The notes below the pieces were generated by a model. That model worked only from the letters and a program-made list of their open reading frames with translations. It searched no databases and was not told where the DNA came from. From NCBI RefSeq assembly GCF_022482905.1, contig NZ_JAKVOI010000001.1, positions 1,923,958 to 1,987,957 on the forward strand: a stretch of 64,000 bases of DNA, written 5' to 3'. A program made the translations under genes and the position numbers. Below are positions 1 through 64,000 of the stretch, piece after piece (position 1 is the stretch's first letter; every line of letters begins with the position of its first letter). Source of the DNA: Clostridium sp. (GTDB lineage Bacteria > Bacillota > Clostridia > Clostridiales > Clostridiaceae).

Positions 1-502
1 TTTGCAGCCTTAACTGATTAAAATAGACTTGTCCTATAATTTTTTGCTTATCTATGGGAGGCATTTTCGGCATTTTAAGCTCTTTAAGCTGCTTGAGAGT
101 ATATTTTAAAACCTGCGAACCCTGCAGTCCCAATACAAACTGTTTTTTGATTGTTTTGTTTTCATTAATAAGATAGACCAAAAACTTGGGATCAATGTTA
201 TTGCCAGGTAATAGCTTAACATAGTTTTGCGTGTAAACATATCCTTCATGCTCTTTTCTTACCATCGCTGCAGTTCCCGTGATTAAACTAAACACCACAT
301 CACCATGGCACAAGGTATTTACTTTATCATTGGTTCTGACTTGTTTATTGTCAGCACCGTTTGAAACAATACCTGCCAGATCATCTGCTAAATCCGTTTG
401 ACTATAATAGGTAAAAAGCGGTGTTTTCTCATCAAACACTTCAGTAATCCTAAATTGGGGAGATCCACTTACTAATTCAACTAATTCGCTCAACTTTTTC
501 AT
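1..502 (-). CDS. Type I restriction specificity (HsdS)-like protein, 3' partial
   Basis: An open frame runs leftward from an ATG at 502 out of the window with no stop, giving at least 167 residues. It begins MKKLSELVELVSGSPQ, the usual opening of a type I restriction-modification specificity domain, and later has the segment around NGADNKQV, a Gly-Asp-Val-Val-Phe stretch, and LKQLKELKMPKMP, which resembles the end of a target-recognition domain running into its coiled spacer (LPPxxxQ-like, here MPPIDKQK). Such proteins choose the DNA target for the modification and restriction subunits. Only one recognition domain is visible, so it could be a half-size HsdS or a lone relic; no HsdM or HsdR gene lies inside the window. 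Family call is by motif recognition. Confidence 0.72.
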   Translation of the reverse strand, partial: MKKLSELVELVSGSPQFRITEVFDEKTPLFTYYSQTDLADDLAGIVSNGADNKQVRTNDKVNTLCHGDVVFSLITGTAAMVRKEHEGYVYTQNYVKLLPGNNIDPKFLVYLINENKTIKKQFVLGLQGSQVLKYTLKQLKELKMPKMPPIDKQKIIGQVYFNQLRLQ

Positions 503-651
503 AAAATATTGTGCCTTTCTAAAATTAACTTTATTTGCTATGATGTAATCATATCACAGGAGGAATTTTATTGCAATTACTAAAAGTGTAATTTTTAAAA
601 ATTACACTTTTAGTTGAATTTATTCTTGACACAAACAATTTTGAAAAGTTA

Positions 652-687
652 TTGACAAGTGCAATTAAATTGTATACAATTTAATTG
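652..687 (+). promoter_or_regulatory. Promoter with OhrR-type palindromic operator
   Basis: A TTGACA -35 box at 652-657 and a TACAAT -10 box at 675-680 are separated by 17 bp. A perfect 26-bp palindrome at 662-687, with half-site CAATTAAATTGTA, covers the spacer and -10 box. It closely resembles the known Bacillus OhrR operator, and an OhrR homologue lies just downstream, so repression by that protein is the natural reading. The flavodoxin start follows at 709. Confidence 0.85.
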
Positions 688-708
688 TTTGCAATGAAGG
701 AGGAAAAT

Positions 709-1116
709 ATGATAAAAATAGCAGTAAGATATTATACAAAGACAGGCAATACAAAGAAACTGGCAGATGCCATAGCAGAAGCGGTAGGTGTAGAAGCAAA
801 AACAGTAAACGAAAAACTAGCGGATGATGTGGATGTACTGTTTCTTGGAAGCTCTGTATATGCTGCAGGCGTGGATGTCCAGGTTAAAAAATTTATTGAG
901 GATGTAGATGTTCATGTTGGTAAGATTGTAAATTTCAGTACCGCAGCAATCATTAAGTCCACTTATTCACAAATAAAAAAACTTGCAGATAAAAAAGGAA
1001 TAAATGTAAGTGACAGAGAATACCACTGTAAAGGTTCATTCGGCCCTCTTCATAAGGGGAAACCAGATGCTGCTGATTTAAAGAAAGTAAGTCAATTTGC
1101 AAAATCGTTTTTGTAG
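709..1116 (+). CDS. Flavodoxin-like protein, probably peroxide-regulated
   Basis: A 135-residue flavodoxin-fold protein, probably binding FMN through the N-terminal loop after the first strand (YYTKTGNTKKLA, residues about 8-19), followed by an alternating alpha/beta pattern with the FLGSSVYAAG strand. Flavodoxins carry single electrons between redox enzymes in the cytoplasm. The start at 709 is chosen over an upstream one at 685 because AAGGAGG at 697-703 is correctly spaced for it. It lies 63 bp upstream of an OhrR homologue and behind the palindromic operator at 662-687, so it is probably induced by organic peroxide. No Ohr thiol peroxidase is present in the window, so the flavodoxin takes the place usually held by ohrA. 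The specific redox partner is unknown. Confidence 0.85.
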   Translation: MIKIAVRYYTKTGNTKKLADAIAEAVGVEAKTVNEKLADDVDVLFLGSSVYAAGVDVQVKKFIEDVDVHVGKIVNFSTAAIIKSTYSQIKKLADKKGINVSDREYHCKGSFGPLHKGKPDAADLKKVSQFAKSFL

Positions 1117-1132
1117 AAAAATGACAAATTTA

Positions 1133-1149
1133 ATTGTATATAATACAAT
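1133..1149 (+). promoter_or_regulatory. Second OhrR-type half-palindrome
   Basis: The dyad attgtat-ata-atacaat sits between the flavodoxin stop and the regulator start and repeats the core of the operator at 662-687. It is probably an autoregulatory site for the regulator gene at 1180; the match is shorter and less perfect than the first site. Confidence 0.55.
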
Positions 1150-1179
1150 AATACTATAAAAGGATGGAGTACATATATT

Positions 1180-1617
1180 GTGAAAGATAGATATGACATT
1201 TTAAAATTAGAAAATCAATTGTGTTTCCCAATTTACGCATGTGCAAGGGAAATAGTTAAAAAGTATAAACCATTTCTTGATAAAATGAACCTGACATATA
1301 CACAATATATCACTATGATGGTAATGTGGGAAAGAAAAAAGTTGAATGTTAAGGAACTTGGAGAATATCTTTACCTCAATTCTGGTACCCTGACACCGGT
1401 TTTAAAAAAACTGGAATCTAAAGGATACATTACACGTACCCGTTCAAAAGATGATGAAAGAAACCTACTGGTTACACTAACTGAACATGGAGATAAACTT
1501 AAAAATCAAGCAGTTGAAATTCCCGCACAAGTTGGAAAGTGTGTGAAACTTAAGGTAGAAGAAGTAAGGGAACTATATAAACTTCTTTATAAAATGCTGA
1601 ACAATATGGCAGAATAA
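1180..1617 (+). CDS. ohrR: OhrR-type MarR-family organic peroxide sensor
   Basis: A 145-residue winged-helix MarR-family repressor. The N-terminus reads KLENQLCFPIYACAREI with the cysteine at residue 15, the position of the peroxide-sensing cysteine of Bacillus subtilis OhrR, and continues through LTYTQYITMMVMWE and the recognition region LNSGTLTPVLKKLE with the wing RTRSKDDER. In the family, oxidation of this cysteine by organic hydroperoxide releases the dimer from DNA. Extra cysteines occur at residue 21 and further along, which in other OhrR types allow disulfide formation. Start is GTG, with AAAGGATGGAG upstream. Operators at 662-687 and 1133-1149 fit binding by this protein. High confidence in family and sensing mechanism; targets inferred from position. 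Confidence 0.9.
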   Translation: MKDRYDILKLENQLCFPIYACAREIVKKYKPFLDKMNLTYTQYITMMVMWERKKLNVKELGEYLYLNSGTLTPVLKKLESKGYITRTRSKDDERNLLVTLTEHGDKLKNQAVEIPAQVGKCVKLKVEEVRELYKLLYKMLNNMAE

Positions 1618-1731
1618 TCAAATCCTATTTTTACATTCTCCTTTTACCACGTTTCCGGATATGAACCTGCCTTTCAAACCCCGCCGATTCATTTATTGTG
1701 CTGACTGGCAGCTGGTATCATCCCCACTTTT

Positions 1732-1755
1732 AACTATTGTTCTAGAACAATAGTT
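1732..1755. terminator. 24-bp perfect palindrome between convergent genes
   Basis: Arms aactattgtt and aacaatagtt surround a ctag centre. It overlaps the last codons of the minus-strand DUF3307 gene and faces the end of the ohrR gene 115 bp away, so it may act as a bidirectional stem-loop terminator. A T-rich tail is weak on both sides. Confidence 0.4.
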
Positions 1756-2456
1756 ACGATAAATGCAATCAACATACTGGTCAAGGTACCCACCAAATAT
1801 TTCTCCGCAAAATTTTTATCTTCAAGCTGCTTGTAACGTGCAATACTTTTTGCAGTCAACACAAATCCAATTGCTCCAAATTGATTATATAAAATTAAAA
1901 CTGAAACAATGATTCGTTCAAGCTTTCCAATTATACGTCCTGCTTGAGGATCATTCTCTTCCTGATCACTGCTGTTTTCATCAATAATATACGAGAATAA
2001 TTTCTTTATAAAAACTGCTGCAGGATCCCATATTATCACAAATATCAATGAGCAAGCAACTAAACTGTTAAAATGCCGCCATTGCTGTATATGTCCGTAT
2101 AGTGAGGTTGTTTCTTCACCTAAACCAAACGTATAATATAAGACGGCAAGAATCAAAACGTGTAAAACTTGATCCACTATAAAAGAGGCAAATATACTTG
2201 CTTTCCTACTAAATTTCTTATCTACACGCTTTCTTGTCCAATCAATAAAAAAGTGTGAACTTATAATTATTATGTAAGGTAAAATGGCTTTTTCGAATTT
2301 TACCAAAGGAAAAATTGTCATTAAAAATATGACAGCATAAATTAGTGCATGATATAAAAGATATTTGAAATTATCACGTTTCCTCTGTGCCAATTTTGCA
2401 GTCTGAAAGGTAAAATCGGCAAGGAAATGAGCTATAAGCAAGAAATATATAATCAT
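1734..2456 (-). CDS. DUF3307 family membrane protein
   Basis: A 240-residue integral membrane protein. It begins MIIYFLLIAHFLADFTFQTAKLAQRK, the characteristic DUF3307 opening with a His and Asp in the first membrane segment, followed by HALIYAVIFL and a SSHFFIDWTRKRVDK segment with a second His/Asp pair; about six hydrophobic segments can be counted. Its function is not established. It lies 10 bp behind the SatD-family gene, a pairing that recurs widely in Firmicutes, so the two very likely form an operon. Start has little spacing choice; the upstream TAAGAGGTAAAAT provides the ribosome site. Confidence 0.8.
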   Translation of the reverse strand: MIIYFLLIAHFLADFTFQTAKLAQRKRDNFKYLLYHALIYAVIFLMTIFPLVKFEKAILPYIIIISSHFFIDWTRKRVDKKFSRKASIFASFIVDQVLHVLILAVLYYTFGLGEETTSLYGHIQQWRHFNSLVACSLIFVIIWDPAAVFIKKLFSYIIDENSSDQEENDPQAGRIIGKLERIIVSVLILYNQFGAIGFVLTAKSIARYKQLEDKNFAEKYLVGTLTSMLIAFIVTIVLEQ

Positions 2457-2466
2457 ATTTTACCTC

Positions 2467-3321
2467 TTATAAGTACTTATCCATAAATTTTAAAGCTACA
2501 ATAGTTAAATTTCTGGCTTCGTAGATATTGGCCGTTTTAAAAGTTTTTTCAATACTTTGTCTACTTATATTTAAAATTTCAGCTAATTGTGTAGTCATTC
2601 CTCTTTTCTTTCCACTGGAAACATAAAAATTACCATCATCATTAGCTGCATCTATTGGAATAGGCTCTAAATTCATAAATTCAATTTCATCGAAGGGATA
2701 TCTTTTTACCGATTTACTTTTCTTATAATACGTATAATAATGGAGTTTGTTTTTTGATGCTGCAAGTTTTGAAATGAGGTTAATTTTACTATGATCAATC
2801 ACCTGGCGATAATCAACAGGATACAGCAATTCTGAAATTAGCATAAGTTCATTTTGGTATTCACTATGGTTACCGGTTAATACAAAAGAAGTATTAATTA
2901 AAGCGTTTAAAAATAAATCAGCCTCAGTTCCCGAGTAAATAAGTACGGAATATCCTAGTGAATCCTTTATGTTTTGAATGGCATTACGTGCATTATGATA
3001 TACCGGACCATCTTGAGCAGTGGTGCTTGCATTTTCAATTTTTATATTCCACTCGCCTATGCCAATTCCCGCTCTGATTTCCACAGGAGAAACAAGCATG
3101 CAAAACATTCTAAAATAGAGATATGCAGATTCTGGAGAAATGAACAAGCCTTGGATCTCATCTCCTGCACTGAACTCCACATCTCTGGCCAATGAACTTG
3201 AAAACACCTCGTTTAATTTTTTGATTACTATGATAATGTAGTTCTGTATAGAATTTCTATCTTCAACTAAATATGATCGAGACTTTTTCAGATCCATTAT
3301 CAATACAGTGTAATTTTTCAT
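2467..3321 (-). CDS. SatD family protein with C-terminal helix-turn-helix
   Basis: A 284-residue protein beginning MKNYTVLIMDLKKSRSY and containing FSAGDEIQGLFISPESAYLYFR and the VEIRAGIGIGEW segment typical of SatD proteins, whose streptococcal member was named from an acid-tolerance locus. The C-terminus (about residues 230-275) contains TTQLAEILNISRQSIEKTFKTANIYEARN, which looks like a DNA-binding helix-turn-helix. The ATG at 3321 is preferred to longer frames because AGGAGTG sits just upstream. The gene pairs with DUF3307 downstream. A perfect inverted repeat at 3372-3404 lies 50 bp before the start, so autoregulation is a reasonable guess. Biochemical role unknown. Confidence 0.75.
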   Translation of the reverse strand: MKNYTVLIMDLKKSRSYLVEDRNSIQNYIIIVIKKLNEVFSSSLARDVEFSAGDEIQGLFISPESAYLYFRMFCMLVSPVEIRAGIGIGEWNIKIENASTTAQDGPVYHNARNAIQNIKDSLGYSVLIYSGTEADLFLNALINTSFVLTGNHSEYQNELMLISELLYPVDYRQVIDHSKINLISKLAASKNKLHYYTYYKKSKSVKRYPFDEIEFMNLEPIPIDAANDDGNFYVSSGKKRGMTTQLAEILNISRQSIEKTFKTANIYEARNLTIVALKFMDKYL

Positions 3322-3371
3322 AACATCACTCCTGACAATCATTGTAACACAATTTAGCAAAAATGCAATCG

Positions 3372-3404
3372 ATATAGGTTGCGTTTTTAAAAAGCAACCT
3401 ATAT
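3372..3404. promoter_or_regulatory. Inverted repeat upstream of satD-like gene
   Basis: Perfect 11-bp arms atataggttgc (3372-3382) and gcaacctatat (3394-3404) enclose an 11-bp loop that is itself nearly self-complementary. It sits in the promoter zone of the SatD-like gene and is a candidate operator for the helix-turn-helix carried by that protein. Confidence 0.5.
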
Positions 3405-3540
3405 TGATTGTATAAGAGCGACTATATTTCCTCTTATGTTTATTCTTTTTGACTTTTATCTCTTTAAGTATATATTTTGCTATATTGTATCCTAATATAG
3501 TACTTTCATAAATCACTTTTAAAATAAACTTCTGCAAAAG

Positions 3541-4095
3541 TTATAAGAATTGTTCGTGAACCTGTTCCAAAAACTTCTCCATATCTTTTGATTTTTGTCC
3601 AATATCGATTTCAACTTGTTCTTCAAAGTGTTTCTGCCTGGAATGATCAAAGTCGACCAGTTTTTCCAGAAATCGTCGAAACGCTGCGATTTCTTCTTTC
3701 GTAAAACCTTTAAAAAGATCCAGAAAATACCGGTTGGAATAAAGTGTGTTTTTTCGCATCATGGATAACCCTTCTTCAGTGATACTAATATTGACGCTTC
3801 TCTGATCCGTTGGACTGGGTATGCTGCAAAGGTATCCTGCTTTCACCAGACAACTTACGAGACGGGTCACGTTCTGCTTGCTTGTTCCAAGAGTATTGGC
3901 TATTCTTATAATTGTTGCTTCCTGAGGCTCCAGATGGGCGATTGCAATCATCAGCATAAGTTGCCTTAATGTAAGATTCTCCAGATGAGAATCCGCTTCT
4001 ACCTGTATTTTATTGATAGCAATAAATAAAAGGCTATATGCTTGGTGCATATCGTCCAAAATCTCAAGTTCTTTTTGATAATGACTGTTGTCCAT
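3541..4095 (-). CDS. MarR family transcriptional regulator
   Basis: A 184-residue winged-helix regulator: dimerisation helix at the N-terminus, LTLRQLMLMIAIAHLEPQEATIIRIANTLGTSKQNVTRLVSCLVKAGYL as the helix-turn-helix, and a wing ending SPTDQRSVNISITEEG. The C-terminus is longer than in most MarR proteins (family usually about 150) and charged. ATG at 4095 is chosen because GGAGGG is placed seven bases before it. It is divergent from the truncated ketopantoate reductase-like gene at 4137, the classic layout of a regulator and its target, but only about 40 bp separate them and the target has lost its start region. Confidence 0.85.
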   Translation of the reverse strand: MDNSHYQKELEILDDMHQAYSLLFIAINKIQVEADSHLENLTLRQLMLMIAIAHLEPQEATIIRIANTLGTSKQNVTRLVSCLVKAGYLCSIPSPTDQRSVNISITEEGLSMMRKNTLYSNRYFLDLFKGFTKEEIAAFRRFLEKLVDFDHSRQKHFEEQVEIDIGQKSKDMEKFLEQVHEQFL

Positions 4096-4136
4096 TTTAA
4101 GTCCCTCCAACATTTCGTGCCGTCAAACAGGCTGTA

Positions 4137-5009
4137 TTGTTACATTCAAGAGGAAACTGGAAACGTAGCATAGATCAAAATGGCCTTGTTATCCGTCATT
4201 ACGGTCAAATGCATACAACAAAGGATACAGTGAAAAAAGTAGAAGAACTGGACGCAGACGATAAATATGATTTGATTTTTGTGACTATGCAGTACAACCA
4301 AGTGCTGGATATCCTACCGCAAATTGCAAAGAATGTAAGTAGACACATCGTGCTCATGGGAAACAACATGACGCCCTCGCATTGTCAGGAACAGATTAGG
4401 AATCAGTTGGACGTGCAAAAAGAAATTGCTTTTGGATTTCAGGGAACCGGTGGTTATAGAGAAAGTAAAAAAGTAGTTAGCATGCATCCGTTTCATGTTG
4501 GAATGACAATCGGCGGACTAAGGGAGCATCTGACTTCAGATTTTCAAAAGAACATCTTTACCGCATTTGAGAGCACGGGATATCAACTGACATGGGAACA
4601 AAATATGGAAGGATGGCTACTGTCTCACGCGGCACACATCTTACCGACTGCATACCTTTGCTACAATCTGAATTGTCATTTGAGACGCGCAAGTAAAGAA
4701 CAAATCCAATTGGCCGTTGATGTAATCGCGGAGGCTCATAAAATGCTTAAAAAGCTTGGGTATCCGATCCGACCGGATGGAGAAGAGGAAGCTTATAACG
4801 AGAAGCGTAAGAAAAAGCAGAGAGCACTTTATTGGATGGTAAAAACTCCAGCTGGGAAATATGTCATTAGCACTCACTGCGCTCATGCAGTCGCGGAAAT
4901 GACTGCATTGGATCAAAATTTTGAGAAGTTAAAACAAAAAGCAAACGTGTCCATGCTAGCCTGGGATAAACTCCATACAGGAGCAATGTCGGTCATAGGT
5001 AATGGTTGA
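4137..5009 (+). pseudogene. 5'-truncated ketopantoate reductase-like (ApbA/PanE) gene
   Basis: The 290-codon frame matches the ApbA/PanE-type reductase family from residue about 30 onward: RGNWKRSIDQNGLVIRHYG, the DLIFVTMQYNQVLDILP segment, MGNNMTP, and the C-terminal helical domain. The N-terminal Rossmann segment with its GxGxxG nucleotide-binding motif, normally the first 10-15 residues, is absent: in-frame sequence upstream reaches a stop at 4098 and offers no ATG or GTG. Without that motif NADPH binding is not expected. The missing piece is replaced by the promoter of the divergent MarR gene, so a deletion at the gene boundary is likely. It could still make a residual polypeptide from TTG at 4137. 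Confidence 0.75.
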
Positions 5010-5062
5010 TAATATTGATGTCAACTCAAATTCATATAAACGTCACAGCATCTGTCATCTTT

Positions 5063-5422
5063 TCAAATTTTCTCAAGCTTCTCGACTGTCTTATCGTTTA
5101 GTACATTGCCAGTATTCAATGTACTTTTGGGTTCGATTAAAAGCACATGAACTTCTTCGTCAGCAACAGGCATATGATCAGTCCCCTTTGGTATAATAAT
5201 GCTTTCCCCTTCTTGTAAGCATATATCCTTATCCCTTAGCTTTACTGTTAATATGCCTTTGATTATATAGAACATTTCATCTTCATTTTTATGATTATGC
5301 CAGGTAAATTCTCCTTTGAACTTGGCAATTTTCACATAAGAGTCATTAAATTCTCCAATAATTTTAGGACTCCAATATTCATTAAAAAGCTGAAATTTTT
5401 CTTCCAGATTAATTTTTTCCAT
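5063..5422 (-). CDS. Single-domain cupin protein
   Basis: A 119-residue cupin. Metal-binding motif 1 is visible as WHNHKNEDEMFYIIKG and motif 2 around IIIPKGTDHMP, giving the usual His, His, Glu and His ligands of a small beta-barrel metal protein. ATG at 5422 is better spaced from AAGGGG than the ATG at 5428. Small cupins of this kind act as isomerases, dioxygenases or binding proteins, and nothing here fixes the substrate. It lies downstream of the frameshifted MarR gene on the same strand, with a tiny relic between. Confidence 0.8.
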   Translation of the reverse strand: MEKINLEEKFQLFNEYWSPKIIGEFNDSYVKIAKFKGEFTWHNHKNEDEMFYIIKGILTVKLRDKDICLQEGESIIIPKGTDHMPVADEEVHVLLIEPKSTLNTGNVLNDKTVEKLEKI

Positions 5423-5520
5423 CTTCATACCCCTTATTATAATTAATTTTTAAAATTTCGCTACTACCCGACAAGGCAATCCAGTCGTAATTGAAACTGT
5501 CAAATCAACAAACATTAATT

Positions 5521-5983
5521 TTACCTCTTTCCTTTTGACAATAATTCTATTTGCTTTCCTAAATACGTGTTAAATTCTTCAAAAAACATACAGATTTTAG
5601 ATAGCTCATCTTCTGAATACTTATGAAAAAATTCGGAGTCTCGCTTTTCCCATATTTTGTGCCGTTTTTTTATGCTCGTTAAATAATTTTTCTCCTTTAT
5701 CAGTTAATCGAAAATAAACTTCTTTTTTGTTGTTCTCTAAGAAATAACTTTCAATTAATTCCTTGGCCATTAGTTTTTTAGACATTCTACTAATTGCACC
5801 ACGTGTCATATTCAAACGATTGGCAATATTTGTGACATTTGGTTTGTCCAATGTACCAATTGCATCAATGCAGTGTATTTCAGAGTAACCATGGCCATGA
5901 AGAAATTCTTTTTCTGTTAGCTTGGATAATAAATCTTGTTTTTCAAGATGTTCAGCCAGCAACGCAAGAATTGGAAAATTCAT
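5521..5983 (-). pseudogene. MarR family regulator, frameshifted near the C-terminus
   Basis: The open frame from 5983 encodes MNFPILALLAEHLEKQ and a good MarR core (VTNIANRLNMTRGAISRMSKKL, wing NNKKEVYFRLTDKGEKLF) but stops at 5621 after an unrelated tail. In another frame the sequence continues as HKIWEKRDSEFF, then HKYSEDELSKICMFFEEF to a stop at 5521, the usual final dimerisation helix. The break lies at a run of seven T on the plus strand (5665-5671). Either the repressor is truncated, the run is phase-variable, or a base was mis-called. A promoter is visible at 6015-6043. Confidence 0.75.
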
Positions 5984-6014
5984 AAGCTCCTCCTAAAATT
6001 GTTTCATTGACGAC

Positions 6015-6043
6015 ATTATAATAATTTTTTGGTGCATAGTCAA
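6015..6043 (-). promoter_or_regulatory. Promoter of the MarR gene at 5983
   Basis: On the minus strand TTGACT (6043-6038) and TATAAT (6020-6015) are separated by 17 bp. An imperfect AT-rich dyad (aataattatgattatt) lies just upstream of the -35 box and could be an operator. RBS AGGAGGAGC precedes the start. Confidence 0.7.
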
Positions 6044-6060
6044 CAATAATTATGATTATT

Positions 6061-6571
6061 ATTCTATACAAACACTTTTATAATATATAAGATTCATGTA
6101 AAAGTACATGTATCATTATAAACATCTACCTATTCATTTTTGTTTTGGAGATGAAAAAAGAGCCCTGTTATGCGCTCTCAAATTAATCATTTTGCCTATC
6201 TATATCAAGTATTTCTCCAATAATTATCCTATAAATTATAAAAAGGAGATCTATGAAATTATTGTCCAATGGTGGTTGCATTTAAGTTTATCGTGTCCTG
6301 CAACCACAGGCACCAGTCTGGTAATTACCATTACTTTTTCTCATGTATGTAAATCTATTATTTTCATTTCCTCTAAGGTATTTCCTTAGGACACTTATTA
6401 TAATATAGGTTTTATGTTACAGCTTAACGTCATATTAATTAACTATTTATTTAATTTTTTAAGATCTTATAAACAATATGAATGAGTATAAAAATAGACA
6501 TTCATTTCTGAACGTCTAAAAATAAAGAAGTGGATACCGTTTTTTTACTTGACATCCATATGGGTTTTGAA
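6061..6571. other. Intergenic region without a supported gene
   Basis: No family-like reading frame was recognised. A 93-codon plus-strand frame at 6108 has no ribosome site or recognisable content. The only translated-looking item is a ten-residue frame at 6253-6285 (MKLLSNGGCI) preceded by AAAAAGGAGATCT, which has a good ribosome site but no known counterpart. A short ctaagg/ccttag hairpin lies at 6373-6389. Confidence 0.4.
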
Positions 6572-9163
6572 TCAAGTCATGTCATCTCTAAGTGCATCGA
6601 TGATGTTTTCCTTTTTGATCTTGCTGACGGCATACATCATGGTGACAAAGATGACAAAAAGCACACTGAACACACTGATTGCCATACTGCCCCATAGAAA
6701 TACAAAATCGATATTCTCCGCCCCACCGACAACCATCCCTTTGTAGATCAACCAGGAGAAGATAATTGCCAGGGGAAGGCCGACAAGCAGTGCCCTCATT
6801 CCATAAAAGGCACACTCAAAACACATCATTTTATTGAAATTGCGGTCGGACATTCCCACAGAGCGGAGCATGGCAAGCTCACGCCGGCGCAGCTTGATAT
6901 TCGTGGAAATCGTGTTGAACACATTGGCAACCGCAATCAGCGAAATCATAATGATAAAAGTATAAGCGAACACGTTGGCAATGAATATCATATTGCGGTT
7001 CTGATCAAGCATTTCAGACGTATTCAAAATGATGTACGAGACTGTGATTCCCGCGCCCTCAATCATCGTTTTCATCTGAGACACTGACTGCGATGGATTC
7101 TTTGACTGAAAGGTCATACCCTTCACCATGATATCCGGCGAGATATCTGAGGGAGCAAGCTTCTCCTTGAGCGAATAGGGAGCCATCACATTAAAAGTGT
7201 ATGGCCTCCGCCTGGAGGTTTCTGTCATCGGGGGTGTATCAGGCGGCACGATATTGACAAACGTAATTCCTACGTTTTGCCCATGTTCTGTTTTCGGCTC
7301 GCCATTTGTTTCAGGAGTAATGGTAAAGTTCATGGAAGAACTTGTGAATACATCGGGAAGCTGGTCGACCTTCTCCTGATTGCCGCGCACTTGCATTTTG
7401 GCAACAGCAATTATTTTTGCATTTTGTCCGGTGTATTCCTCATTGGACAAACCTAGTTCTTTGATAATATTCAGATAGGTACTGTCATCAAGAAACTGGA
7501 TTGTCATTGGCAGATTTACCGTTTCGTCCGACGAATGTAACCCTGCGGATTTTCTGTAAGCGTCTGAAAGGTCGCTGCCCTTGGCAGCGCAGAAATACTT
7601 CATAACAACTTGATACGAGCTTTCGTAAACGCCATCGGCGGTTTTTAATTTGTTGTAAAGCTGCAGCATTTCGCTGTCGTTCATATCATGTGTGCCAAAA
7701 CCGATATCATAAGTAGTACCCTCCTTTGCACCAGCGGACGCCTGTTTCAAATCTGCTACAAATGCACTGGTGGATATAAATAGCACTACGCTTAAAACAA
7801 GTGACAGAACAATGCTGCGGTGGCGCTTTTTATTTCTCTTAAAGTTCTTTAGTGCAAGAGTTCCCTCCAAACCGTAAATATGCTCCGCTAACTTTGAAAT
7901 TTTCACGGCTTTGGATTCGATTTTGACCTCATTCGTCTGGCGAATACAATCCATCACGGGCGTATTGGCAGCCTTGCGAGCTGGAATATCAGCCGAAACC
8001 AGGATTGTGATCATGCTGGTGACCACTGCTGCGAGGATTGCGGGAGCGGACACCGTCAAAGTCAAAGGTACATCGGCGTAGAGAATATTTGCGAAGTTCT
8101 TGGCGACAACGCCAATCACAAGTCTGATGCTGGCTATGCCGACGATAACACCAATCGGGATGCCAATGGTGCTGATACAAAGCCCTTCGAACAGCACCGA
8201 ATAGCGCAGTTGCTTTGCTGTGGCTCCCACCGACGATAGAATCCCGAACTGGTGTGTGCGCTCGTTCAAGGATATGTTGAATGAATTGTAAATTAGAAAA
8301 ATCGAACCAATCATGATGATAAGAACTACAATACCACCGACTGAGTACAGGAGTGCATTGAACACCTTATCACCCGGATCATCCGAAAGACCCATGAAGC
8401 GCAGCACATCATTATTCAAGATGTAAGTATGGCTTCCAGCTGTACTTTTTGCGTAAGCATGAACTTCATGCGGTTCTTTCAGTGTGACAAACAAGCTGAG
8501 ATCATCCGCCGTGTCTGCTGCATCTGCGGTTGTGATCAATGTATATCCCGGCGCAGAATCTTCATCAAAGTGGGGAGTTTGGCAGATACCGACCACCGTG
8601 TAAGTCATCTCTGCTTTTGGCATAAAAGTTTCTTTCCCGGAAATGTAAGGGTCGTGTTGACCGAGACTTTTGTTGACCTCCATGCGGTCCCCGACAGCAA
8701 GGGTAATCGTCTCGCCTACCTGGAACTGAACACTGCTCTTTGTCATGACACTCCCCGGAACAATAATCTCCCCGCTGTTTTTCGGCAGTCTGCCGGAAAG
8801 CAGCGTGATAGGCAGAGAATTAAAGGTTTTCTTGCTGAATCCTGCAATAAAAAAATAGGGCTTGTCGTGATTTCTCCCACCGTCAAGTTTTGCATAGCCT
8901 ATATTTTCAAATGTTTCGATGTTTGCAACTTTGTCGTTACTTGCCTGTTTCGCTGCGAAAGAAGAATCCACATCCTCAAATTTGACGTGCCAGTCGCCGT
9001 ATTTTTGAGCTGCGCCGTTTGCCATATAGTTCAGCAGTGAAACGCCAAAGGTAGTGACTGCCGTAATCAGGGCGGCAGACAGGACAACTCCGATTACCGT
9101 TACAATCGTTCGTGTATGGCTCTTTTTCATACTTTGCATGGTGATTTTGTTAAAAATATTCAT
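6572..9163 (-). CDS. FtsX-type ABC transporter permease
   Basis: An 863-residue permease with two FtsX domains. The first membrane segment is at about residues 19-40, followed by an extracellular domain to about 270, then three segments with the cytoplasmic signature ERTHQFGILSSVGATAKQLR; a second extracellular domain spans about 480-720 and is followed by three more segments with LRRRELAMLRSVGMSDRNF. This MacB/LolC-like layout is used by exporters and by antimicrobial-peptide sensing pumps. Its start overlaps the ATPase gene stop by 4 bp, so they are translationally coupled. With the kinase and regulator upstream, the four genes form a sensor-transporter unit. Base composition is visibly more GC-rich than the flanks, suggesting transfer. 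Substrate unknown. Confidence 0.88.
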   Translation of the reverse strand: MNIFNKITMQSMKKSHTRTIVTVIGVVLSAALITAVTTFGVSLLNYMANGAAQKYGDWHVKFEDVDSSFAAKQASNDKVANIETFENIGYAKLDGGRNHDKPYFFIAGFSKKTFNSLPITLLSGRLPKNSGEIIVPGSVMTKSSVQFQVGETITLAVGDRMEVNKSLGQHDPYISGKETFMPKAEMTYTVVGICQTPHFDEDSAPGYTLITTADAADTADDLSLFVTLKEPHEVHAYAKSTAGSHTYILNNDVLRFMGLSDDPGDKVFNALLYSVGGIVVLIIMIGSIFLIYNSFNISLNERTHQFGILSSVGATAKQLRYSVLFEGLCISTIGIPIGVIVGIASIRLVIGVVAKNFANILYADVPLTLTVSAPAILAAVVTSMITILVSADIPARKAANTPVMDCIRQTNEVKIESKAVKISKLAEHIYGLEGTLALKNFKRNKKRHRSIVLSLVLSVVLFISTSAFVADLKQASAGAKEGTTYDIGFGTHDMNDSEMLQLYNKLKTADGVYESSYQVVMKYFCAAKGSDLSDAYRKSAGLHSSDETVNLPMTIQFLDDSTYLNIIKELGLSNEEYTGQNAKIIAVAKMQVRGNQEKVDQLPDVFTSSSMNFTITPETNGEPKTEHGQNVGITFVNIVPPDTPPMTETSRRRPYTFNVMAPYSLKEKLAPSDISPDIMVKGMTFQSKNPSQSVSQMKTMIEGAGITVSYIILNTSEMLDQNRNMIFIANVFAYTFIIMISLIAVANVFNTISTNIKLRRRELAMLRSVGMSDRNFNKMMCFECAFYGMRALLVGLPLAIIFSWLIYKGMVVGGAENIDFVFLWGSMAISVFSVLFVIFVTMMYAVSKIKKENIIDALRDDMT

Positions 9164-9843
9164 GTTCTCACCTTCTCGTCTCGTACTACTTTGCCGTCTG
9201 ATATGCCGATAATGCGGTCTGCCTGCAAAGCGATGTTTTCATCATGTGTAACGATAATAAGGGTTTGATTGTATTTTTTATTGCTTTCTTTCAGCAGTTT
9301 GATGATTTCACATCCATTTCGTTTGTCCAAACTGCCAGTGGGTTCATCGGCAAGCATGACCGCCGGGGCATTCATCAAAGCGCGCCCGATAGCGACACGC
9401 TGCTGCTGACCACCTGAAAGCTGATTGGGTAAATGTGTTTTTCGGTCTTTTAGCCCAAGCAGTTCCAATAAGTCATTCAACCGTTCCTCGTTGACTTTCC
9501 GTTTGTCCATCAGAATAGGCAAAGTGATGTTTTCCACCACATTCAGAGTGGGAATGAGGTTGTGAAACTGGTAAATCAGCCCGACCTGCCTCCTTCGAAA
9601 GATGGCGAGCTTTTCATTGCTTTGGGCATATACATCCTGCCCGTCTAAATACACCTTTCCGCTTGTCGGCACGTCCACGCCGCCGATAATGTGAAGCAAT
9701 GTGGATTTGCCTGAACCGGAGGAGCCGATGATTGCGGTAAACTCCCCTTTTTGGATTGTAAGCGAAACATGGTCAAGTGCAGTAACCTTATTTTCACCCT
9801 TGCCGTAGACCTTGCATAAATCTTCTGTTTTTAAAAACTCCAT
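9160..9843 (-). CDS. ABC transporter ATP-binding protein (MacB/LolD-type)
   Basis: A 227-residue ATPase with Walker A IGSSGSGKSTLLH, Q-loop YQFHNLIPTLN, signature LSGGQQQRVAIGRAL, Walker B VMLADEPTGSLDKRNG and a switch His in IIVTHDENIA. Starting at the ATG at 9843, with GGAGG eight bases away, is better than the longer reading from 9864. It powers the FtsX-type permease whose start overlaps its stop. The order regulator, kinase, ATPase, permease on one strand matches peptide-antibiotic response modules. Confidence 0.92.
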   Translation of the reverse strand: MEFLKTEDLCKVYGKGENKVTALDHVSLTIQKGEFTAIIGSSGSGKSTLLHIIGGVDVPTSGKVYLDGQDVYAQSNEKLAIFRRRQVGLIYQFHNLIPTLNVVENITLPILMDKRKVNEERLNDLLELLGLKDRKTHLPNQLSGGQQQRVAIGRALMNAPAVMLADEPTGSLDKRNGCEIIKLLKESNKKYNQTLIIVTHDENIALQADRIIGISDGKVVRDEKVRT

Positions 9844-9925
9844 TATGTGATCCTCCTTTTTCATAGCTTACCCATATAATAGAACTTTCAACTTACATGT
9901 CTGTGACTTTCAGGTGAGAGATCCG

Positions 9926-10915
9926 TCACTTTGGAAAACGAATAAAAAATATCGCACCGCCCTGCGGATGATTTTTTGCAGTAATCGTTCCTCCCTGCCG
10001 TGTTATAATCATCTTGCAGAGAGACAATCCGATCCCGTATCCCGTAGCGTTTGTTTTTTTCCCACGATAAAACCTGTCAAATAAGTATGGTAAATCTTCT
10101 TTTTCAAAACCTGCGCCGCTGTCGTGGATAGTAATCTCAGTAAACAATGGATTGCTATCACAAACGATCTTGATTTTTCCGTTATAACCTGCACTTTCCA
10201 TGCAATTTTTGAGGATGTTTTGAATTGCTTCCGAAAGCCAACGTAAATCGCCCTGAATAATAATTCCTTTCGGTGCATCTATTTGCAAATCAACACTGTG
10301 CAGTTCCATTGGGATTAGGAACGGGCGAAGTGCGGAGCATATCAGGCTGTTGACATCTATTTGCTCGTTTTGAAATATCACAATGCCAGCATCCAGACGG
10401 GATATTTTCAACAGGGAAGTAAGCAGCCAATCCATATGTACAAACAATTCCTTTGTTTCCAGTATTAATGTTTTCCGTTCATTTTCGTCCGGGTTATTTT
10501 CTAACAATGACAAAATAAGGTTTACGGATGTGAGAGGGGTGCGGAGTTGGTGGGCTATGTCAGCCAGCGAATTGGCAAGATGTTCTTTTCCTTCTTTCAG
10601 TGCGTCGTTTTGCTCCCGAATACGCAGCGTCATTTTTGTTATCTCGCTTTGTAGAATGGAAAGTTCGCCCTCCTCCGATTCACCAATATACAGACGGTCA
10701 GCGTTATGAAGCACAAGATCGATTTGATCTGAAATCTGTGCAATACTTTTATATCGGGCTTTGGTAAACGCAAAAAACATTGTTCCAAAGGCGGCGGCGG
10801 AAGCAATAGCAAGGATTCCAGCCGACATATTGATTGCAAATCCAAGCGTCACAACAACGGCAGCTATTAAGGAGAACAAAATGACAAGCTGCCGGAATTC
10901 TCTATTTCGAAGCAT
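9926..10915 (-). CDS. Sensor histidine kinase with short extracellular loop
   Basis: A 329-residue kinase. Two closely spaced membrane helices (about residues 8-50) leave almost no external loop, a feature of intramembrane-sensing kinases. The H-box is DIAHQLRTPLTSV, followed by the N-box LKNCMESA, G1 HDSGAGF, F-box LFDRFYRG and G2 GYGIGLSL. It probably phosphorylates the response regulator encoded immediately upstream, whose frame it overlaps by 14 bp. With no sensor domain of its own it may read the state of the neighbouring ABC transporter, as BceS-like kinases do; that last point is inference. Confidence 0.9.
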   Translation of the reverse strand: MLRNREFRQLVILFSLIAAVVVTLGFAINMSAGILAIASAAAFGTMFFAFTKARYKSIAQISDQIDLVLHNADRLYIGESEEGELSILQSEITKMTLRIREQNDALKEGKEHLANSLADIAHQLRTPLTSVNLILSLLENNPDENERKTLILETKELFVHMDWLLTSLLKISRLDAGIVIFQNEQIDVNSLICSALRPFLIPMELHSVDLQIDAPKGIIIQGDLRWLSEAIQNILKNCMESAGYNGKIKIVCDSNPLFTEITIHDSGAGFEKEDLPYLFDRFYRGKKTNATGYGIGLSLCKMIITRQGGTITAKNHPQGGAIFFIRFPK

Positions 10916-11588
10916 ACCTATCTCCCAATCTATATCCCGTCCCGCGAACGGTCAGAATTATTTGTGGGCTTGCTGGGTTGTTTTCTATTTTTTCACGCAA
11001 GCGTTTGATGTACACGGTCAATGTATTGTCATTGACAAACTCGCCTGCAGCATCCCACAATTCGTCAAGCAGCCTGCTCCTTGTGATAATACTTTTAGGG
11101 TTGTTGATAAATACCAACAACAAGCGATATTCTAAAGCTGAAAGAAAAACCTCTCTGCCGTTCTTTTTCACAACACCGCTTGTCATATCCACATAAATCC
11201 CGCAGATTTCGAAAGTTGATGGAGAACGTCCGCTTTTTCTCAGGGTCGTTCTGATTCGTGCGATCAGTTCACGCGGACGGAAAGGCTTGGTGATATAATC
11301 GTCCGCCCCCATGTTCAGCCCGGTAACAACACTTGCTTCATCGCCGGAAGCCGTCAGAAAAATAATGGGAATATCCTGCGTTTCTTTGATTTCCGTGTAA
11401 ACCGTAAAACCATTTCCGTCAGGCAAAGAAATATCAATCAACGCCAAGTCAAATTTATTTCCAACAAGTGCAACAAAGGCGTAACCACGCGTAGAGGCAT
11501 GGGTAACTGTAAATCCCTCTGAGCGAAGCAAAAGCACAAGGTTTTTGGCAATTGCCTTATCGTCCTCAACCAAAAATATCCGTTTCAT
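10902..11588 (-). CDS. OmpR-family response regulator
   Basis: A 228-residue regulator: receiver domain (residues 1-115) with acidic residues EDD, phospho-acceptor Asp in LALIDISLPDG, Thr in IFLTASG and Lys in DDYITKPF, and a C-terminal winged helix (about 130-225) ending LTVRGTGYRL. Its start codon overlaps the stop of a 29-codon frame (11585-11674) and its end overlaps the kinase gene. It presumably controls the ABC genes downstream. Confidence 0.92.
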   Translation of the reverse strand: MKRIFLVEDDKAIAKNLVLLLRSEGFTVTHASTRGYAFVALVGNKFDLALIDISLPDGNGFTVYTEIKETQDIPIIFLTASGDEASVVTGLNMGADDYITKPFRPRELIARIRTTLRKSGRSPSTFEICGIYVDMTSGVVKKNGREVFLSALEYRLLLVFINNPKSIITRSRLLDELWDAAGEFVNDNTLTVYIKRLREKIENNPASPQIILTVRGTGYRLGDRYASK

Positions 11589-11674
11589 TTATTTTCATCA
11601 TCCTTTGCTCTACTGGTTTTATACCTTCCATCAGCTGCTTTTTCCAATACTTCTTTCGTCGTTATATAATCCAC
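11585..11674 (-). CDS. 29-codon frame coupled to the response regulator, possible relic of an excisionase-like HTH gene
   Basis: GTG at 11674 is preceded by GGAGG with eight-base spacing and opens a frame reading MDYITTKEVLEKAADGRYK plus a charged tail. Its TGA stop overlaps the ATG of the response regulator (ATGA). The beginning (DYITTKE) and the end (EKAADGRYK) resemble the two ends of small excisionase-type helix-turn-helix proteins with the middle removed, so it may be an internally deleted remnant now serving as a leader for coupled translation. Function unproven. Confidence 0.45.
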   Translation of the reverse strand: MDYITTKEVLEKAADGRYKTSRAKDDENK

Positions 11675-11832
11675 GCATAACACCTCCATAATTTTATTAT
11701 ACTTCTTTTCACGGGAATGTATAAGCTCAGGTATTTCTAATACATTTATTTTAAATTTCCTCCTAACTATTACGCACTCAACATGCCAGTAGCCAAGCTA
11801 TTGATAATGAATCTTCATTTAATGTAAAAATT

Positions 11833-12024
11833 CTACTTTAATACTTTCCTTATCAATTCAATTTCATCAATGTTCAAATCTGCCAGTTCTTTTATTGTTT
11901 CGTTGTCCATACCTTTTTTAATAGCTCTCTTGATTATCTCTATAGTTTTTTCTTTTTTCCCCTCATCTTTTCCTTTTTCAATTCCTTCATCTATTAAGCT
12001 TTTGCCAAGTTCAGTCATCTTCAA
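11833..12024 (-). pseudogene. C-terminal fragment of an Rpn-family nuclease
   Basis: A 63-codon frame containing LGKSLIDEGIEKGKDEG, a Lys/Glu-rich helix, and a terminal short helix pair (KGMDNETIKELADLNIDE). This matches the C-terminal tail of Rpn (PD-(D/E)XK, recombination-promoting) proteins; the catalytic N-terminal domain is absent and no such sequence lies upstream. A weak ribosome site (GGGAGAAATTGAAG) precedes it, so the tail could still be made on its own. Most likely a truncation relic. Confidence 0.55.
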
Positions 12025-12060
12025 TTTCTCCCTCTATAATCTTTAAATTTCTTTAATATA

Positions 12061-12261
12061 CTAACTTATTCTTAGATTTTCATAATTGACAAAGTAGAGC
12101 TCCTTATATAATTCTAAAATTTCACAGACTTTTTCAAAAAATCTTTCCCTAACAGAAGCTGGAGAAATAATCTTGATATTTCTTCCATACTGCAGCAACC
12201 AATAATACAGACCCTCGCCATCCATAACATTTACAGTAAGCTGATAGAGGCTGCTCTTCAT
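12061..12261 (-). pseudogene. C-terminal fragment of a WYL-domain regulator
   Basis: A 66-codon frame with the segment MDGEGLYYWLLQYGRNIKII followed by SPASVRERFFEKVCEILELY, which is the C-terminal extension of WYL-domain transcription factors. The helix-turn-helix and WYL core are missing upstream, where the sequence runs into a 200-bp non-coding stretch. It is a 5'-deleted relic. Confidence 0.65.
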
Positions 12262-12341
12262 CCGTCAACCACAAGATTTCCAATATTTTAAGCAGCTTTA
12301 ATTTCGCATTTGCTAATATACTTCACCTACTTTTGATTACA

Positions 12342-12389
12342 TTATAACGCAAGATGCATACCAAAAATGGTATGCATCTTGCGCTATAA
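12342..12389. repeat. Long hairpin, 21-bp arms with one mismatch
   Basis: The arm core gcaagatgcatacc (12349-12362) pairs with ggtatgcatcttgc (12369-12382) around a six-base loop, and pairing extends outward to 12342 and 12389 with one mismatch. It lies about 80 bp past the stop of the biotin gene but lacks a T-run, so it is not a standard terminator; it might be an old transposon end, an operator or an RNA stem. Confidence 0.55.
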
Positions 12390-12432
12390 ACGAAATAATT
12401 AAAAGTTTTCTTATTTAGTATTTTAATATCTT

Positions 12433-12467
12433 CATCTATTATGTTTCCTATTCCCGCGAGTACAAAT
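12433..12467 (-). pseudogene. 35-bp relic of a phage holin gene
   Basis: This stretch matches 48760-48794, inside the prophage holin gene, at 32 of 35 positions, and on the minus strand encodes VLAGIGNIID against VLVGIGNIID in the holin. It ends exactly at the stop codon of the biotin fusion gene (12468). It is evidence of a second, now deleted, phage-derived segment in this place. Confidence 0.65.
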
Positions 12468-14417
12468 CTATACATATTCTCTCATTCTTTTATATCTGTC
12501 TACAATTGTGGCAATGGCCCGGGCAGCACGTTTTAATTCATCCTTGTTGTGAGTTGACATCAAAGCTACACGAAGCCTTGCGCACCCTTTCTTAACAGTT
12601 GGATAACGAATTGCCGAAATATAATAACCTTGTTCAAATAATTCCCTTGATATCTCCATGGCACTTTTTTCATCACCTATAATAATAGGAATAATAGCAG
12701 TCTCAGAATCTGCTTCAATTCCTGCTTCTCTTAAACATCTGCAAAAATATTGAATATTTCCCTGTAATGCCTGTACTCTCTGTGGCTCATCCATGATTAA
12801 TTCAATGGATTTTATTGAAGCCGCCATAACAGCTGGAGATAACGACGTGGAAAATATAAAACTGCGGGATTTATTTTTTAGATATTCAATCAATTCTTGT
12901 TTCCCACAAACAAATCCTCCCTCGCTGCCAATGGCCTTGCTTAAAGTACCCATTATAATGTCAGGATTTCGCGTCATATGAAAATATTCCATTGTTCCAC
13001 GGCCATTTTCTCCAATTACTCCTGTGGAATGTGCTTCATCAATCATAGAAAATAATCCATGCTTGTTCGCAATTTCTACCAATTGCGGCAAATTCACAAT
13101 ATCTCCATCCATGCTAAATACGGCATCACTTACCACTAAACCCTTACTACATGGATTTTGTTTAATTTTATTCTCCAAGTCATTCATATCATTGTGGCGA
13201 TACACTACAATTTTTGCCTTACTTAAACGACATCCATCAATTATACTGGCATGATTCAACTCATCACTAAAAATAACATCATCTTTTGAACACAGCGCAG
13301 AAATTATCCCTATATTTGCCATATACCCAGTATTATAAACTAAAGCTGCCTCTGTTCCTTTAAATACCGACAGAAGCTCCTCCAATTGATTGTGTAAGTT
13401 TATAGTTCCAGTAGTTAGTCTGGAGCCGCCAGAACCAGCACCATATTTTTCCATAGCTTTTAGTGAATAAGCTTTCACCTGTGAATCATTAGACATATCC
13501 AGGTAGTTGTTAGAGGCCATCATAATCATTTCTTTTCCCTGGAAAGTGACATGTGCACTTTGTGCTGACTTAATCTCATTCATAGTTCGGTACAAATTAT
13601 TATATTTTAAATTATCCAATGCCTTATCTATAAAATTCCATTTATTTTTTGTACTTTCTTCCGTTTTATACGGCTTATTTAATATGGAAGATACATTTTT
13701 AACCAATACCTTCCGTTTTTCTATATAATCAATGCAATCTTGAACTTTGGAACAATCTCCCCTATAAAGAAAAATCCGTCCCCCCTCCTCACTTCCCATT
13801 TCCTTCAATTTGGTAATGCGCATATATCCATTTTCCTTTGATGCCACATAACCTGTTACATAATCAGGATCATCGGAAATGCAGATTTCACCAATAATAT
13901 TAGGCGCATATGCTACTTTAGTAGCTAATACAATTGCTTCATTGTAGTGATCCTTTGTATCCTTTTTTTTCATAACAGAATTAACTTCATCCATATAGGT
14001 AGCTCGAATTCCTCTGTCTTTATCAGGTTCCAATCTTTCTAATGTATCTACGTTTAATAACATAGCACCCCGCATATTATAAGTATCCTTTAATTTTTCT
14101 AAAACAGCAGAAGCATTAGTAATGCCTATTTTTTCTAACATAGCTAATAACTTTTGAATGCCCTCCTGGTAACTGCTTACATTTACCGTAGTAACAGGCA
14201 ATGCATCAAGAAATAAAATATCTTCTCGATTTACTTTTTCGATTTTCATATTTATAAAATCTGCTTTGCCTTTTGAGTGATATAATGCCCTAGTCAATAA
14301 AGCTTTAGAATATATATAAAGACTGTCTTCTACTGTTATTTTTTCTGCACCTGAAATATGTTTCTCTATTCCATCTTGACTTTTACTTGCCCTCATTTTT
14401 AAACTATATAAATCCAT
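12468..14417 (-). CDS. bioWF: Bifunctional BioW-BioF: 6-carboxyhexanoate-CoA ligase / 8-amino-7-oxononanoate synthase
   Basis: A 649-residue fusion for two successive steps of biotin synthesis. Residues about 1-245 are BioW (pimelate + CoA + ATP to pimeloyl-CoA): YSLKMRASKS, HISGAEKITVEDSL, and SDDPDYVTGYVASKENGYMR. Residues about 265-640 are BioF, the PLP enzyme joining pimeloyl-CoA with alanine: MMASNNYLDMS, KYGAGSGGSRLTTG, NHASIIDG, DEAHSTGVIG, and the PLP lysine at about 494 in GTLSKAIGSEGG. ATG at 14417 is chosen over GTG at 14435 because AAGGTG precedes it and BioW proteins begin this way. A BirA operator covers its promoter (14482-14536). No bioA, bioD or bioB genes are seen nearby. 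The two activities in one chain imply direct channelling of pimeloyl-CoA. Confidence 0.9.
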   Translation of the reverse strand: MDLYSLKMRASKSQDGIEKHISGAEKITVEDSLYIYSKALLTRALYHSKGKADFINMKIEKVNREDILFLDALPVTTVNVSSYQEGIQKLLAMLEKIGITNASAVLEKLKDTYNMRGAMLLNVDTLERLEPDKDRGIRATYMDEVNSVMKKKDTKDHYNEAIVLATKVAYAPNIIGEICISDDPDYVTGYVASKENGYMRITKLKEMGSEEGGRIFLYRGDCSKVQDCIDYIEKRKVLVKNVSSILNKPYKTEESTKNKWNFIDKALDNLKYNNLYRTMNEIKSAQSAHVTFQGKEMIMMASNNYLDMSNDSQVKAYSLKAMEKYGAGSGGSRLTTGTINLHNQLEELLSVFKGTEAALVYNTGYMANIGIISALCSKDDVIFSDELNHASIIDGCRLSKAKIVVYRHNDMNDLENKIKQNPCSKGLVVSDAVFSMDGDIVNLPQLVEIANKHGLFSMIDEAHSTGVIGENGRGTMEYFHMTRNPDIIMGTLSKAIGSEGGFVCGKQELIEYLKNKSRSFIFSTSLSPAVMAASIKSIELIMDEPQRVQALQGNIQYFCRCLREAGIEADSETAIIPIIIGDEKSAMEISRELFEQGYYISAIRYPTVKKGCARLRVALMSTHNKDELKRAARAIATIVDRYKRMREYV

Positions 14418-14481
14418 TGAATTCACCTTATCCACATTAGTATTTAAATTTAAATATTTGACACTGCATAAGAATATAATT

Positions 14482-14536
14482 AGTATAAATATATTTTACA
14501 TATTTGTCAACCTTGTAGTGCATATATGGTTGACAA
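14482..14536 (-). promoter_or_regulatory. BirA operator overlapping the bioWF promoter
   Basis: TTGTCAACC (14504-14512), 15 bp, GGTTGACAA (14528-14536) matches the known BirA operator pattern TTGTAAACC-N14-16-GGTTTACAA in half-site and spacing. On the minus strand TTGACA (14510-14505) and TATACT (14487-14482), 17 bp apart, form a strong promoter with its -35 box inside the operator. Biotin-loaded BirA should therefore repress bioWF. Confidence 0.88.
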
Positions 14537-15027
14537 TTGGAGCCTCATTTTGTTCCAATGTTTTCTTAAACTCTTTCAAACGGCGTTTAATATTGTGGTT
14601 ATCCACTAGAAAATTTGGTTTATTGCAAAAATTTGTGTTAAGGCAGAAAAGGTATGGTAGAATAAAATTATAAAAGTTACAATTTTAGATGTAAGTATAT
14701 TTAAATTAAATATAAATAAAGGGGAAACACAGATGCCTAGCTATCATTTTTTGAGCTTTAGGAAATCGATTACAAACTATTATTTATATTTAGTGAAACA
14801 TACTGGGATAAGTATTTGCAATTTCCTGAAGCAATTAAAGAAATGAAATCAACGAAGAAAATTTAAAAGCAACTAATGCAGATACTTCAAGAATTACATC
14901 CTTGGTAGTATCTTTTACAAATACCTCTCTGAAAGAACAGAGTCATATATGGATGATCTGCTGCCGCTAGCGGTGACGATGAATGACGGCTAAAAAAGGG
15001 TTGCTGAATGGAATGGAGGAATATACC
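14537..15027. other. Intergenic region with one weak small frame
   Basis: No family match was recognised. A 37-codon plus-strand frame at 14733-14846 (MPSYHFLSFRKSITNYYLYL onward) has AAAGGGG eight bases before its ATG and is therefore possibly translated, but is unlike anything known to me. The remaining sequence has frames with frequent stops and may be decayed coding DNA. Confidence 0.35.
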
Positions 15028-16137
15028 ATGAAATATGAAAATGCCGGCCAGATGAATTTTCTCTTGGAAATATCAGAACGTCAAATCTCAGCACGTGAAT
15101 TCTTCAGTAACGTTCTGCTGGATTCTCTGGATAGAAATTTCGGCTTGGGAAAGGTACTGATGTTGTTCTTTGATACGCATGGAAAATTTCTTTCATGGAT
15201 AAACTCGAACGGTATTCTGGTCGACTGTAAAGAACATCCATACAGGAAATTTATTGCGAACGATATAATCAGGCATATAGTTTATGAGGATGCGGTTCGT
15301 GACCATTTGACTTATTTTAATGTCATCTCTAGACTGTATAAATCCACAGACATAATCAATCCCGTTGACTATGAGCACTCTGCATATGTTCGCTTTCTAG
15401 AGGAAAACTTTCATGCTCACTACAGTGTGACTATGGCTTTTGGCATCAATGCCTACATCCAAATTATTTTTTTCAAGTGTGTGGAGAAAGGTGATTTTAC
15501 AGATGAAGAAATTGAGGCACTGAATAAAATATATATTTATGTAGCCAATTCCTATAAAAATTTCAAAAAGTATGAACAGGCAAAGATAGTATCAAACATT
15601 CAGAGCGAAATCATTTCCTCAGGTGAAAAAGCTTATCTTGTGACTGATGACTTCATGCACATCATGAGCTATAACAAGACGGCGCAGAATTATTTAAAAG
15701 ATATTCTGGGACCGTCCATCGACAAACGGATTAGCAGCATAAGCTCTTGCAGCTGGCTGCCTTTTCTGCTGGGAGGTGAGGAAGATAACATTACGGAAAA
15801 TCGTGTTTATACACGTGTTATCAGAAATTATATTTTTAAAATATATACCTATGATCAGCACTATTCGCACGGAATCATAGACAGATATCACTGGATTACT
15901 ATTTCCAGGAAGGAGCAGGGAAAGATTTCGCGCTATTCAGGGACAAAGCTACCTCTGACACAGGCAGAACAGAGAGTGGCGGAGCTTATGTACAACGGCC
16001 TGACCTACAAGGTCATCGCCGATGAACTTGTGGTTAGCTACCATACCGTTAAAAAGCATGTACAAAATATATATACCAAATGTGGAGTAAAAAGTCGTTT
16101 TGAATTATATAAATTGCTTGATAATAAAGAACAATAA
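15028..16137 (+). CDS. LuxR-type transcriptional regulator with GAF/PAS-like sensor region
   Basis: A 369-residue regulator. The C-terminus is a LuxR/FixJ helix-turn-helix: LPLTQAEQRVAELMYNGLTY, then KVIADELVVSYHTVKKHVQNIYTKCGVKSRFELYKL. Residues about 1-180 look like a GAF-type sensor and about 190-295 like a PAS-type fold (EKAYLVTDDFMHIMSYNKTAQNYL). ATG at 15028 is chosen because GGAGG lies eight bases upstream; a longer frame from 14983 lacks this. It stands before the glycyl radical locus on the same strand, separated by 650 bp, so it is the likely activator of that locus in response to a small molecule; this is inferred from position. Confidence 0.8.
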   Translation: MKYENAGQMNFLLEISERQISAREFFSNVLLDSLDRNFGLGKVLMLFFDTHGKFLSWINSNGILVDCKEHPYRKFIANDIIRHIVYEDAVRDHLTYFNVISRLYKSTDIINPVDYEHSAYVRFLEENFHAHYSVTMAFGINAYIQIIFFKCVEKGDFTDEEIEALNKIYIYVANSYKNFKKYEQAKIVSNIQSEIISSGEKAYLVTDDFMHIMSYNKTAQNYLKDILGPSIDKRISSISSCSWLPFLLGGEEDNITENRVYTRVIRNYIFKIYTYDQHYSHGIIDRYHWITISRKEQGKISRYSGTKLPLTQAEQRVAELMYNGLTYKVIADELVVSYHTVKKHVQNIYTKCGVKSRFELYKLLDNKEQ

Positions 16138-16169
16138 TTGCTATATCCGAGCTACTCTTACAATACAAA

Positions 16170-16187
16170 ATAGGGAATATTCCCTAT
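16170..16187. promoter_or_regulatory. 18-bp perfect palindrome after the luxR-type gene
   Basis: atagggaatattccctat is exactly self-complementary and lies 33 bp past the regulator stop. Its size suits a dimeric helix-turn-helix site, or it may be a weak terminator stem. It precedes the glycyl radical operon by about 600 bp. Confidence 0.4.
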
Positions 16188-16341
16188 ATAAAATAGTACG
16201 GATGCCCTATTCTTTTTTAATATTGGTTTTGATAAGCTTTTCATAGAATAGTTGTTCCGGAGCAATTATTTTAATAGCCTGCTCTATTTGCTTTTGGCCA
16301 AAGAAACAGAGTTCAGATATTAAACAGAAAGGAAGATTCAA

Positions 16342-16699
16342 GTGAATTCTAAAGCAAAAGCTTACTGGGCTATCTGGGTTGGCATCTGGACAGTAACTTA
16401 TCTCCTTTTTTATCTTGTCAGTCCGTTAGCAAAATACGGAATTATCTGGTGTAGCTTTATAGCCAATTCGCTTTCTTGCGGCTCCTTTACAATCACTTGC
16501 TGTGGGAAGCAAACTGATGAGATAATTATGTATTGTATCGGCTACCAAACCATCAAAGGGGATCAGTGGATTCCGCCCGAAGCTCAACTTTGGTCCACCG
16601 ATCGTTCTTCCCGGACTTTGTGTAGATCCTGTTTCCTATAAAGCAAATATTGCTCGTCTTCAGAAGATGAGAGAAGAGTACAATGCAAAGATGCGGTAG
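16342..16699 (+). pseudogene. Decayed gene upstream of the glycyl radical operon
   Basis: A frame from 16342 encodes MNSKAKAYWAIWVGIWTVTY followed by LLFYLVSPLAKYGIIWCSFIA, a convincing pair of membrane segments with AAGGAAG upstream, then dissolves into unlikely sequence. Another frame from about 16575 to the stop at 16699 encodes GPPIVLPGLCVDPVSYKANI and a charged Arg/Lys tail ending EYNAKMR, typical of a cytoplasmic C-terminus. The pieces look like the two ends of a deleted membrane protein, or of two proteins. A lost transporter for the glycyl radical pathway substrate is possible but not shown. Confidence 0.45.
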
Positions 16700-16786
16700 G
16701 AAGAATGACTTATTTTTTGAAAATGAATATCTAACTATATCAATATAAGGAAATAGCAGTTACTGTTATTTGAGGGAGGGGATCAA

Positions 16787-17737
16787 TTGTCACAGCAAGG
16801 AATTATATTCAATATTCAGCGCTTTACAATCCATGATGGACCGGGTATACGTACAGAGTTGTTTTTGAAAGGATGCCCATTAAGATGTGAATGGTGCAGC
16901 AATCCCGAGAGCTGGATGGCTTATATACAACCGGGTGTATATAAAACCAAATGTATTTCACGTAAAAAATGTGACTTGTGTGAGGAGGCTTGTCCTGAGA
17001 AGGACATACTGAATTTTACCCGCGGTAAACTCACTTCTATAAATCGTAGTAAATGTACGAATTGCCTTGCCTGTTATAATGCCTGTCCTTCAGACGCAAT
17101 CAAGCAATGGGGTAAGTCTATGTCGGTTGAAGAGTGCATGAAGGAGATACTCAAGGATAAAGGATATTATGAACGTTCTGGAGGCGGTGTTACGGTTTCA
17201 GGTGGAGAACCTCTGCTTCAAAGTGACTTTGCCGCAGAACTTTTTAAGGTTTGTAAAGACGAAGAAATCCAGACTTGCTGCGAATCTACTTTCTACGCTG
17301 ACTGGAAAGAAATCGAAAAGATTTTGCCTTACACGGATATTATAATTTCAGATATAAAACATATGGATACAAATATCCATAAAAAATATATCGGGGTGCA
17401 CAATGACAGGATTTTGGAAAATCTGAAGAGGCTGACAAGTGAAAAACGAGAGCTTATTTTACGAATTCCGATTATTCCAAATGTAAATGATAATATGGAT
17501 AATATGGAAGCCACGGCTGATTTTATCATCCATGAGCTCGGCAGTCGTGTCAGAACGCTGCAGCTTTTGAGCTTTATGCGTCTTGGTGAAGAGAAATATT
17601 GTTCATTGGGCATACCTTATAAAATGGAGGATGTGAAGGTCAACAGAAAATCATTTCAGAAGCATGTCAATGAGCTTGCAAATTATTTCAATAGTCGAGG
17701 CATCCACTGCCTGGTAGGCACGAAAGAAAAACAGTAA
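16787..17737 (+). CDS. Glycyl radical enzyme activating protein (radical SAM)
   Basis: A 316-residue activase that cleaves S-adenosylmethionine to place the glycyl radical on its partner enzyme. The radical SAM cluster motif is GCPLRCEWC (Cys 30, 34, 37), preceded by FTIHDGPGIRTE. Two ferredoxin-type 4Fe-4S motifs follow at Cys 56/62/65/69 and Cys 90/93/96/100, the insertion typical of activases for diol dehydratase and related enzymes rather than of the pyruvate formate-lyase activase. The SAM-binding segment VTVSGGEPLLQ is present. Start is TTG with GGGAGGGG just upstream. It leads an operon with the dehydrogenase (28-bp gap) and the glycyl radical enzyme. Confidence 0.92.
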   Translation: MSQQGIIFNIQRFTIHDGPGIRTELFLKGCPLRCEWCSNPESWMAYIQPGVYKTKCISRKKCDLCEEACPEKDILNFTRGKLTSINRSKCTNCLACYNACPSDAIKQWGKSMSVEECMKEILKDKGYYERSGGGVTVSGGEPLLQSDFAAELFKVCKDEEIQTCCESTFYADWKEIEKILPYTDIIISDIKHMDTNIHKKYIGVHNDRILENLKRLTSEKRELILRIPIIPNVNDNMDNMEATADFIIHELGSRVRTLQLLSFMRLGEEKYCSLGIPYKMEDVKVNRKSFQKHVNELANYFNSRGIHCLVGTKEKQ

Positions 17738-17765
17738 AACAATTTTGTAAATAGGAGAGAGTCAT

Positions 17766-18881
17766 ATGAAACTGTTGCAGGTAGTACCTGAAATTTATAA
17801 GTTTGACAGCACTAAGGAATTTGTACAATTTTTCAATATTGGAAAAGGTGACCTGATATTGACCAATGAGTTCTTATACAAGCCATTTCTGGAGAAATAT
17901 GAAAAAGGAGCATATGTTGTATTTCAGGAGAAATATGGTAATGGAGAGCCATCTGATGAAATGATAAACGAAATAATCAGGAATATAGGAGATAAGAAAT
18001 ATGACAGGGTAATTGCTTTAGGTGGAGGTACGGTTATAGATATATCCAAATTATTGGGACTCAAGTATACAAAGGATTCCTTGGATTTATTTGATGGAAA
18101 AGTCCCTCTGGTAAAAGATAAAAAGTTGATTATAGTACCTACAACTTGTGGAACAGGATCGGAAGTTACAAATGTATCTGTTGCCGAACTTAAATCAAAA
18201 CACACTAAAAAGGGAATTGCAGGAGAACAGTTATATGCAGATTATGCGGTACTCATACCTGAAGTTGTAAAAGGTCTGCCTTATAAATTTTTTGTGACTA
18301 GTTCTGTAGATGCTCTTATTCATGCATCTGAATCCTATTTGTCTCCAAAAGCTACTCCTTATACAGAGATATTTAGTGTAGAAGCTATAAAATTGATATT
18401 GAATGGATACATTAGTATATTGGAAAAAGGACAGGATTATAGAACAAAGATAATTGAGGATTTTGTTCTTGGAAGCAATTATGCTGGTATTGCTTTTGGA
18501 AATGCAGGTTGTGCAGCTGTGCACGCACTTTCCTATCCAATAGGAGGCAACTATCATGTACCTCATGGAGAAGCCAACTATCTTTTCTTCACTGAAATAT
18601 TCAAAACTTATATAAAGAAGAATCCTGAGGGTAAAATCAAAAAGCTGAATAATCTATTATCAGACATATTACAATGTAATGAAGATAGTGTATATGAAGA
18701 ATTGGCAAAGGTTTTGGATAAATTATTACCGAGGAAGCCTCTTAGAGAATATGGAATGAAAGAAGAGGAAATCGAAATTTTTACTGATGAAGTTATAAAA
18801 AGGCAGCAGAGACTACTTGTAAATAGTTATGAGCCTTTTTCAAGACAGGATATAGTAGGGACGTATAAAAAATTATATTAG
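17766..18881 (+). CDS. Iron-dependent alcohol dehydrogenase, 4-hydroxybutyrate dehydrogenase-like
   Basis: A 371-residue group III (iron) alcohol dehydrogenase. NAD binding is shown by ALGGGTVIDISKLLGLKY and PTTCGTGSEVTNVSVAE; the metal ligands are Asp182 and His186 in SSVDALIHASE, His253, and His267 in YHVPHGEAN. From memory its length and many segments (GKGDLILTNEFLYKPFLEKY, REYGMKEEEIE, NYEPFSR-like end) closely match the 371-residue 4-hydroxybutyrate dehydrogenase of Clostridium kluyveri, which interconverts 4-hydroxybutyrate and succinate semialdehyde. Here it lies between a glycyl radical activase and the enzyme, so it may act on the aldehyde made or used by that pathway; sulfoacetaldehyde reductases belong to the same broad family. 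Substrate is not proven. Confidence 0.85.
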   Translation: MKLLQVVPEIYKFDSTKEFVQFFNIGKGDLILTNEFLYKPFLEKYEKGAYVVFQEKYGNGEPSDEMINEIIRNIGDKKYDRVIALGGGTVIDISKLLGLKYTKDSLDLFDGKVPLVKDKKLIIVPTTCGTGSEVTNVSVAELKSKHTKKGIAGEQLYADYAVLIPEVVKGLPYKFFVTSSVDALIHASESYLSPKATPYTEIFSVEAIKLILNGYISILEKGQDYRTKIIEDFVLGSNYAGIAFGNAGCAAVHALSYPIGGNYHVPHGEANYLFFTEIFKTYIKKNPEGKIKKLNNLLSDILQCNEDSVYEELAKVLDKLLPRKPLREYGMKEEEIEIFTDEVIKRQQRLLVNSYEPFSRQDIVGTYKKLY

Positions 18882-18892
18882 GAGGGATTTCA

Positions 18893-21412
18893 ATGAGTTT
18901 CAATAACACAAATGCATGTGGGACAGAGCCTTTTGATCATACTTACAGTCTGGGTTATCAGGTTCATCATAAAGACTGGTCTCCATTTCCGCGCGTAAAT
19001 TATCTTAGACAGAAATTTTTGGACAGACCATATGAGATTGATGTTGAGAGATTAAGATTAGTCACAGAGGCTTATAAGAAACATGAGGTATGTCCACGCA
19101 AGCTTCAGTGCGCATATGCCTTTGAGAATATCCTGCTGAATACAAAGCTGTACATCCATGAGGAGGATCTGATCCTGGGCGAGATAGCTGCACCGGCCAA
19201 GGCATCACCGATATATCCGGAGTTCTCTGTAAACTGGATCATTGATGAAATACTGCATTCCCCATTTGAGGAGCGTGCACATGATCAGTTCTATATAAGA
19301 AACGATGAAGAAAGAAAAGAAATCGTAGAGCTTTGCAGATATTGGGAAGGCAAGACAGTTGATGATCTTATCAATTCAAGACTTGAAGAAGATCAGTTCA
19401 AGGGTTCCGAAGCAGGCAAGAAGATATTCCAAACAAATCTTTATCATTATGCAGGTACCGGCCATTTGGCTATAGATTATGCAAAGCTGATGAAAGTCGG
19501 CTACAACGGCCTGATTGAAAATGCCAAGGCAGCTTTTGGAAAGCTGAGCAAGGAGGACCCGGAATATGCTGATAAGAGAGATTTCTATATGGCAATGATT
19601 ATTATGCATGAAGCTGCTAAAAAGTATATTGAACGTTATGCAAAGCTGTCTGAAGAGTATGCCGCAGAAGAAAAGAATCCTAAGAGAAAGAAAGAGCTTG
19701 AAACCATGGCAATTAACTGCCATGAGATAGCAGGAGGTCCCGCAAACACTTTCTGGCAGGCGCTGCAGTTATTCAATTTCGCAACGACACTCATTCAGAT
19801 TGAAAGTAATGGACATTCAATTTCCTACGGCCGTATGGATCAGTGGCTGTATCCATACTATGAGGCTGATATGAAAAGTGGTACTCTTGCCAAGGAATTT
19901 GCTCTTGAGCTTATCGAAGTTGAATATGTTAAGATGAACAACCCAACCAAGCTGAAAGATAAAGGTACTGTAGTAGTACGTAATGGCCGTGGTTTCGGTG
20001 GCGAGAGCCTTACTATCGGCGGAGTAGATCGTGATGGCAATGATGCCACTAACGATCTGACTATGCTGATGTTGGAAGGTTCTGCACATACACGTATGAT
20101 GAATCCATGGGTTTGTGTACGCATGCATGAAAATACACCTTATGAATTAAAGGTTAAGACGGCTGAGTGTATCCGCGCAGGTTACGGACATCCGAAAATT
20201 TTTAATGATGGTCCAGCTATCAAAGGTATGATGAGAAAGGGAATGACTCTTGAGGAAGCAAGAGACTATTGTGTTGTAGGCTGTGTAGAAATTGATCTTC
20301 CTGGTAAAGAATATGGTTGGCATGATGCTGCTTATGTGAATACAGCGAAGATGATGGAAATGGTACTTAATGGCGGACGTTGCCTGGATTGTGGTCCTCA
20401 TTGTTCAAGATGGGAAAAATGTGGAGCTCTTGGAAAACACCTTAGCCCCGATACCGGTAGTCTGAATACTTATAAGAGTTTCGATGAGGTTCTTGAGAGT
20501 GTTGACAAGCAGTTTGCTTACTGGACCGATCAGATGTGCAGCAGTCTGAATATTATCGACAATGCACATAGAGCACTCAAGCCTATTCCATATGTTTCTG
20601 CATTTTATGAGGATTGTATTGAGGCCGGTAAGGATCTGACAGAAGGTGGAGCTAAGTATAATGGCACTGGACCGCAGGCCAGCGGCATAGCTACCTGTGC
20701 AGATACTCTGTCCACTATCAAGCAGCTTGTGTTCGATGAAAAGCGTTATACCGGTGCTGAACTACTTCAGGCAGTTAAGAACAATTGGAAAGGTCACGAA
20801 AAGATCCATGCTCTTGTAAACAGCTCAAAGGTTCATCACTATGGTAATGATGACGATTATGCAGATGAACTGTTCAAGTACATGTTCGAGTGCTACTGCA
20901 GACATATTAGAGGAAGAAAAAATCCTAGAGGCGGTGAATTTAGTCCGGGAGTATACTCTGTAAATGCAAACGTAGGTATGGGCTTGAATACCAACGCTTC
21001 CATTGATGGCCGTAAGGCAGGCGAAGCTATATCTGATAACATGGGACCGGTTCATACTGATGGTGGTTCTCACGATATTTACGGACCCACTGCTATTGTA
21101 AATTCCCTGACTAAGGTTGATCACAGTCTTGCGACCAACGGTACTCTTATGAACCTTAAATTCCCGCAAGAAGCTGTTGCAGGTATAGAAGGGAGAGACA
21201 ATCTCGTAAGTTTTATTGATGAGTATATTGCTAAGCAGGCAATGCATGTTCAGTTCAATGTTATGAGTGCTGCAACGATGAGAGCTGCACAGAAGAAGCC
21301 AGAAGATTACAAAGATATGCTTGTACGTGTCGCTGGATACAGTGCGTACTTTGTAGAACTTGGCAAACCATTACAGAAGGATTTGATTCAGCGTACAGAG
21401 CTTCATTTTTAA
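18893..21412 (+). CDS. Glycyl radical enzyme of the diol dehydratase-like group
   Basis: An 839-residue PFL-fold enzyme. The glycyl radical site is Gly815 in RVAGYSAYFVEL and the thiyl residue is Cys464 in VVGCVEI, with Glu466 two residues on. Also present are His191 in TGHLAIDY, His308-Ser309 in ESNGHSISYGR and Asp478 in GWHDAAY; matching His, Ser, Cys, Glu and Asp residues form the active site of the B12-independent glycerol and propanediol dehydratases. A single Cys (not Cys-Cys) excludes pyruvate formate-lyase. The motif after GCVE (IDLPGKEYGW) differs from textbook glycerol dehydratase (PQ) so the substrate may be another hydroxylated compound, and an isethionate-lyase-type or other C-X lyase remains possible. 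Start has AGGAGG. No microcompartment genes accompany it. Confidence 0.85.
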   Translation: MSFNNTNACGTEPFDHTYSLGYQVHHKDWSPFPRVNYLRQKFLDRPYEIDVERLRLVTEAYKKHEVCPRKLQCAYAFENILLNTKLYIHEEDLILGEIAAPAKASPIYPEFSVNWIIDEILHSPFEERAHDQFYIRNDEERKEIVELCRYWEGKTVDDLINSRLEEDQFKGSEAGKKIFQTNLYHYAGTGHLAIDYAKLMKVGYNGLIENAKAAFGKLSKEDPEYADKRDFYMAMIIMHEAAKKYIERYAKLSEEYAAEEKNPKRKKELETMAINCHEIAGGPANTFWQALQLFNFATTLIQIESNGHSISYGRMDQWLYPYYEADMKSGTLAKEFALELIEVEYVKMNNPTKLKDKGTVVVRNGRGFGGESLTIGGVDRDGNDATNDLTMLMLEGSAHTRMMNPWVCVRMHENTPYELKVKTAECIRAGYGHPKIFNDGPAIKGMMRKGMTLEEARDYCVVGCVEIDLPGKEYGWHDAAYVNTAKMMEMVLNGGRCLDCGPHCSRWEKCGALGKHLSPDTGSLNTYKSFDEVLESVDKQFAYWTDQMCSSLNIIDNAHRALKPIPYVSAFYEDCIEAGKDLTEGGAKYNGTGPQASGIATCADTLSTIKQLVFDEKRYTGAELLQAVKNNWKGHEKIHALVNSSKVHHYGNDDDYADELFKYMFECYCRHIRGRKNPRGGEFSPGVYSVNANVGMGLNTNASIDGRKAGEAISDNMGPVHTDGGSHDIYGPTAIVNSLTKVDHSLATNGTLMNLKFPQEAVAGIEGRDNLVSFIDEYIAKQAMHVQFNVMSAATMRAAQKKPEDYKDMLVRVAGYSAYFVELGKPLQKDLIQRTELHF

Positions 21413-21821
21413 TTATCCTTATCCAAATCACAAATTACTACTACCCCTTTTACCAAATGTTCTGAAAGAGACGTAATCATTGAAAACATGGACTCTCAGT
21501 TCTCTCTAGTAAAGAGGAACTGAGGGGTCTGAGAAAATATTTATATAAGTGAGAATATAATTGCCACCAAAAAATAAAAAGCGGTGGCAAATGAGTGGCA
21601 AAAGATGATATTTTTACTATTTAATTTCTTCTAATCATTGGTATTTCTTACTATTTTCACAATACACTCAGCAGTAGACTGCTGCCAATCAGCCATCGCC
21701 TTAACTCGTCTTCTTGGGCAGTCCTTGCATGGTCAATTGTAAACTACTTACGTCGTCTTTTCAATCCTAATAAGCAGAACAACTGTCTCAACGTGCATTA
21801 ATGCTACTATAAGAAGATAAT
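21413..21821. other. Region after the glycyl radical operon with two hairpins
   Basis: No gene is supported. A stem at 21493-21526 (ctcagttctct against agaggaactgag, one bulge) may be the operon terminator although no clear T-run follows. A second stem ttgccacc (21561-21568) and ggtggcaa (21583-21590) has an A-rich loop. The remainder has no recognisable content. Confidence 0.4.
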
Positions 21822-22259
21822 TTATTTAGCTTCTACTTCATGAAAATGTACTTCATATAAGTTTTTTCCGTGAATCTTTACTTCTGCTTCTGCAACCTTC
21901 ATAAATATATCCAGACTAAGTTTCTTAACTTTATCACTTAAACCACTCGAATTTATTATTTTCTTTATATCATTTAAATTTCTATGATGATGTCCATGCG
22001 TATGGATATGACCTTCGTGGCTATGTTCATATAGATCTTGTTCTGGAATATGTATATTATCTTTTAACATAACATCTACCCTAGTTCCTGTTATTCCAAG
22101 TTTCATAGATTTCTCAACTTTTATTTCATATTCAAAATTTAGATTAAGCTTTGAAAGTTGTTGGATTAAGTATTCTTCAGGAACTCCCAAATCTATTAAT
22201 GCCGCCAAGTTCATATCACCGCTTATTCCACAGAAACAATCATAATATAAAATCTTCAT
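21822..22259 (-). pseudogene. larC: 3'-truncated larC (nickel-pincer cofactor synthesis)
   Basis: From ATG at 22259 the frame encodes MKILYYDCFCGISGDMNLAA and LIDLGVPEEYL, continues through a His-rich stretch (HSHEGHIHTHGHHHRN) and reaches VHFHEVEAK before a stop. LarC proteins continue after HFHEVGA with VDSIVDIVG and about 250 more residues, so the gene is cut at residue 146. LarC is the CTP-dependent nickel insertase completing the nickel-pincer nucleotide of lactate racemase; no larA, larB or larE lies nearby. In Lactobacillus larC is read by a frameshift, but no larC2 sequence follows here, so it is a true truncation. Confidence 0.8.
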
Positions 22260-22312
22260 GTTTATAGCTTCTCTCCTTCTCATCATTTCAATTTCAGATG
22301 TTATTTTATTTA

Positions 22313-22896
22313 TTAACGATTTTCGAATGTACGTGCCACTTCTTCTAAATTTTTTGTAATCTCAATATGCTGAGGACAGATTTTCTCACATTTTTTACAT
22401 TTAATACAATCAGATGCTTTACCATATATTTTCGTATAATTATCATAATACACATTGTGTATTGAAAATTGCTGTTTCAATGACTGTTTTTCCGCATTAT
22501 ATAGTGCAAAGTATTTCGGTATTGCAATATTCTTTGGACATCCATCTACACAGTATTGACAGGCAGTACAAGGTATTGCAATGGCTTTATTAATAATTTT
22601 GACCGCTTTGTTTACAATCTCGTATTCTTCTGGAACAAACGGCTTAAATTCCTGCATATATTTGGCATTTTTGTAGCTACTGTAAAAGAATTTCTTGGAT
22701 GACGTTTTACTAATGCTTCCTTTAAAACAACTTCACTTTTAAAATTATGGTACATGTAAGCCGTATCAAAATAAGTAAACCCCCTTTCCAGAAAAGTATC
22801 CACCATTTTATTCAATTGCTCAAAATCAATACTCGTCTGATCTTCTTTATCTATAATTGGTAAGCGCATAAATCCGAATCCTAATTTTTTAGCCAT
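22313..22896 (-). pseudogene. Aldo-keto reductase with C-terminal ferredoxin motifs, internally deleted
   Basis: The first part (from ATG at 22896, AAAGGAT upstream) encodes MAKKLGFGFMRLPIID, the catalytic FDTAYMYH segment with its Asp and Tyr, and FTVATKMPN. The sequence then jumps, in another frame, to [20 protein letters not shown] and a four-Cys domain ([24 protein letters not shown]) that closes this clostridial oxidoreductase type. About 200 residues holding the lysine, histidine and cofactor-binding parts are missing, with the junction near 22665. It cannot be an active reductase. Confidence 0.85.
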
Positions 22897-22914
22897 AATT
22901 GACATCCTTTCTGT

Positions 22915-23118
22915 TCATAACTTGCAATTTTATAATCCGGGTACTGCAGCATTTTCTTTTTCTACATATCCCCTATTATAATTACCAGCTGCTCATGCTG
23001 TTCAATTAAAAGTTTTTTCTTGTTTCGATAGTTTCATTATCCTGCTGAGACATATCAACATATTCAATCAATACTTCAATGGGAAGACCCTCATTTTGCA
23101 TAGATTTGATAAAGCCTA
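22915..23118 (-). pseudogene. MerR-family regulator remnant
   Basis: Reading leftward from about 23118 the minus strand encodes FIKSMQNEGLPIEVLIEYVD, MSQQDNETIETRK, then after a shift LLIEQHEQLVIIIGDM, and finally DYKIASYEQ. This is the coiled-coil C-terminal half of a MerR protein. The DNA-binding half is absent and two frame changes interrupt the rest. It probably once controlled the neighbouring aldo-keto reductase or flavodoxin. Confidence 0.6.
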
Positions 23119-23586
23119 TCCAATTTCATCCAGCCATTTTAAAACATCTTCTTTAACATTTTTTATGCTGCTGCCTGAGATTGCCAAAGCATTCAAAACA
23201 GTTGATTGAGGGCAACTTCTTTTAATATCCTCAACACTACTGCCTAAACCACCACCACCATGTGTACAAAACGGTATAATAGTTTTTCCTGAAAAATTAT
23301 ATTTTTCAAAGAGGCTAAATATTATCATAGGTATAGTTCCACACCAATTGGAGTAACCAACGAAGACGGCATCATAGGAATCCATATTCCTGATCTCTGT
23401 TTCAATTTGTGGCCTGTAGTCATTTTTTTGTTCCTGACTTGCTCGATCCACCACTGCACTATAGTCATTAGGATATGGATTCACCGGTACAATTTCAAAT
23501 ATATCACTATCTGTAATCTCATGAATTTGATTGGCAAGCACTGCGGTACTTCCAGAATGTGAAAAGTATGCTACTAACTTTTTCAT
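23116..23586 (-). CDS. Flavodoxin family protein
   Basis: A 156-residue protein opening MKKLVAYFSHSGSTAVLANQI, an FMN phosphate-binding loop, with the strand YDAVFVGYSNWCGTIPM and the loop PFCTHGGGGLGSS that contacts the isoalloxazine ring. This layout matches the flavodoxins found beside clostridial aldo-keto reductases. The gene appears intact and has AGGGAGG upstream of its ATG. It sits between a MerR remnant and a decayed region. Confidence 0.85.
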   Translation of the reverse strand: MKKLVAYFSHSGSTAVLANQIHEITDSDIFEIVPVNPYPNDYSAVVDRASQEQKNDYRPQIETEIRNMDSYDAVFVGYSNWCGTIPMIIFSLFEKYNFSGKTIIPFCTHGGGGLGSSVEDIKRSCPQSTVLNALAISGSSIKNVKEDVLKWLDEIG

Positions 23587-23949
23587 AAATTTCCCTCCTA
23601 TAATTCTTTTTATTTTTTAACTTCAATTTGTCAATTATTTTCCTCTTATAAAATGAGCTCATATGAAGAAATATCAACCTACCTAAATTTATACAATCTC
23701 TGTATTTTACTTCCTTTTATGCAGTTTAAATTCAGATAAAGATTTAACTCCACCTCCTGAATTTAAGAATTCTTTATACCGCTTAACCTTCTCTTCTCTA
23801 TCGTTATATTCTACAATAATTTCAAAGATTTTTCTTCATGAATTATAATTTATACAAACCTCCCAGAACAGAAAAAGCTCCATACTTATACATAGCAACT
23901 TGGATACTGTGGCTAATATAGAACTTTTTCGAATAGTACTATAATGAAT
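23587..23949. other. Intergenic region with a short coding relic
   Basis: On the minus strand 23836-23707 reads IFEIIVEYNDREEKVKRYKE, then FLNSGGGVKSLSEFKLHKRK and a stop, a protein-like sequence without a start; it is unassigned. No other gene-like frame is supported. Confidence 0.35.
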
Positions 23950-24815
23950 TTAGATATTTATAATCTCATACTCTCTTACACCGATACCATGTGCAGCAGC
24001 TGTTTCGACCGTATGAATTGCGTTTCTGGAATTCATTCGTTCAATGAGCGCAGCTTTACCCGGATCCGGTGAATTAACAATAGCATCGTAGCAGGCCTGA
24101 TCAATGGCTACCGGGTCTGTTGATGCAAAGATACAATATCCGCCATCTCTGGCTTGTGTGGATGACTGTCGCAGTCACAGCCAACAGACAATCTGTTGGC
24201 TACATTGATGTATACGATATTCTCACTGCCCATATATTCAACTACCGACTTATCCGCATCTGCCATACTCTCTAAAAAGGAATCATGATCAGCTGTCCAT
24301 ATTTTCTCCAACTTACCAACACCATGGATATTTGCCTTTCCATGAGAGGATGCCACCCCAATGGACGTATTCTTAAGAGCTCCACCAAAGCCTCCCATAA
24401 GATGTCCTTTAAAATGAGATAGCATCAACATGGAATCATAGCTTTGTAAATGAGAACCAACGAAGTTTTCCCTCAGATGAGTTCCATTGATGACAGGAAT
24501 GGAAATTTCACCATCCTCATCCATGATATCACATGGGGCTATTTCAGGAAATCCATGTTCATGGATAGCCTTCCAATGCTCCTCTGTAGTATTTCGCCTA
24601 CCTTCATAGGCTGTGTTGCACTCTACAATTGTACCCTCTAGTTCCTGCACAAGATTCTTAATCAGGGACGGCTGCAGGAAATTATGTCCACCCGGTTCTC
24701 CGGTGGATATCTTAATGGCCACCTTTCCTTTCAATTTCACATCCATTACATGATATATCTCCTGTAAAGACTCCGGTGCAATCTCTGTGGTAAAATAAAC
24801 CTTTGATTTTTCCAT
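23950..24815 (-). pseudogene. DUF362 iron-sulfur-type protein, frameshifted
   Basis: From ATG at 24815 (AAGGAGG upstream) the frame encodes MEKSKVYFTTEIAPESLQEI, the DUF362 core with GEPGGHNFLQP, LSHFKGHLMGGFGGALKNTS and CDCDSHPHKPEMADI, stopping at 24108. The missing end is present in another frame as IFASTDPVAIDQACYDAI, through AAHGIGVREYEIINI, to a stop at 23950. A single-base loss near 24136 explains it (the family reads ADIGI, here one G is missing). DUF362 proteins are metal- or cluster-containing and of uncertain role. As the sequence stands the last 60 residues are lost. Confidence 0.82.
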
Positions 24816-24828
24816 AAAAACCTCCTTC

Positions 24829-26103
<1,275 letters not shown>

Positions 26104-26328
26104 AAATTTTTTCTCCTCATATTTAATTTTTATCTGTATGCTCTGTCATATATCTTCACGCAAGCCTCATGTGACAATGGACATGGATCACACATAAACA
26201 AACCACTCACAGTCCCTCTTGCATTTTAGACTTGCATAAGTTTCTTTCATATACTATGATAGATATATTCTAATGCCTAAACCTAACCTTAGGTCAATAC
26301 TTTCTTGTAAATTTTTTGGAGGTGCTTT
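26104..26328. other. Divergent promoter region with a coding relic
   Basis: Minus-strand sequence around 26225-26130 reads GTVSGLFMCDPCPLSHEACV then KIYDRAYR, a Cys-containing C-terminal relic of an unidentified protein. The promoters of the cupin and of the plus-strand MerR gene should also lie here. Confidence 0.35.
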
Positions 26329-26717
26329 ATGACTTATTCCATTGGAGAAATATCAAAAATGCTAAATATATCCATATCAGCACTGCGTTACTACGACAAG
26401 GAAGGACTGCTTCCTCTTGTGAATAGAACTCCTGGAAATATAAGGATATCAAACAATTCCTTGAATGGTGTGAAGAAGGAAATTCAACAATTGAACAGCG
26501 ATATGATCTATTCATTCATCAAAAAGAAAAAACTGAGAAACATATTGCTCTCCTACAAAATGCACTTGACCGAATCAATTATAAATGTGAGTTTTACAGA
26601 ATAGCAAAAGAAAATGAGACAACCAACGTTCCTGGATTACGTGAAGAACTGGCTATGAAATTTCTGAATAAAGACGCAAAAAAAGGATATCAGAGTAATC
26701 TGTTGTCCCTCTGCTAA
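26329..26717 (+). pseudogene. MerR-family regulator, internally deleted and frameshifted
   Basis: ATG at 26329 follows TTGGAGG and opens MTYSIGEISKMLNISISALRYYDKEGLLPL, a full MerR helix-turn-helix. After RTPGNI the expected next 25 residues are missing. The rest of the protein continues in another frame as KDIKQFLEWCEEGNSTIEQR, EKHIALLQNALDRINYKCEFY and NVPGLREELAMKFLNKD to a stop near 26717. Divergent from the cupin gene, it was probably its regulator. The product as written cannot form the normal dimer. Confidence 0.85.
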
Positions 26718-26749
26718 TTATATGCATTTGAAATTTATCTTACAGGTAT

Positions 26750-27184
26750 TTACCCTAAAACCATCTTGATATGTGGAATTCCATCTTCTAAAAACTCTTC
26801 TGACATTTGCTTAAATCCTGTTTTTTCATAAAATCCTTTTGCATAAGATTGAGCCTCTATTTTTATTTTTCCTGCATTCATCCTCTGCTTTGCAACCTTT
26901 ATTCCTTCCAAAAGAATTCTATTTCCTAATCCACATCCTCTTTTTACTGTCAATACTCTTCCGATGGACACCTCTTCAAAAGACACTCCCTTGTCAATTA
27001 CTCTTAAATAGGCCTTAATACCTGTATTATCTTTTAAAAACACATGGTAAGAATATCGGTCTTTATCATCCATTTCCTGATATGCACAATTCTGTTCCAC
27101 AACAAATACCGCAACTCTGATTTGCAATATTTTATATAATTCCTCAAGGGATAATTCTTCAAATCGTTTCACAATTAATTCCAT
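26750..27184 (-). CDS. ElaA-type GNAT acetyltransferase
   Basis: A 144-residue N-acetyltransferase with the ElaA opening FEELSLEELYKILQIRVAVFVVEQNCAYQEMDDKD, the beta-strand AYLRVI, and the acetyl-CoA-binding segment VSIGRVLTVKRGCGLGNRILLEG, ending AQSYAKGFYEKTGFKQMSEEF. ElaA proteins acetylate an unknown amine. It appears intact, lies between decayed genes, and has a GGAGG-like site upstream (GAGGCAAAT). Confidence 0.85.
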   Translation of the reverse strand: MELIVKRFEELSLEELYKILQIRVAVFVVEQNCAYQEMDDKDRYSYHVFLKDNTGIKAYLRVIDKGVSFEEVSIGRVLTVKRGCGLGNRILLEGIKVAKQRMNAGKIKIEAQSYAKGFYEKTGFKQMSEEFLEDGIPHIKMVLG

Positions 27185-27231
27185 ATATTTGCCTCCGTCA
27201 AATTACTACTTTACATTTTTTTATATCCAAA

Positions 27232-27708
27232 TTACAAATTAAAATTTAGCTGTTCCATTTTTTTAGTTATTTCATCCAATGAAATACATTCTGCATATCT
27301 GCCATTCCACATAAATTCATTGTAATACTGATAGCTTTGTTCTGATGACATAAATTTATTATTAACAGTTGTATTTGCATGTGCTGGAACTATAACATTA
27401 AATCCATATTCAAATCCACTTTTTATAGTAGCATCAATACAATAATCTGTTTGAAGTCCTACAATAATTATATCTTTTTCTCCCCTATCTATTAAATATT
27501 CTAATAATCCTGTCCCTCTAAAAGCACTATTAGCCTTCTTATCAAATATTTTTTCATCATTCATCGGTTCAAACTCCTCATATATTTCAAAGCCATCATT
27601 TCCTTTTGCCAATTCATTTCCTATTCCATCATCATGACGTACATATATTACTTCTATATTATTTGCCCTAGCCCTACATATTATTTCTTTAACATTAGAT
27701 ACAAACAT
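27232..27708 (-). pseudogene. Isochorismatase-like cysteine hydrolase, 5' truncated
   Basis: The 158-codon frame matches this family from about residue 30: FVSNVKEIICRARANNIEVI, YVRHDDGIGNELAKG, the lysine-bearing IFDKKANSAFRGTGL, and the catalytic Cys in IIVGLQTDYCIDATI followed by AHANTT. The N-terminal LLVIDVQN segment holding the catalytic aspartate is absent, and upstream sequence has stops in all frames. Two of three catalytic residues remain (Lys, Cys), so activity is not expected. Confidence 0.75.
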
Positions 27709-27896
27709 ATTAAACTCATATAATTTTCATTTGTTATCAACTTTTGCGTATAACTACTAATAAAACCATTTTAATCTCCTTTTCAAAATTGGAATTTATC
27801 AGTTACAATTCTATACTTTATCTTTCTTTCATTACTACGCTTTTACCTATGATAAATTTGCAAGCACTATATATAAAATATTCCACCAAGCTTTTA

Positions 27897-28076
27897 TCAA
27901 TACAAATCATATTCATCTTCAATATTAGCCATAACAAATTTTTCTTTCCAAAGTATTCTAACAAAGCGACTTCCCTCATCATATTTGGTATCGCGATATG
28001 AATATACTCCAATTGCATGTATATGTATATCTCCAGCTGAATATCTAAGTTCAGCTAAATAGTTTAATATGTCCAT
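27897..28076 (-). CDS. 59-residue hypothetical protein
   Basis: ATG at 28076 begins MDILNYLAELRYSAGDIHIH and AIGVYSYRDTKYDEGSRFVR, ending ILWKEKFVMANIEDEYDLY. It follows the PLD-like gene stop by 9 bp and shares its strand, so it is probably the last gene of that operon. The alternating hydrophobic and charged content looks like a genuine small protein, but I do not recognise a family. Two longer frames on either strand in this interval have poor coding character. Confidence 0.5.
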   Translation of the reverse strand: MDILNYLAELRYSAGDIHIHAIGVYSYRDTKYDEGSRFVRILWKEKFVMANIEDEYDLY

Positions 28077-28085
28077 GTCTACTTT

Positions 28086-28795
28086 TTACTGTGCCATCTC
28101 TTCTTCTTTTTCATCAAAGTCTATACCACTAAAAAAGGCCTGCTCCCTAGTATCACTAAAAGCTTGATAAATTCCGTATAAATTAGTATAAACAGATATA
28201 TCGTAAAAATCTGTATATTGTTCATCTTGTCTAAATCCACAACCACATTGCTTGTAAACGTCTAATCGAGTTTGATAATCACTTTCTTGAGAAATAATAC
28301 AAATATTATATATAGGTGTTTTACAATATTCACAAAGAGGTGGTTTTTGAATTGCAATTATGTCTTCTCTCGATAAATTAGATAAACAACTAAATTCATA
28401 TTTAAACTTATCCACAACATTCTGTTCATCACAAAATGCTAGATATTCAAAATTCTTATTTGCATTTTTTGACCAATTATATGATCCAAAGCAAACATAA
28501 GCAGAATCAATTATAACAAATTTTCATGCATATACTGTCTATTAGATGCCATGCGAAACTTCTTAATTTTCGCACCATATAACTTTAGGTCTTCTATTAT
28601 GCTATCATATCTGCTATTTATAAAATCGTCATTAATAACTATTTTAAGATTAATCCCATTCGTTAGCAGTTGTTTAAATAATTTCTTATAAACTTCAAAA
28701 TTAATCCATGCAACAGCTATTTTTACACTTTTTTGTGCACAATTTAATTCATTGAAAATTTCATTTTGCAAGTTATCAGACATTACATCTGTCAT
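28086..28795 (-). pseudogene. PLD-like nuclease/zinc-ribbon protein, split at the HKD motif
   Basis: The first frame (28795-28511) encodes MTDVMSDNLQNEIFNELNCA, KSVKIAVAWINFEVYKKLF and ends YMHENLL. Adding one A in the run at 28521-28524 restores HEKFVIIDSAYVCFGSYNW, a complete HxKxxxxD phospholipase D signature, and joins the second frame (28415-28086), which carries a CEYCKTP and QCGCGF zinc-ribbon-like part. The restored protein is about 236 residues, a single-HKD PLD-family nuclease that would dimerise. As given, translation stops within the catalytic motif. This could be a natural inactivation or a homopolymer miscall. Confidence 0.8.
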
Positions 28796-28873
28796 AAAAT
28801 CACCTCTGTTTTGTTATGTAAAGTTTAAAACAACTAAATAGCCACATTTGATATACCATCACAGTCGAGTAGA

Positions 28874-29192
28874 CTTACACCTCACAATGTAAGCCCCTCA
28901 CAGAATCCGTACGTGCGGATTTCCCGCATACGGCTCCTCATAATAACATTCACAGTTAAAACAGTTTAAAATATATCTTTGGTTTTGCTAGCGGATAATA
29001 CTTTAGCATTTCTGTATATCCATCCCAGCAGTAGCTTTTCTTATCACTTCGTCTGTTAAGAGTCTTACATAGAAATTTCTGTACTCTATGCAAAAAGTTT
29101 GTTATCATCTTACCATTGAAAGATACGCCATAGTACCTATAATGCCCAACCAATTTCAGATTTAATGCCTTTATCATTTCTTTAACCGGCAT
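28874..29192 (-). mobile_element. 3' fragment of a group II intron with maturase C-terminus
   Basis: On the minus strand 29192-28956 encodes TKELIKALN-like text (VKEMIKALNLKLVGHYRYYG), FLCKTLNRRSDKKSYCWDGY and LKYYPLAKPKIY, the C-terminal part of a group II intron reverse transcriptase/maturase. Immediately after its stop comes a ribozyme-like tail with GAGCCGTATGCGGGAAATCC and GCACGTACGGATTCT, typical of intron domains IV-VI. The reverse transcriptase core is missing, so only the 3' end remains. It marks an old insertion inside the island. Confidence 0.82.
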
Positions 29193-29271
29193 AATTTAAT
29201 GAACCTCCCGCTCGATGAAAAGTAACATTTATTCATTAATAATTAGGTTTAATATCCGAAATAGTTGCCTT

Positions 29272-30114
29272 TTAAATTTCAATCTTTTTAAATTGTTTAA
29301 GTATTTCTACTTGATTTTTTATCGAATATAACTCCATTTGATAGCCATATTCAGTTTTTTCGGCTATCCCGTAACATATTATAAGTGAGTTCTTTATTTC
29401 ATCTACTAAATTAGTGTTTTTTTCAACATATTCATAACTTATAAATAAGTTAAAACTCTTAGAATTTTTGTACTCTGGATTTTTTCCCTTTGTCATAGGA
29501 ATTACATAATTTGAACCTCTTTTATATGGTCTACTGGTGTTACCTCTTAGGATGCATATAACTTCATTACCATTACTTTGATCTATTATATCAATTATCT
29601 CATCTTGTGTCTTAATTATATCTTTTATACTAACTTGCTTTCCATCTTCGACTAATAATTTTAAATCTTCATATTCTGGTTTGATGTTAAATTTATTCTT
29701 AGAATCTAAGAGATTCTTAATTTGATAAATAAATTTTTGAGTTGTTTTTCCTCCAAATCTTTTGGCTCTCTTACCTCTTGAAACAGAAGGCGGAGTATTA
29801 GGGGTATCCAGTCTCATTGATCTTGGTAGTATAGTTGAAACAAGTACTTCCAAGTCTACATCTCCGCTAAAAGTATTCCTTTGTTTTTCAGCATTAGGAA
29901 CACAGCACCCGTCTTTATGATTAGTATTAGGCCAATTTTTAAAATGTGGATCATCATGTGATTTACCTCTTGAAAATTGCACTTGTGAATTGCAAAATAT
30001 ACACTTAAACTGCCTTCGATCTTCTTCATTATATGAATTATAATTTTCATCAATTTCAATAGCGCTCACAGGATCTTCAAAATTTCTATACCTTGCATGG
30101 CTCATTCTAGACAC
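29272..30114 (-). CDS. Protein with CoiA-like zinc-ribbon N-terminus, function unknown
   Basis: A 280-residue protein. Residues about 35-75 contain FKCIFCNSQVQFSRGKSHDD, PHFKNWPNTNHKDGC, a Cys2/His/Cys pattern like the zinc ribbon that opens CoiA-type competence and nuclease proteins. The rest (KTTQKFIYQIKNLLDSKNKF and VICILRGNTSRPYK) I do not recognise. The gene lies 84 bp past the TIR-domain gene on the same strand and may be part of one unit with it. Very AT-rich. The start at 30114 is the first in frame; an ATG two residues on (MSHARY) is equally possible. Confidence 0.6.
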   Translation of the reverse strand: MSRMSHARYRNFEDPVSAIEIDENYNSYNEEDRRQFKCIFCNSQVQFSRGKSHDDPHFKNWPNTNHKDGCCVPNAEKQRNTFSGDVDLEVLVSTILPRSMRLDTPNTPPSVSRGKRAKRFGGKTTQKFIYQIKNLLDSKNKFNIKPEYEDLKLLVEDGKQVSIKDIIKTQDEIIDIIDQSNGNEVICILRGNTSRPYKRGSNYVIPMTKGKNPEYKNSKSFNLFISYEYVEKNTNLVDEIKNSLIICYGIAEKTEYGYQMELYSIKNQVEILKQFKKIEI

Positions 30115-30197
30115 AGTTAGCCATCTCCTTTTTAATGCATTCTCTATGATTCGTTTATTACTAATTTTTTTGCACTTTTATGTGTATCAAAATTATA

Positions 30198-31325
30198 TCA
30201 GTTATTACCAGACTCCTTTAGCTTAAAAATCAGATGACACTGTCGCATTTCTTCGATCAACTCAAGAACAGCTTCTGCATCAACTTCTGCAACTTTAAAT
30301 GAAATGCCGATTATATGTAAATCTGTCTTACGCGAATCCAATTCTTTTTTATTTCTTATCCATAAATGAAAATTCTCTTTGTACTTATAGGTGCCTACAT
30401 TTCCTTTTACATATGTAAAAATATCTTCATTATCCGATATCACAGAAGAAATTGCTGCTTCATCATTTAAGCAATCATAAGTTTTATTGAGATAAAACTC
30501 CATACCCATCCACTCATTACAAATTCCTGCTTTTAAAACCACTTCTTTCAATAAATTGAATGACTTTGCAAAATTTTGCGTTGATAGCTTTATTATAAGC
30601 CTATGATTTTGATTCGGGTAACCATTCGTTGGTTCCTTTTCTTCTCCCTCGATTTCAATTTGTATACCCCCAACAAGAACTTTCTTGTGATAAGCCGCAT
30701 ATTGAATATTTTGGGAATCAAGATATTCTTTTATATCCGAAAAATACTTATCAATATCATATCTTATAATATTTTTATTGTTAGTTGAATCATAATATTG
30801 AGAACACCTTTCATATTTAATATATGAAAAAATATCACTTAGTTGTAAAGACAAAGAGGGTTCTGTAACAGAACTAAAGACTGCCTTATAATCTGCCTCT
30901 GTAAATGCCTCACTAAACTTTAGATTGAACTTTCTGTTTATCACAGTAATGAAATTATTAAGACTATCCGCCAAATTAATGTCAAATCCCTGCAATAAAT
31001 TGAGTGGTGCTTTAAGCTGACCAATGTTTACACCTATACCAACAGGTATAACTTCAATATTTTTAGAGTAAGCAAATCCGGCCTCAAAATATATCCATGC
31101 GGAATCAATCGAGGTAGGAGTAACAAACACAAACATTATTTGGGCATTATTAAGTCCCTCCTCAATCTTATGTACCCAATTGTGCCCAAACGGTATGCTT
31201 TGTCCATCACTAGACATAAAAATATCTAGGACATTAGCAGTTATTGCAGTAATTCTATTTTTTATCGGTAGAATGGTTGAACTATCTAGGCTCGAATGAC
31301 TAAAGAAAATTGTAGGTTTATACAT
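30198..31325 (-). CDS. TIR-domain protein with unknown C-terminal domain
   Basis: A 375-residue protein. Residues 1-105 are a TIR domain: KPTIFFSHSSLDSSTI, IEEGLNNAQIMFVFVTPTSI and DSAWIYFEAGFAYSKNIEVI, with Glu81 at the position of the catalytic glutamate of NAD-cleaving TIRs. Residues about 150-375 form an unrecognised domain (KYERCSQYYDSTNNKNIIRY; NRKFNLKF before it). Bacterial TIR proteins usually degrade NAD or make signalling molecules on phage infection. Its position in a run of defence-type genes supports this role. ATG at 31325 is preferred to TTG at 31343 because the TIR fold starts there. Confidence 0.78.
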   Translation of the reverse strand: MYKPTIFFSHSSLDSSTILPIKNRITAITANVLDIFMSSDGQSIPFGHNWVHKIEEGLNNAQIMFVFVTPTSIDSAWIYFEAGFAYSKNIEVIPVGIGVNIGQLKAPLNLLQGFDINLADSLNNFITVINRKFNLKFSEAFTEADYKAVFSSVTEPSLSLQLSDIFSYIKYERCSQYYDSTNNKNIIRYDIDKYFSDIKEYLDSQNIQYAAYHKKVLVGGIQIEIEGEEKEPTNGYPNQNHRLIIKLSTQNFAKSFNLLKEVVLKAGICNEWMGMEFYLNKTYDCLNDEAAISSVISDNEDIFTYVKGNVGTYKYKENFHLWIRNKKELDSRKTDLHIIGISFKVAEVDAEAVLELIEEMRQCHLIFKLKESGNN

Positions 31326-31464
31326 ATACTCATCTTCTTTCAATATAATCTATTTATTTAATTTAATTGTCCAAATATTTTCTAATTGATTTTATCTATA
31401 AATCGACCTTTTTTCACATGATAAACACTAATACTCATTGTGCTATTCCATAAACCTTGTTGAA

Positions 31465-31490
31465 CTTCCGGTTATTAGCCTAACAGGAAG
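31465..31490. terminator. Hairpin downstream of the STAND gene
   Basis: Arms cttccggtta and taacaggaag (one mismatch) around a six-base loop, 70 bp past the stop at 31559. It may terminate the large minus-strand gene; no strong T-run is seen. Confidence 0.4.
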
Positions 31491-31558
31491 CTTATTAATC
31501 TAGCTGTTTTATGACACCCTAAATTTTACTAACTTTGATAATAGAAGCATATATTCTT

Positions 31559-34500
31559 TTATATCTCAAGATCTTGTTTTATATCTTTAATTTCTTCAAT
31601 CTGTTTTATTGAATCTGCCATTTTTGATAATAAAAATTTATCTAACAAATCATAACAAAATTCATTCCAACTTCCTGGTTCATTAATCGTTTCTCCGTTA
31701 AATCCAAAGCCTCTTCTATATTCAATTACGTTGTTTCCTGTAAACCATAATATATGTGTTTTAAGAATCTCAGCAAGTCCTGTTTCAATATCTTCTTCAG
31801 AAAGATTTTTATAATAAAAATACGAAAAATATTCCAAGTTACTCTTGATTGAACTAAGTCTTACATTATTATCTTCCTCACTTTTGTAATCTTCAACAAT
31901 TCTGCTTAATACTTTTAATATTTGTTTGTCATCTAAAAAAGTAAATACTGCTTCATATGCACGATCAGCGCCATCAAAATCCCATGAGTATTTATATTTT
32001 CTTTGAAGCAATGTATCTAACAATGGCAATATATGATTATCAATATTTAGTTTTCCATCATACTTTTTAACTATTTCACTTATATAATCCCATCTAAAAT
32101 TATTATCCATTTCATCCTTATTTCTTTGTTCATTGTAATCGTTTATTACATACATAACAGCTTCTTCGCAAGACATACTTTCTATTTTCTCGTTAAGTTC
32201 CAACAAATCTCTTTTAAATTTATTTTTATCTTCAAACCATCTATCAGGCAATCTATAATCATAGGTTCCTTTATCTGCAAGATACTCCTCTTCTGCAATT
32301 TCTTTTAATGAATTATCCAAATCCTTATATCCAAATTTCTTTCCTACTAACAATATACATGTTCTTAAATCATGTATATAAACCTTTTTTATATTATTTG
32401 AACTATCATATTTATTGCTATACTTATTAATTTTAAAAATAGCTGCACTCACTCTCCAAATGTTTTTAAGTTCGTTATTACTAATCTCTGCAACTTCAAG
32501 TAAAGATATTAGACCATCATAAACAGTATATAACCAATCTTTATCCCATTCTTCTTGTAAAGAAGCAAATCTCCATAGGTTTCCATACCCCATTTTTCCT
32601 GCACTAGATGCTATTGAAGCATTAATAAATACACCTGCTCTATTATCTCCAAGCTTTGATGCATTTTCAGAAACATTAAGTAATTCAACTCCAATATCCT
32701 CCCAGTGATTGTTGCTATAATTTGTTAATGTTTCAAACCATCTTAAAGGCATATATAAAGAGTATTCCTTTCTTCCTGTATATCCAATAGATTTTCGATT
32801 TAGCTTCTCTCTAACTTTCTCTATTCTAGATGACCATTTAACCAGTCCACCAAGAAAAATAAATTTTTCTCCTATATCATACATGTCAGATATTTCTGAT
32901 TTCCAAATTTCTCCATTATCTCCAACCCAGTGTTCAAACAAATCATCTAATAACTTGATTTCATTTTTATCTTTTAAGTAATTCCAATAAACATCAATAT
33001 TCTTGCTATAGTCTAGCTTAACTACTTGTTCTTTTATTACTTTATATAGAACACTATCAAAATAATTGCTAACCTCATTATTAATAAACATAAATACTCT
33101 AACTAATAGTTTTTCAATTTCAAAGCCACCCACTTCATGACGTCCGATTGGATTATCATCATTTACTAATACTCTAAAAATTGATTCAAACTCATTATGT
33201 TCACTATTATTTAGTTGTAGTCCACCTTTAAATTTTCTAATTAAATCTCCAAGATAGCTGCTGACTGTAACTAAATCCATTATAGCAATTTTCTCTCTTT
33301 TTGAACTTTTGCCTTCTCTATACGAATTCAAAACCTTATTAATAATGTAATCAAAATTCTTATGTAAGTACGCCAATATAAAGGAAATGATAACATAACC
33401 TTCAAACGAATCTTTAGTTAAATCGAAATACTCATCTTTAATATAATCGAATTCCTGTTCTTTTATATCCTTAATCCATTTATTAAATCTAACTGAATCT
33501 CCAGATAATATAACCCACAATAAACATCTTAAAATAAACATTTTTGAACCATTGTTTCTTGAATAAAAATTATCTAATAGTATTTTTGCATGCTCAATTT
33601 TGTTTTTATCAATTAAACTTAAAACAAAATCCTCCATATCCCTACTATAATGTATCCTCAAGCTACTCAATGTTCTCGCAAGGCTCTCTTCATCACAAAA
33701 TAGTTCTCCTTCCTTAAGCCAGCCCCTATAAAATAATGCTTTTGCCTTTTTATAATAATCAGGAATATTATCATCAATTTTTTCTTTTTTAAAGTTAATA
33801 CCTGTGTGTTGACATACTTCACCCCATTTTTCTAATATTGGTCCAATCGAATGTTCAAATATATATCTACCATCTTTTATTTCGATTTCATTGTTGCTAC
33901 GAAGCAAATCAAAAATATTTTCAGGACTATATGTACTAAACCATCTATCCATTATGCTTTTAGCTCTGGAGATTTCATTTTCATTTATAAGCCAAAGTAC
34001 TTCGTTCAAAACATCATTTAAATCATACTTAGTTAATAAGTCCTTACTTTTTACCTTACTTTCAGATTGCAATACAGAAGGTAACTTAATAGTACCTTGG
34101 TAATCTTTATCAAGCCATTGCATAGATTGTTTGAACTGATAGAATGTCGAAATAGCACAACTAAATGAATTTATTTTTCGTAAATCAGATACTTTTGTAA
34201 GTGATTTTATTGTTAATTCTAATTGATCTTCAATTTCAATAATTGGTCTTGATAAAGCTATTGCCTCCATAACATACTGCGCAGTAAATACATCAATAAA
34301 TTTATCTTCTTTTTCTGCCAATTTTAACATTCTAAACACAATTTCATGTTTAGATAAAAAATCATCACTCCTACTAGTATAGAAATTAGCTATTTTATAA
34401 GCTATTTCTTTCATTTCTTTTGGACTTTTTCTCAAATATTTTTCTAAATATATTCTGAAATCATTATGTAAAATTCTAAAGCCATCCTGTTCTTCTATTA

Positions 34501-35068
34501 AGACAGGATATAACTTTCTTAATACACTCTTCCAAACTCTTTCTTGTATATTTGCATCATCATAAATACTTGCTAATAACTCCGAACTAAGTTTTCTATT
34601 TATTAATCCAATTGCACCTGCTAATAAATAATCTACAAAAAGGACTGACGGTATTAGTTCAAGGGCAGATTTCCATGTATATTCATAATAAGCCATTAAC
34701 CCCGAGGACAAATTCTTTTCTCTCAACCTCAATCCTAGTTCTTCTATACTTTTACATTGTTTGGCCTCATATATCGCATATATAACAGGTAATGTGTTCC
34801 CTTCAAAAATATCCATTATTAACCTAATGACTGATTCAGTATATTCTTTACTTATTGAGGTGATTTCTTTTTTATAGAGCTCTATAACGTCTGATTTACC
34901 CAACCTTGGAATTTCAAGCTTAAGTAATTTATCATTTTCATAACTTAGCCAATCAGGATAAGATGGATATTCAAGTATAGGTTGTCCTACAATAAGAAAA
35001 CACACTTTATCAGGTACGCCTTCTGGAGGTATTATGGCTTTCAGCTCTTGCAGCATGATCAATTCCAT
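31559..35068 (-). CDS. Large STAND-type protein, 3' part (helical-repeat sensor region)
   Basis: A 1169-codon frame. Its beginning, LKAIIPPEGVPDKVCFLIVG, is the strand and sensor-1 region expected directly after the Walker B motif of a STAND NTPase, and that Walker B lies at the end of the upstream frame (35010-36296). Next come winged-helix-like and long helical regions with repeat character (KAKALFYRGWLKEGELFCDE, SLIDKNKIEHAKILLDNFYS, and similar), typical of the ligand-sensing C-terminus of Avs-like antiviral proteins. The two frames overlap by 59 bp and need a +1 (or -2) shift near 35045 to join. An ATG inside the overlap with weak upstream signals could in principle start this part alone, but it begins in the middle of the ATPase fold. 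Confidence 0.75.
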   Translation of the reverse strand: MELIMLQELKAIIPPEGVPDKVCFLIVGQPILEYPSYPDWLSYENDKLLKLEIPRLGKSDVIELYKKEITSISKEYTESVIRLIMDIFEGNTLPVIYAIYEAKQCKSIEELGLRLREKNLSSGLMAYYEYTWKSALELIPSVLFVDYLLAGAIGLINRKLSSELLASIYDDANIQERVWKSVLRKLYPVLIEEQDGFRILHNDFRIYLEKYLRKSPKEMKEIAYKIANFYTSRSDDFLSKHEIVFRMLKLAEKEDKFIDVFTAQYVMEAIALSRPIIEIEDQLELTIKSLTKVSDLRKINSFSCAISTFYQFKQSMQWLDKDYQGTIKLPSVLQSESKVKSKDLLTKYDLNDVLNEVLWLINENEISRAKSIMDRWFSTYSPENIFDLLRSNNEIEIKDGRYIFEHSIGPILEKWGEVCQHTGINFKKEKIDDNIPDYYKKAKALFYRGWLKEGELFCDEESLARTLSSLRIHYSRDMEDFVLSLIDKNKIEHAKILLDNFYSRNNGSKMFILRCLLWVILSGDSVRFNKWIKDIKEQEFDYIKDEYFDLTKDSFEGYVIISFILAYLHKNFDYIINKVLNSYREGKSSKREKIAIMDLVTVSSYLGDLIRKFKGGLQLNNSEHNEFESIFRVLVNDDNPIGRHEVGGFEIEKLLVRVFMFINNEVSNYFDSVLYKVIKEQVVKLDYSKNIDVYWNYLKDKNEIKLLDDLFEHWVGDNGEIWKSEISDMYDIGEKFIFLGGLVKWSSRIEKVREKLNRKSIGYTGRKEYSLYMPLRWFETLTNYSNNHWEDIGVELLNVSENASKLGDNRAGVFINASIASSAGKMGYGNLWRFASLQEEWDKDWLYTVYDGLISLLEVAEISNNELKNIWRVSAAIFKINKYSNKYDSSNNIKKVYIHDLRTCILLVGKKFGYKDLDNSLKEIAEEEYLADKGTYDYRLPDRWFEDKNKFKRDLLELNEKIESMSCEEAVMYVINDYNEQRNKDEMDNNFRWDYISEIVKKYDGKLNIDNHILPLLDTLLQRKYKYSWDFDGADRAYEAVFTFLDDKQILKVLSRIVEDYKSEEDNNVRLSSIKSNLEYFSYFYYKNLSEEDIETGLAEILKTHILWFTGNNVIEYRRGFGFNGETINEPGSWNEFCYDLLDKFLLSKMADSIKQIEEIKDIKQDLEI

Positions 35069-36296
35069 CTATGGCAATAACAGTTGTTCTATTTTCTTCA
35101 TTTGCCAAAATCTCAGCTAATCTTAGTACTTCTTTTCTCAATGTATCATCAGAATCTATAAGCTCATTTGATATTGGAACTCTATATTTTGATAAGTTTC
35201 CTTTCAGCCTACTTCTAAGCTGGATTAGTAAATCACCCCATAGAGCTCTTGGACTACTAACACCTTTATCTGCTGGTAAATATTTATCTTCTGGAGTTAT
35301 TGGTTTATACGAATAAAATCTCAGCGAAATCACAGAATCAATTTTATTAGTTAGATAGCTTACAATACTGGTTTTTCCACTACCTGGGTCACCAGATAAA
35401 AATATCACCGGCTGTTCTCTGTTTCTAAGCTTACTCTCTAAATCATTAATAAATTGAATCCTACTTGGAAAGAATGGGCTTGGAACTTTTAAGTCATGTA
35501 TACCTTGAAATGAATCAGAATGTAATGATAATGCTTGATATACATCTTCTTTGTTTATCTCTTCACTCGTTCTAAATGTTGTAGTCCAGTCCATTAAAGA
35601 ATAGCACAATTTCTGGTATTGTCCTATAGCAATATCTTCACCAACACGAAAAGTATCTCTGATTTTATTAATAATCTCTTTTCTAACAATATCTAAATCA
35701 CCTTCATTTGCTTTAATATCAAGACACTTAAGAAATTCCATTTTTTCATCTTCTGAGTCGAGTACAGACAGCTCATTTATCCACTCATTCCAAGCAATTT
35801 CCCAAGTTTCTTCAACTGCTATATCTTTTAATGATCTGGCAACATTAATTTTATTTCTTATATATGGCCAAAAATCTTCGAGTGCAGGACGCTCGTATTT
35901 ATTGTTTTTATCTACTACCTTCGTATACTTATTTTTCCCAAACTTTCTATTAGTAAACAAGATAACTTTACAATAGATTCCTTCGTCTTTCTTGATTTTT
36001 TTCCAATCCCTTGCAAATTGAGACAAATAGGAATTACTCTTATCTCCTTTTAAAATAAGATCAGTGAAAGTTAAAGAATCATTTTCTCTCGTATGCTTAA
36101 TTTGCATACAATCTTTTCTTCCATCACTATAATTGATAACAACATCATCAAGCCCTTGTAGTTGAGATGCTTGCAGTATTACAGATTTGATATTAGTATC
36201 TTCGTTTAACATATCAACTACATATAGTAATCCTATAGACCATTCATACCAGTATGGATCAGCAATTCCTGCTGATAAATTACTCGGAATTGTCAT
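35010..36296 (-). CDS. Cap4/DUF4297-like nuclease with STAND NTPase, 5' part
   Basis: A 428-residue frame from ATG at 36296 (GGAGG eight bases upstream). Residues about 8-200 look like the Cap4/DUF4297 dsDNA nuclease domain: AGIADPYWYEWSIGLLYVVD, LQGLDDVVINY with Asp50/51 and CMQIKHTR with Gln65-x-Lys67, the PD-(D/E)xK active-site pattern. Residues about 285-415 are a P-loop NTPase: Walker A FLSGDPGSGKTS (302-309) and Walker B TTVIAIDGIDHAARA. The frame then runs into 10 unlikely residues and stops, while the ATPase continues in the frame at 31559-35068. Nuclease-NTPase-repeat architecture matches antiviral STAND (Avs-type) effectors, about 1590 residues when joined. Confidence 0.75.
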   Translation of the reverse strand: MTIPSNLSAGIADPYWYEWSIGLLYVVDMLNEDTNIKSVILQASQLQGLDDVVINYSDGRKDCMQIKHTRENDSLTFTDLILKGDKSNSYLSQFARDWKKIKKDEGIYCKVILFTNRKFGKNKYTKVVDKNNKYERPALEDFWPYIRNKINVARSLKDIAVEETWEIAWNEWINELSVLDSEDEKMEFLKCLDIKANEGDLDIVRKEIINKIRDTFRVGEDIAIGQYQKLCYSLMDWTTTFRTSEEINKEDVYQALSLHSDSFQGIHDLKVPSPFFPSRIQFINDLESKLRNREQPVIFLSGDPGSGKTSIVSYLTNKIDSVISLRFYSYKPITPEDKYLPADKGVSSPRALWGDLLIQLRSRLKGNLSKYRVPISNELIDSDDTLRKEVLRLAEILANEENRTTVIAIDGIDHAARAESHNTSRRRT

Positions 36297-36380
36297 ACTT
36301 TTTACCTCCAATACTTCGATCATTTTTCATACTTTTAATAATTATTACTTATTTATGAAAGAACAAGTATATTACTGATG

Positions 36381-36414
36381 CCACTTTTCTCCATTTACCA
36401 CTTTTCTCCATTTA
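36381..36414. repeat. Two perfect tandem 17-bp repeats
   Basis: ccacttttctccattta occurs at 36381-36397 and again at 36398-36414, followed by the start of a third copy. Multiple short repeats of this kind are typical of IS21-like element ends, but no transposase gene is present. Confidence 0.6.
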
Positions 36415-37178
36415 CCACCTATCATTTTTTAGCCCCAATAGTTTTATTAGTCTTATGAACTTCACATTATAGACATAATGATAAGCTGGTCTGATTTGCA
36501 TCATTTCGAATTTTACTCATAATAACTGTGTTATACATTACGCCCTCCTATACCATTATTCTACAAATTGTAATATTTCCCTTTAAATTATTATACCTTT
36601 TAGCTAAAAATAATGAATAAGTGCATTTTTAATATTCTTTTAAAATAAAAAAATTTATTAACTCTAGTAAAATCCATAAAAATCCCTTGCTTTTTCTCAT
36701 GAAATAGCAAGGGATTTTAGATGATATTTTTAATTTTTGTACTTCTTATCATGTATTGATATTTTTCACAATATCTCTTTTTTCTAACTCTATTCTTTTG
36801 TGTTCCCACACTCCAAATCAATAACCACAGAAACGTTAATATATTTTTTTAACTGTTTATTACGGATTTTATCCCCTTCACTCGTAAAAACAAAATGGGT
36901 GAAGAAGTGCCTAAAATTAAGGATTTCTATATAATTTTTCGTTGTATCAACACTATAGTCTCCACATGGCTCGAAATGACAGAATGAATGACTTTGGTCG
37001 ATTTTATCCCCTTTACGTTCATGGGAACATATCAATAGCCTTTTGGCTTTTTTCCCGAAAACGGACGTTCAAGGGAACATATCAATCTTTTACGAATCAC
37101 CATGCAACATCTATTTTTCCATAACCTTAATTCCATATATAGTCAGTATACAATTAACTTTGTCATTTATGTTTTATG
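36415..37178. other. Non-coding region with insertion-element-like repeats
   Basis: No gene is supported in this stretch. It contains a 22-bp direct repeat at 37015-37036 and 37065-37086 (core gggaacatatcaat, one mismatch over 22 bp) and two copies of ttttatcccctt at about 36868 and 37001. An 81-codon minus-strand frame (36790-37035) overlaps these repeats and has no coding character. Together with the tandem repeat at 36381 this looks like the two ends of a lost insertion sequence. Confidence 0.45.
36679..36718. terminator. Strong hairpin terminator
   Basis: Perfect 13-bp arms aaaatcccttgct (36679-36691) and agcaagggatttt (36706-36718) with a 14-base loop, flanked by A-rich and T-rich sequence, so it could work on both strands. 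It separates the STAND gene from the genes upstream of it. Confidence 0.7.
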
Positions 37179-38000
37179 CTATTGCGTTACTCCTTCTGAT
37201 TTCTCGGCATTCATACAAAACATGGTTACGAATTCTAAATCTCCCATATAGATTTTTACTAAGAGATACGCAATACATAAATTTATGTATTGTTCTTTTT
37301 GAATTTCAAACTCTGCATCAAGATTTTTAAATCTTTCATCTAATAAATTATTATCTAATGAATTAACAAAATTTGCTACAGCTTTCAAAATGTCAGTAAC
37401 TGATAATATAGCACCAACTGGAGTAGTTCCTGCAATTGACTTTATTAATTCAATAACTTTCTCTGTTCTTTCTTTTCTGCTTATTTTATCGGTATCATCA
37501 TAAGCTTTATCAACTTCTATTGATAATTCAGTAAACATATCAAATTTTGCTAGTATACTTGCCCCATATTGGTCATGTGATAATAAAACACACTTCTTAT
37601 TAAAATTATATAGACTCTCAAGTTGATGAAGTTTTTTCTGCATTTCTTGTTTGCTCATATAATCATGATTTTTTTTAATTTTCTTTTTTAACTCTCTTAT
37701 CTCTTTATTCAAATCGTCGTTTTGTTTTTCTCTTGCCCTATTATGTTCTTCATTTTCAGTAAAACCCTCTGCAAATTCTTGAATTTCATGCTTATGCTTT
37801 TCCTTAGCAATATTATATAAAGTCATCAGTTCATCTCCTATATCGATATGTGCTTTATAAATATTTTTTAACTCTGTTGCATACTTAATACTTTCACATC
37901 TTTGTCTCATCAATTCAATATCATCGATAAACCTACCCATATGAACCATATCAATATTATCGATAGATACTGATTTTAATATATCTTCTAATGTCTCCAT
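37179..38000 (-). CDS. Coiled-coil protein of unknown function
   Basis: A 273-residue protein with METLEDILKSVSIDNIDMVH at the start, a long charged coiled coil at about residues 60-130 (NDDLNKEIRELKKKIKKNHD), and a moderately hydrophobic stretch at about 195-225 (IKSIAGTTPVGAILSVTDIL) that might insert into a membrane. No family is recognised. It sits in the minus-strand island downstream of the HEPN-like gene, with AGGATAAAAA before its ATG. A membrane-disrupting effector is one possibility for such a layout, purely by analogy. Confidence 0.6.
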   Translation of the reverse strand: METLEDILKSVSIDNIDMVHMGRFIDDIELMRQRCESIKYATELKNIYKAHIDIGDELMTLYNIAKEKHKHEIQEFAEGFTENEEHNRAREKQNDDLNKEIRELKKKIKKNHDYMSKQEMQKKLHQLESLYNFNKKCVLLSHDQYGASILAKFDMFTELSIEVDKAYDDTDKISRKERTEKVIELIKSIAGTTPVGAILSVTDILKAVANFVNSLDNNLLDERFKNLDAEFEIQKEQYINLCIAYLLVKIYMGDLEFVTMFCMNAEKSEGVTQ

Positions 38001-38091
38001 TTTTTATCCTTTCTTAATCAGTGAGGGGGGTTTTTATGAATAAGGTTATTACAAAAACCCTTATACTAATATTCGTACTAAATATCGGGAG

Positions 38092-38120
38092 ATTTCAAAT
38101 ATTTATGAAATATTTGAAAT
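38092..38120. terminator. Perfect AT-rich hairpin
   Basis: Arms atttcaaatattt (38092-38104) and aaatatttgaaat (38108-38120) with a three-base loop lie 16 bp past the stop of the HEPN-like gene; a G-rich stem (gggttttt, about 38028-38060) follows. Probable termination or attenuation zone. Confidence 0.5.
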
Positions 38121-38135
38121 TATATATTTATCAAT

Positions 38136-39491
38136 TTATTTAACAAATTCATTTATGTATGGAAAATTTTCTAAATTAATATTATTATCTTTGCATACTT
38201 CTTTTATTTTATCTTTACTACTTTCAATAATTTCTTTAAAAGTTCTAATTCGTTCATGTCCATTATATTTTGAATCACTATTCGTTCTACTTTCAATATT
38301 ATCCTTTAGATCTTTAAAGTTATTTTCTATTTTTTCTATTAACTTAACATCCCATGTAATATAATCAAAGCATTTGATTATATAAGTATCATCTTTTCCA
38401 TTACCCCACGCATAGTAATCCCAATGCGCATCACCAGAATTATTAAACAAATCCTTTCCGGCATTCCAAAGAAACGAATTAAATACTCCATATTGTTTGA
38501 GAATATTGATTTTAGTTGGTGCTAAGTCAATGGTTTCTATCATCTTAAATTTATTATAATCCGAGGTTATTTTATATAGATTTAACAATTTGGCATCAAG
38601 CTGCAAAATATCACAAAGTAAATTCCAGAATGTATTCTGATCAATATAATATCCTTTTTCTAACATAGGTGCTAAAGATTCTTGAATAAAGACATCATGC
38701 TTACTTACCATCATATAAAATAATTTAGGGTGTTTCGTATACCAATCTAAAAAATAATCATTATGGCTATATAAAAAATCAATGAACCCATCTGTTACAT
38801 TTGCATCATTATAAACGAGGACAGTGTCCCAAAATTCAACATTGCTTTCATTAATACTTATACATGATTTATCCTTCTCATAAAGTTCATCAAAGCATTG
38901 CTTTACATTATTCTTATAAACAGAAGAAATATCTTTTAATAATTTGTTTAAGTGGGAACTTTTAAGAGAATAAAAATACCTGTAACTACGATATAATTCA
39001 TCCCCTAAATATTTCTTTCCACCTAACACATAATACTCCGGCAAATCATCTTGCATGTAATTCCAAAACTGCTCTACAGTAGCGGAAGAAATCTGTTCTT
39101 CTTTTCCGTGCGCACAACTATGCCGTGTATATTTCCATGCTTCATACCTGCTTTTTACCTTTTCTCTATTAGTAAACACAAAAACCTTACCTAAACAATT
39201 TTTGGGATTATCAGGAGCAGTAGTCAACATGTTATTTATACAATCTTCCCATTTGTCATCATTTCTTAGAACTGATATAACTTCATTATTCCAACTTGAT
39301 TCACTTATACTATCTGGCTTTGTAATTGATACAAGTACCCGTTCTCTTATTGTCAACTTAAATGCTAAGTATGACATTAGAAACGCGGATCTATAAGCTC
39401 TTATTTTATAACACATAACTGCTTCTTTCATTATTTCAATTGTATTGTCACTTAGATTATTTTCTGCCCATTCTTCAATTAGCAATTTCAT
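38136..39491 (-). CDS. HEPN-like protein, putative RNase effector
   Basis: A 451-residue protein. The N-terminal helical region reads EAVMCYKIRAYRSAFLMSYL, like the first helices of HEPN domains, and Arg123 to His128 in WKYTRHSCAHGKE gives the Rx4-6H motif of catalytic HEPN RNases. The remaining 300 residues (IDFLYSHNDYFLDWYTKHPK and others) are unrecognised and may be a sensor. HEPN RNases cut tRNA or mRNA in abortive infection. Its ATG at 39491 follows GGGGGAAG. It lies between the coiled-coil gene and the SIR2 operon on the same strand. The HEPN call rests on motif and fold impression. Confidence 0.55.
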   Translation of the reverse strand: MKLLIEEWAENNLSDNTIEIMKEAVMCYKIRAYRSAFLMSYLAFKLTIRERVLVSITKPDSISESSWNNEVISVLRNDDKWEDCINNMLTTAPDNPKNCLGKVFVFTNREKVKSRYEAWKYTRHSCAHGKEEQISSATVEQFWNYMQDDLPEYYVLGGKKYLGDELYRSYRYFYSLKSSHLNKLLKDISSVYKNNVKQCFDELYEKDKSCISINESNVEFWDTVLVYNDANVTDGFIDFLYSHNDYFLDWYTKHPKLFYMMVSKHDVFIQESLAPMLEKGYYIDQNTFWNLLCDILQLDAKLLNLYKITSDYNKFKMIETIDLAPTKINILKQYGVFNSFLWNAGKDLFNNSGDAHWDYYAWGNGKDDTYIIKCFDYITWDVKLIEKIENNFKDLKDNIESRTNSDSKYNGHERIRTFKEIIESSKDKIKEVCKDNNINLENFPYINEFVK

Positions 39492-39651
39492 CACTTACTT
39501 CCCCCTTACAGCTATATCCCTTTTTCTTATATTTCATCAATTGCTTAAGTATGGTTCGAAATACTATTATATGGCTTTGATAGATATCCACGACATTTAT
39601 AGAATTATCAGTATACTGAAACATATCCTCTCTTTCTATTTAGTCTTCCTG

Positions 39652-40474
39652 CTACAAATGCAACTTTCTCTGATTTTCTATTCTCTCTAGTAATTCTTGA
39701 TGTTTCAATGGTAGTGTTAACAACTCAGTACAGTCTGTTTGGTATATAATACATATGCTTATTGTTCTTGCAAGTGTCAAACCATATATATCTGAATACT
39801 GTCTGCAGACTTGTAATGAGTTAACTTTATCTCTTTCATCTTCACTACGGTCATATCTTTCAAATACATAGTTTAAGCCATCATAATCCATATGAACAAT
39901 ATTACTCATCATTCCATAAGGATAACTTAATACTGTTGTATTTACTAATTCCTTAATACCACTATTTTGAATGGCTTCTATCATGGCAATAAAATCCCAT
40001 TTCCTTTTAATTTCATTACGATTTTTTCTATTAATATTTTCATCAATATCAGGAAGTTCACAATCTAAGATTTTTTTGTAAATATCAGCATCCCTACTTC
40101 TTTCTGATAAATCAGTAATATAATATATTCTCGATTCTTTTATTACGTTTAGTGCCATTTATGTATGGGAGAATTTGAGAAAATTCAAACATTTTATTTT
40201 CTATTTGATCTGGCTCGCAAGCTATATAAGCTAGTTTAATACTTCCCTCCATTACAGTCCTTAACAAGCCTTCTGTTTCCCATAAGAAATCTTCTAAAAT
40301 TAAATGTAACAAAGCTTGACTATATTGTGTACAAACCGTGTTAATTTGCTTAATTGTAATTCCAATATCTGCATCTAGTTTATCAAAATTAACATTACGC
40401 ATATATATAAGAAAATCTTCAAAAGCATCGACCATTAAATTTGATATAAGTGCTCTTTCAGCTTTATTAATCAT
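39652..40474 (-). CDS. DUF5677-like protein in two overlapping frames
   Basis: The first frame (40474-40112) encodes MINKAERALISNLMVDAFED and EDFLWETEGLLRTVMEGSIK, LAYIACEPDQIENKMFEFSQ, then stops. The second (40158-39652) begins inside it, MALNVIKESRIYYITDLSER, and continues to RRTI-like helical sequence (SLQVCRQYSDIYGLTLARTI). The helical pattern with a conserved Arg and Glu (LRTVMEG) suggests a DUF5677-type protein of about 270 residues broken by a frameshift near the TA-rich stretch at 40120-40135. Two separate proteins are possible. RBS AAGGAGAG precedes the first start, 28 bp after the SIR2-like gene, so they form one operon. Confidence 0.55.
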
Positions 40475-40502
40475 ATCTTCTCTCCTTCTATTTATCGTTT
40501 TC

Positions 40503-41570
40503 CTATGCGTATGGATCTAAAAGGAGACTCTTTGTTCCTTTTTTATTTTCTTCATCAATTATTAAATCACAAGTTAATTTATCTATATCGCTAAAATTCA
40601 TATCTGGTTTAAACCCTTTATCTGGTTTCAACCAATGATTCATCATCAATCTGTCAAATGTTGCTTCACAACTTCTTCTAGGGCATCTTCCTATTGTTGT
40701 TGTAAAAAAGTTAGAATGGTATGAATAATGATGCGTATGAATAAAATCGTCCCATGATTCGATAACCTCATTTTCATTACGCAAATCAACAATTTCTATT
40801 TCTTCAAAATTTCTATCTTTCACTGCACCCCATGCTTTTTTCAACATCTCAATAGCTTCTACATCACTCTTTGGAGCGCTATATCCAAAAATAGTAACCA
40901 TATATGCTACCTCTAATGCATTACTCAATGATTTCCATGACTTTGATATAGCTGTATCACTGGCATAATCTTTATTCTTTATTGGAAATAAGAGTTTTGT
41001 TGGTGCCAGGGGTTCCCCACATCTACACGGTATCCCTACATTGCCCATGACATTATCCTCGAAGCAATATCCTACTGCAACATTTCCATGCAAAAAAGCT
41101 AACTGTGGCAAATTAGTAGTATAAGCCATAGCACGGGCATAAGCTTGAATCAATAGCGGATCCCAATTAAATGTTGCAATCAAATCTTTTGAAGTTAAGC
41201 CCATAATTAAATAATCATAAACTGTAGGGTTGCTTGGTAATTTATAATCCGACATATATTCACGTATAACCTTTTCTAATTCTTGCTTAACTTCCATACA
41301 ATTAGGTTCTATTTTACAACGTTCATCAAGTTCCATATAAATATCTTCTAAATTATCAGAGTTCGTATGTATAGCTACTTTTCCAAGTATACCAGACAAT
41401 CCTAATTTTTCAATAAATCCACTCATTGCTGATATTTTTTTACCATTCCTGTCTCCATTCGGTATAGCAGCACAACTAGCTCCTGCACCTAATAAAACAA
41501 CATGTGGTCTACGTTTCATATTATATTCATATTCGTATAAATTTTTTTCTGTTAGATAAGCATCAACCAT
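40503..41570 (-). CDS. SIR2-like NAD-binding protein
   Basis: A 355-residue protein with the SIR2-fold nucleotide-binding motif VVLLGAGASCAAIPN (GAGAS at 28-32), the paired motif LIATFNWDPLLIQ (Asn135, Asp137) and FLHGNVAVGY (His161), which line the NAD site of SIR2-like domains. A Cys pair lies in GIPCRCGEP. SIR2-like domains in Thoeris, DSR and Avs5 systems destroy NAD on phage infection. It probably works with the unknown proteins encoded before and after it in the operon. AAGGAGTG precedes its ATG. Confidence 0.78.
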   Translation of the reverse strand: MVDAYLTEKNLYEYEYNMKRRPHVVLLGAGASCAAIPNGDRNGKKISAMSGFIEKLGLSGILGKVAIHTNSDNLEDIYMELDERCKIEPNCMEVKQELEKVIREYMSDYKLPSNPTVYDYLIMGLTSKDLIATFNWDPLLIQAYARAMAYTTNLPQLAFLHGNVAVGYCFEDNVMGNVGIPCRCGEPLAPTKLLFPIKNKDYASDTAISKSWKSLSNALEVAYMVTIFGYSAPKSDVEAIEMLKKAWGAVKDRNFEEIEIVDLRNENEVIESWDDFIHTHHYSYHSNFFTTTIGRCPRRSCEATFDRLMMNHWLKPDKGFKPDMNFSDIDKLTCDLIIDEENKKGTKSLLLDPYA

Positions 41571-41620
41571 ACCTATTCACACTCCTTGAATAAAAGCATT
41601 TTTCCTGTGCTAAAAGTTTA

Positions 41621-42913
41621 TTATTCTTCCTTAAACATTTCAAAAAATAAATCTCTAAATGGTTCATCAAGTGTTGCACATACAAGTTTACTCCATGTAT
41701 CTACTCCAATATTAGTTCCTTCTACACACCAAATTTTATAATGTTCATCCCCATATCTATCAATAGATACTTGAGTGTCTGTCACTGCATCTTTATATTT
41801 TTCATTGAACACATTAATTGAATACTGATTTACTGAAAAATCTATATGATTAAAAGATTTATCATCTGGATAGTATTGTGCATGAATATAATTTGTGATT
41901 ACAAACGCATCTGTACATCGCTCTGGATTCCATAATTCTTCTACTTCAATATGGTAAAAGTTATTGTTATATTTGTCTTTATCTGGTTTTATTGTCATAA
42001 GCACTTTATCCAGTCGTTCTGGATTGTAATGGACTATGATTTCTTTTTTATTAACCATCTTTTCAACATTAGCAAAATCAACTGTAATGCCACGGTATTT
42101 TTGAGAATCCATCGTAGCTGTACTTATTAACTTGTCTTTAGGTACAGCCAATCTCTCATCACACCTAATATACAATTTTCGTGTTTTTATCTCTTCATTA
42201 ATAATTTTTATTGTGTATGGGACATCATCTAAGGCTTCCCCTATTGTGGTATCAAAAAATATGTTATATAAATAATAGCTATCACCAAGAATAAATCCTT
42301 GTCGCATAAATTTAGCATCTGTAATTAGGCTTAACCCATATTTATTATGTGACTCTTTTAGTTGCTCGTGTGATAATATTTCTGATATACCATTAATCTG
42401 TACCATTTTGCTTTGAATTAAATAACATACCAGCGCATACATAAGCATTTTTAAATCAACATCAAAATAATCTTGAAATCTAAGCTTATTTGATACTATA
42501 GTCCATAATAAAGGAGCTTCTTTATTTAATTCCTCATATTCCTTTTTGGGTTTTAGTAACCGAAATCCTGCATACCAAAAGTTATCATCATCAAAACATA
42601 GCCAACATAATTCTTCAACATCAATATCACAATTTACACACTCTTCATAGGCTTTATCAACTAATCCTTCTAAGAAAAAGGGAATTTTTTCAGAATTTTG
42701 TATGAATAACTGAAAGGCGTTAGCTGGATAATACTTAAGATATATATTAGGGCAGAGAATATGTGCTACACCACCGTGTAGTTGTTTTTTCATACTTCTA
42801 AAATAGTAATTTGCATCCCAAAACAAACCTAATTCTACTATTCTATCAATTAAATATGATAAATCTTTCTTTATGTTCACTCCAAATACACCCCCAACCT
42901 CTTTATTAAACAT
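41621..42913 (-). CDS. Unknown protein in the SIR2 operon
   Basis: A 430-residue protein with no family that I recognise. It begins MFNKEVGGVFGVNIKKDLSY and has Trp/Tyr-rich segments (WDANYYFRSMKKQLHGGVAH, CWLCFDDDNFWYAGFRLL) and a hydrophilic beta-rich C-terminus (SINVFNEKYKDAVTDTQVSI). Its start codon overlaps the stop of the preceding gene (TAATG), indicating translational coupling, and it lies 50 bp before the SIR2-like gene, so it is a likely partner, perhaps the sensor. Its start is fixed by the overlap. Confidence 0.6.
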   Translation of the reverse strand: MFNKEVGGVFGVNIKKDLSYLIDRIVELGLFWDANYYFRSMKKQLHGGVAHILCPNIYLKYYPANAFQLFIQNSEKIPFFLEGLVDKAYEECVNCDIDVEELCWLCFDDDNFWYAGFRLLKPKKEYEELNKEAPLLWTIVSNKLRFQDYFDVDLKMLMYALVCYLIQSKMVQINGISEILSHEQLKESHNKYGLSLITDAKFMRQGFILGDSYYLYNIFFDTTIGEALDDVPYTIKIINEEIKTRKLYIRCDERLAVPKDKLISTATMDSQKYRGITVDFANVEKMVNKKEIIVHYNPERLDKVLMTIKPDKDKYNNNFYHIEVEELWNPERCTDAFVITNYIHAQYYPDDKSFNHIDFSVNQYSINVFNEKYKDAVTDTQVSIDRYGDEHYKIWCVEGTNIGVDTWSKLVCATLDEPFRDLFFEMFKEE

Positions 42914-43533
42914 TACAATTTACATAGCTTTATTTCTCCTGTTTTTTCGCTTGGTTCAACTCCATAGATTATTGTAATGTCTAAATTCTTAGTAGTCTCA
43001 TAAATTTCTGGATACAATTCTTTTGTCTTGGCTAGATTCTTAGCTGTTCTATGATATTTATCATTAGGCAATTTATGATTTTTAGCATGGACAACTTCCC
43101 AATTTGTTAGTCCAATAGGATATATTCCATCGCTCTCATTATCTAACTTGTCGTATCGTAGGATTGTTTTTCTTTTTTCATCCGATACGCGGTACTCCAA
43201 AGGAACCTGTCCACTTAAGTGCCTTACAAAATCTTTAATACTAAATTCTCCTTTGCCACTACCAACTCCAAAATATTCTCTAAACTAGTTATAAGCCATA
43301 TTTCCTTCAATAGTAAATCTATATCCTCGCTGAATTTGAATTTCAAGAACATCTCCATCTATACGTTTAATAAAAATTAATTTCCATCCATCCGAACTCC
43401 TAGTATCAAGAATAACATCAGAAAGCACAGTATTATACTTATGCTTAAATGTTCCTATTTCCACATTAATATTTCGCATTGAAGAATAGAACTCTTTTAA
43501 TCCTTCCACTACTCCACTGTATGAATATCCCAT
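42913..43533 (-). pseudogene. Unknown 206-residue protein interrupted by an in-frame TAG
   Basis: ATG at 43533 opens MGYSYSGVVEGLKEFYSSMR, then RYNTV-like text (FKHKYNTVLSDVILDTRSSD) and stops at TAG (43285-43287) after NMAYN. The same frame continues without interruption for 124 more codons: FREYFGVGSGKGEFSIKDFV, RHLSGQVPLEYRVSDEKRKT, to the TAA at 42913. The continuation has good protein character and no start of its own except TTG at 43200, so a single gene with an amber mutation is the best reading. Its end overlaps the next gene. Family unrecognised, possibly a DUF found next to XRE regulators. Confidence 0.65.
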
Positions 43534-43535
43534 AA

Positions 43536-43778
43536 CTACCTCCTTATGTTCGATGATAGATTACCTACTTTTATTTTGACTCCATCAACCAATATAAAAG
43601 ACTGCTCAAAGGTAATTCCAAGAGCATCTGCAATTGCCATCAGTTCATCTAAGCTCACGGTATTTCTCTTTAGTTTTTTGTTGAAATTTTGCGGGATCTG
43701 ACCAATACGTCTTGATACCTCTGCAATACTTATATTCAGTTTTTCACATAATTGTATTACCATATCAGATGCTGTCAT
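43536..43778 (-). CDS. XRE-family HTH regulator
   Basis: An 80-residue Cro/CI-type protein: MTASDMVIQLCEKLNISIAE, VSRRIGQIPQNFNKKLKRNT as the helix-turn-helix, then LDELMAIADALGITFEQSF. It heads the operon running to 39652, and the next start (43533) lies 3 bp after its stop with AAGGAGG inside its 3' end. It probably controls expression of the SIR2-like system and itself. Confidence 0.85.
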   Translation of the reverse strand: MTASDMVIQLCEKLNISIAEVSRRIGQIPQNFNKKLKRNTVSLDELMAIADALGITFEQSFILVDGVKIKVGNLSSNIRR

Positions 43779-43860
43779 AATTTACCTCCATTGTATTTAT
43801 ATATTATAAACCTTTTGGTTGATAGCTTCAATATAAGTAACCAATATCTAAAAAAATTAA

Positions 43861-43898
43861 AAAGCACCTTGCAAGTTTCATCAACCCACAAGGTGCTT
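43861..43898 (-). terminator. Terminator of the recombinase module
   Basis: Stem aagcaccttg with caaggtgctt around a 17-base loop, followed on the minus strand by a T-rich run, 20 bp past the stop of the recombinase gene at 43915. Classic intrinsic terminator. Confidence 0.85.
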
Positions 43899-43914
43899 CT
43901 AACCATTATGCTTT

Positions 43915-45483
43915 CTATATCTGGACCTCTATCTCAACCCCAGACTTAAATTCTACCGTGAACTTATCCTCATGCACCGTAATTTTTCCAATCAGTCTCC
44001 TTATTAACTTCTCATCACATTCATCAATAAGTGTTGATTGCTCCTTTAGAAAAGCTGTCATATCCATAAGTCTTTGACCCACCGCTTTCTTTTCTGCATC
44101 TTCTACTAAAGCATTATGCTTTTCTTCCCTCAGGCGATAAATCTCATCAGCTATATCGTTATAATCCTCTTTAGAATTGGCTCGTATTAGTAGTTGCTTT
44201 TGTAATTCTTCCAGCTTTTTCTCTATTTCAGCTACTGCACTGGTATCCTGTTCATTAATTACTGTTTCTATATTATTTCTAAGAACTTCTAAAAAATCAT
44301 CCTTTTGCCCCAGCAAATCATTAATAGCTTTTACAACGACATCCTTCAATAAATCCTCAAGCACCGTCCTTGAATGGCATGCTAGACCTGTATTCTCAAG
44401 TCTACTGACGCATCTCCAAACAATAGATTTCTTGCCACGGTTGTTCCAATGAACTCTGCGATATATCTCTCCGCATTCCCCGCAGAAAACAATCTGTGAA
44501 AATGGATGGCTGCAGCTAAAGTTTCTTTGCTTCCCACTGCTGCTGATATGACCTGTACTTCTTCTAATTAGTTCTTCCTGAACCTGCATAAAAATCTCTT
44601 TTGGAATTATAGCTTCGTGGCTATTTTCTACATAATATTGAGGCACAGCACCATTATTTTTAACTCTCTTTTTAGTGAGAAAGTCCACCGTATACGTTTT
44701 TTGGAGCAGCGCATCGCCCATATACTTTTCATTCCTTAGTATTTTGTTTATTGTACTAGTATGCCATCTTTTTTTACCTGCACTTGTCAATATCCCATCG
44801 TTTTCAAGTCCTTTTTTAATTTTGTCCATGCTGGAGCCTTCAAGATATTCTCGATAAATACGCTTTATTATCTCTGCCTCCTCAGGCACAATTACAAGGT
44901 GCTTATTTTCATCTTTTGTATATCCTAAAAACCTATTAGTATTTATTTGAATAATGCCCTGTTGATATCGATACTGAATACCAAGTTTTACATTCTGACT
45001 TAAACTCTGACTTTCTTGCTGGGCAAGTGATGCCATAATGGTAAGCATAATCTCTCCCTTAGAATCCAAGCTATTAATATTTTCTTTTTCAAAATATACT
45101 GCAATGTTTTTCTCTTTTAGCTTACGGATATACTTCAAACAATCCAAAGTATTCCTAGCAAATCTTGAAATTGACTTGGTTATAACCATATCAATGTTTC
45201 CGGCCATGCATTCCTCAATCATTCTATTAAACTCATCACGCTTTTTAGTATTAGTACCACTGATGCCATCATCTGCAAAGATACCTGCAAATGCCCACTC
45301 TGGGTTCTTTTTTATAAATTCTGTATAATGCTCAATCTGCACTTCATAGCTACCCGCCTGCTCATCACTATCGGTAGAAACTCTGCAGTAAGCAGCAACA
45401 CGAAGTTTTGGCTTTTCATCTGCTATGTTATTTCCAACACGTTTTCTTGCAGGAATAACCATTACATTTCTACTGACTGCCAT
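43915..45483 (-). CDS. Large serine recombinase
   Basis: A 522-residue recombinase. The resolvase domain starts after a 28-residue lead with [15 protein letters not shown] (catalytic Ser36) and has the [11 protein letters not shown] and [15 protein letters not shown] segments. The Recombinase domain (about 195-290, [20 protein letters not shown]), a zinc ribbon with [10 protein letters not shown] and a C-terminal coiled coil follow. This type carries out att-site integration and excision. It overlaps the 144-residue gene upstream by 14 bp and is the last of a three-gene module. Confidence 0.92.
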
Positions 45484-45904
45484 TCACAGCACCCTCACTT
45501 TCTATTAAACTGTAAGCATACTCTGCCTGCTTTAATGGATTTTTGTATTTTTGCTCTACTGCTCCAACCTTAAAAGTCGTTGGAAAATATGACTCCTCTA
45601 CTGTTTCTTTTTCATTCCAAACCCTGCCAAGAGCTGTAGCTCTCTTTATTCGCTCTGCTTCAGCCTTTTCAAATGTATCCCCATCAATAACAGCTGGATA
45701 ATAATCATCACCTAGGTAACGCTTATTCCTTAGCATTTTTCCTGCTGTTCCATGATATGTGTCTATACCTGCCTCTTTAGCTGATGCTAATAAAGATAGA
45801 CCTCTTAAATAGCCTTGATACAATTTCTTTACTTTATTTGCTTTTTCCTCATCAATTAGAGCCTTTCCATTTTCAATTCTATAACCATATGGTATGTGCG
45901 ACAT
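45470..45904 (-). CDS. Catalytic-domain-less recombinase-like protein
   Basis: A 144-residue protein made only of a Recombinase-type DNA-binding part: [60 protein letters not shown]. It lacks the N-terminal resolvase domain and catalytic serine. It lies between two full recombinases, 4 bp after one and overlapping the other, an arrangement suggesting a helper subunit for DNA-site choice rather than a relic. Confidence 0.82.
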
Positions 45905-45908
45905 TTCC

Positions 45909-47468
45909 TCACAACACCTCTCTTAGTGTAATTCCACATTTCATTTGAAATCCAACCTCTTCTTTTGAGTAAACAAATACTTGATTTGCAAAGCTTTCAA
46001 ATATCTCTCCATCAAAGGTTGTAAGCATTTGAGCTTTATTTGTAAATTTCAATAATTCTCTAACTTCATGGGTCTTTGATATTTCGCTGTTCATAACAAA
46101 ATTTAGGCTTTCTATTTCATCACGATAGCTTTCTGCCTCTATTTCAAGTTCATTATTTTCCTTATTAAAAAGAGCTGGTTCAAGGTATCCCTTTGCCATT
46201 AGCTTTATCAGCATTTCCTTCTGCTCTGTATTTTTCTCTATCAATTTTTCAAGCTCTGAAATTCTTGAAATGCTATCTGCTTTCCTCATATCTCTTAACC
46301 CTTTAAGAAGTGGCTTTAAAATAAATTTGCGTCCAAAGATCAGCTTGTTCATCATCGTTATAAACGCTCTCTCTAGATTATCTTCCCGAATAAATTTCAT
46401 TGAACATTCATCTGCCTGAGTAATATGTTTTTGGCAGCACCAAGCTACATATTTTTTATTTCCATTTGTATGAATTCTTCGTTTAAAGGTACTGCCGCAC
46501 TGAGAACATTTTAATTTTCCTGAAAAAGGATATCGGTTTTGATATTTGCCGCTTCCTTTTACAATACCCTTTTCTTTACCACGCTGATTAATTAATTTAT
46601 CCACCGTTTCAAAATCTTCTCGACTGATAATAGCCTCATGGTGATTTTGAATATAATATTGGTCTTTTTCTCCATAATTGGCATGCCTATTAAAATTATC
46701 ATCTGTGTAAGTCTTTTGCAAAATAGCATCTCCAATATACTTTTCATTTGATAGCATTCCTCTGATAGTCGTGGAGGCCCATTTGTTACCCCTTTTAGGT
46801 TTAATGCCTTTTTCATTCAATTCATCTGCAATCTTTCCGGCACCCTTTCCTGCCAATGTCTCTTTAAAAATAAATTTCACAACCTCTGCTTGCTCTTTAT
46901 TTACCGCCATCTCGCCATTTATATAGTCATATCCATATGGTGGGTAGGAAATCTTATAAGTCCCATTTTGAAATCGTCTTTGCACTGACCATCTGTTATT
47001 TTCTGCAATGGATAATGACTCATTTTCTGCTAAACCACTTAGAATGGATAGCATTAGCTCACTTTCCATTGACTGTGTATTTATATTCTCTTTTTCAAAA
47101 TAAATATAAACTCCAAGATCAACTAATTTACGCACCAATTCCAAGCAGTCTGTAGTGTTTCTTGCAAACCTGCTGATAGACTTTGTAACAATAAAATCTA
47201 TCTTCTTTTGTTCACAATCTGATATCAGCCTTAAAAGTTCTGAGCGTTTTTCCTTTTTTGTACCAGAGATACCTTTGTCATAATATATCCCTGAGAACTC
47301 CCATTTAGGATTTGCTTTTATATAAGCCTCATAATGTAACTTCTGGGTTTCAAGGCTTACAAGTTGTTCCTCGCTATCAGTTGATACTCTGCAGTAAGCA
47401 GCTGCACGGAGTTTCTCTTTCATAACTGTATCTTTAGAATTCTTAACTATCTTCGTTATCTTTTTCAT
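45909..47468 (-). CDS. Large serine recombinase
   Basis: A 519-residue serine recombinase with [19 protein letters not shown] (catalytic Ser29), SRFARNTTDCLELVRK, a Recombinase domain with NKWASTTIRGMLSNEKYIGD, and a zinc ribbon CSQCGSTFKRR, ending in a coiled coil. It is related to but distinct from the recombinase at 43915. Start ATG 47468 follows GAGGTGAGACG. It probably acts with the other two proteins to integrate or excise the prophage or the neighbouring island. Confidence 0.92.
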   Translation of the reverse strand: MKKITKIVKNSKDTVMKEKLRAAAYCRVSTDSEEQLVSLETQKLHYEAYIKANPKWEFSGIYYDKGISGTKKEKRSELLRLISDCEQKKIDFIVTKSISRFARNTTDCLELVRKLVDLGVYIYFEKENINTQSMESELMLSILSGLAENESLSIAENNRWSVQRRFQNGTYKISYPPYGYDYINGEMAVNKEQAEVVKFIFKETLAGKGAGKIADELNEKGIKPKRGNKWASTTIRGMLSNEKYIGDAILQKTYTDDNFNRHANYGEKDQYYIQNHHEAIISREDFETVDKLINQRGKEKGIVKGSGKYQNRYPFSGKLKCSQCGSTFKRRIHTNGNKKYVAWCCQKHITQADECSMKFIREDNLERAFITMMNKLIFGRKFILKPLLKGLRDMRKADSISRISELEKLIEKNTEQKEMLIKLMAKGYLEPALFNKENNELEIEAESYRDEIESLNFVMNSEISKTHEVRELLKFTNKAQMLTTFDGEIFESFANQVFVYSKEEVGFQMKCGITLREVL

Positions 47469-47520
47469 CGTCTCACCTCGCTTTCGTTACGTCACATGTT
47501 ACCTCTCAAGCCTATATATA

Positions 47521-47748
47521 TCAACGATTTAAGGGCATAATCTCCGCTAAAAACGGGGAGAAAGTTTTACGATTTAGTTCTGTTATTTTATTAAATTCCA
47601 AAGGAGTAATAAACCCTTTTTCAAGCAAAGTTTTCAATAATCTTTCTGCCCTAAAATAATCAAATTCTCTTTGCAATTGTTCTGCTGTAATTTCCCTTGC
47701 AGGAGTTGAATTTTTTATATGTTCCTCTAAAATTTTTGTTACCTTCAT
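47521..47748 (-). CDS. Small SHOCT-like protein of the recombinase module
   Basis: A 75-residue protein: MKVTKILEEHIKNSTPAREI, TAEQLQREFDYFRAERLLKT and LLEKGFITPLEFNKITELNR, ending FSPFLAEIMPLNR. The central part resembles the short C-terminal SHOCT-type helix pair. It precedes the recombinases by 52 bp on the same strand, where a small conserved protein of this type usually accompanies the paired recombinases in clostridial prophages. RBS GGAGG. Confidence 0.7.
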   Translation of the reverse strand: MKVTKILEEHIKNSTPAREITAEQLQREFDYFRAERLLKTLLEKGFITPLEFNKITELNRKTFSPFLAEIMPLNR

Positions 47749-47845
47749 AAATCAAACCTCCATTTCTGCAAATATGACTTGCACCTATATGCAAAAAACC
47801 GAGGATAATCGAACCCCTAAAAGTCCTAAAATTTTCAGTACAAAA

Positions 47846-47885
47846 TAAAAAAAGCCTGCGAGAGTGATTAAACTCCTACAGGCAA
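47846..47885 (-). terminator. Terminator of the phage lysis genes
   Basis: Stem gcctg / caggc with an inner gagagt / actcct pairing, followed on the minus strand by a run of seven T, 30 bp past the amidase stop. Confidence 0.8.
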
Positions 47886-47915
47886 TTCCTTATTCGTTAT
47901 TTATAAAATTTCTAC

Positions 47916-48596
47916 TTAATTATATATCATTATGCAGGCATCAAAGCCTGCTGCCTTTAACTTTTTCAGTTGAACTTCAGCATTTTCTCTTGATGAAAAA
48001 GAACCCGACATAATTCTGTAAACAGTTTTTTGGGTGGATATCTGCTTTGCCGGTATTTTTTCTGTATAACTGATCCCTAACTGGGATAATATAGCTTTGG
48101 CTATCGCCCTTATTATTTCATTTCTCTTTGCATCAAACAGATTATTATCTGCACTGTTATCAATAAAACCAACCTCAATTAAAACAGCAGGTGCCTTGGT
48201 CTCCCTGAGAACATGGAAGTTTGCAGTTTTCACTCCCCTGTCTATAAAACCTAAAGCTGCAAGGGAGGTCTGTATGCTTTGTGCCAGTGACTTAGCCTTT
48301 GTTCCTGTGTTTATATAAGCATAAGTTTCTACTCCTTTCGCTTTTTCAGGCTGGTATGCATTTCTGTGAAAGGATATGAAATAATCATAATTGCCTCTGT
48401 TTTCAAAGCTGCTCCTCTTTTCAAGACTTACCGTGACATCTGAAGTCCTTGTTTCATCCACAGTTACTCCGTATTTTCTGACTTCTGCCGCTGCAGCTTT
48501 TCCTATACTCAAAACATCATAACTTTCTTTCCTGCCTTTGTAGCAGGCACCGCTGTCTAATCCACCGTGTCCATAATCAAAGCATAATCTTGCCAT
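47916..48596 (-). CDS. Phage endolysin: N-acetylmuramoyl-L-alanine amidase with SPOR domain
   Basis: A 226-residue Amidase_3 enzyme that cuts the bond between muramic acid and the stem peptide. Zinc ligands are His10 (DYGHGGLDSGA), Glu24 and His77 (ISFHRNA), with catalytic Glu141 in VLIEVGFIDN. Residues about 160-226 form a SPOR peptidoglycan-binding domain (YRIMSGSFSSRENAEVQLKK). No signal peptide, so export needs the holin encoded upstream; the two genes overlap by one base (TAATG). Last gene of the late operon. Confidence 0.92.
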   Translation of the reverse strand: MARLCFDYGHGGLDSGACYKGRKESYDVLSIGKAAAAEVRKYGVTVDETRTSDVTVSLEKRSSFENRGNYDYFISFHRNAYQPEKAKGVETYAYINTGTKAKSLAQSIQTSLAALGFIDRGVKTANFHVLRETKAPAVLIEVGFIDNSADNNLFDAKRNEIIRAIAKAILSQLGISYTEKIPAKQISTQKTVYRIMSGSFSSRENAEVQLKKLKAAGFDACIMIYN

Positions 48597-49000
48597 TATT
48601 TATCTCTCCTCTCATTTATCTGTTCTAAAATATTCTTCAGTTTTTCAGGTACAGGAACTCCAACCTTAGCTGAATTTTCCATTATACTGATACCTTCATT
48701 GGAAATGTAGAAAAAAATAACAGCAATGCGTACTGCACTGCCGTTTTTAATCAAATGCACATCTATTATGTTTCCTATTCCCACAAGCACAAATATCAGC
48801 ACTTTTTTAAATATTCCCCTGAAGCCAATTTCACTTGAAAGCTTTTTCTCAAGAACTGCTGACATAAGTCCTGTGATGTAATCAACTGCCACAAAAGCAA
48901 CCAGTGCATACAAAAAGCCATCGAAGCCTCCCAGGAACCACCCGGTATATGCTCCGACAGCCGTAAATACTAATTGAAAACTGTTAATTAAATTTTTCAC
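48596..49000 (-). CDS. Phage holin (toxin secretion/phage lysis type)
   Basis: A 134-residue membrane protein: LINSFQLVFTAVGAYTGWFL, GFDGFLYALVAFVAVDYITG, then IGFRGIFKKVLIFVLVGIGN. It has three or four membrane segments and the VDYITGL motif typical of the Cph1/TcdE-like holin family. It lets the amidase reach the wall at lysis. A stretch of its gene (48760-48794) recurs as a relic at 12433-12467. Confidence 0.9.
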   Translation of the reverse strand: MKNLINSFQLVFTAVGAYTGWFLGGFDGFLYALVAFVAVDYITGLMSAVLEKKLSSEIGFRGIFKKVLIFVLVGIGNIIDVHLIKNGSAVRIAVIFFYISNEGISIMENSAKVGVPVPEKLKNILEQINERRDK

Positions 49001-49020
49001 TTTATCTCCTCCATATATTA

Positions 49021-50373
49021 TTAATGCTGTGGCATATCCAGTGGATACACATAGTCACAGGTAAAATCATACTGTATTTTCATGGTATTTGTAGGGGTTT
49101 TGGTTACTGCTTCCGGAAGCAGCGTATGCGCTGAAGCCGGTACAATATACTGCTGTTTTAACTCTCCATAACTATCACCGCTGAATGTGAACAAATTTGA
49201 GGTATCTTTGTCCCAGACAATACTATCGTAATCAGTAGATGTAAAATCTGAAGTGCCGTAAATACTCATATCGCTGTTAAGCTGCAGGCAGGCACCATAA
49301 TCTATTATCACCCACAATTTATTGTTGGGTATTTTAGTCAGAGTAATCTCATTGTAATTTCCAGAATATATTTGAGCTTTATCAGAAAAAGTGCCGTCTT
49401 TATTATATTTAGCTATACAGCTCTTATATTTGGACATTGAGCCGGAAGAATCTGTACACCCGTTGTAAGTTATATAGACATTGGCAGCATTTACTGCTAT
49501 ATCATAATAATGCACACCATGTACAAGATCCCCCGGAACAGCAGCACTTTTAGGATAAGACTCTATTACTGCAAAATTTTTATCCAGCTTCTTAAAAGAA
49601 CCGTCACTTATAAGTATCCAGAAATTCGTGCCGTCATAAGCTGCAGCCTTGGCGGCTTCAGGAAGTGCTGCATCATTTTTCTTGTCACCTGTGATCTTGT
49701 CATATACATGCAGTGTTTCTGAATTAATTTCCAGGGCATAAAGATTTGTTTCATCTGTGCATAAGTTATAATCGGACAGATAATTTCCACTGCTGCCTTC
49801 TTCTAAAGTTTTCCTGGCATACAGCGGATTTATCCTGGGAACTTGAGCACTGCTCCCGGTTCCTGCACCGCCTGTCCAGTATATGCTTTTAAAAGTTCCG
49901 TTAGCTGCATTTGTCGGAAAATCCATGACATAGTGTTTTGTGTTTTCATTTCTTGTTGTTTCAGCACTATTTACATTACCATTTAAGCTGTCACTGATGC
50001 TGTACTTATATAGGCTGTCAGCATAACCTACGATGCTTCCCCAGGTAAAATAATCATACGGATCTTCTGCAATATCTCCTGTAGTGAGAACCATTATCCT
50101 GAATGGATAAGTTGTATATATTCGTGTGAGCAGATTATCCTGATCATTATCCAGCATAGGATAGTAGAAACCGTCAAGATAAGCTATGCTGCCAAATACA
50201 GCAGATATCCTGTTTTCACTTTCAGCTTCATAGGTCTGTTTTCCTGTAAGTGAATCATACAGCTTTACTGTAGCTGCGCCTGTGAAAGGCATTATCAGTT
50301 TTTTCTTCAACACTTCTATTTTAGTTCCCTTTATTAAATCTTTGCTGTAAGCTAAACTTTGTTTATAGGTCAT
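49021..50373 (-). CDS. Phage tail-associated protein, possible receptor-binding beta-propeller
   Basis: A 450-residue protein with repeated short strands of the type YDGTNFWILISDGSFKKLDK and YNKDGTFSDKAQIY, consistent with a beta-propeller. It lies between the tail structural genes and the lysis genes, where host-recognition or baseplate-periphery proteins usually sit. No enzymatic motif is seen. RBS GGAGG. Assignment is by position and fold impression. Confidence 0.6.
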   Translation of the reverse strand: MTYKQSLAYSKDLIKGTKIEVLKKKLIMPFTGAATVKLYDSLTGKQTYEAESENRISAVFGSIAYLDGFYYPMLDNDQDNLLTRIYTTYPFRIMVLTTGDIAEDPYDYFTWGSIVGYADSLYKYSISDSLNGNVNSAETTRNENTKHYVMDFPTNAANGTFKSIYWTGGAGTGSSAQVPRINPLYARKTLEEGSSGNYLSDYNLCTDETNLYALEINSETLHVYDKITGDKKNDAALPEAAKAAAYDGTNFWILISDGSFKKLDKNFAVIESYPKSAAVPGDLVHGVHYYDIAVNAANVYITYNGCTDSSGSMSKYKSCIAKYNKDGTFSDKAQIYSGNYNEITLTKIPNNKLWVIIDYGACLQLNSDMSIYGTSDFTSTDYDSIVWDKDTSNLFTFSGDSYGELKQQYIVPASAHTLLPEAVTKTPTNTMKIQYDFTCDYVYPLDMPQH

Positions 50374-50564
50374 ATACGATTCCTCCTCTCTAAAATTTTG
50401 AATATAAAAAAGCCTATACCATTTTGATATGGGCCTTTAGTCATCTAATAAGAAATATTTGTATTAATCCTTAATAACAATTTTTATTAATCATTTTCTT
50501 ATGTGTTCTTTATTGATTTTATTGTATCCATATTAGTCTCCCTAAAATCTGAATGACACTCTGC

Positions 50565-50858
50565 TTATTTTTTCATAGTCTCAAAGATTCCAATCGTCTT
50601 TAAAGCATCCTTATAAGCACGTATATAAATCTCCCTGTATATAACAGCCATCTGGGCATTTATAATATCCCCGTATTCTACAAATAATGCCTGTAATTCT
50701 TCATCAGTCTTACTTATTAACTTATCTTGTACTTCCGATAATGTAATTTCTAATTTTTTGTAATTGTCATCTTTCTTCCCTAAACCAAGTGAAATATCAT
50801 TAAGTCTTTTATCAATAAAGAAATCAATAAACTCCTGAAATTCTTCCAGCATATCCAT
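50565..50858 (-). CDS. Small helical phage protein
   Basis: A 97-residue, charged, all-helical protein: MDMLEEFQEFIDFFIDKRLN, TDEELQALFVEYGDIINAQM, AVIYREIYIRAYKDAL. It resembles small DUF6809-type phage proteins by composition only. AGGTATGG precedes its ATG. It lies within the accessory segment (50.5-52.4 kb) inserted between tail genes. Confidence 0.55.
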   Translation of the reverse strand: MDMLEEFQEFIDFFIDKRLNDISLGLGKKDDNYKKLEITLSEVQDKLISKTDEELQALFVEYGDIINAQMAVIYREIYIRAYKDALKTIGIFETMKK

Positions 50859-51140
50859 ACCTCCAAATCTTATGTTTGTGGTATGTTAACTCTTAATTGA
50901 TATGCTTTCAAGTTATACTTATTAAATGCAAAAAGAAACTTATAAAAATTAATTAGTGATATCATACTGATGACTCTCATATTGCACATAATAAGAATAT
51001 AGTATCTATACAAGTTTAAATAGACATTATTACCCAATGCTAGTTTTATTCAATTATAAAAATTGGAATTTATCCACCACAAATTATAATTAGAAGTTTA
51101 TATTCCTATTAACAATTATAAAGTTAATTACTTCAAATCC

Positions 51141-51557
51141 TCATACATTATACCCTAAACCTTCTGGTAAAGAACCTATTTTCTGGTACTCATTAAAAAT
51201 CATAAAACATAACTTAAGACCTATAATATCGTATCCTTCAATAGTTTTTTGCCAGCAGTTACTACAATTTTCTATTGCTATCATCTTTTCAGAAAATAAA
51301 TCACCAAAGTCTACATTCACCGGAATTCTTTTTATAATAATTCTTTTTTTACCACTTGGGGATTTCTTTATTTTCTCATGTATTTCTGGCTCAACTAATC
51401 CAGATTTTCGAATTATAATGGCACCATCAAATATATTACTAACATCTTTCAGCTTAGGTTCATTGAGATTATAAGCCGAATATTCATAAATAACTGTTTT
51501 TTTATCTTCAAGTACCTTTCTGCAGGCACCTCCTATACCTTTACTCACTTTAAACAC
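51141..51557 (-). CDS. Unknown protein in the tail-module accessory segment
   Basis: A 138-residue protein beginning MFKVSKGIGGACRKVLEDKK, then YSAYNLNEPKLKDVSNIFDG and IIIRKSGLVEPEIHEKIKKS, ending LPEGLGYNV. Two Cys near ENCSNCW could bind metal. No family is recognised. AT-rich compared with the tail genes. It follows the 247-residue gene at 51674 after a perfect hairpin, suggesting a two-gene cargo unit such as an effector with its antagonist; this is inference. Confidence 0.5.
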   Translation of the reverse strand: MFKVSKGIGGACRKVLEDKKTVIYEYSAYNLNEPKLKDVSNIFDGAIIIRKSGLVEPEIHEKIKKSPSGKKRIIIKRIPVNVDFGDLFSEKMIAIENCSNCWQKTIEGYDIIGLKLCFMIFNEYQKIGSLPEGLGYNV

Positions 51558-51570
51558 CTCAAAAATACTT

Positions 51571-51601
51571 ACTCAATAAACTTTAAAACAGTTTATTGAG
51601 T
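51571..51601. promoter_or_regulatory. Perfect 12-bp inverted repeat
   Basis: actcaataaact (51571-51582) and agtttattgagt (51590-51601) with a seven-base loop sit 14 bp before the start of the 138-residue gene, between the two accessory genes. It may be an operator or attenuator. Confidence 0.5.
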
Positions 51602-51673
51602 GATAAAATTACTATTCATAATTCTAAACTTCAAATTAGGAATTTGTTCTATTAATTTAGCCTATTTTTCATT

Positions 51674-52417
51674 CTAAATATGCTCATTAAATTTTATCTT
51701 TATAGTATTAGAATCTTTAGTTTTATCTGATTTTGACACATGTATATTTTTTCCTACTTCAAATGGAACATAATCATTTGAATCAAAAAGTTTTCCATTA
51801 TTCATCTGTTCTTCTAAGTCTTTAAGTGTACATCCTGTCAGTATTTTGTTTTTTTCATTACCATATGAATATATTACTCCCCAAACGTCAGTTTTATATT
51901 TTAAAATAATTTCTGCTAATTGCCTCAATTTCAATGGGTTAATTATTTTAGTTTCTCTATTTCTAACAATATACCCTGATTCTGTTGAATCCTCTATAAA
52001 AATAATAAGTTTATATACTTTTTCATTACAATCGTTGATATTTAGAATATTTGTTTTATAAGATTGAAAGCTATTACTATGAGACTTTAAATTTCTTTCT
52101 AATGAAACAATCAAATTATGAACACTTGGTTCTAAATCAAAGTTTCTGTCATCATTCATCTTTTCTCTATTTTTTTGTGAACCTTTTGCAATTCTAGAAA
52201 CATCCTGATTTTTCCTCAATTTATATTGTGAAATTTGAAAATGTTCAATTGCGTAAACGGAATTCTTTTTTAGTAAATATCCATCTGGTTTTTCAAATGA
52301 ATTGCAATTTCGTATATAATTTAAAACCATTTTTAATTCTTTATCATTTCCAAAAGTATCATCTATTGTTATTACATAGTTTTTAAAAAATCTATCTATC
52401 TCTAATTTTGTATCCAT
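51674..52417 (-). CDS. Unknown phage-borne accessory protein, possible nuclease fold
   Basis: A 247-residue protein: MDTKLEIDRFFKNYVITIDD, then KPDGYLLKKNSVYAIEHFQI and SQYKLRKNQDVSRIAKGSQK. PDG followed by YAIEHFQ has the look of a PD-(D/E)xK core, but the lysine is replaced, so this is tentative. Later parts (VWGVIYSYGNEKNKIL) are unrecognised. Start could be 52417 or 52444, neither with a strong ribosome site. It is AT-rich and stands alone between tail genes, typical of phage cargo. Confidence 0.45.
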   Translation of the reverse strand: MDTKLEIDRFFKNYVITIDDTFGNDKELKMVLNYIRNCNSFEKPDGYLLKKNSVYAIEHFQISQYKLRKNQDVSRIAKGSQKNREKMNDDRNFDLEPSVHNLIVSLERNLKSHSNSFQSYKTNILNINDCNEKVYKLIIFIEDSTESGYIVRNRETKIINPLKLRQLAEIILKYKTDVWGVIYSYGNEKNKILTGCTLKDLEEQMNNGKLFDSNDYVPFEVGKNIHVSKSDKTKDSNTIKIKFNEHI

Positions 52418-52542
52418 GATTTCTTCATACCTTTCTATTAACATTTATACGTAAATTACTATTTTACAGTAACTAATTCTAGTATATCATGAAGTTTGAG
52501 GAAATTTAAATCACTCCAAAAATTTTTAGACCACTTCCTCTT

Positions 52543-53670
52543 CTACACAGTATTATAATTAACCCTTATCTCCTTCAACTTTAAAACATCCGCACTTGAA
52601 CTAACTTCCATATACCAGGCAAACCTTATCCTTTTATATGAAAGTCCGAGAGATGTCCATTGTGCTTCAGTAATTCCCTGAAGATCTGCAGCAGACATTC
52701 CTTTTGATTTCACATCCTGCATATTTGTTATATCCACCAGTATCCACGAACTTCCGTCCCATGCTTTCCATGAAACTCCACTGTCTGTGCTTACTATAAA
52801 AGCTATGATTCCGCTTCCCGTATTGTCCATGGTCAATACAACATTTGCAATATCCTGTATATAGGCTTCACTAAATGAAACATCCTCCAGCATTCCTACT
52901 ATTACAGGTTTAGGAACAACTGTCTGGATTATTTTTGGTGCAGGCAGTTCTTCTGAAGGCGACCATATTTTTAAAATCGGAGATGAGGATACAAGTCCTG
53001 TTCTTTCTTTACGGCAGATATCATCACCATAGGTTTGAAATTTTTCTGCTGTCAGCGGCAGTTCTGAAATTTTGACATAGCTTTCGCTTACAGTATCCCA
53101 GTGCTTGATATCACTTCCGTCAGCTACAAGATATTTTATGTCGGTCTGAATATAGGAACCTTCCTTGACAGTATACGCTTTTCCCTGTTCCTGCCCGGGG
53201 ATAAAAGCATAAGACTTATTGTTTTCAAGAGTTAGAACAGTAGTTCCAAGCACAGGATTTGCAAAGGAATTCGTACCTGTATTAGGTATTTTGTCAATCA
53301 CAAGCACCATGGCACTGTCATCAAACAGTATAAGCTCCCACACAAGATCAAGAGTGCCCCAGCTGCTGTAGCTCTGATGTCCTTCCCATCTGATTCTGAA
53401 TGTCGTTCTGCCGTTCGCTGTTTCTTTTGCATAGCAGATATTATCCGCCCCGGCATCTCTCCTGTTTATTTTAAGCTGTTCAGCTGCACCGGTGAAACCA
53501 ACCCAGGAATTTCCGCTTATGCTGATTGCAGTTCTGCAGTTTGTTCCATTATAGAAAAAATCGAAACCAATGTCCGGGAAACTAACTGTGCTGTCATCAT
53601 TATGAGAACTCAACAAAGTCATGCCGCTGTTTCCCTTTGGAGAAATCACAGCTGCAGTGTATATACCCAA
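52543..53670 (-). CDS. Phage tail/baseplate protein
   Basis: A 375-residue protein. The N-terminal half is a beta-sandwich of the type SFPDIGFDFFYNGTNCRTAI, ISGNSWVGFTG, WGTLDLVWELILFDDSAMVL, and the rest (SGIIAFIVSTDSGVSWKAWD) resembles a carbohydrate or Ig-type module. Start is TTG directly after the tail protein stop at 53671, with GGAGGTGG as ribosome site, so both are translated together. Probably a baseplate or fibre component. Confidence 0.65.
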   Translation of the reverse strand: MGIYTAAVISPKGNSGMTLLSSHNDDSTVSFPDIGFDFFYNGTNCRTAISISGNSWVGFTGAAEQLKINRRDAGADNICYAKETANGRTTFRIRWEGHQSYSSWGTLDLVWELILFDDSAMVLVIDKIPNTGTNSFANPVLGTTVLTLENNKSYAFIPGQEQGKAYTVKEGSYIQTDIKYLVADGSDIKHWDTVSESYVKISELPLTAEKFQTYGDDICRKERTGLVSSSPILKIWSPSEELPAPKIIQTVVPKPVIVGMLEDVSFSEAYIQDIANVVLTMDNTGSGIIAFIVSTDSGVSWKAWDGSSWILVDITNMQDVKSKGMSAADLQGITEAQWTSLGLSYKRIRFAWYMEVSSSADVLKLKEIRVNYNTV

Positions 53671-55527
53671 TTATTCCACCTCCAGTTTTTCAATGCCTGC
53701 AAAATTACCGCTGTCCAGAAGTTCAAAGCTGTACATTTTACCTGAATCTACAGACTCACTTGCTGCCGTTCCCTCGTAAATTGTCCTGAAGCAGAGTCCA
53801 TCACTGTCCAGTATTAATACATTTTCATCTATTGAATACCTGTACTTGTACTGTGGAATAAAATACAGGATATCCCCGTACTTTTTAATTGAAACAGCAT
53901 AGTTTGTGTTCATTTCTCTGCCGCTTATAATTGCTGATATATCTGCTGTCTTATGAATTCCGATTATCTGAGTAAGAGGATTCTGAAATTCCGTTTCTAT
54001 ATAGTTACTTGTCACCTTACTTAAATACAAACTGTTTATATTCACAAGTTTCTGACTCTCAAGACATTCTGCATGTGGGTGCTGAGCACTTAATCCACCC
54101 TGGAGATTTCTTCCGTCAATCATACACTGAAGATTGAACATCGGTATATTTATCGTACCTGTATCCACCTTTAAAAACACAGCTATATAATGCGTCCCCT
54201 GCGGAACCTGCGGTATCCCAAGAGGCATACCTACAACATTATCACCCTGCTGCAATTTCTGCCTGGGTGTAAATACAATATCTGCATTGTCCAGCTGAAT
54301 CTGAATTGTTACTGTGCACGAACTTTCCGCTGTGCAGTACATGCTGAAATTCATTGACAGATTTGTATCCGCCACTGCCGTTATCCCAAGATAAACCGGT
54401 TCAACAGGAGATGTACCTACAGTCAGCGGCACAGGATTGGCATAATAAAGCATTGAGCTGAAAGATGCGGCCACCTTATTTCCCAGTTCATCCAGGGTTG
54501 TTTTAATATTTGCCGTATCAAGCTTGTTAAATATGCTGTCCTTTGGCTGTCCCAGTTCAACTTCAGCATTCACACCTGCCAGAACATCTTTTTTTATTTT
54601 AATTACAGGTACTTTTACATCGATGTCAAAGTCTTTATGTCTTACTATAACCAGATCTCCTATGCTTACTGTCTGGAGATGTTTATAATTTTCATACTCC
54701 TTTGTCCTGCTGAGTTCAATAAAATCCACGTCAATGTTCACCCTGCTTAAGCCTGTCACCTCTGCCGCTTCCTGTGCCAGCAGCCTTAATGTAACCTCAT
54801 CTTCTGCATCCTTGAATTCCACCTTTTTTATTATGGGAAAAGGCGGATAATCGTCACTGTTCCAGTTGGGGACGCTTATATATTTTTCAGTAAGTTTTAC
54901 ACCATTTTTACCTACGGGGTAGAGTTTTGTCACAACACTTGTCGTATCTGTATTGAACTTCAGTCCCGTTATATTCTTACCCCGGGCAATGAGAACTCCT
55001 GCATCTCTTCCCATGGCTTTTAATATCCTGATATCAAAGTTGTCCCTTTTAAGTTCCCCGCAGCCCCATATATCAATTATTGAAAATATGGCTTCCACAG
55101 GATTTTTCTCCGTAACGCTTATGGAGTTTGAAGTTATAATATCACTGTCTGCAGAATATATAGTTATCAGGTCTCCTACAAGGGACTTCTGTAGAGCTGT
55201 CTTAACACTGCAGTTTTCAGCCTGCATATCTTCTATGAAGTAATACAAGAGATCATAAAATATGTGTTTTGCCCACACTTTGATGACATTTTTAACACCG
55301 CTGCTTTTTTCCGCTTTATATATCCTGAAAAGCTGCCCGTCCGCCTTGATGATATTCCACTCTGTAAGGTATTTTGCCTTTTTAGAATTTGCAGGATACT
55401 CAAGTTCTAATGAATAATCACCGTTTAATTCTTCAGTTATATAACAGCTCACAGCGTCACTTAATACTCCGAGGCCGCTGTTGTCAAAGTTCCCTTTGGC
55501 AGTCTTCTTATCATAAACACATATCAT
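53671..55527 (-). CDS. Phage tail protein (Tal-type, minor structural protein)
   Basis: A 618-residue protein with the N-terminal domain of siphovirus tail-associated proteins: VYDKKTAKGNFDNSGLGVLS, SLELEYPANSKKAKYL, and GLKFNTDTTSVVTKLYPVGK, then a gp27-like ring fold, then a C-terminal part with LGITAVADTNLSMNFSMYC. It forms the tail tip hub below the distal tail protein. ATG at 55527 overlaps the stop of the Dit gene (TGATG). Confidence 0.85.
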   Translation of the reverse strand: MICVYDKKTAKGNFDNSGLGVLSDAVSCYITEELNGDYSLELEYPANSKKAKYLTEWNIIKADGQLFRIYKAEKSSGVKNVIKVWAKHIFYDLLYYFIEDMQAENCSVKTALQKSLVGDLITIYSADSDIITSNSISVTEKNPVEAIFSIIDIWGCGELKRDNFDIRILKAMGRDAGVLIARGKNITGLKFNTDTTSVVTKLYPVGKNGVKLTEKYISVPNWNSDDYPPFPIIKKVEFKDAEDEVTLRLLAQEAAEVTGLSRVNIDVDFIELSRTKEYENYKHLQTVSIGDLVIVRHKDFDIDVKVPVIKIKKDVLAGVNAEVELGQPKDSIFNKLDTANIKTTLDELGNKVAASFSSMLYYANPVPLTVGTSPVEPVYLGITAVADTNLSMNFSMYCTAESSCTVTIQIQLDNADIVFTPRQKLQQGDNVVGMPLGIPQVPQGTHYIAVFLKVDTGTINIPMFNLQCMIDGRNLQGGLSAQHPHAECLESQKLVNINSLYLSKVTSNYIETEFQNPLTQIIGIHKTADISAIISGREMNTNYAVSIKKYGDILYFIPQYKYRYSIDENVLILDSDGLCFRTIYEGTAASESVDSGKMYSFELLDSGNFAGIEKLEVE

Positions 55528-56234
55528 CACAGCCACCGCCAGTTTGGCAGAAGTTCAGCTTTAACAACATCTCCGTTCCATTCCATTATATTTTCCCCCG
55601 GTTTCAGTTTTGGAAACTCCCCTGCCATCTTTGCATTAAGATTATTTCCTTCATCATCATAGCAGTCCTGTATAACTGAATTCATTATAACTTTTTCAGT
55701 TACATCTTTGAGGTTTATCTGCTGTCCATTTATTTTAAGAACTATATCACCAGAGCCGTGGATGCTTATTATGGGTTCGCTTTCCATAGTTCCCGGGTTC
55801 ATTACAGCCGTACCTGAATTTATTATATTCACCATGTCATTCTCCACTGCATATTTAAAAGGTCTGCAGTTAAATATTACAGGAAACTCACTGAAGTATT
55901 TATACACCTGTTTAAAGTCAATGGCATTTACTACCTGGGCAATATATTTCTTATCAGGCTGGAAGCTGAATATCAAATCACTCTCGCCTGCTGTAAAAAG
56001 CCAGGCTTTTATGTCATCAATTTTATCTGCAAGATTCTGCGTATCCTTTACTGAACACTCAACCGTTAGTGTTATATCATCATAGGTTTTTTCATCAAAC
56101 CTTAAATTAGAATTTCTTCCGGGAATATTTATCATATTTACTCTGCGTTTAGGAGAAGGAATAACTGGTCTTTGAGCTATTAAAATGCCATAATCATCAT
56201 AACTGTTCCTGCCAGCAAAGTTAAAACTAAGCAT
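55527..56234 (-). CDS. Distal tail protein (Dit)
   Basis: A 235-residue protein beginning MLSFNFAGRNSYDDYGILIA, with RPVIPSPKRRVNMINIPGRN and FDEKTYDDITLTVECSVKD, the signature of siphovirus Dit proteins that join tail tube and baseplate. The ATG at 56234, after GGGAGG, is preferred to longer readings. Located between tape measure and Tal genes as in related phages. Confidence 0.88.
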   Translation of the reverse strand: MLSFNFAGRNSYDDYGILIAQRPVIPSPKRRVNMINIPGRNSNLRFDEKTYDDITLTVECSVKDTQNLADKIDDIKAWLFTAGESDLIFSFQPDKKYIAQVVNAIDFKQVYKYFSEFPVIFNCRPFKYAVENDMVNIINSGTAVMNPGTMESEPIISIHGSGDIVLKINGQQINLKDVTEKVIMNSVIQDCYDDEGNNLNAKMAGEFPKLKPGENIMEWNGDVVKAELLPNWRWL

Positions 56235-56235
56235 T

Positions 56236-58677
56236 CTAAATTCCTCCCTTTCCCATAGAAATTTTCCTTCTGTAAAGCTCCAGTTCATAGGCCAGCTGTT
56301 CTATATCCTTTTGGGTATAATTATTAAAGTTATCTATATGCAAAATAACTCCACTTCTATTGTTTAGATTTTCATTTTCATTTAAATTATTATAGGGTAC
56401 TGCTATTTCTCCTATATTAGAGTTCACTTTCATATCTAAGGACAATCCATTTACAGCCTCAGCAACAATGTATTTGCTCTTATTTATTCCTTCTGCTAAA
56501 CCAACCATAAAATCTGGCATCCATTTTTCATAGTCGGTAAGTGGTCCTTCATCCGGAACTGAAAAGTGAAGATAGCTTCTTATTTTAGCAGCCAGAGCAC
56601 TTACCGCATCTTCTACCCTTCCTATGGCAGATCTTATGCCGTTAACAATTCCATTTACGAAATCCACTCCGTAGCTCCATGCTCTGCCCGGTAAACCTGC
56701 CAGATAACTTAGTGCGCTGTTTATGCCGCCTTCTATGGAACTTCTTACGCTTCCTATGGTGCTTTTAACTCCGTCTCTCATCTTGGTGAACATGCTTGAA
56801 CCGTAATTATAAAGTTTACCAGGAAGTTCTGAAAACCAGGACAGCACCGAATTCCAAATATTAATCACAGTTTCTTTTATACTGCTGCACAAGCCTGTCA
56901 CAGATTCTTTAAGTCTGGTCCAGGCATTTACAGCAGTATTTTTTATGGTTTCCCATATATTTGTTAAAGCCGTTTTTATATTTGTCCATATATGCTCCGT
57001 ATCAGATTTCAGCTTTGTAAAGTTTCCGGTAACTATATCAAGGATTATAAGAACCGCTCCTGAAACAACATTTTTTATAATGTCCCAGGTATTCTGAAAT
57101 ATTGTCCTGTAAAAATTCAAAGCGGGCTCCAGAAAACTCTTTATGCTGTTAAGACCGCTGATCATTGTATTTTTTAAAGTCTCCCAGGCAGCAAGTGTAA
57201 CAATTTTTACATTTTCCCAGGCACCGAATACAGACATTTTGATATTTTCAAAAACAGCAGTAAGATTGTTCCAGAGGTCAGAAGCTCCCTGTTTAATAAC
57301 ATCCCAGTGTTTATAAATTTCATAACCTGCAAGTATGGCAAGTCCTATGCCGATAACCCAGGGATTAAACACCATTCCTAATATCTTAGACATGCCGCCC
57401 AATTTTCCTGCGGCAGCTGATACCTTAGAAATGGCTGTAGATATCTCACCTACAGCTTTTATCACACTTCCAACTGCAACAAGAACCGGACCAGCTGCAG
57501 CAATTAATGCCCCTGTGATTAGTATTATCCTCTGGGAACCCTGGTCAAGTTTTCCAAATGCCTGTATCCATTCATTTAATGCAGCAATTATGGGAGTTAT
57601 TACAGGGAGTATATTCTGTCCCATTGCAGCACCAAGCTCCTTTAAACTCTCCTGAAATACTCTCATCTGGTTGGCAGTGCCTGCACCTGTACGCTCAAAA
57701 TCGCCGTGGGCGTTTTTTGTCTTGTCCAAGACATAGTTATACCTGAGCTGTACCTTTTCCGCTTCGGTCATATCCTGGGTTCTCTTCTGTATTCCCTTAG
57801 AATAGGCATACTGCTGGAGATTTGTGTCTGTCATAACTACACCCAGCATTTTCAGGCTCTCAGTCTCTCCTGTGAATATGCCGTTTAAAGCTTCCTCCGC
57901 CTGCTTTATATCTATGTTTTTAAAACTTGAGAGATCTCCGGCAAGTCCTACAAGGGACATGGACATCTTTGCAGCTTCTTCCTGGCTTAATCCCATGCTT
58001 GTTGCCATATCTCCGTAGAGAGCTGACATATCAAGTGCTGTACCCTTTGCTATGCCGTAGCTTTTTAAAGTGGTATCCGACCAGTCTTTTACCTTTTGAC
58101 TGATGCTTCCAAATGCAACCTCCACTTTGTTCATGCTCTCCGCTGTGTCTGAGGCAAGCCTTACACTTGCAGCTCCTGCGGCGGCAATAGGGGCAGTTAC
58201 TGCAAGTGAAAGTTTAGATCCCGCACCTGCCAGTCCGTCACCTATGGATTTCATTTTACTTCCTATATTCTCCAAACTTTTACTTAAAGAAGTCCATCTG
58301 CTGCTCTGTGTCTCTATTTGTTTATTGGTCTTTGAAAGTTCATTTTCCATCTGTGACAGGGTTTGTCTTGCCTTATTTAATTTTATCTCAAGGTCTTGGG
58401 TGGCTTTGCTGTCTTTACCTTTAGTTTCAGCACTTTTGGTATAGACATTTTCAAGGGTGCTTACTTTTTGCTTTTGAAGATCCAATTGCTTTGAAAGGCT
58501 TTGTGATTTCAGCTTAAGTCCCTCAAGACCTTTTCCATTTTCTCTAAGTGCCGCAGTGTTTGCCTTAAATTCACTGTCAAGCACTCTTAGATTTCTGTTG
58601 ATACTGCTTATGCCATTTTGAAACCCGCTTGAATCCAGTCCTATCTTCACAGCCAGACTTCCCAGTTCTTCAGCCAC
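56236..58677 (-). CDS. Tape measure protein
   Basis: An 813-residue protein of the TP901 type. Residues about 1-130 are a coiled coil (KLNKARQTLSQMENELSKTN); a core of DTAESMNKVEVAFGSISQKV and LYGDMATSMGLSQEEAAKMS follows; hydrophobic segments occur at about 380-410 and 440-460 (IILITGALIAAAGPVLVAVG); the C-terminal half has Trp-spaced helical repeats (AWENVKIVTLAAWETLKNTM). It fixes tail length and may help DNA entry. Confidence 0.93.
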   Translation of the reverse strand: MAEELGSLAVKIGLDSSGFQNGISSINRNLRVLDSEFKANTAALRENGKGLEGLKLKSQSLSKQLDLQKQKVSTLENVYTKSAETKGKDSKATQDLEIKLNKARQTLSQMENELSKTNKQIETQSSRWTSLSKSLENIGSKMKSIGDGLAGAGSKLSLAVTAPIAAAGAASVRLASDTAESMNKVEVAFGSISQKVKDWSDTTLKSYGIAKGTALDMSALYGDMATSMGLSQEEAAKMSMSLVGLAGDLSSFKNIDIKQAEEALNGIFTGETESLKMLGVVMTDTNLQQYAYSKGIQKRTQDMTEAEKVQLRYNYVLDKTKNAHGDFERTGAGTANQMRVFQESLKELGAAMGQNILPVITPIIAALNEWIQAFGKLDQGSQRIILITGALIAAAGPVLVAVGSVIKAVGEISTAISKVSAAAGKLGGMSKILGMVFNPWVIGIGLAILAGYEIYKHWDVIKQGASDLWNNLTAVFENIKMSVFGAWENVKIVTLAAWETLKNTMISGLNSIKSFLEPALNFYRTIFQNTWDIIKNVVSGAVLIILDIVTGNFTKLKSDTEHIWTNIKTALTNIWETIKNTAVNAWTRLKESVTGLCSSIKETVINIWNSVLSWFSELPGKLYNYGSSMFTKMRDGVKSTIGSVRSSIEGGINSALSYLAGLPGRAWSYGVDFVNGIVNGIRSAIGRVEDAVSALAAKIRSYLHFSVPDEGPLTDYEKWMPDFMVGLAEGINKSKYIVAEAVNGLSLDMKVNSNIGEIAVPYNNLNENENLNNRSGVILHIDNFNNYTQKDIEQLAYELELYRRKISMGKGGI

Positions 58678-58690
58678 TCTCTCACCTTCT

Positions 58691-59163
58691 TTACAATATA
58701 TTTAAAATGGCATCTAAATTTTGCTTATATTTCTTATTTGCCCTGTAAATTAAGATATCAAAGTAAAAAAATATATCCATTTCATCAACATCATTTAGTG
58801 TCCATCCCTGCTCTAAAAGCTTAGAATAGATCTCCTTTATAAAATCAAGCGGAGAAAGCTTTTCATCTGCTTCTCCGCCTACTTGTTTGGGAATTCATTT
58901 AATTTATTTCCCAGGTTTCCCACTATTCCGTTTATGCTGCTGTTAAGAGTTTCTATCAGTTTATCTGCATCCAGTCCGTCATAAAAATTGTCTCTGGTAA
59001 ATTTATTACCATATAGCTCCACTATAAAATCCACAAGTCCATCTAAATCTTTTGTCTTCATATTGCTAAAATCTATATTTTCGTTAATTTCAATAGCCTT
59101 TCTAAGCATTCTTGTTTTAACTTTAGGCATTACATAAGTTTTATTGTTCAATGTTATCTCCAT
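58691..59163 (-). CDS. Tail assembly chaperone gpG/gpGT with -1 frameshift
   Basis: The zero frame (59163-58879) encodes a 94-residue chaperone, MEITLNNKTYVMPKVKTRML onward, ending LNEFPNK. The heptamer CCCAAAC (minus strand, 58891-58885), in the phase C-CCA-AAC, is a perfect -1 slippery site. After slipping, translation continues QVGGEADEKLSPLDFIKEIY, then SKLLEQGWTLNDVDEMDIFF to a stop at 58691, giving the longer GT form. This mirrors lambda gpG/gpGT between major tail protein and tape measure genes; the extended form recruits the tape measure protein. RBS is a G-rich run before ATG 59163. Confidence 0.85.
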
Positions 59164-59205
59164 AGACTTTACCCCCCTATCAATGAATCTTACTTATCGG
59201 ATAAA

Positions 59206-60036
59206 TTAACCTGCAGTATATGCTAAAGTTGAACTTAATACTAATCCCGCTGATCTGCCAGCTTCCGCATCTGCCTTTACCCTTACTTGTATTTTTCCTA
59301 AATCATAAGCACTATTTCCAACATTTTGTGGATTTTCTGTTACTGCTGACCATGTTGCTCCTCCATCTGTACTGTACTCATAATCTGATGTATTATCATA
59401 TCCGCTAACATTAGTCCATCCAAAAGTATTGGCTATATCATCCTGTACTGGATTAGTCGGTGCCGCTGGTATCGTTACTTGTTTATATACACTGCCAAAC
59501 CATGCGGCTCCACCTGTAAATCCACTATCTTCATCAGCTGTATATTTCCACTTGCCATCAGTTCTTGTAACAAATGTACCTTTAATTTTAGGTGTCTGAA
59601 ATTTTGTTTTGTCTTCCTGTGATGAATGTTCTTCTTCCGGTTCACTAAATTTGCCTTTAAGAAGCCATACATATCTATACTTGGCATTAGCTTTTTTAAT
59701 TTTAAAGCCTACAGCAACATATGGTGCTGAATCTTGAACATCAGAACACATAACTTTAGTTGTTGAATCAATCGTATGTCCAAGAAGTGCCGCCTGTACT
59801 TCAAGTGGTAAATCCTGTGTTTCAATTTCTACATCTATCTCACCTAATGATGTAGCTGTTTCTACAGCTTTATTATCAGCATACAGCGTATCCGAATTGC
59901 TCTTTGGACTTATTTTTACATTTATTGCTGGTGAAATTAAAGCCGGCGTACCATAAATTGAAGCAATTTCATCTGTTAAAACTGCATAGACTAAATTTTC
60001 TACTCCTATAGGAGCACTGTTTACTATTTCTGACAT
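59206..60036 (-). CDS. Major tail protein with C-terminal Ig-like domain
   Basis: A 276-residue tail tube protein: VENLVYAVLTDEIASIYGTP, ISPKSNSDTLYADNKAVETA, GEIDVEIETQDLPLEVQAAL match phi13-type major tail proteins. Residues about 195-276 (PTNPVQDDIANTFGWTNVSG, YEYSTDGGATWSAVT) form an Ig-like decoration. Several hundred copies build the tail tube; the added domain may bind host surface glycans. Confidence 0.9.
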   Translation of the reverse strand: MSEIVNSAPIGVENLVYAVLTDEIASIYGTPALISPAINVKISPKSNSDTLYADNKAVETATSLGEIDVEIETQDLPLEVQAALLGHTIDSTTKVMCSDVQDSAPYVAVGFKIKKANAKYRYVWLLKGKFSEPEEEHSSQEDKTKFQTPKIKGTFVTRTDGKWKYTADEDSGFTGGAAWFGSVYKQVTIPAAPTNPVQDDIANTFGWTNVSGYDNTSDYEYSTDGGATWSAVTENPQNVGNSAYDLGKIQVRVKADAEAGRSAGLVLSSTLAYTAG

Positions 60037-60039
60037 AAA

Positions 60040-60372
60040 TTATTGTCCTCCTTCCATATGAATAAAGAACCTTATTATCTTGTGATATATTTTAGTATCA
60101 TCCTCAAATAAATCAGCCGCGGAAGTTCTCATAAACCCTGCGGCTTTCATAACATTTTTTACTTTTTCTACAAGCTCTGTATAATCGTTTTTGCTCCATA
60201 CATCTATCTGAATATAATATCCTATAGCTTTTTCTTCATTATCAGCATACTGCTCACCCTGTTCCAGATAATTAAAAAAAGTTATATAGGTATTTTCTTT
60301 CCCTTTATACTTTTGAAATGAAACAGGTACATTAAGAGGTTTTAAAGCTTCTACTACTAATTTGCTTATCAC
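60040..60372 (-). CDS. Phage tail terminator/minor tail protein (DUF3168-like)
   Basis: A 110-residue protein with LKPLNVPVSFQKYKGKENTY, EKAIGYYIQIDVWSKNDYTE and an amphipathic helix LVEKVKNVMKAAGF. This fits the small tail-terminator position between gp10-like and major tail protein genes in HK97-type phages. It overlaps the upstream gene by 4 bp. Confidence 0.8.
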   Translation of the reverse strand: MISKLVVEALKPLNVPVSFQKYKGKENTYITFFNYLEQGEQYADNEEKAIGYYIQIDVWSKNDYTELVEKVKNVMKAAGFMRTSAADLFEDDTKIYHKIIRFFIHMEGGQ

Positions 60373-60758
60373 TTTAATCCTTCCTTTAGAGTCTCAGCTA
60401 TAATTCTTTTTATATCATCTTTATTTTTTTCATAAGCAGGCTGCAGGAAAGGATGTGCAGCTCTTTTACTGGTTCCAAATTCAATAAATTTTCCATAAAA
60501 TATTTCTGAATTGTCTCCTTTATCCACACCTACAAGGATGTACTTTACCCCTTCCTTCTTTTTAACATTAGTTATCTTAAGACCTTTTTTAAGTTTTCCG
60601 GTTCTTACAGGAACATTTGTCTTTGCATCTTCAAGTACAGGTTCTGCCGCATTTTTTAATGCTTTATTTTCAAGCCTTCCTACATTTGAACCTATCTGCT
60701 GAAGTTTGTTTAATATTTCATCAACACCAATAAGTTCTATATTACCCACTATTCTCAA
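60369..60758 (-). CDS. HK97 gp10-family protein
   Basis: A 129-residue protein: LIGVDEILNKLQQIGSNVGR, AAEPVLEDAKTNVPVRTGKL, EFGTSKRAAHPFLQPAYEKN, the classic gp10 pattern with PVRTGKL and HPFLQPA. It is a head-tail joining component. It overlaps the neighbours by 17 and 4 bp. Confidence 0.9.
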   Translation of the reverse strand: MRIVGNIELIGVDEILNKLQQIGSNVGRLENKALKNAAEPVLEDAKTNVPVRTGKLKKGLKITNVKKKEGVKYILVGVDKGDNSEIFYGKFIEFGTSKRAAHPFLQPAYEKNKDDIKRIIAETLKEGLK

Positions 60759-61068
60759 CCTCCAAAGCTTTTATTTCTATATATTTGTTTCTATATTTAA
60801 TATTATCTATGAAAGTTATATTGTACTGCTTGTCTTCAAACAGTATTCTCATATCATCTGTTATGCCATGTAAATATCTTATAGTGAATTTAACAGTTTT
60901 CTCTGCCTGCACTGCTGCAGCTGCAAAATATTCTCTTCCCATCAAATTTGATATTGATGCCCAAACAGTTGAGTAATCCTCCCATATTTCAACTTCAAAT
61001 CCATTTTCATTTGTAGTTGCTGTAAGTTTTTGAAAGATTATTTTATGTTTCAATTTCTCAGTTCTCAT
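60742..61068 (-). CDS. Phage head closure protein
   Basis: A 108-residue protein beginning MRTEKLKHKIIFQKLTATTN with EVEIWEDYSTVWASISNLMG, REYFAAAAVQAEKTVKFTIR, the signature of the SPP1 gp16-type head closure family. It overlaps the adaptor gene upstream by 4 bp. Confidence 0.9.
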   Translation of the reverse strand: MRTEKLKHKIIFQKLTATTNENGFEVEIWEDYSTVWASISNLMGREYFAAAAVQAEKTVKFTIRYLHGITDDMRILFEDKQYNITFIDNIKYRNKYIEIKALEVENSG

Positions 61069-61637
61069 ACTGGTATCACTCTATTCATACTCAATAATGA
61101 GTTTCTTGCTTCTTCAATTTTAGTTCTTTCATCAGGCTTATAATCATCATAGAGAAGCCTCATATGAAGAATCATTGCCCATTTAACTGTTTCTGGAATA
61201 TCTGCTCCTTTATCTCCAAAACCAGCTGTAAATCTAATTCTTACAGCATTAGCAGTTTGTAATGCTATTGTTGGCCATAATTTACAGTATCCAAGTACAA
61301 TTCTATTAACAAAACTATCTGTATCAACAATATAATTACTTGAATCAAATATATACTCCTGTCCACCTGCATCATAGTACTTTACACTTTCTACACTTTG
61401 AACTGGTGAACAGTTTTTAAATGAAATACAATTATCCTCCGGGAAATAATCCCGCACCATTTCTAAAGTTTGAGTAATATACTTTCTGTTTTGAAAGTCC
61501 TCACAAAATTCTCTAGCCTGCTTGATCATGCTGAGTAAAATAATATCATCATCACTTCCGGTTACTCTTAAATGCTGTTTTGCTTCCTCCAAAGTTATGG
61601 GTTCAGCTGCTGGTGGTGTTATAATTTTTAATGCCAT
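61065..61637 (-). CDS. Head-tail connector/adaptor protein (gp6-like)
   Basis: A 190-residue protein from ATG 61637: MALKIITPPAAEPITLEEAK, QHLRVTGSDDDIILLSMIKQ, AREFCEDFQNRKYITQTLEM, YFPEDNCISF. This is the phiE125 gp8/HK97 gp6-like connector. GGGGTGATTTT precedes ATG 61637; a longer frame from 61679 is less likely. Confidence 0.88.
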   Translation of the reverse strand: MALKIITPPAAEPITLEEAKQHLRVTGSDDDIILLSMIKQAREFCEDFQNRKYITQTLEMVRDYFPEDNCISFKNCSPVQSVESVKYYDAGGQEYIFDSSNYIVDTDSFVNRIVLGYCKLWPTIALQTANAVRIRFTAGFGDKGADIPETVKWAMILHMRLLYDDYKPDERTKIEEARNSLLSMNRVIPV

Positions 61638-61697
61638 AAAATCACCCCAAAAAACAAAAGAGCCTAAATAGCTCCCCAAAATTTAATCAACTAATAT

Positions 61698-62159
61698 CTA
61701 ATTTTTTTCATCCCCAGCATATTTGTTCTCCAATATAAATTCGCCACTTGCAAAGTTTGTAGCCTGTGAACTAGCTCCAATTCTCACATTTAAACAAGTA
61801 AACCCATTATTTATATCAAGTTTAGCTGGATCAACGTGAAATATTACCTGCTTATTCTTTGCAGTATTTACTACAGTATAGCTTACTCCATCTGCTTGCC
61901 TTAATAATATATCACTTGCTGAAACATCTTCATTTGCAAGTATAGGGACATCACTTGATAAAGGCTTTGCACCTGTCCCTTCTATATCCTGTGCTTGATA
62001 TAAAGATACTTGAGTTGTATGCCCCACTGTTTGAGCTAAATTTACAACAACTGTTGCTGTAATAGAATTCTTTAAAGTTATATAATTACTTGTTATTGCA
62101 GCATTTGTCGTCCTTGGTTCAAATGCTTGTACTAATTTATATTTTTCAATTATTGCCAT
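61698..62159 (-). CDS. Probable phage head-associated structural protein
   Basis: A 153-residue beta-rich protein: MAIIEKYKLVQAFEPRTTNA, AITSNYITLKNSITATVVVN, LAQTVGHTTQVSLYQAQDIE. It lies between capsid and connector genes, where decoration or head-fibre proteins are encoded. RBS GAGGGAGGTTA. Family not named. Confidence 0.65.
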   Translation of the reverse strand: MAIIEKYKLVQAFEPRTTNAAITSNYITLKNSITATVVVNLAQTVGHTTQVSLYQAQDIEGTGAKPLSSDVPILANEDVSASDILLRQADGVSYTVVNTAKNKQVIFHVDPAKLDINNGFTCLNVRIGASSQATNFASGEFILENKYAGDEKN

Positions 62160-62242
62160 ATTGTAATAACCTCCCTCAATTATACATTATTAATATTTTG
62201 AACATAAAAAACTAGCTTAATATTCAATATACTAAGCTAGTT

Positions 62243-62806
62243 TCACTTTAGAATTTTCCTACTCCATTTAGGCATATTTTTACTTTTCCATTTAATAGCC
62301 CCATTAATCAAATAGGCTATTTCCTCAATTTGTTTTGTATTATCATATATATTTGTTTCATCACAGACAAGCATCAATATCTTTAAATTTTCTAATGATT
62401 CATAATATCTTCTTTCCACAGTCTCTTCTGAAATTCCATGCCCACCTTCTAAAACTCTAATTCTAACTCTTTCTTTAGCAACTTCAGGACTATCTACTCC
62501 AATAAAATTCATAACTACATAAAATCCCTTTTCTTTTGCTTTTCTTATATTTCTAACAATACTTTTACCTGAAAGAGTAGTTTCTTGGTTAAATGATATA
62601 TTATTTTTAATATAATAATTTATAAGTTTTACAGCCTCTCTTGCACACTTAATTTGAAGATTGCTATCTTTCCATGAACCTATTCTTGCTACCATCTCAT
62701 CTGTATTTATCCTTTTTTCATTTTTATTTCTTTCATAATAAATGGATTTATATATTGATGTCTTTCCAGCACCATTAACACCAGCAAATATGGTATACGT
62801 AGCCAT
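62243..62806 (-). CDS. Zeta toxin-like P-loop kinase
   Basis: A 187-residue ATPase with Walker A TIFAGVNGAGKTSIYKSIYY, INTDEMVARIG (Asp after the P-loop), NQETTLSGKSIVRNIRKAKE and GFYVVMNFIGVDSPEVAKER, the layout of zeta-type kinases that phosphorylate UDP-activated sugars. The C-terminal IYDNTKQIEEIAYLING is also typical. It lies 2 bp after a 56-residue gene, forming a toxin-antitoxin-like pair between the capsid gene and a structural gene. Confidence 0.82.
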   Translation of the reverse strand: MATYTIFAGVNGAGKTSIYKSIYYERNKNEKRINTDEMVARIGSWKDSNLQIKCAREAVKLINYYIKNNISFNQETTLSGKSIVRNIRKAKEKGFYVVMNFIGVDSPEVAKERVRIRVLEGGHGISEETVERRYYESLENLKILMLVCDETNIYDNTKQIEEIAYLINGAIKWKSKNMPKWSRKILK

Positions 62807-62808
62807 CT

Positions 62809-62979
62809 CTATTTACCTATTATCCTTTTTTGTTCTTTTTGCAGCACCATATTTGATAGATTCATATAAAAATCTTGTTCTTCTTTTGTTTTTGCCTTTT
62901 TAAATAGTTCTTTTAAATCCCAATATGAATATTTTAGGAATTGTTCATATAAGTTATTTTGTTGATTTATTTTCTCCAT
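62809..62979 (-). CDS. Small protein paired with the zeta-like kinase (putative antitoxin)
   Basis: A 56-residue frame from ATG 62979, with AGGAATTAT upstream: MEKINQQNNLYEQFLKYSYW, DLKELFKKAKTKEEQDFYMN and LSNMVLQKEQKRIIGK. It is charged and helical, like many short antitoxins, and stops 2 bp before the kinase start. Family not recognised; role inferred from size, content and position. Confidence 0.65.
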   Translation of the reverse strand: MEKINQQNNLYEQFLKYSYWDLKELFKKAKTKEEQDFYMNLSNMVLQKEQKRIIGK

Positions 62980-63049
62980 AATAATTCCTCCAACAAATAA
63001 TATTTTTTATTATATTATAGCCTAATACATCACTTATATAAACAATTTT

Positions 63050-64000
63050 TTATCTGTCAGCCAAAGTAACAAATGGACTTAAAGAATTAGCTCCCTTATA
63101 AGGCGTAATTGGTTTATTTCTATAAGGAGTACCATTGAATTTATAAATAAATCTAAACACCTGCTCATCATATAAAAATCTCACATGTATTGATACATCT
63201 GCTGTTGGTGCTTTTTTATCTATTCCTATATACTGGGTTGGATCTGCAAGTATGATGTCTCCTTTTTTACCAAGCACAGAACACTGCTCTATTGGAATTA
63301 TTGGTCTATTTAAAAGAGTGCTGTACTGTGAACTTGAAGCTCCTCCAGACGGTAGAAATACTGGTGCTCCTCCTGTTCCTATATTAAGTGCCATTGTGTA
63401 AAGCTGTGGTTCTATTTCTTGATTAATATACCACACAGCATTAGCTCTAAGCCTTGCAGGCACTGAACTCCACATTTTAAGTATATTTTCATACTTTATA
63501 GTTCCTGCTGCTTGATCTTTCTCTTTTGCTACAGTTACAAGTGCATCTGAATTTAACACCCCAAGCGGCATTCCAACACCACTTCCATTAATAATTGCAT
63601 CATCAATCTTAAAGCTCATTTCATCAGCATAAGCTTGTTTTACTATTGCCTCAAGAGCTGTTGCATCCTGAAGTAAGTCATCTGTAACATAACAAAGTGC
63701 CAGTAATTTCTGAAGTGCCATATCAATTTCTCTAAACTTAGGCTTTGACTTTGTAACAGTTTCTGCTTCAGCTATCCAGTAAGCCTGGACTCCACCCCAC
63801 CTGCTCCCGTTAGCCCTGCTGGTTTCATCAATGCCGAGAGCCCTGAGTCTGTTGGTATTTGCACCTATTGGAATCATCCTTATTCTATTTGCAACCTGGC
63901 TTTCTGACATCATAACATCAAACATATCCTGTATAAAATCATTTTCCAGCATAAAGCCGCCTTCAGACGTTACACTTTCATTCAAACCTGATGCTGAATT
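63050..64000 (-). CDS. HK97-type major capsid protein, 5' partial
   Basis: The frame is open to the window edge and gives 317 residues of the C-terminal part of an HK97-fold capsid protein: GGFMLENDFIQDMFDVMMSE, GGVQAYWIAEAETVTKSKPK, ALCYVTDDLLQDATALEAIV, ADEMSFKIDDAIINGSGVGM and GDIILADPTQYIGIDKK. These are standard spine-helix and P-domain segments. The N-terminal delta domain lies beyond the window. It marks the prophage as a tailed phage with genes running head to tail on the minus strand. Confidence 0.93.
   Translation of the reverse strand, partial: NSASGLNESVTSEGGFMLENDFIQDMFDVMMSESQVANRIRMIPIGANTNRLRALGIDETSRANGSRWGGVQAYWIAEAETVTKSKPKFREIDMALQKLLALCYVTDDLLQDATALEAIVKQAYADEMSFKIDDAIINGSGVGMPLGVLNSDALVTVAKEKDQAAGTIKYENILKMWSSVPARLRANAVWYINQEIEPQLYTMALNIGTGGAPVFLPSGGASSSQYSTLLNRPIIPIEQCSVLGKKGDIILADPTQYIGIDKKAPTADVSIHVRFLYDEQVFRFIYKFNGTPYRNKPITPYKGANSLSPFVTLADR

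Follow-up and report, generated by a model that had tools for sequence, protein, structure and literature searches.

A probable dihydroxypropanesulfonate fermentation operon in Clostridium with a 4-hydroxybutyrate dehydrogenase-type gene in place of HpfD

The window analysed here, a 64,000-nucleotide stretch of a Clostridium sp. genome, probably carries an operon for the fermentation of (2S)-dihydroxypropanesulfonate (DHPS) by the hpf pathway; this pathway is a known one, and its second enzyme appears to have been replaced by a non-orthologous copy of a 4-hydroxybutyrate dehydrogenase (4HBD)-type gene. Four open reading frames, all intact and all on the + strand in the ORF listing, make up the locus. 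The initial annotation had reported a glycyl radical enzyme, an activase, a dehydrogenase and a LuxR-type regulator, and the frames and Pfam domains bear this out. The regulator gene lies 649 bases before hpfH, whereas only 28 bases separate hpfH from the dehydrogenase gene and 11 bases separate the latter from hpfG, suggesting that these three genes may be co-transcribed. The number of promoter-like sites in the sequence (32 versus 26.4 expected, sd 5.5) was near expectation and that of terminator-like sites (8 versus 4.1, sd 1.9) somewhat above it; neither was used as evidence.

The glycyl radical enzyme, its activase and the regulator

The glycyl radical enzyme (18893..21412, +) contains the Pfam domains PFL-like and Gly_radical and scored 1734.2 bits against the NCBIfam equivalog NF048009, well above the cut-off of 1000. 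The general subfamily model TIGR01774 was also passed, and the score stayed below the cut-off of each remaining glycyl radical enzyme equivalog listed. The protein is 84–89% identical to proteins from Hungatella, Klebsiella and Escherichia (87% to that of H. hathewayi), and it is thus assigned, by sequence, to the HpfG-type DHPS dehydratases, a kind already described. HpfG reportedly goes back to Liu 2020 and HpfD to An 2021. In an alignment of 77 HpfG rows, with the window counted in and rows below 750 aa left out, GCVE (463-466) and RVAGYSAYF (812-820) were invariant in every row, including that of the window. The unusual sequence after GCVE on which the initial annotation had remarked is real, but it is a family trait, as the same 21 residues from GCVE onward were found in 6 of the 77 rows, the window and H. 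hathewayi among them. The idea of a dehydratase-type enzyme agrees with the NF048009 result, whereas that of a novel radical enzyme does not, since the protein clusters by sequence with the characterized HpfG.

Other identities were considered and rejected. Curated models or solved members of the glycerol/propanediol dehydratases, choline lyase, hydroxyproline dehydratase, isethionate lyase, the arylacetate decarboxylases and PFL all scored far under HpfG, in line with the earlier view that the locus is of none of the propanediol, glycerol, choline or PFL types. Like the DHPS sulfolyase HpsG and the isethionate lyase IslA, HpfG would be a sulfonate-acting glycyl radical enzyme, but an HpsG identity was rejected at 499 bits on the HpsG model (cut-off 1000), and the match to the isethionate sulfite-lyase structure 7kq3 reached only 332 bits. 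Glycerol dehydratase 1r8w gave 617 bits, and no solved HpfG was recognized by name in the list of structure relatives.

The activase gene (16787..17737, +) has a TTG start and encodes a Pfam Radical_SAM protein that passed the equivalog NF048008 (585.9 bits, cut-off 500) and is 84% identical to its H. hathewayi counterpart, indicating that it is HpfH, the predicted activase of HpfG. The sole known domain of the LuxR-type regulator (15028..16137, +) is a C-terminal Pfam GerE; its longest frame spans 14983-16137, and the start at 15028, the coordinate given in the initial annotation, agrees with the H. hathewayi relative. Its counterparts in the hpf loci of H. effluvii and H. hathewayi show 84% and 83% identity, respectively, and 32 of 77 other hpfG loci have a related LuxR gene at most 5.5 kb from hpfG. 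The HpfH score and this recurrence both favour the dedicated activase and regulator proposed initially.

A dehydrogenase of the 4HBD type, flanked by hpfH and hpfG

The third gene (17766..18881, +) encodes a Pfam Fe-ADH protein whose best solved relative is Cvir-Hbd2 (PDB 30sm; 434 bits versus 109 for the next), so the likeness to a 4-hydroxybutyrate dehydrogenase noted initially holds when measured against Cvir-Hbd2. The protein stays below the cut-off of every NCBIfam equivalog; a single 4HBD model was listed, NF058672 (Cupriavidus type), which gave 106.5 bits (cut-off 500) and whose name suggests that it represents another branch. In the tree, the dehydrogenase groups with 4HBD-type sequences and, consistent with its best solved relative, it is classified as a clostridial 4HBD-type enzyme. 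It shares an iron-type branch with Cvir-Hbd2 and the annotated 4HBDs of Ilyobacter and Selenomonas but, unlike these, is encoded in a glycyl radical sulfonate operon rather than in an aminotransferase or inositol cluster.

A point missed initially is that the dehydrogenase is not HpfD but a member of another iron-type branch standing in its place. The two proteins are 29% identical over 327 residues and fall on separate branches with support 100/100 in a tree for which the tool warned of long branches, indicating that the window enzyme is not orthologous to H. hathewayi HpfD, the standard partner. It is instead 89% identical to a paralogue in the inositol cluster of its own genome (G000:C1:2254466-2255578), and the tree joins it to the inositol-cluster genes of this genome and of genome G124 (support 100/98). 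The GC content of the dehydrogenase gene (33.4%) is near that of the whole window (34.7%), unlike that of hpfG (42.6%), as expected for a native gene set into an acquired module. These comparisons point to an origin within the genus, from the lineage's own 4HBD-type gene. The copy is under purifying selection (dN 0.066, dS 1.05) and has only nine clearly derived residues, so that nothing in it marks a switch of substrate.

No HpfD orthologue was found in the genome: with H. hathewayi HpfD as the query, there were 14 matching places at E 0.001, the best at 39% identity. Within the window, searches for remnants of HpfE, HpfD, the DASS transporter and HpfXYZ gave no match below E 0.05, save that of HpfD to the 4HBD-type gene itself; HpfE and the known hpf transporters were looked for and not found. 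For the upstream sulfo-TAL part (sulfoquinovose to DHPS), one enzyme was searched in the genome, namely the putative sulfoquinovose isomerase of locus L031 (identity read from sequence), which had no match in a search run without a positive control.

Proposed pathway and alternatives

We propose that the LuxR-type regulator, presumably responding to DHPS or a related signal, turns on hpfH, the 4HBD-type copy and hpfG, and that HpfH installs the glycyl radical in HpfG. HpfG would then dehydrate DHPS to 3-sulfopropionaldehyde, which the 4HBD-type dehydrogenase would reduce to 3-hydroxypropanesulfonate, probably with NADH, thereby disposing of electrons; the lineage would have duplicated its native 4HBD-type gene and placed the copy where HpfD would stand. 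We infer the activity on 3-sulfopropionaldehyde, the signal of the regulator and the transport. The aldehyde is the sulfonate analogue of succinate semialdehyde, with the same chain and a sulfonate for the carboxylate. In favour of this step, the Cupriavidus necator enzymes that use homotaurine and 3-sulfopropionaldehyde are homologous to those of 4-aminobutyrate degradation, according to the part of PMC11489063 consulted. The same part describes the action of HpfG followed by an aldehyde reductase, with which the dehydration-then-reduction order suggested initially would agree; the further suggestion of an undescribed pathway is contradicted, as HpfG and HpfH pass curated cut-offs and the pathway is in print.

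The few derived residues of the copy could also mean that HpfG uses DHPS while the dehydrogenase copy retains its role with 4-hydroxybutyrate or with aldehydes derived from inositol, with the reduction of 3-sulfopropionaldehyde left to one of the other iron-type dehydrogenases that the HpfD query revealed. This is unlikely, as the gene sits tightly between hpfH and hpfG and a second hpf locus, L070, likewise has a 4HBD-type gene. A shift of the radical enzyme to a carboxylate substrate, with succinate semialdehyde or a similar aldehyde as the product, would make the operon one of 4-hydroxybutyrate metabolism. This reading comes nearest to the initial idea of an undescribed pathway and would suit a 4HBD-type partner almost unchanged from its carboxylate-cluster paralogue. 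However, the closeness of HpfG to the H. hathewayi protein, letter-identical over the 21-residue active-site stretch, and the canonical HpfE-HpfD-DASS tail retained beside the HpfG relatives of G193 and G210 (82–87% identity) render it very improbable. Slightly less probable still is a decaying, no longer functional remnant: HpfE and HpfD were not found, hpfG occurs rarely (in 4 of 225 genomes from the order, the present one counted in) and its frame is split in two in the congener G133, but every frame of the window is open, and the constrained dehydrogenase copy is an addition rather than a loss.

Comparison with known systems and significance

In the parts of the reports consulted, DHPS fermentation by HpfG, HpfH and HpfD is described for Klebsiella oxytoca and Hungatella hathewayi (PMC11489063, PMC12330013, PMC12890257), and a bifurcated pathway with HpfXYZ for Enterococcus gilvus (PMC11489063). 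The window shares orthologous HpfG and HpfH with the former and would follow the same reaction logic, but the locus lacks HpfD, HpfE and the DASS transporter; it has HpfG and HpfH in common with the latter, whereas presumed representatives of HpfX, HpfY and HpfZ (clusters read from sequence) had no match in it. For the HpfD of E. gilvus, a kcat of 15.3 per s and a Km of 4.97 mM are given for 3-hydroxypropanesulfonate oxidation (PMC11489063). What is new is most likely the non-orthologous replacement of the second enzyme, the HpfG/HpfH pathway being known.

Among the 77 other hpfG loci, a count that leaves out L076 and L081 (no full radical-enzyme frame in frame calling), HpfD was nearby in 38, a 4HBD-type gene in one and neither in 38; frame and cluster names beyond those profile-scanned are our reading of the sequences. 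The single case is L070, where the 4HBD-type gene (47% identity) directly precedes hpfH. Eight hpfG genomes were also chosen: five without an HpfD orthologue carry a 4HBD-type gene, whereas, at the limit used, HpfD but not a 4HBD-type gene is present in H. hathewayi, and neither reductase in V. hannami or G133. The genomes of Clostridium aminobutyricum and Anaerovorax odorimutans contain hpfG and 4HBD-type genes and no HpfD orthologue. As many as 47 of 206 genomes in the family carry a 4HBD-type gene at E 1e-100, so that some co-occurrence with hpfG is expected anyway. We regard it as an evenly balanced proposal that clostridial 4HBDs form a second, non-orthologous class of 3-sulfopropionaldehyde reductases, and that DHPS fermentation has repeatedly drawn its second enzyme from the reservoir of succinate-semialdehyde metabolism, either as an in-operon copy, as in the window and in L070 (probably two independent events), or in trans, as in C. 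aminobutyricum and A. odorimutans.

DHPS derives from the breakdown of plant and algal sulfolipid. Whether it is fermented to 3-hydroxypropanesulfonate matters for the formation of hydrogen sulfide, since Bilophila wadsworthia was unable to use this product, as stated in the part of PMC11489063 consulted. If 4HBD-type enzymes do carry out the reduction, surveys that require HpfD would undercount DHPS fermenters, and the locus would be an example of carboxylate metabolism re-used for sulfonates.

Identity and organization of the glycyl radical locus

The glycyl radical enzyme (18893-21412; Pfam PFL-like and Gly_radical) scored 1,734 bits against the NCBIfam equivalog for HpfG, the dehydratase of (2S)-3-sulfopropanediol (dihydroxypropanesulfonate, DHPS), for which the cut-off is 1,000, and the activase (16787-17737; Radical_SAM) scored 586 bits against the model for the HpfG activase HpfH (cut-off 500). 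The radical enzyme also exceeded the cut-off of the broad subfamily model TIGR01774. A scan of genome contigs confirmed 92 HpfG relatives, and the 79 distinct loci retained (60-89% identity) included those of Hungatella effluvii (89%), H. hathewayi (87%), Klebsiella spallanzanii and an Escherichia (both 84%), as well as Enterococcus, Vibrio and others. GCVE and the glycine loop were invariant across a 77-row HpfG alignment that included the window, and the 21-residue stretch starting at GCVE was identical in six rows, among them the window and H. hathewayi. At the level of sequence, the model score, these relatives and the common GCVE stretch argue against the possibly undescribed pathway suggested in the initial annotation. 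Among the NCBIfam models listed, each of the other glycyl radical equivalogs fell below its own cut-off.

All four genes proposed at the outset were recovered as frames with Pfam domains, including an iron-type dehydrogenase (17766-18881; Fe-ADH) and a LuxR-type gene (GerE). Spacings of 28 and 11 bases separate activase, dehydrogenase and radical enzyme, and the LuxR-type gene is set off by 649 bases; a literature search returned no LuxR tied to DHPS or HpfG.

Two neighbouring frames lie on the minus strand. The 655-aa frame at 12468-14435 joins BioW (6-carboxyhexanoate-CoA ligase) to an aminotransferase class I/II domain (Pfam) that we take for BioF, making it a fused biotin-synthesis enzyme; fusions of this type are already known. 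The 154-aa frame at 21822-22286 looks like a truncated gene, because it matches only positions 1-121 of 375 in the model for LarC (nickel insertion) and about 410 bases are left before hpfG.

The dehydrogenase and the distribution of HpfD

The published second enzyme, according to PMC11489063, is HpfD, which reduces 3-sulfopropionaldehyde with NADH; PMC12890257 names H. hathewayi as a source of it. The window dehydrogenase shares 29% identity with the H. hathewayi HpfD over 327 residues. A tree of 42 rows placed the two on separate branches (support 100/100); it carries a long-branch warning that extends to L070, another hpf locus with a dehydrogenase of the window's type. The window enzyme grouped with clostridial 4-hydroxybutyrate dehydrogenases (4HBDs), matching Cvir-Hbd2 (PDB 30sm) at 434 bits, and the group contains annotated 4HBDs of Ilyobacter and Selenomonas encoded downstream of aminotransferase genes. 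The 4HBD label is weakened because no NCBIfam equivalog cut-off was reached (Cupriavidus-type 4HBD model, 106 of 500 bits). Among the papers listed by a literature search that did not extend to the original HpfG and HpfD papers, none linked a 4HBD to sulfonates; a 4HBD-type replacement may be new.

Canonical HpfD, defined as no less than 50% identical to that of H. hathewayi and at most 5.5 kb away, occurred in 38 of the 77 other loci whose radical-enzyme frame is complete; one (L070) had a 4HBD-type gene, and 38 had neither, 22 of which had full 5-kb flanks. Within the window's own genome, the best HpfD match reached 39%, the best match to the DASS transporter had an E value of 6e-5, and a search for the exporter HpfE, run without a positive control, gave no match. 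Eight hand-picked hpfG genomes were then compared at E 1e-60: H. hathewayi had HpfD and lacked a 4HBD-type gene; 4HBD-type genes (47-59% identity) without an HpfD orthologue (best match 39%, or none at all) were present in C. aminobutyricum, A. odorimutans and the L016, L018 and L070 genomes; V. hannami and the congener G133 had neither (HpfD best 38% and 34%). In so small and hand-picked a set, hpfG and a 4HBD-type gene may occur together by chance, given that 4HBD-type genes are present in 47 of 206 genomes of the family (E 1e-100).

A divergent, mostly Lachnospiraceae HpfG branch (60-69% identity; L061-L064, L068-L074, L080, L083) has no HpfD near hpfG. Several of its loci contain ABC-transporter-like genes, and five (L061, L063, L064, L070, L080) an aldehyde dehydrogenase-like gene, as would fit an oxidation to 3-sulfopropionate. 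A family of permeases that matches no Pfam model (L182:8294-9685, minus strand) adjoins dehydratase and CoA-transferase genes in the window's own genome (60% identity) and is encoded downstream of HpfD in five hpf loci of marine type (L030, L053, L057, L059, L085); it may carry 4-hydroxybutyrate and its sulfonate analogue.

Origin of the dehydrogenase copy

Two near relatives of the window dehydrogenase (89% and 53%) are encoded in its own genome. The 89% paralogue sits amid IolD, IolE and IolG genes, each above its cut-off, and the nearest congener genes (G124, 88%; G135, 85%) likewise adjoin inositol genes. About 13-17 kb beyond this paralogue, on the same strand, are genes for an HpaB-domain protein, a CoA-transferase-family protein and a permease. 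From its sequence the HpaB-domain protein, 90% identical to one near a 4HBD-type gene in G120, is read as a putative 4-hydroxybutyryl-CoA dehydratase; a dehydratase-like frame also lay nearby in four of seven 4HBD-type loci with listed frames (L166, L170, L172, L173; N-termini only).

In the tree, the window, inositol-cluster and G124 copies formed a trio (100/98 support) of unresolved internal order. The two copies of the window's own genome differ by a dN of 0.066 and a dS of 1.05, indicating that the copy is old and constrained, and clearly derived residues number nine in the window copy and twelve in its paralogue. The GC content is 33.4% in the dehydrogenase, 34.7% in the window, 42.6% in HpfG, 39.5% in HpfH and 37.7% in the LuxR-type gene. 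hpfG is rare, exceeding the cut-off in four of 225 genomes of the order, including this one; G193 and G210 keep the canonical HpfE-HpfD-DASS tail, and the locus of G133 has neither this tail nor a dehydrogenase. We read these patterns as acquisition of a regulator-activase-HpfG module that was then given a copy of a native gene. The G133 locus (L134:7931-10301, minus strand) retains regulator and activase; its hpfG is broken into two frames of 179 and 625 aa, reflecting decay or an assembly error.

A proposed route for DHPS

This is a known sulfonate fermentation locus whose reductase seems to have been replaced by a non-orthologous enzyme; the 4HBD-like partner that drew attention to it is real, and the observation is largely explained. 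HpfG, activated by HpfH, would remove water from DHPS to yield 3-sulfopropionaldehyde, which the 4HBD-type enzyme would reduce to 3-hydroxypropanesulfonate. 3-Sulfopropionaldehyde is succinate semialdehyde with a sulfonate replacing the carboxylate. PMC11489063 describes homologues of 4-aminobutyrate-degrading enzymes that handle homotaurine and 3-sulfopropionaldehyde in C. necator, and HpfX and HpfYZ of the bifurcated DHPS pathway of Enterococcus gilvus, which were recognized by their homology to succinic semialdehyde dehydrogenase and succinyl-CoA synthetase, respectively. A 4HBD acting as the reductase, if true, would complete this pattern of succinate-semialdehyde and 4-aminobutyrate enzyme homologues in sulfonate metabolism.
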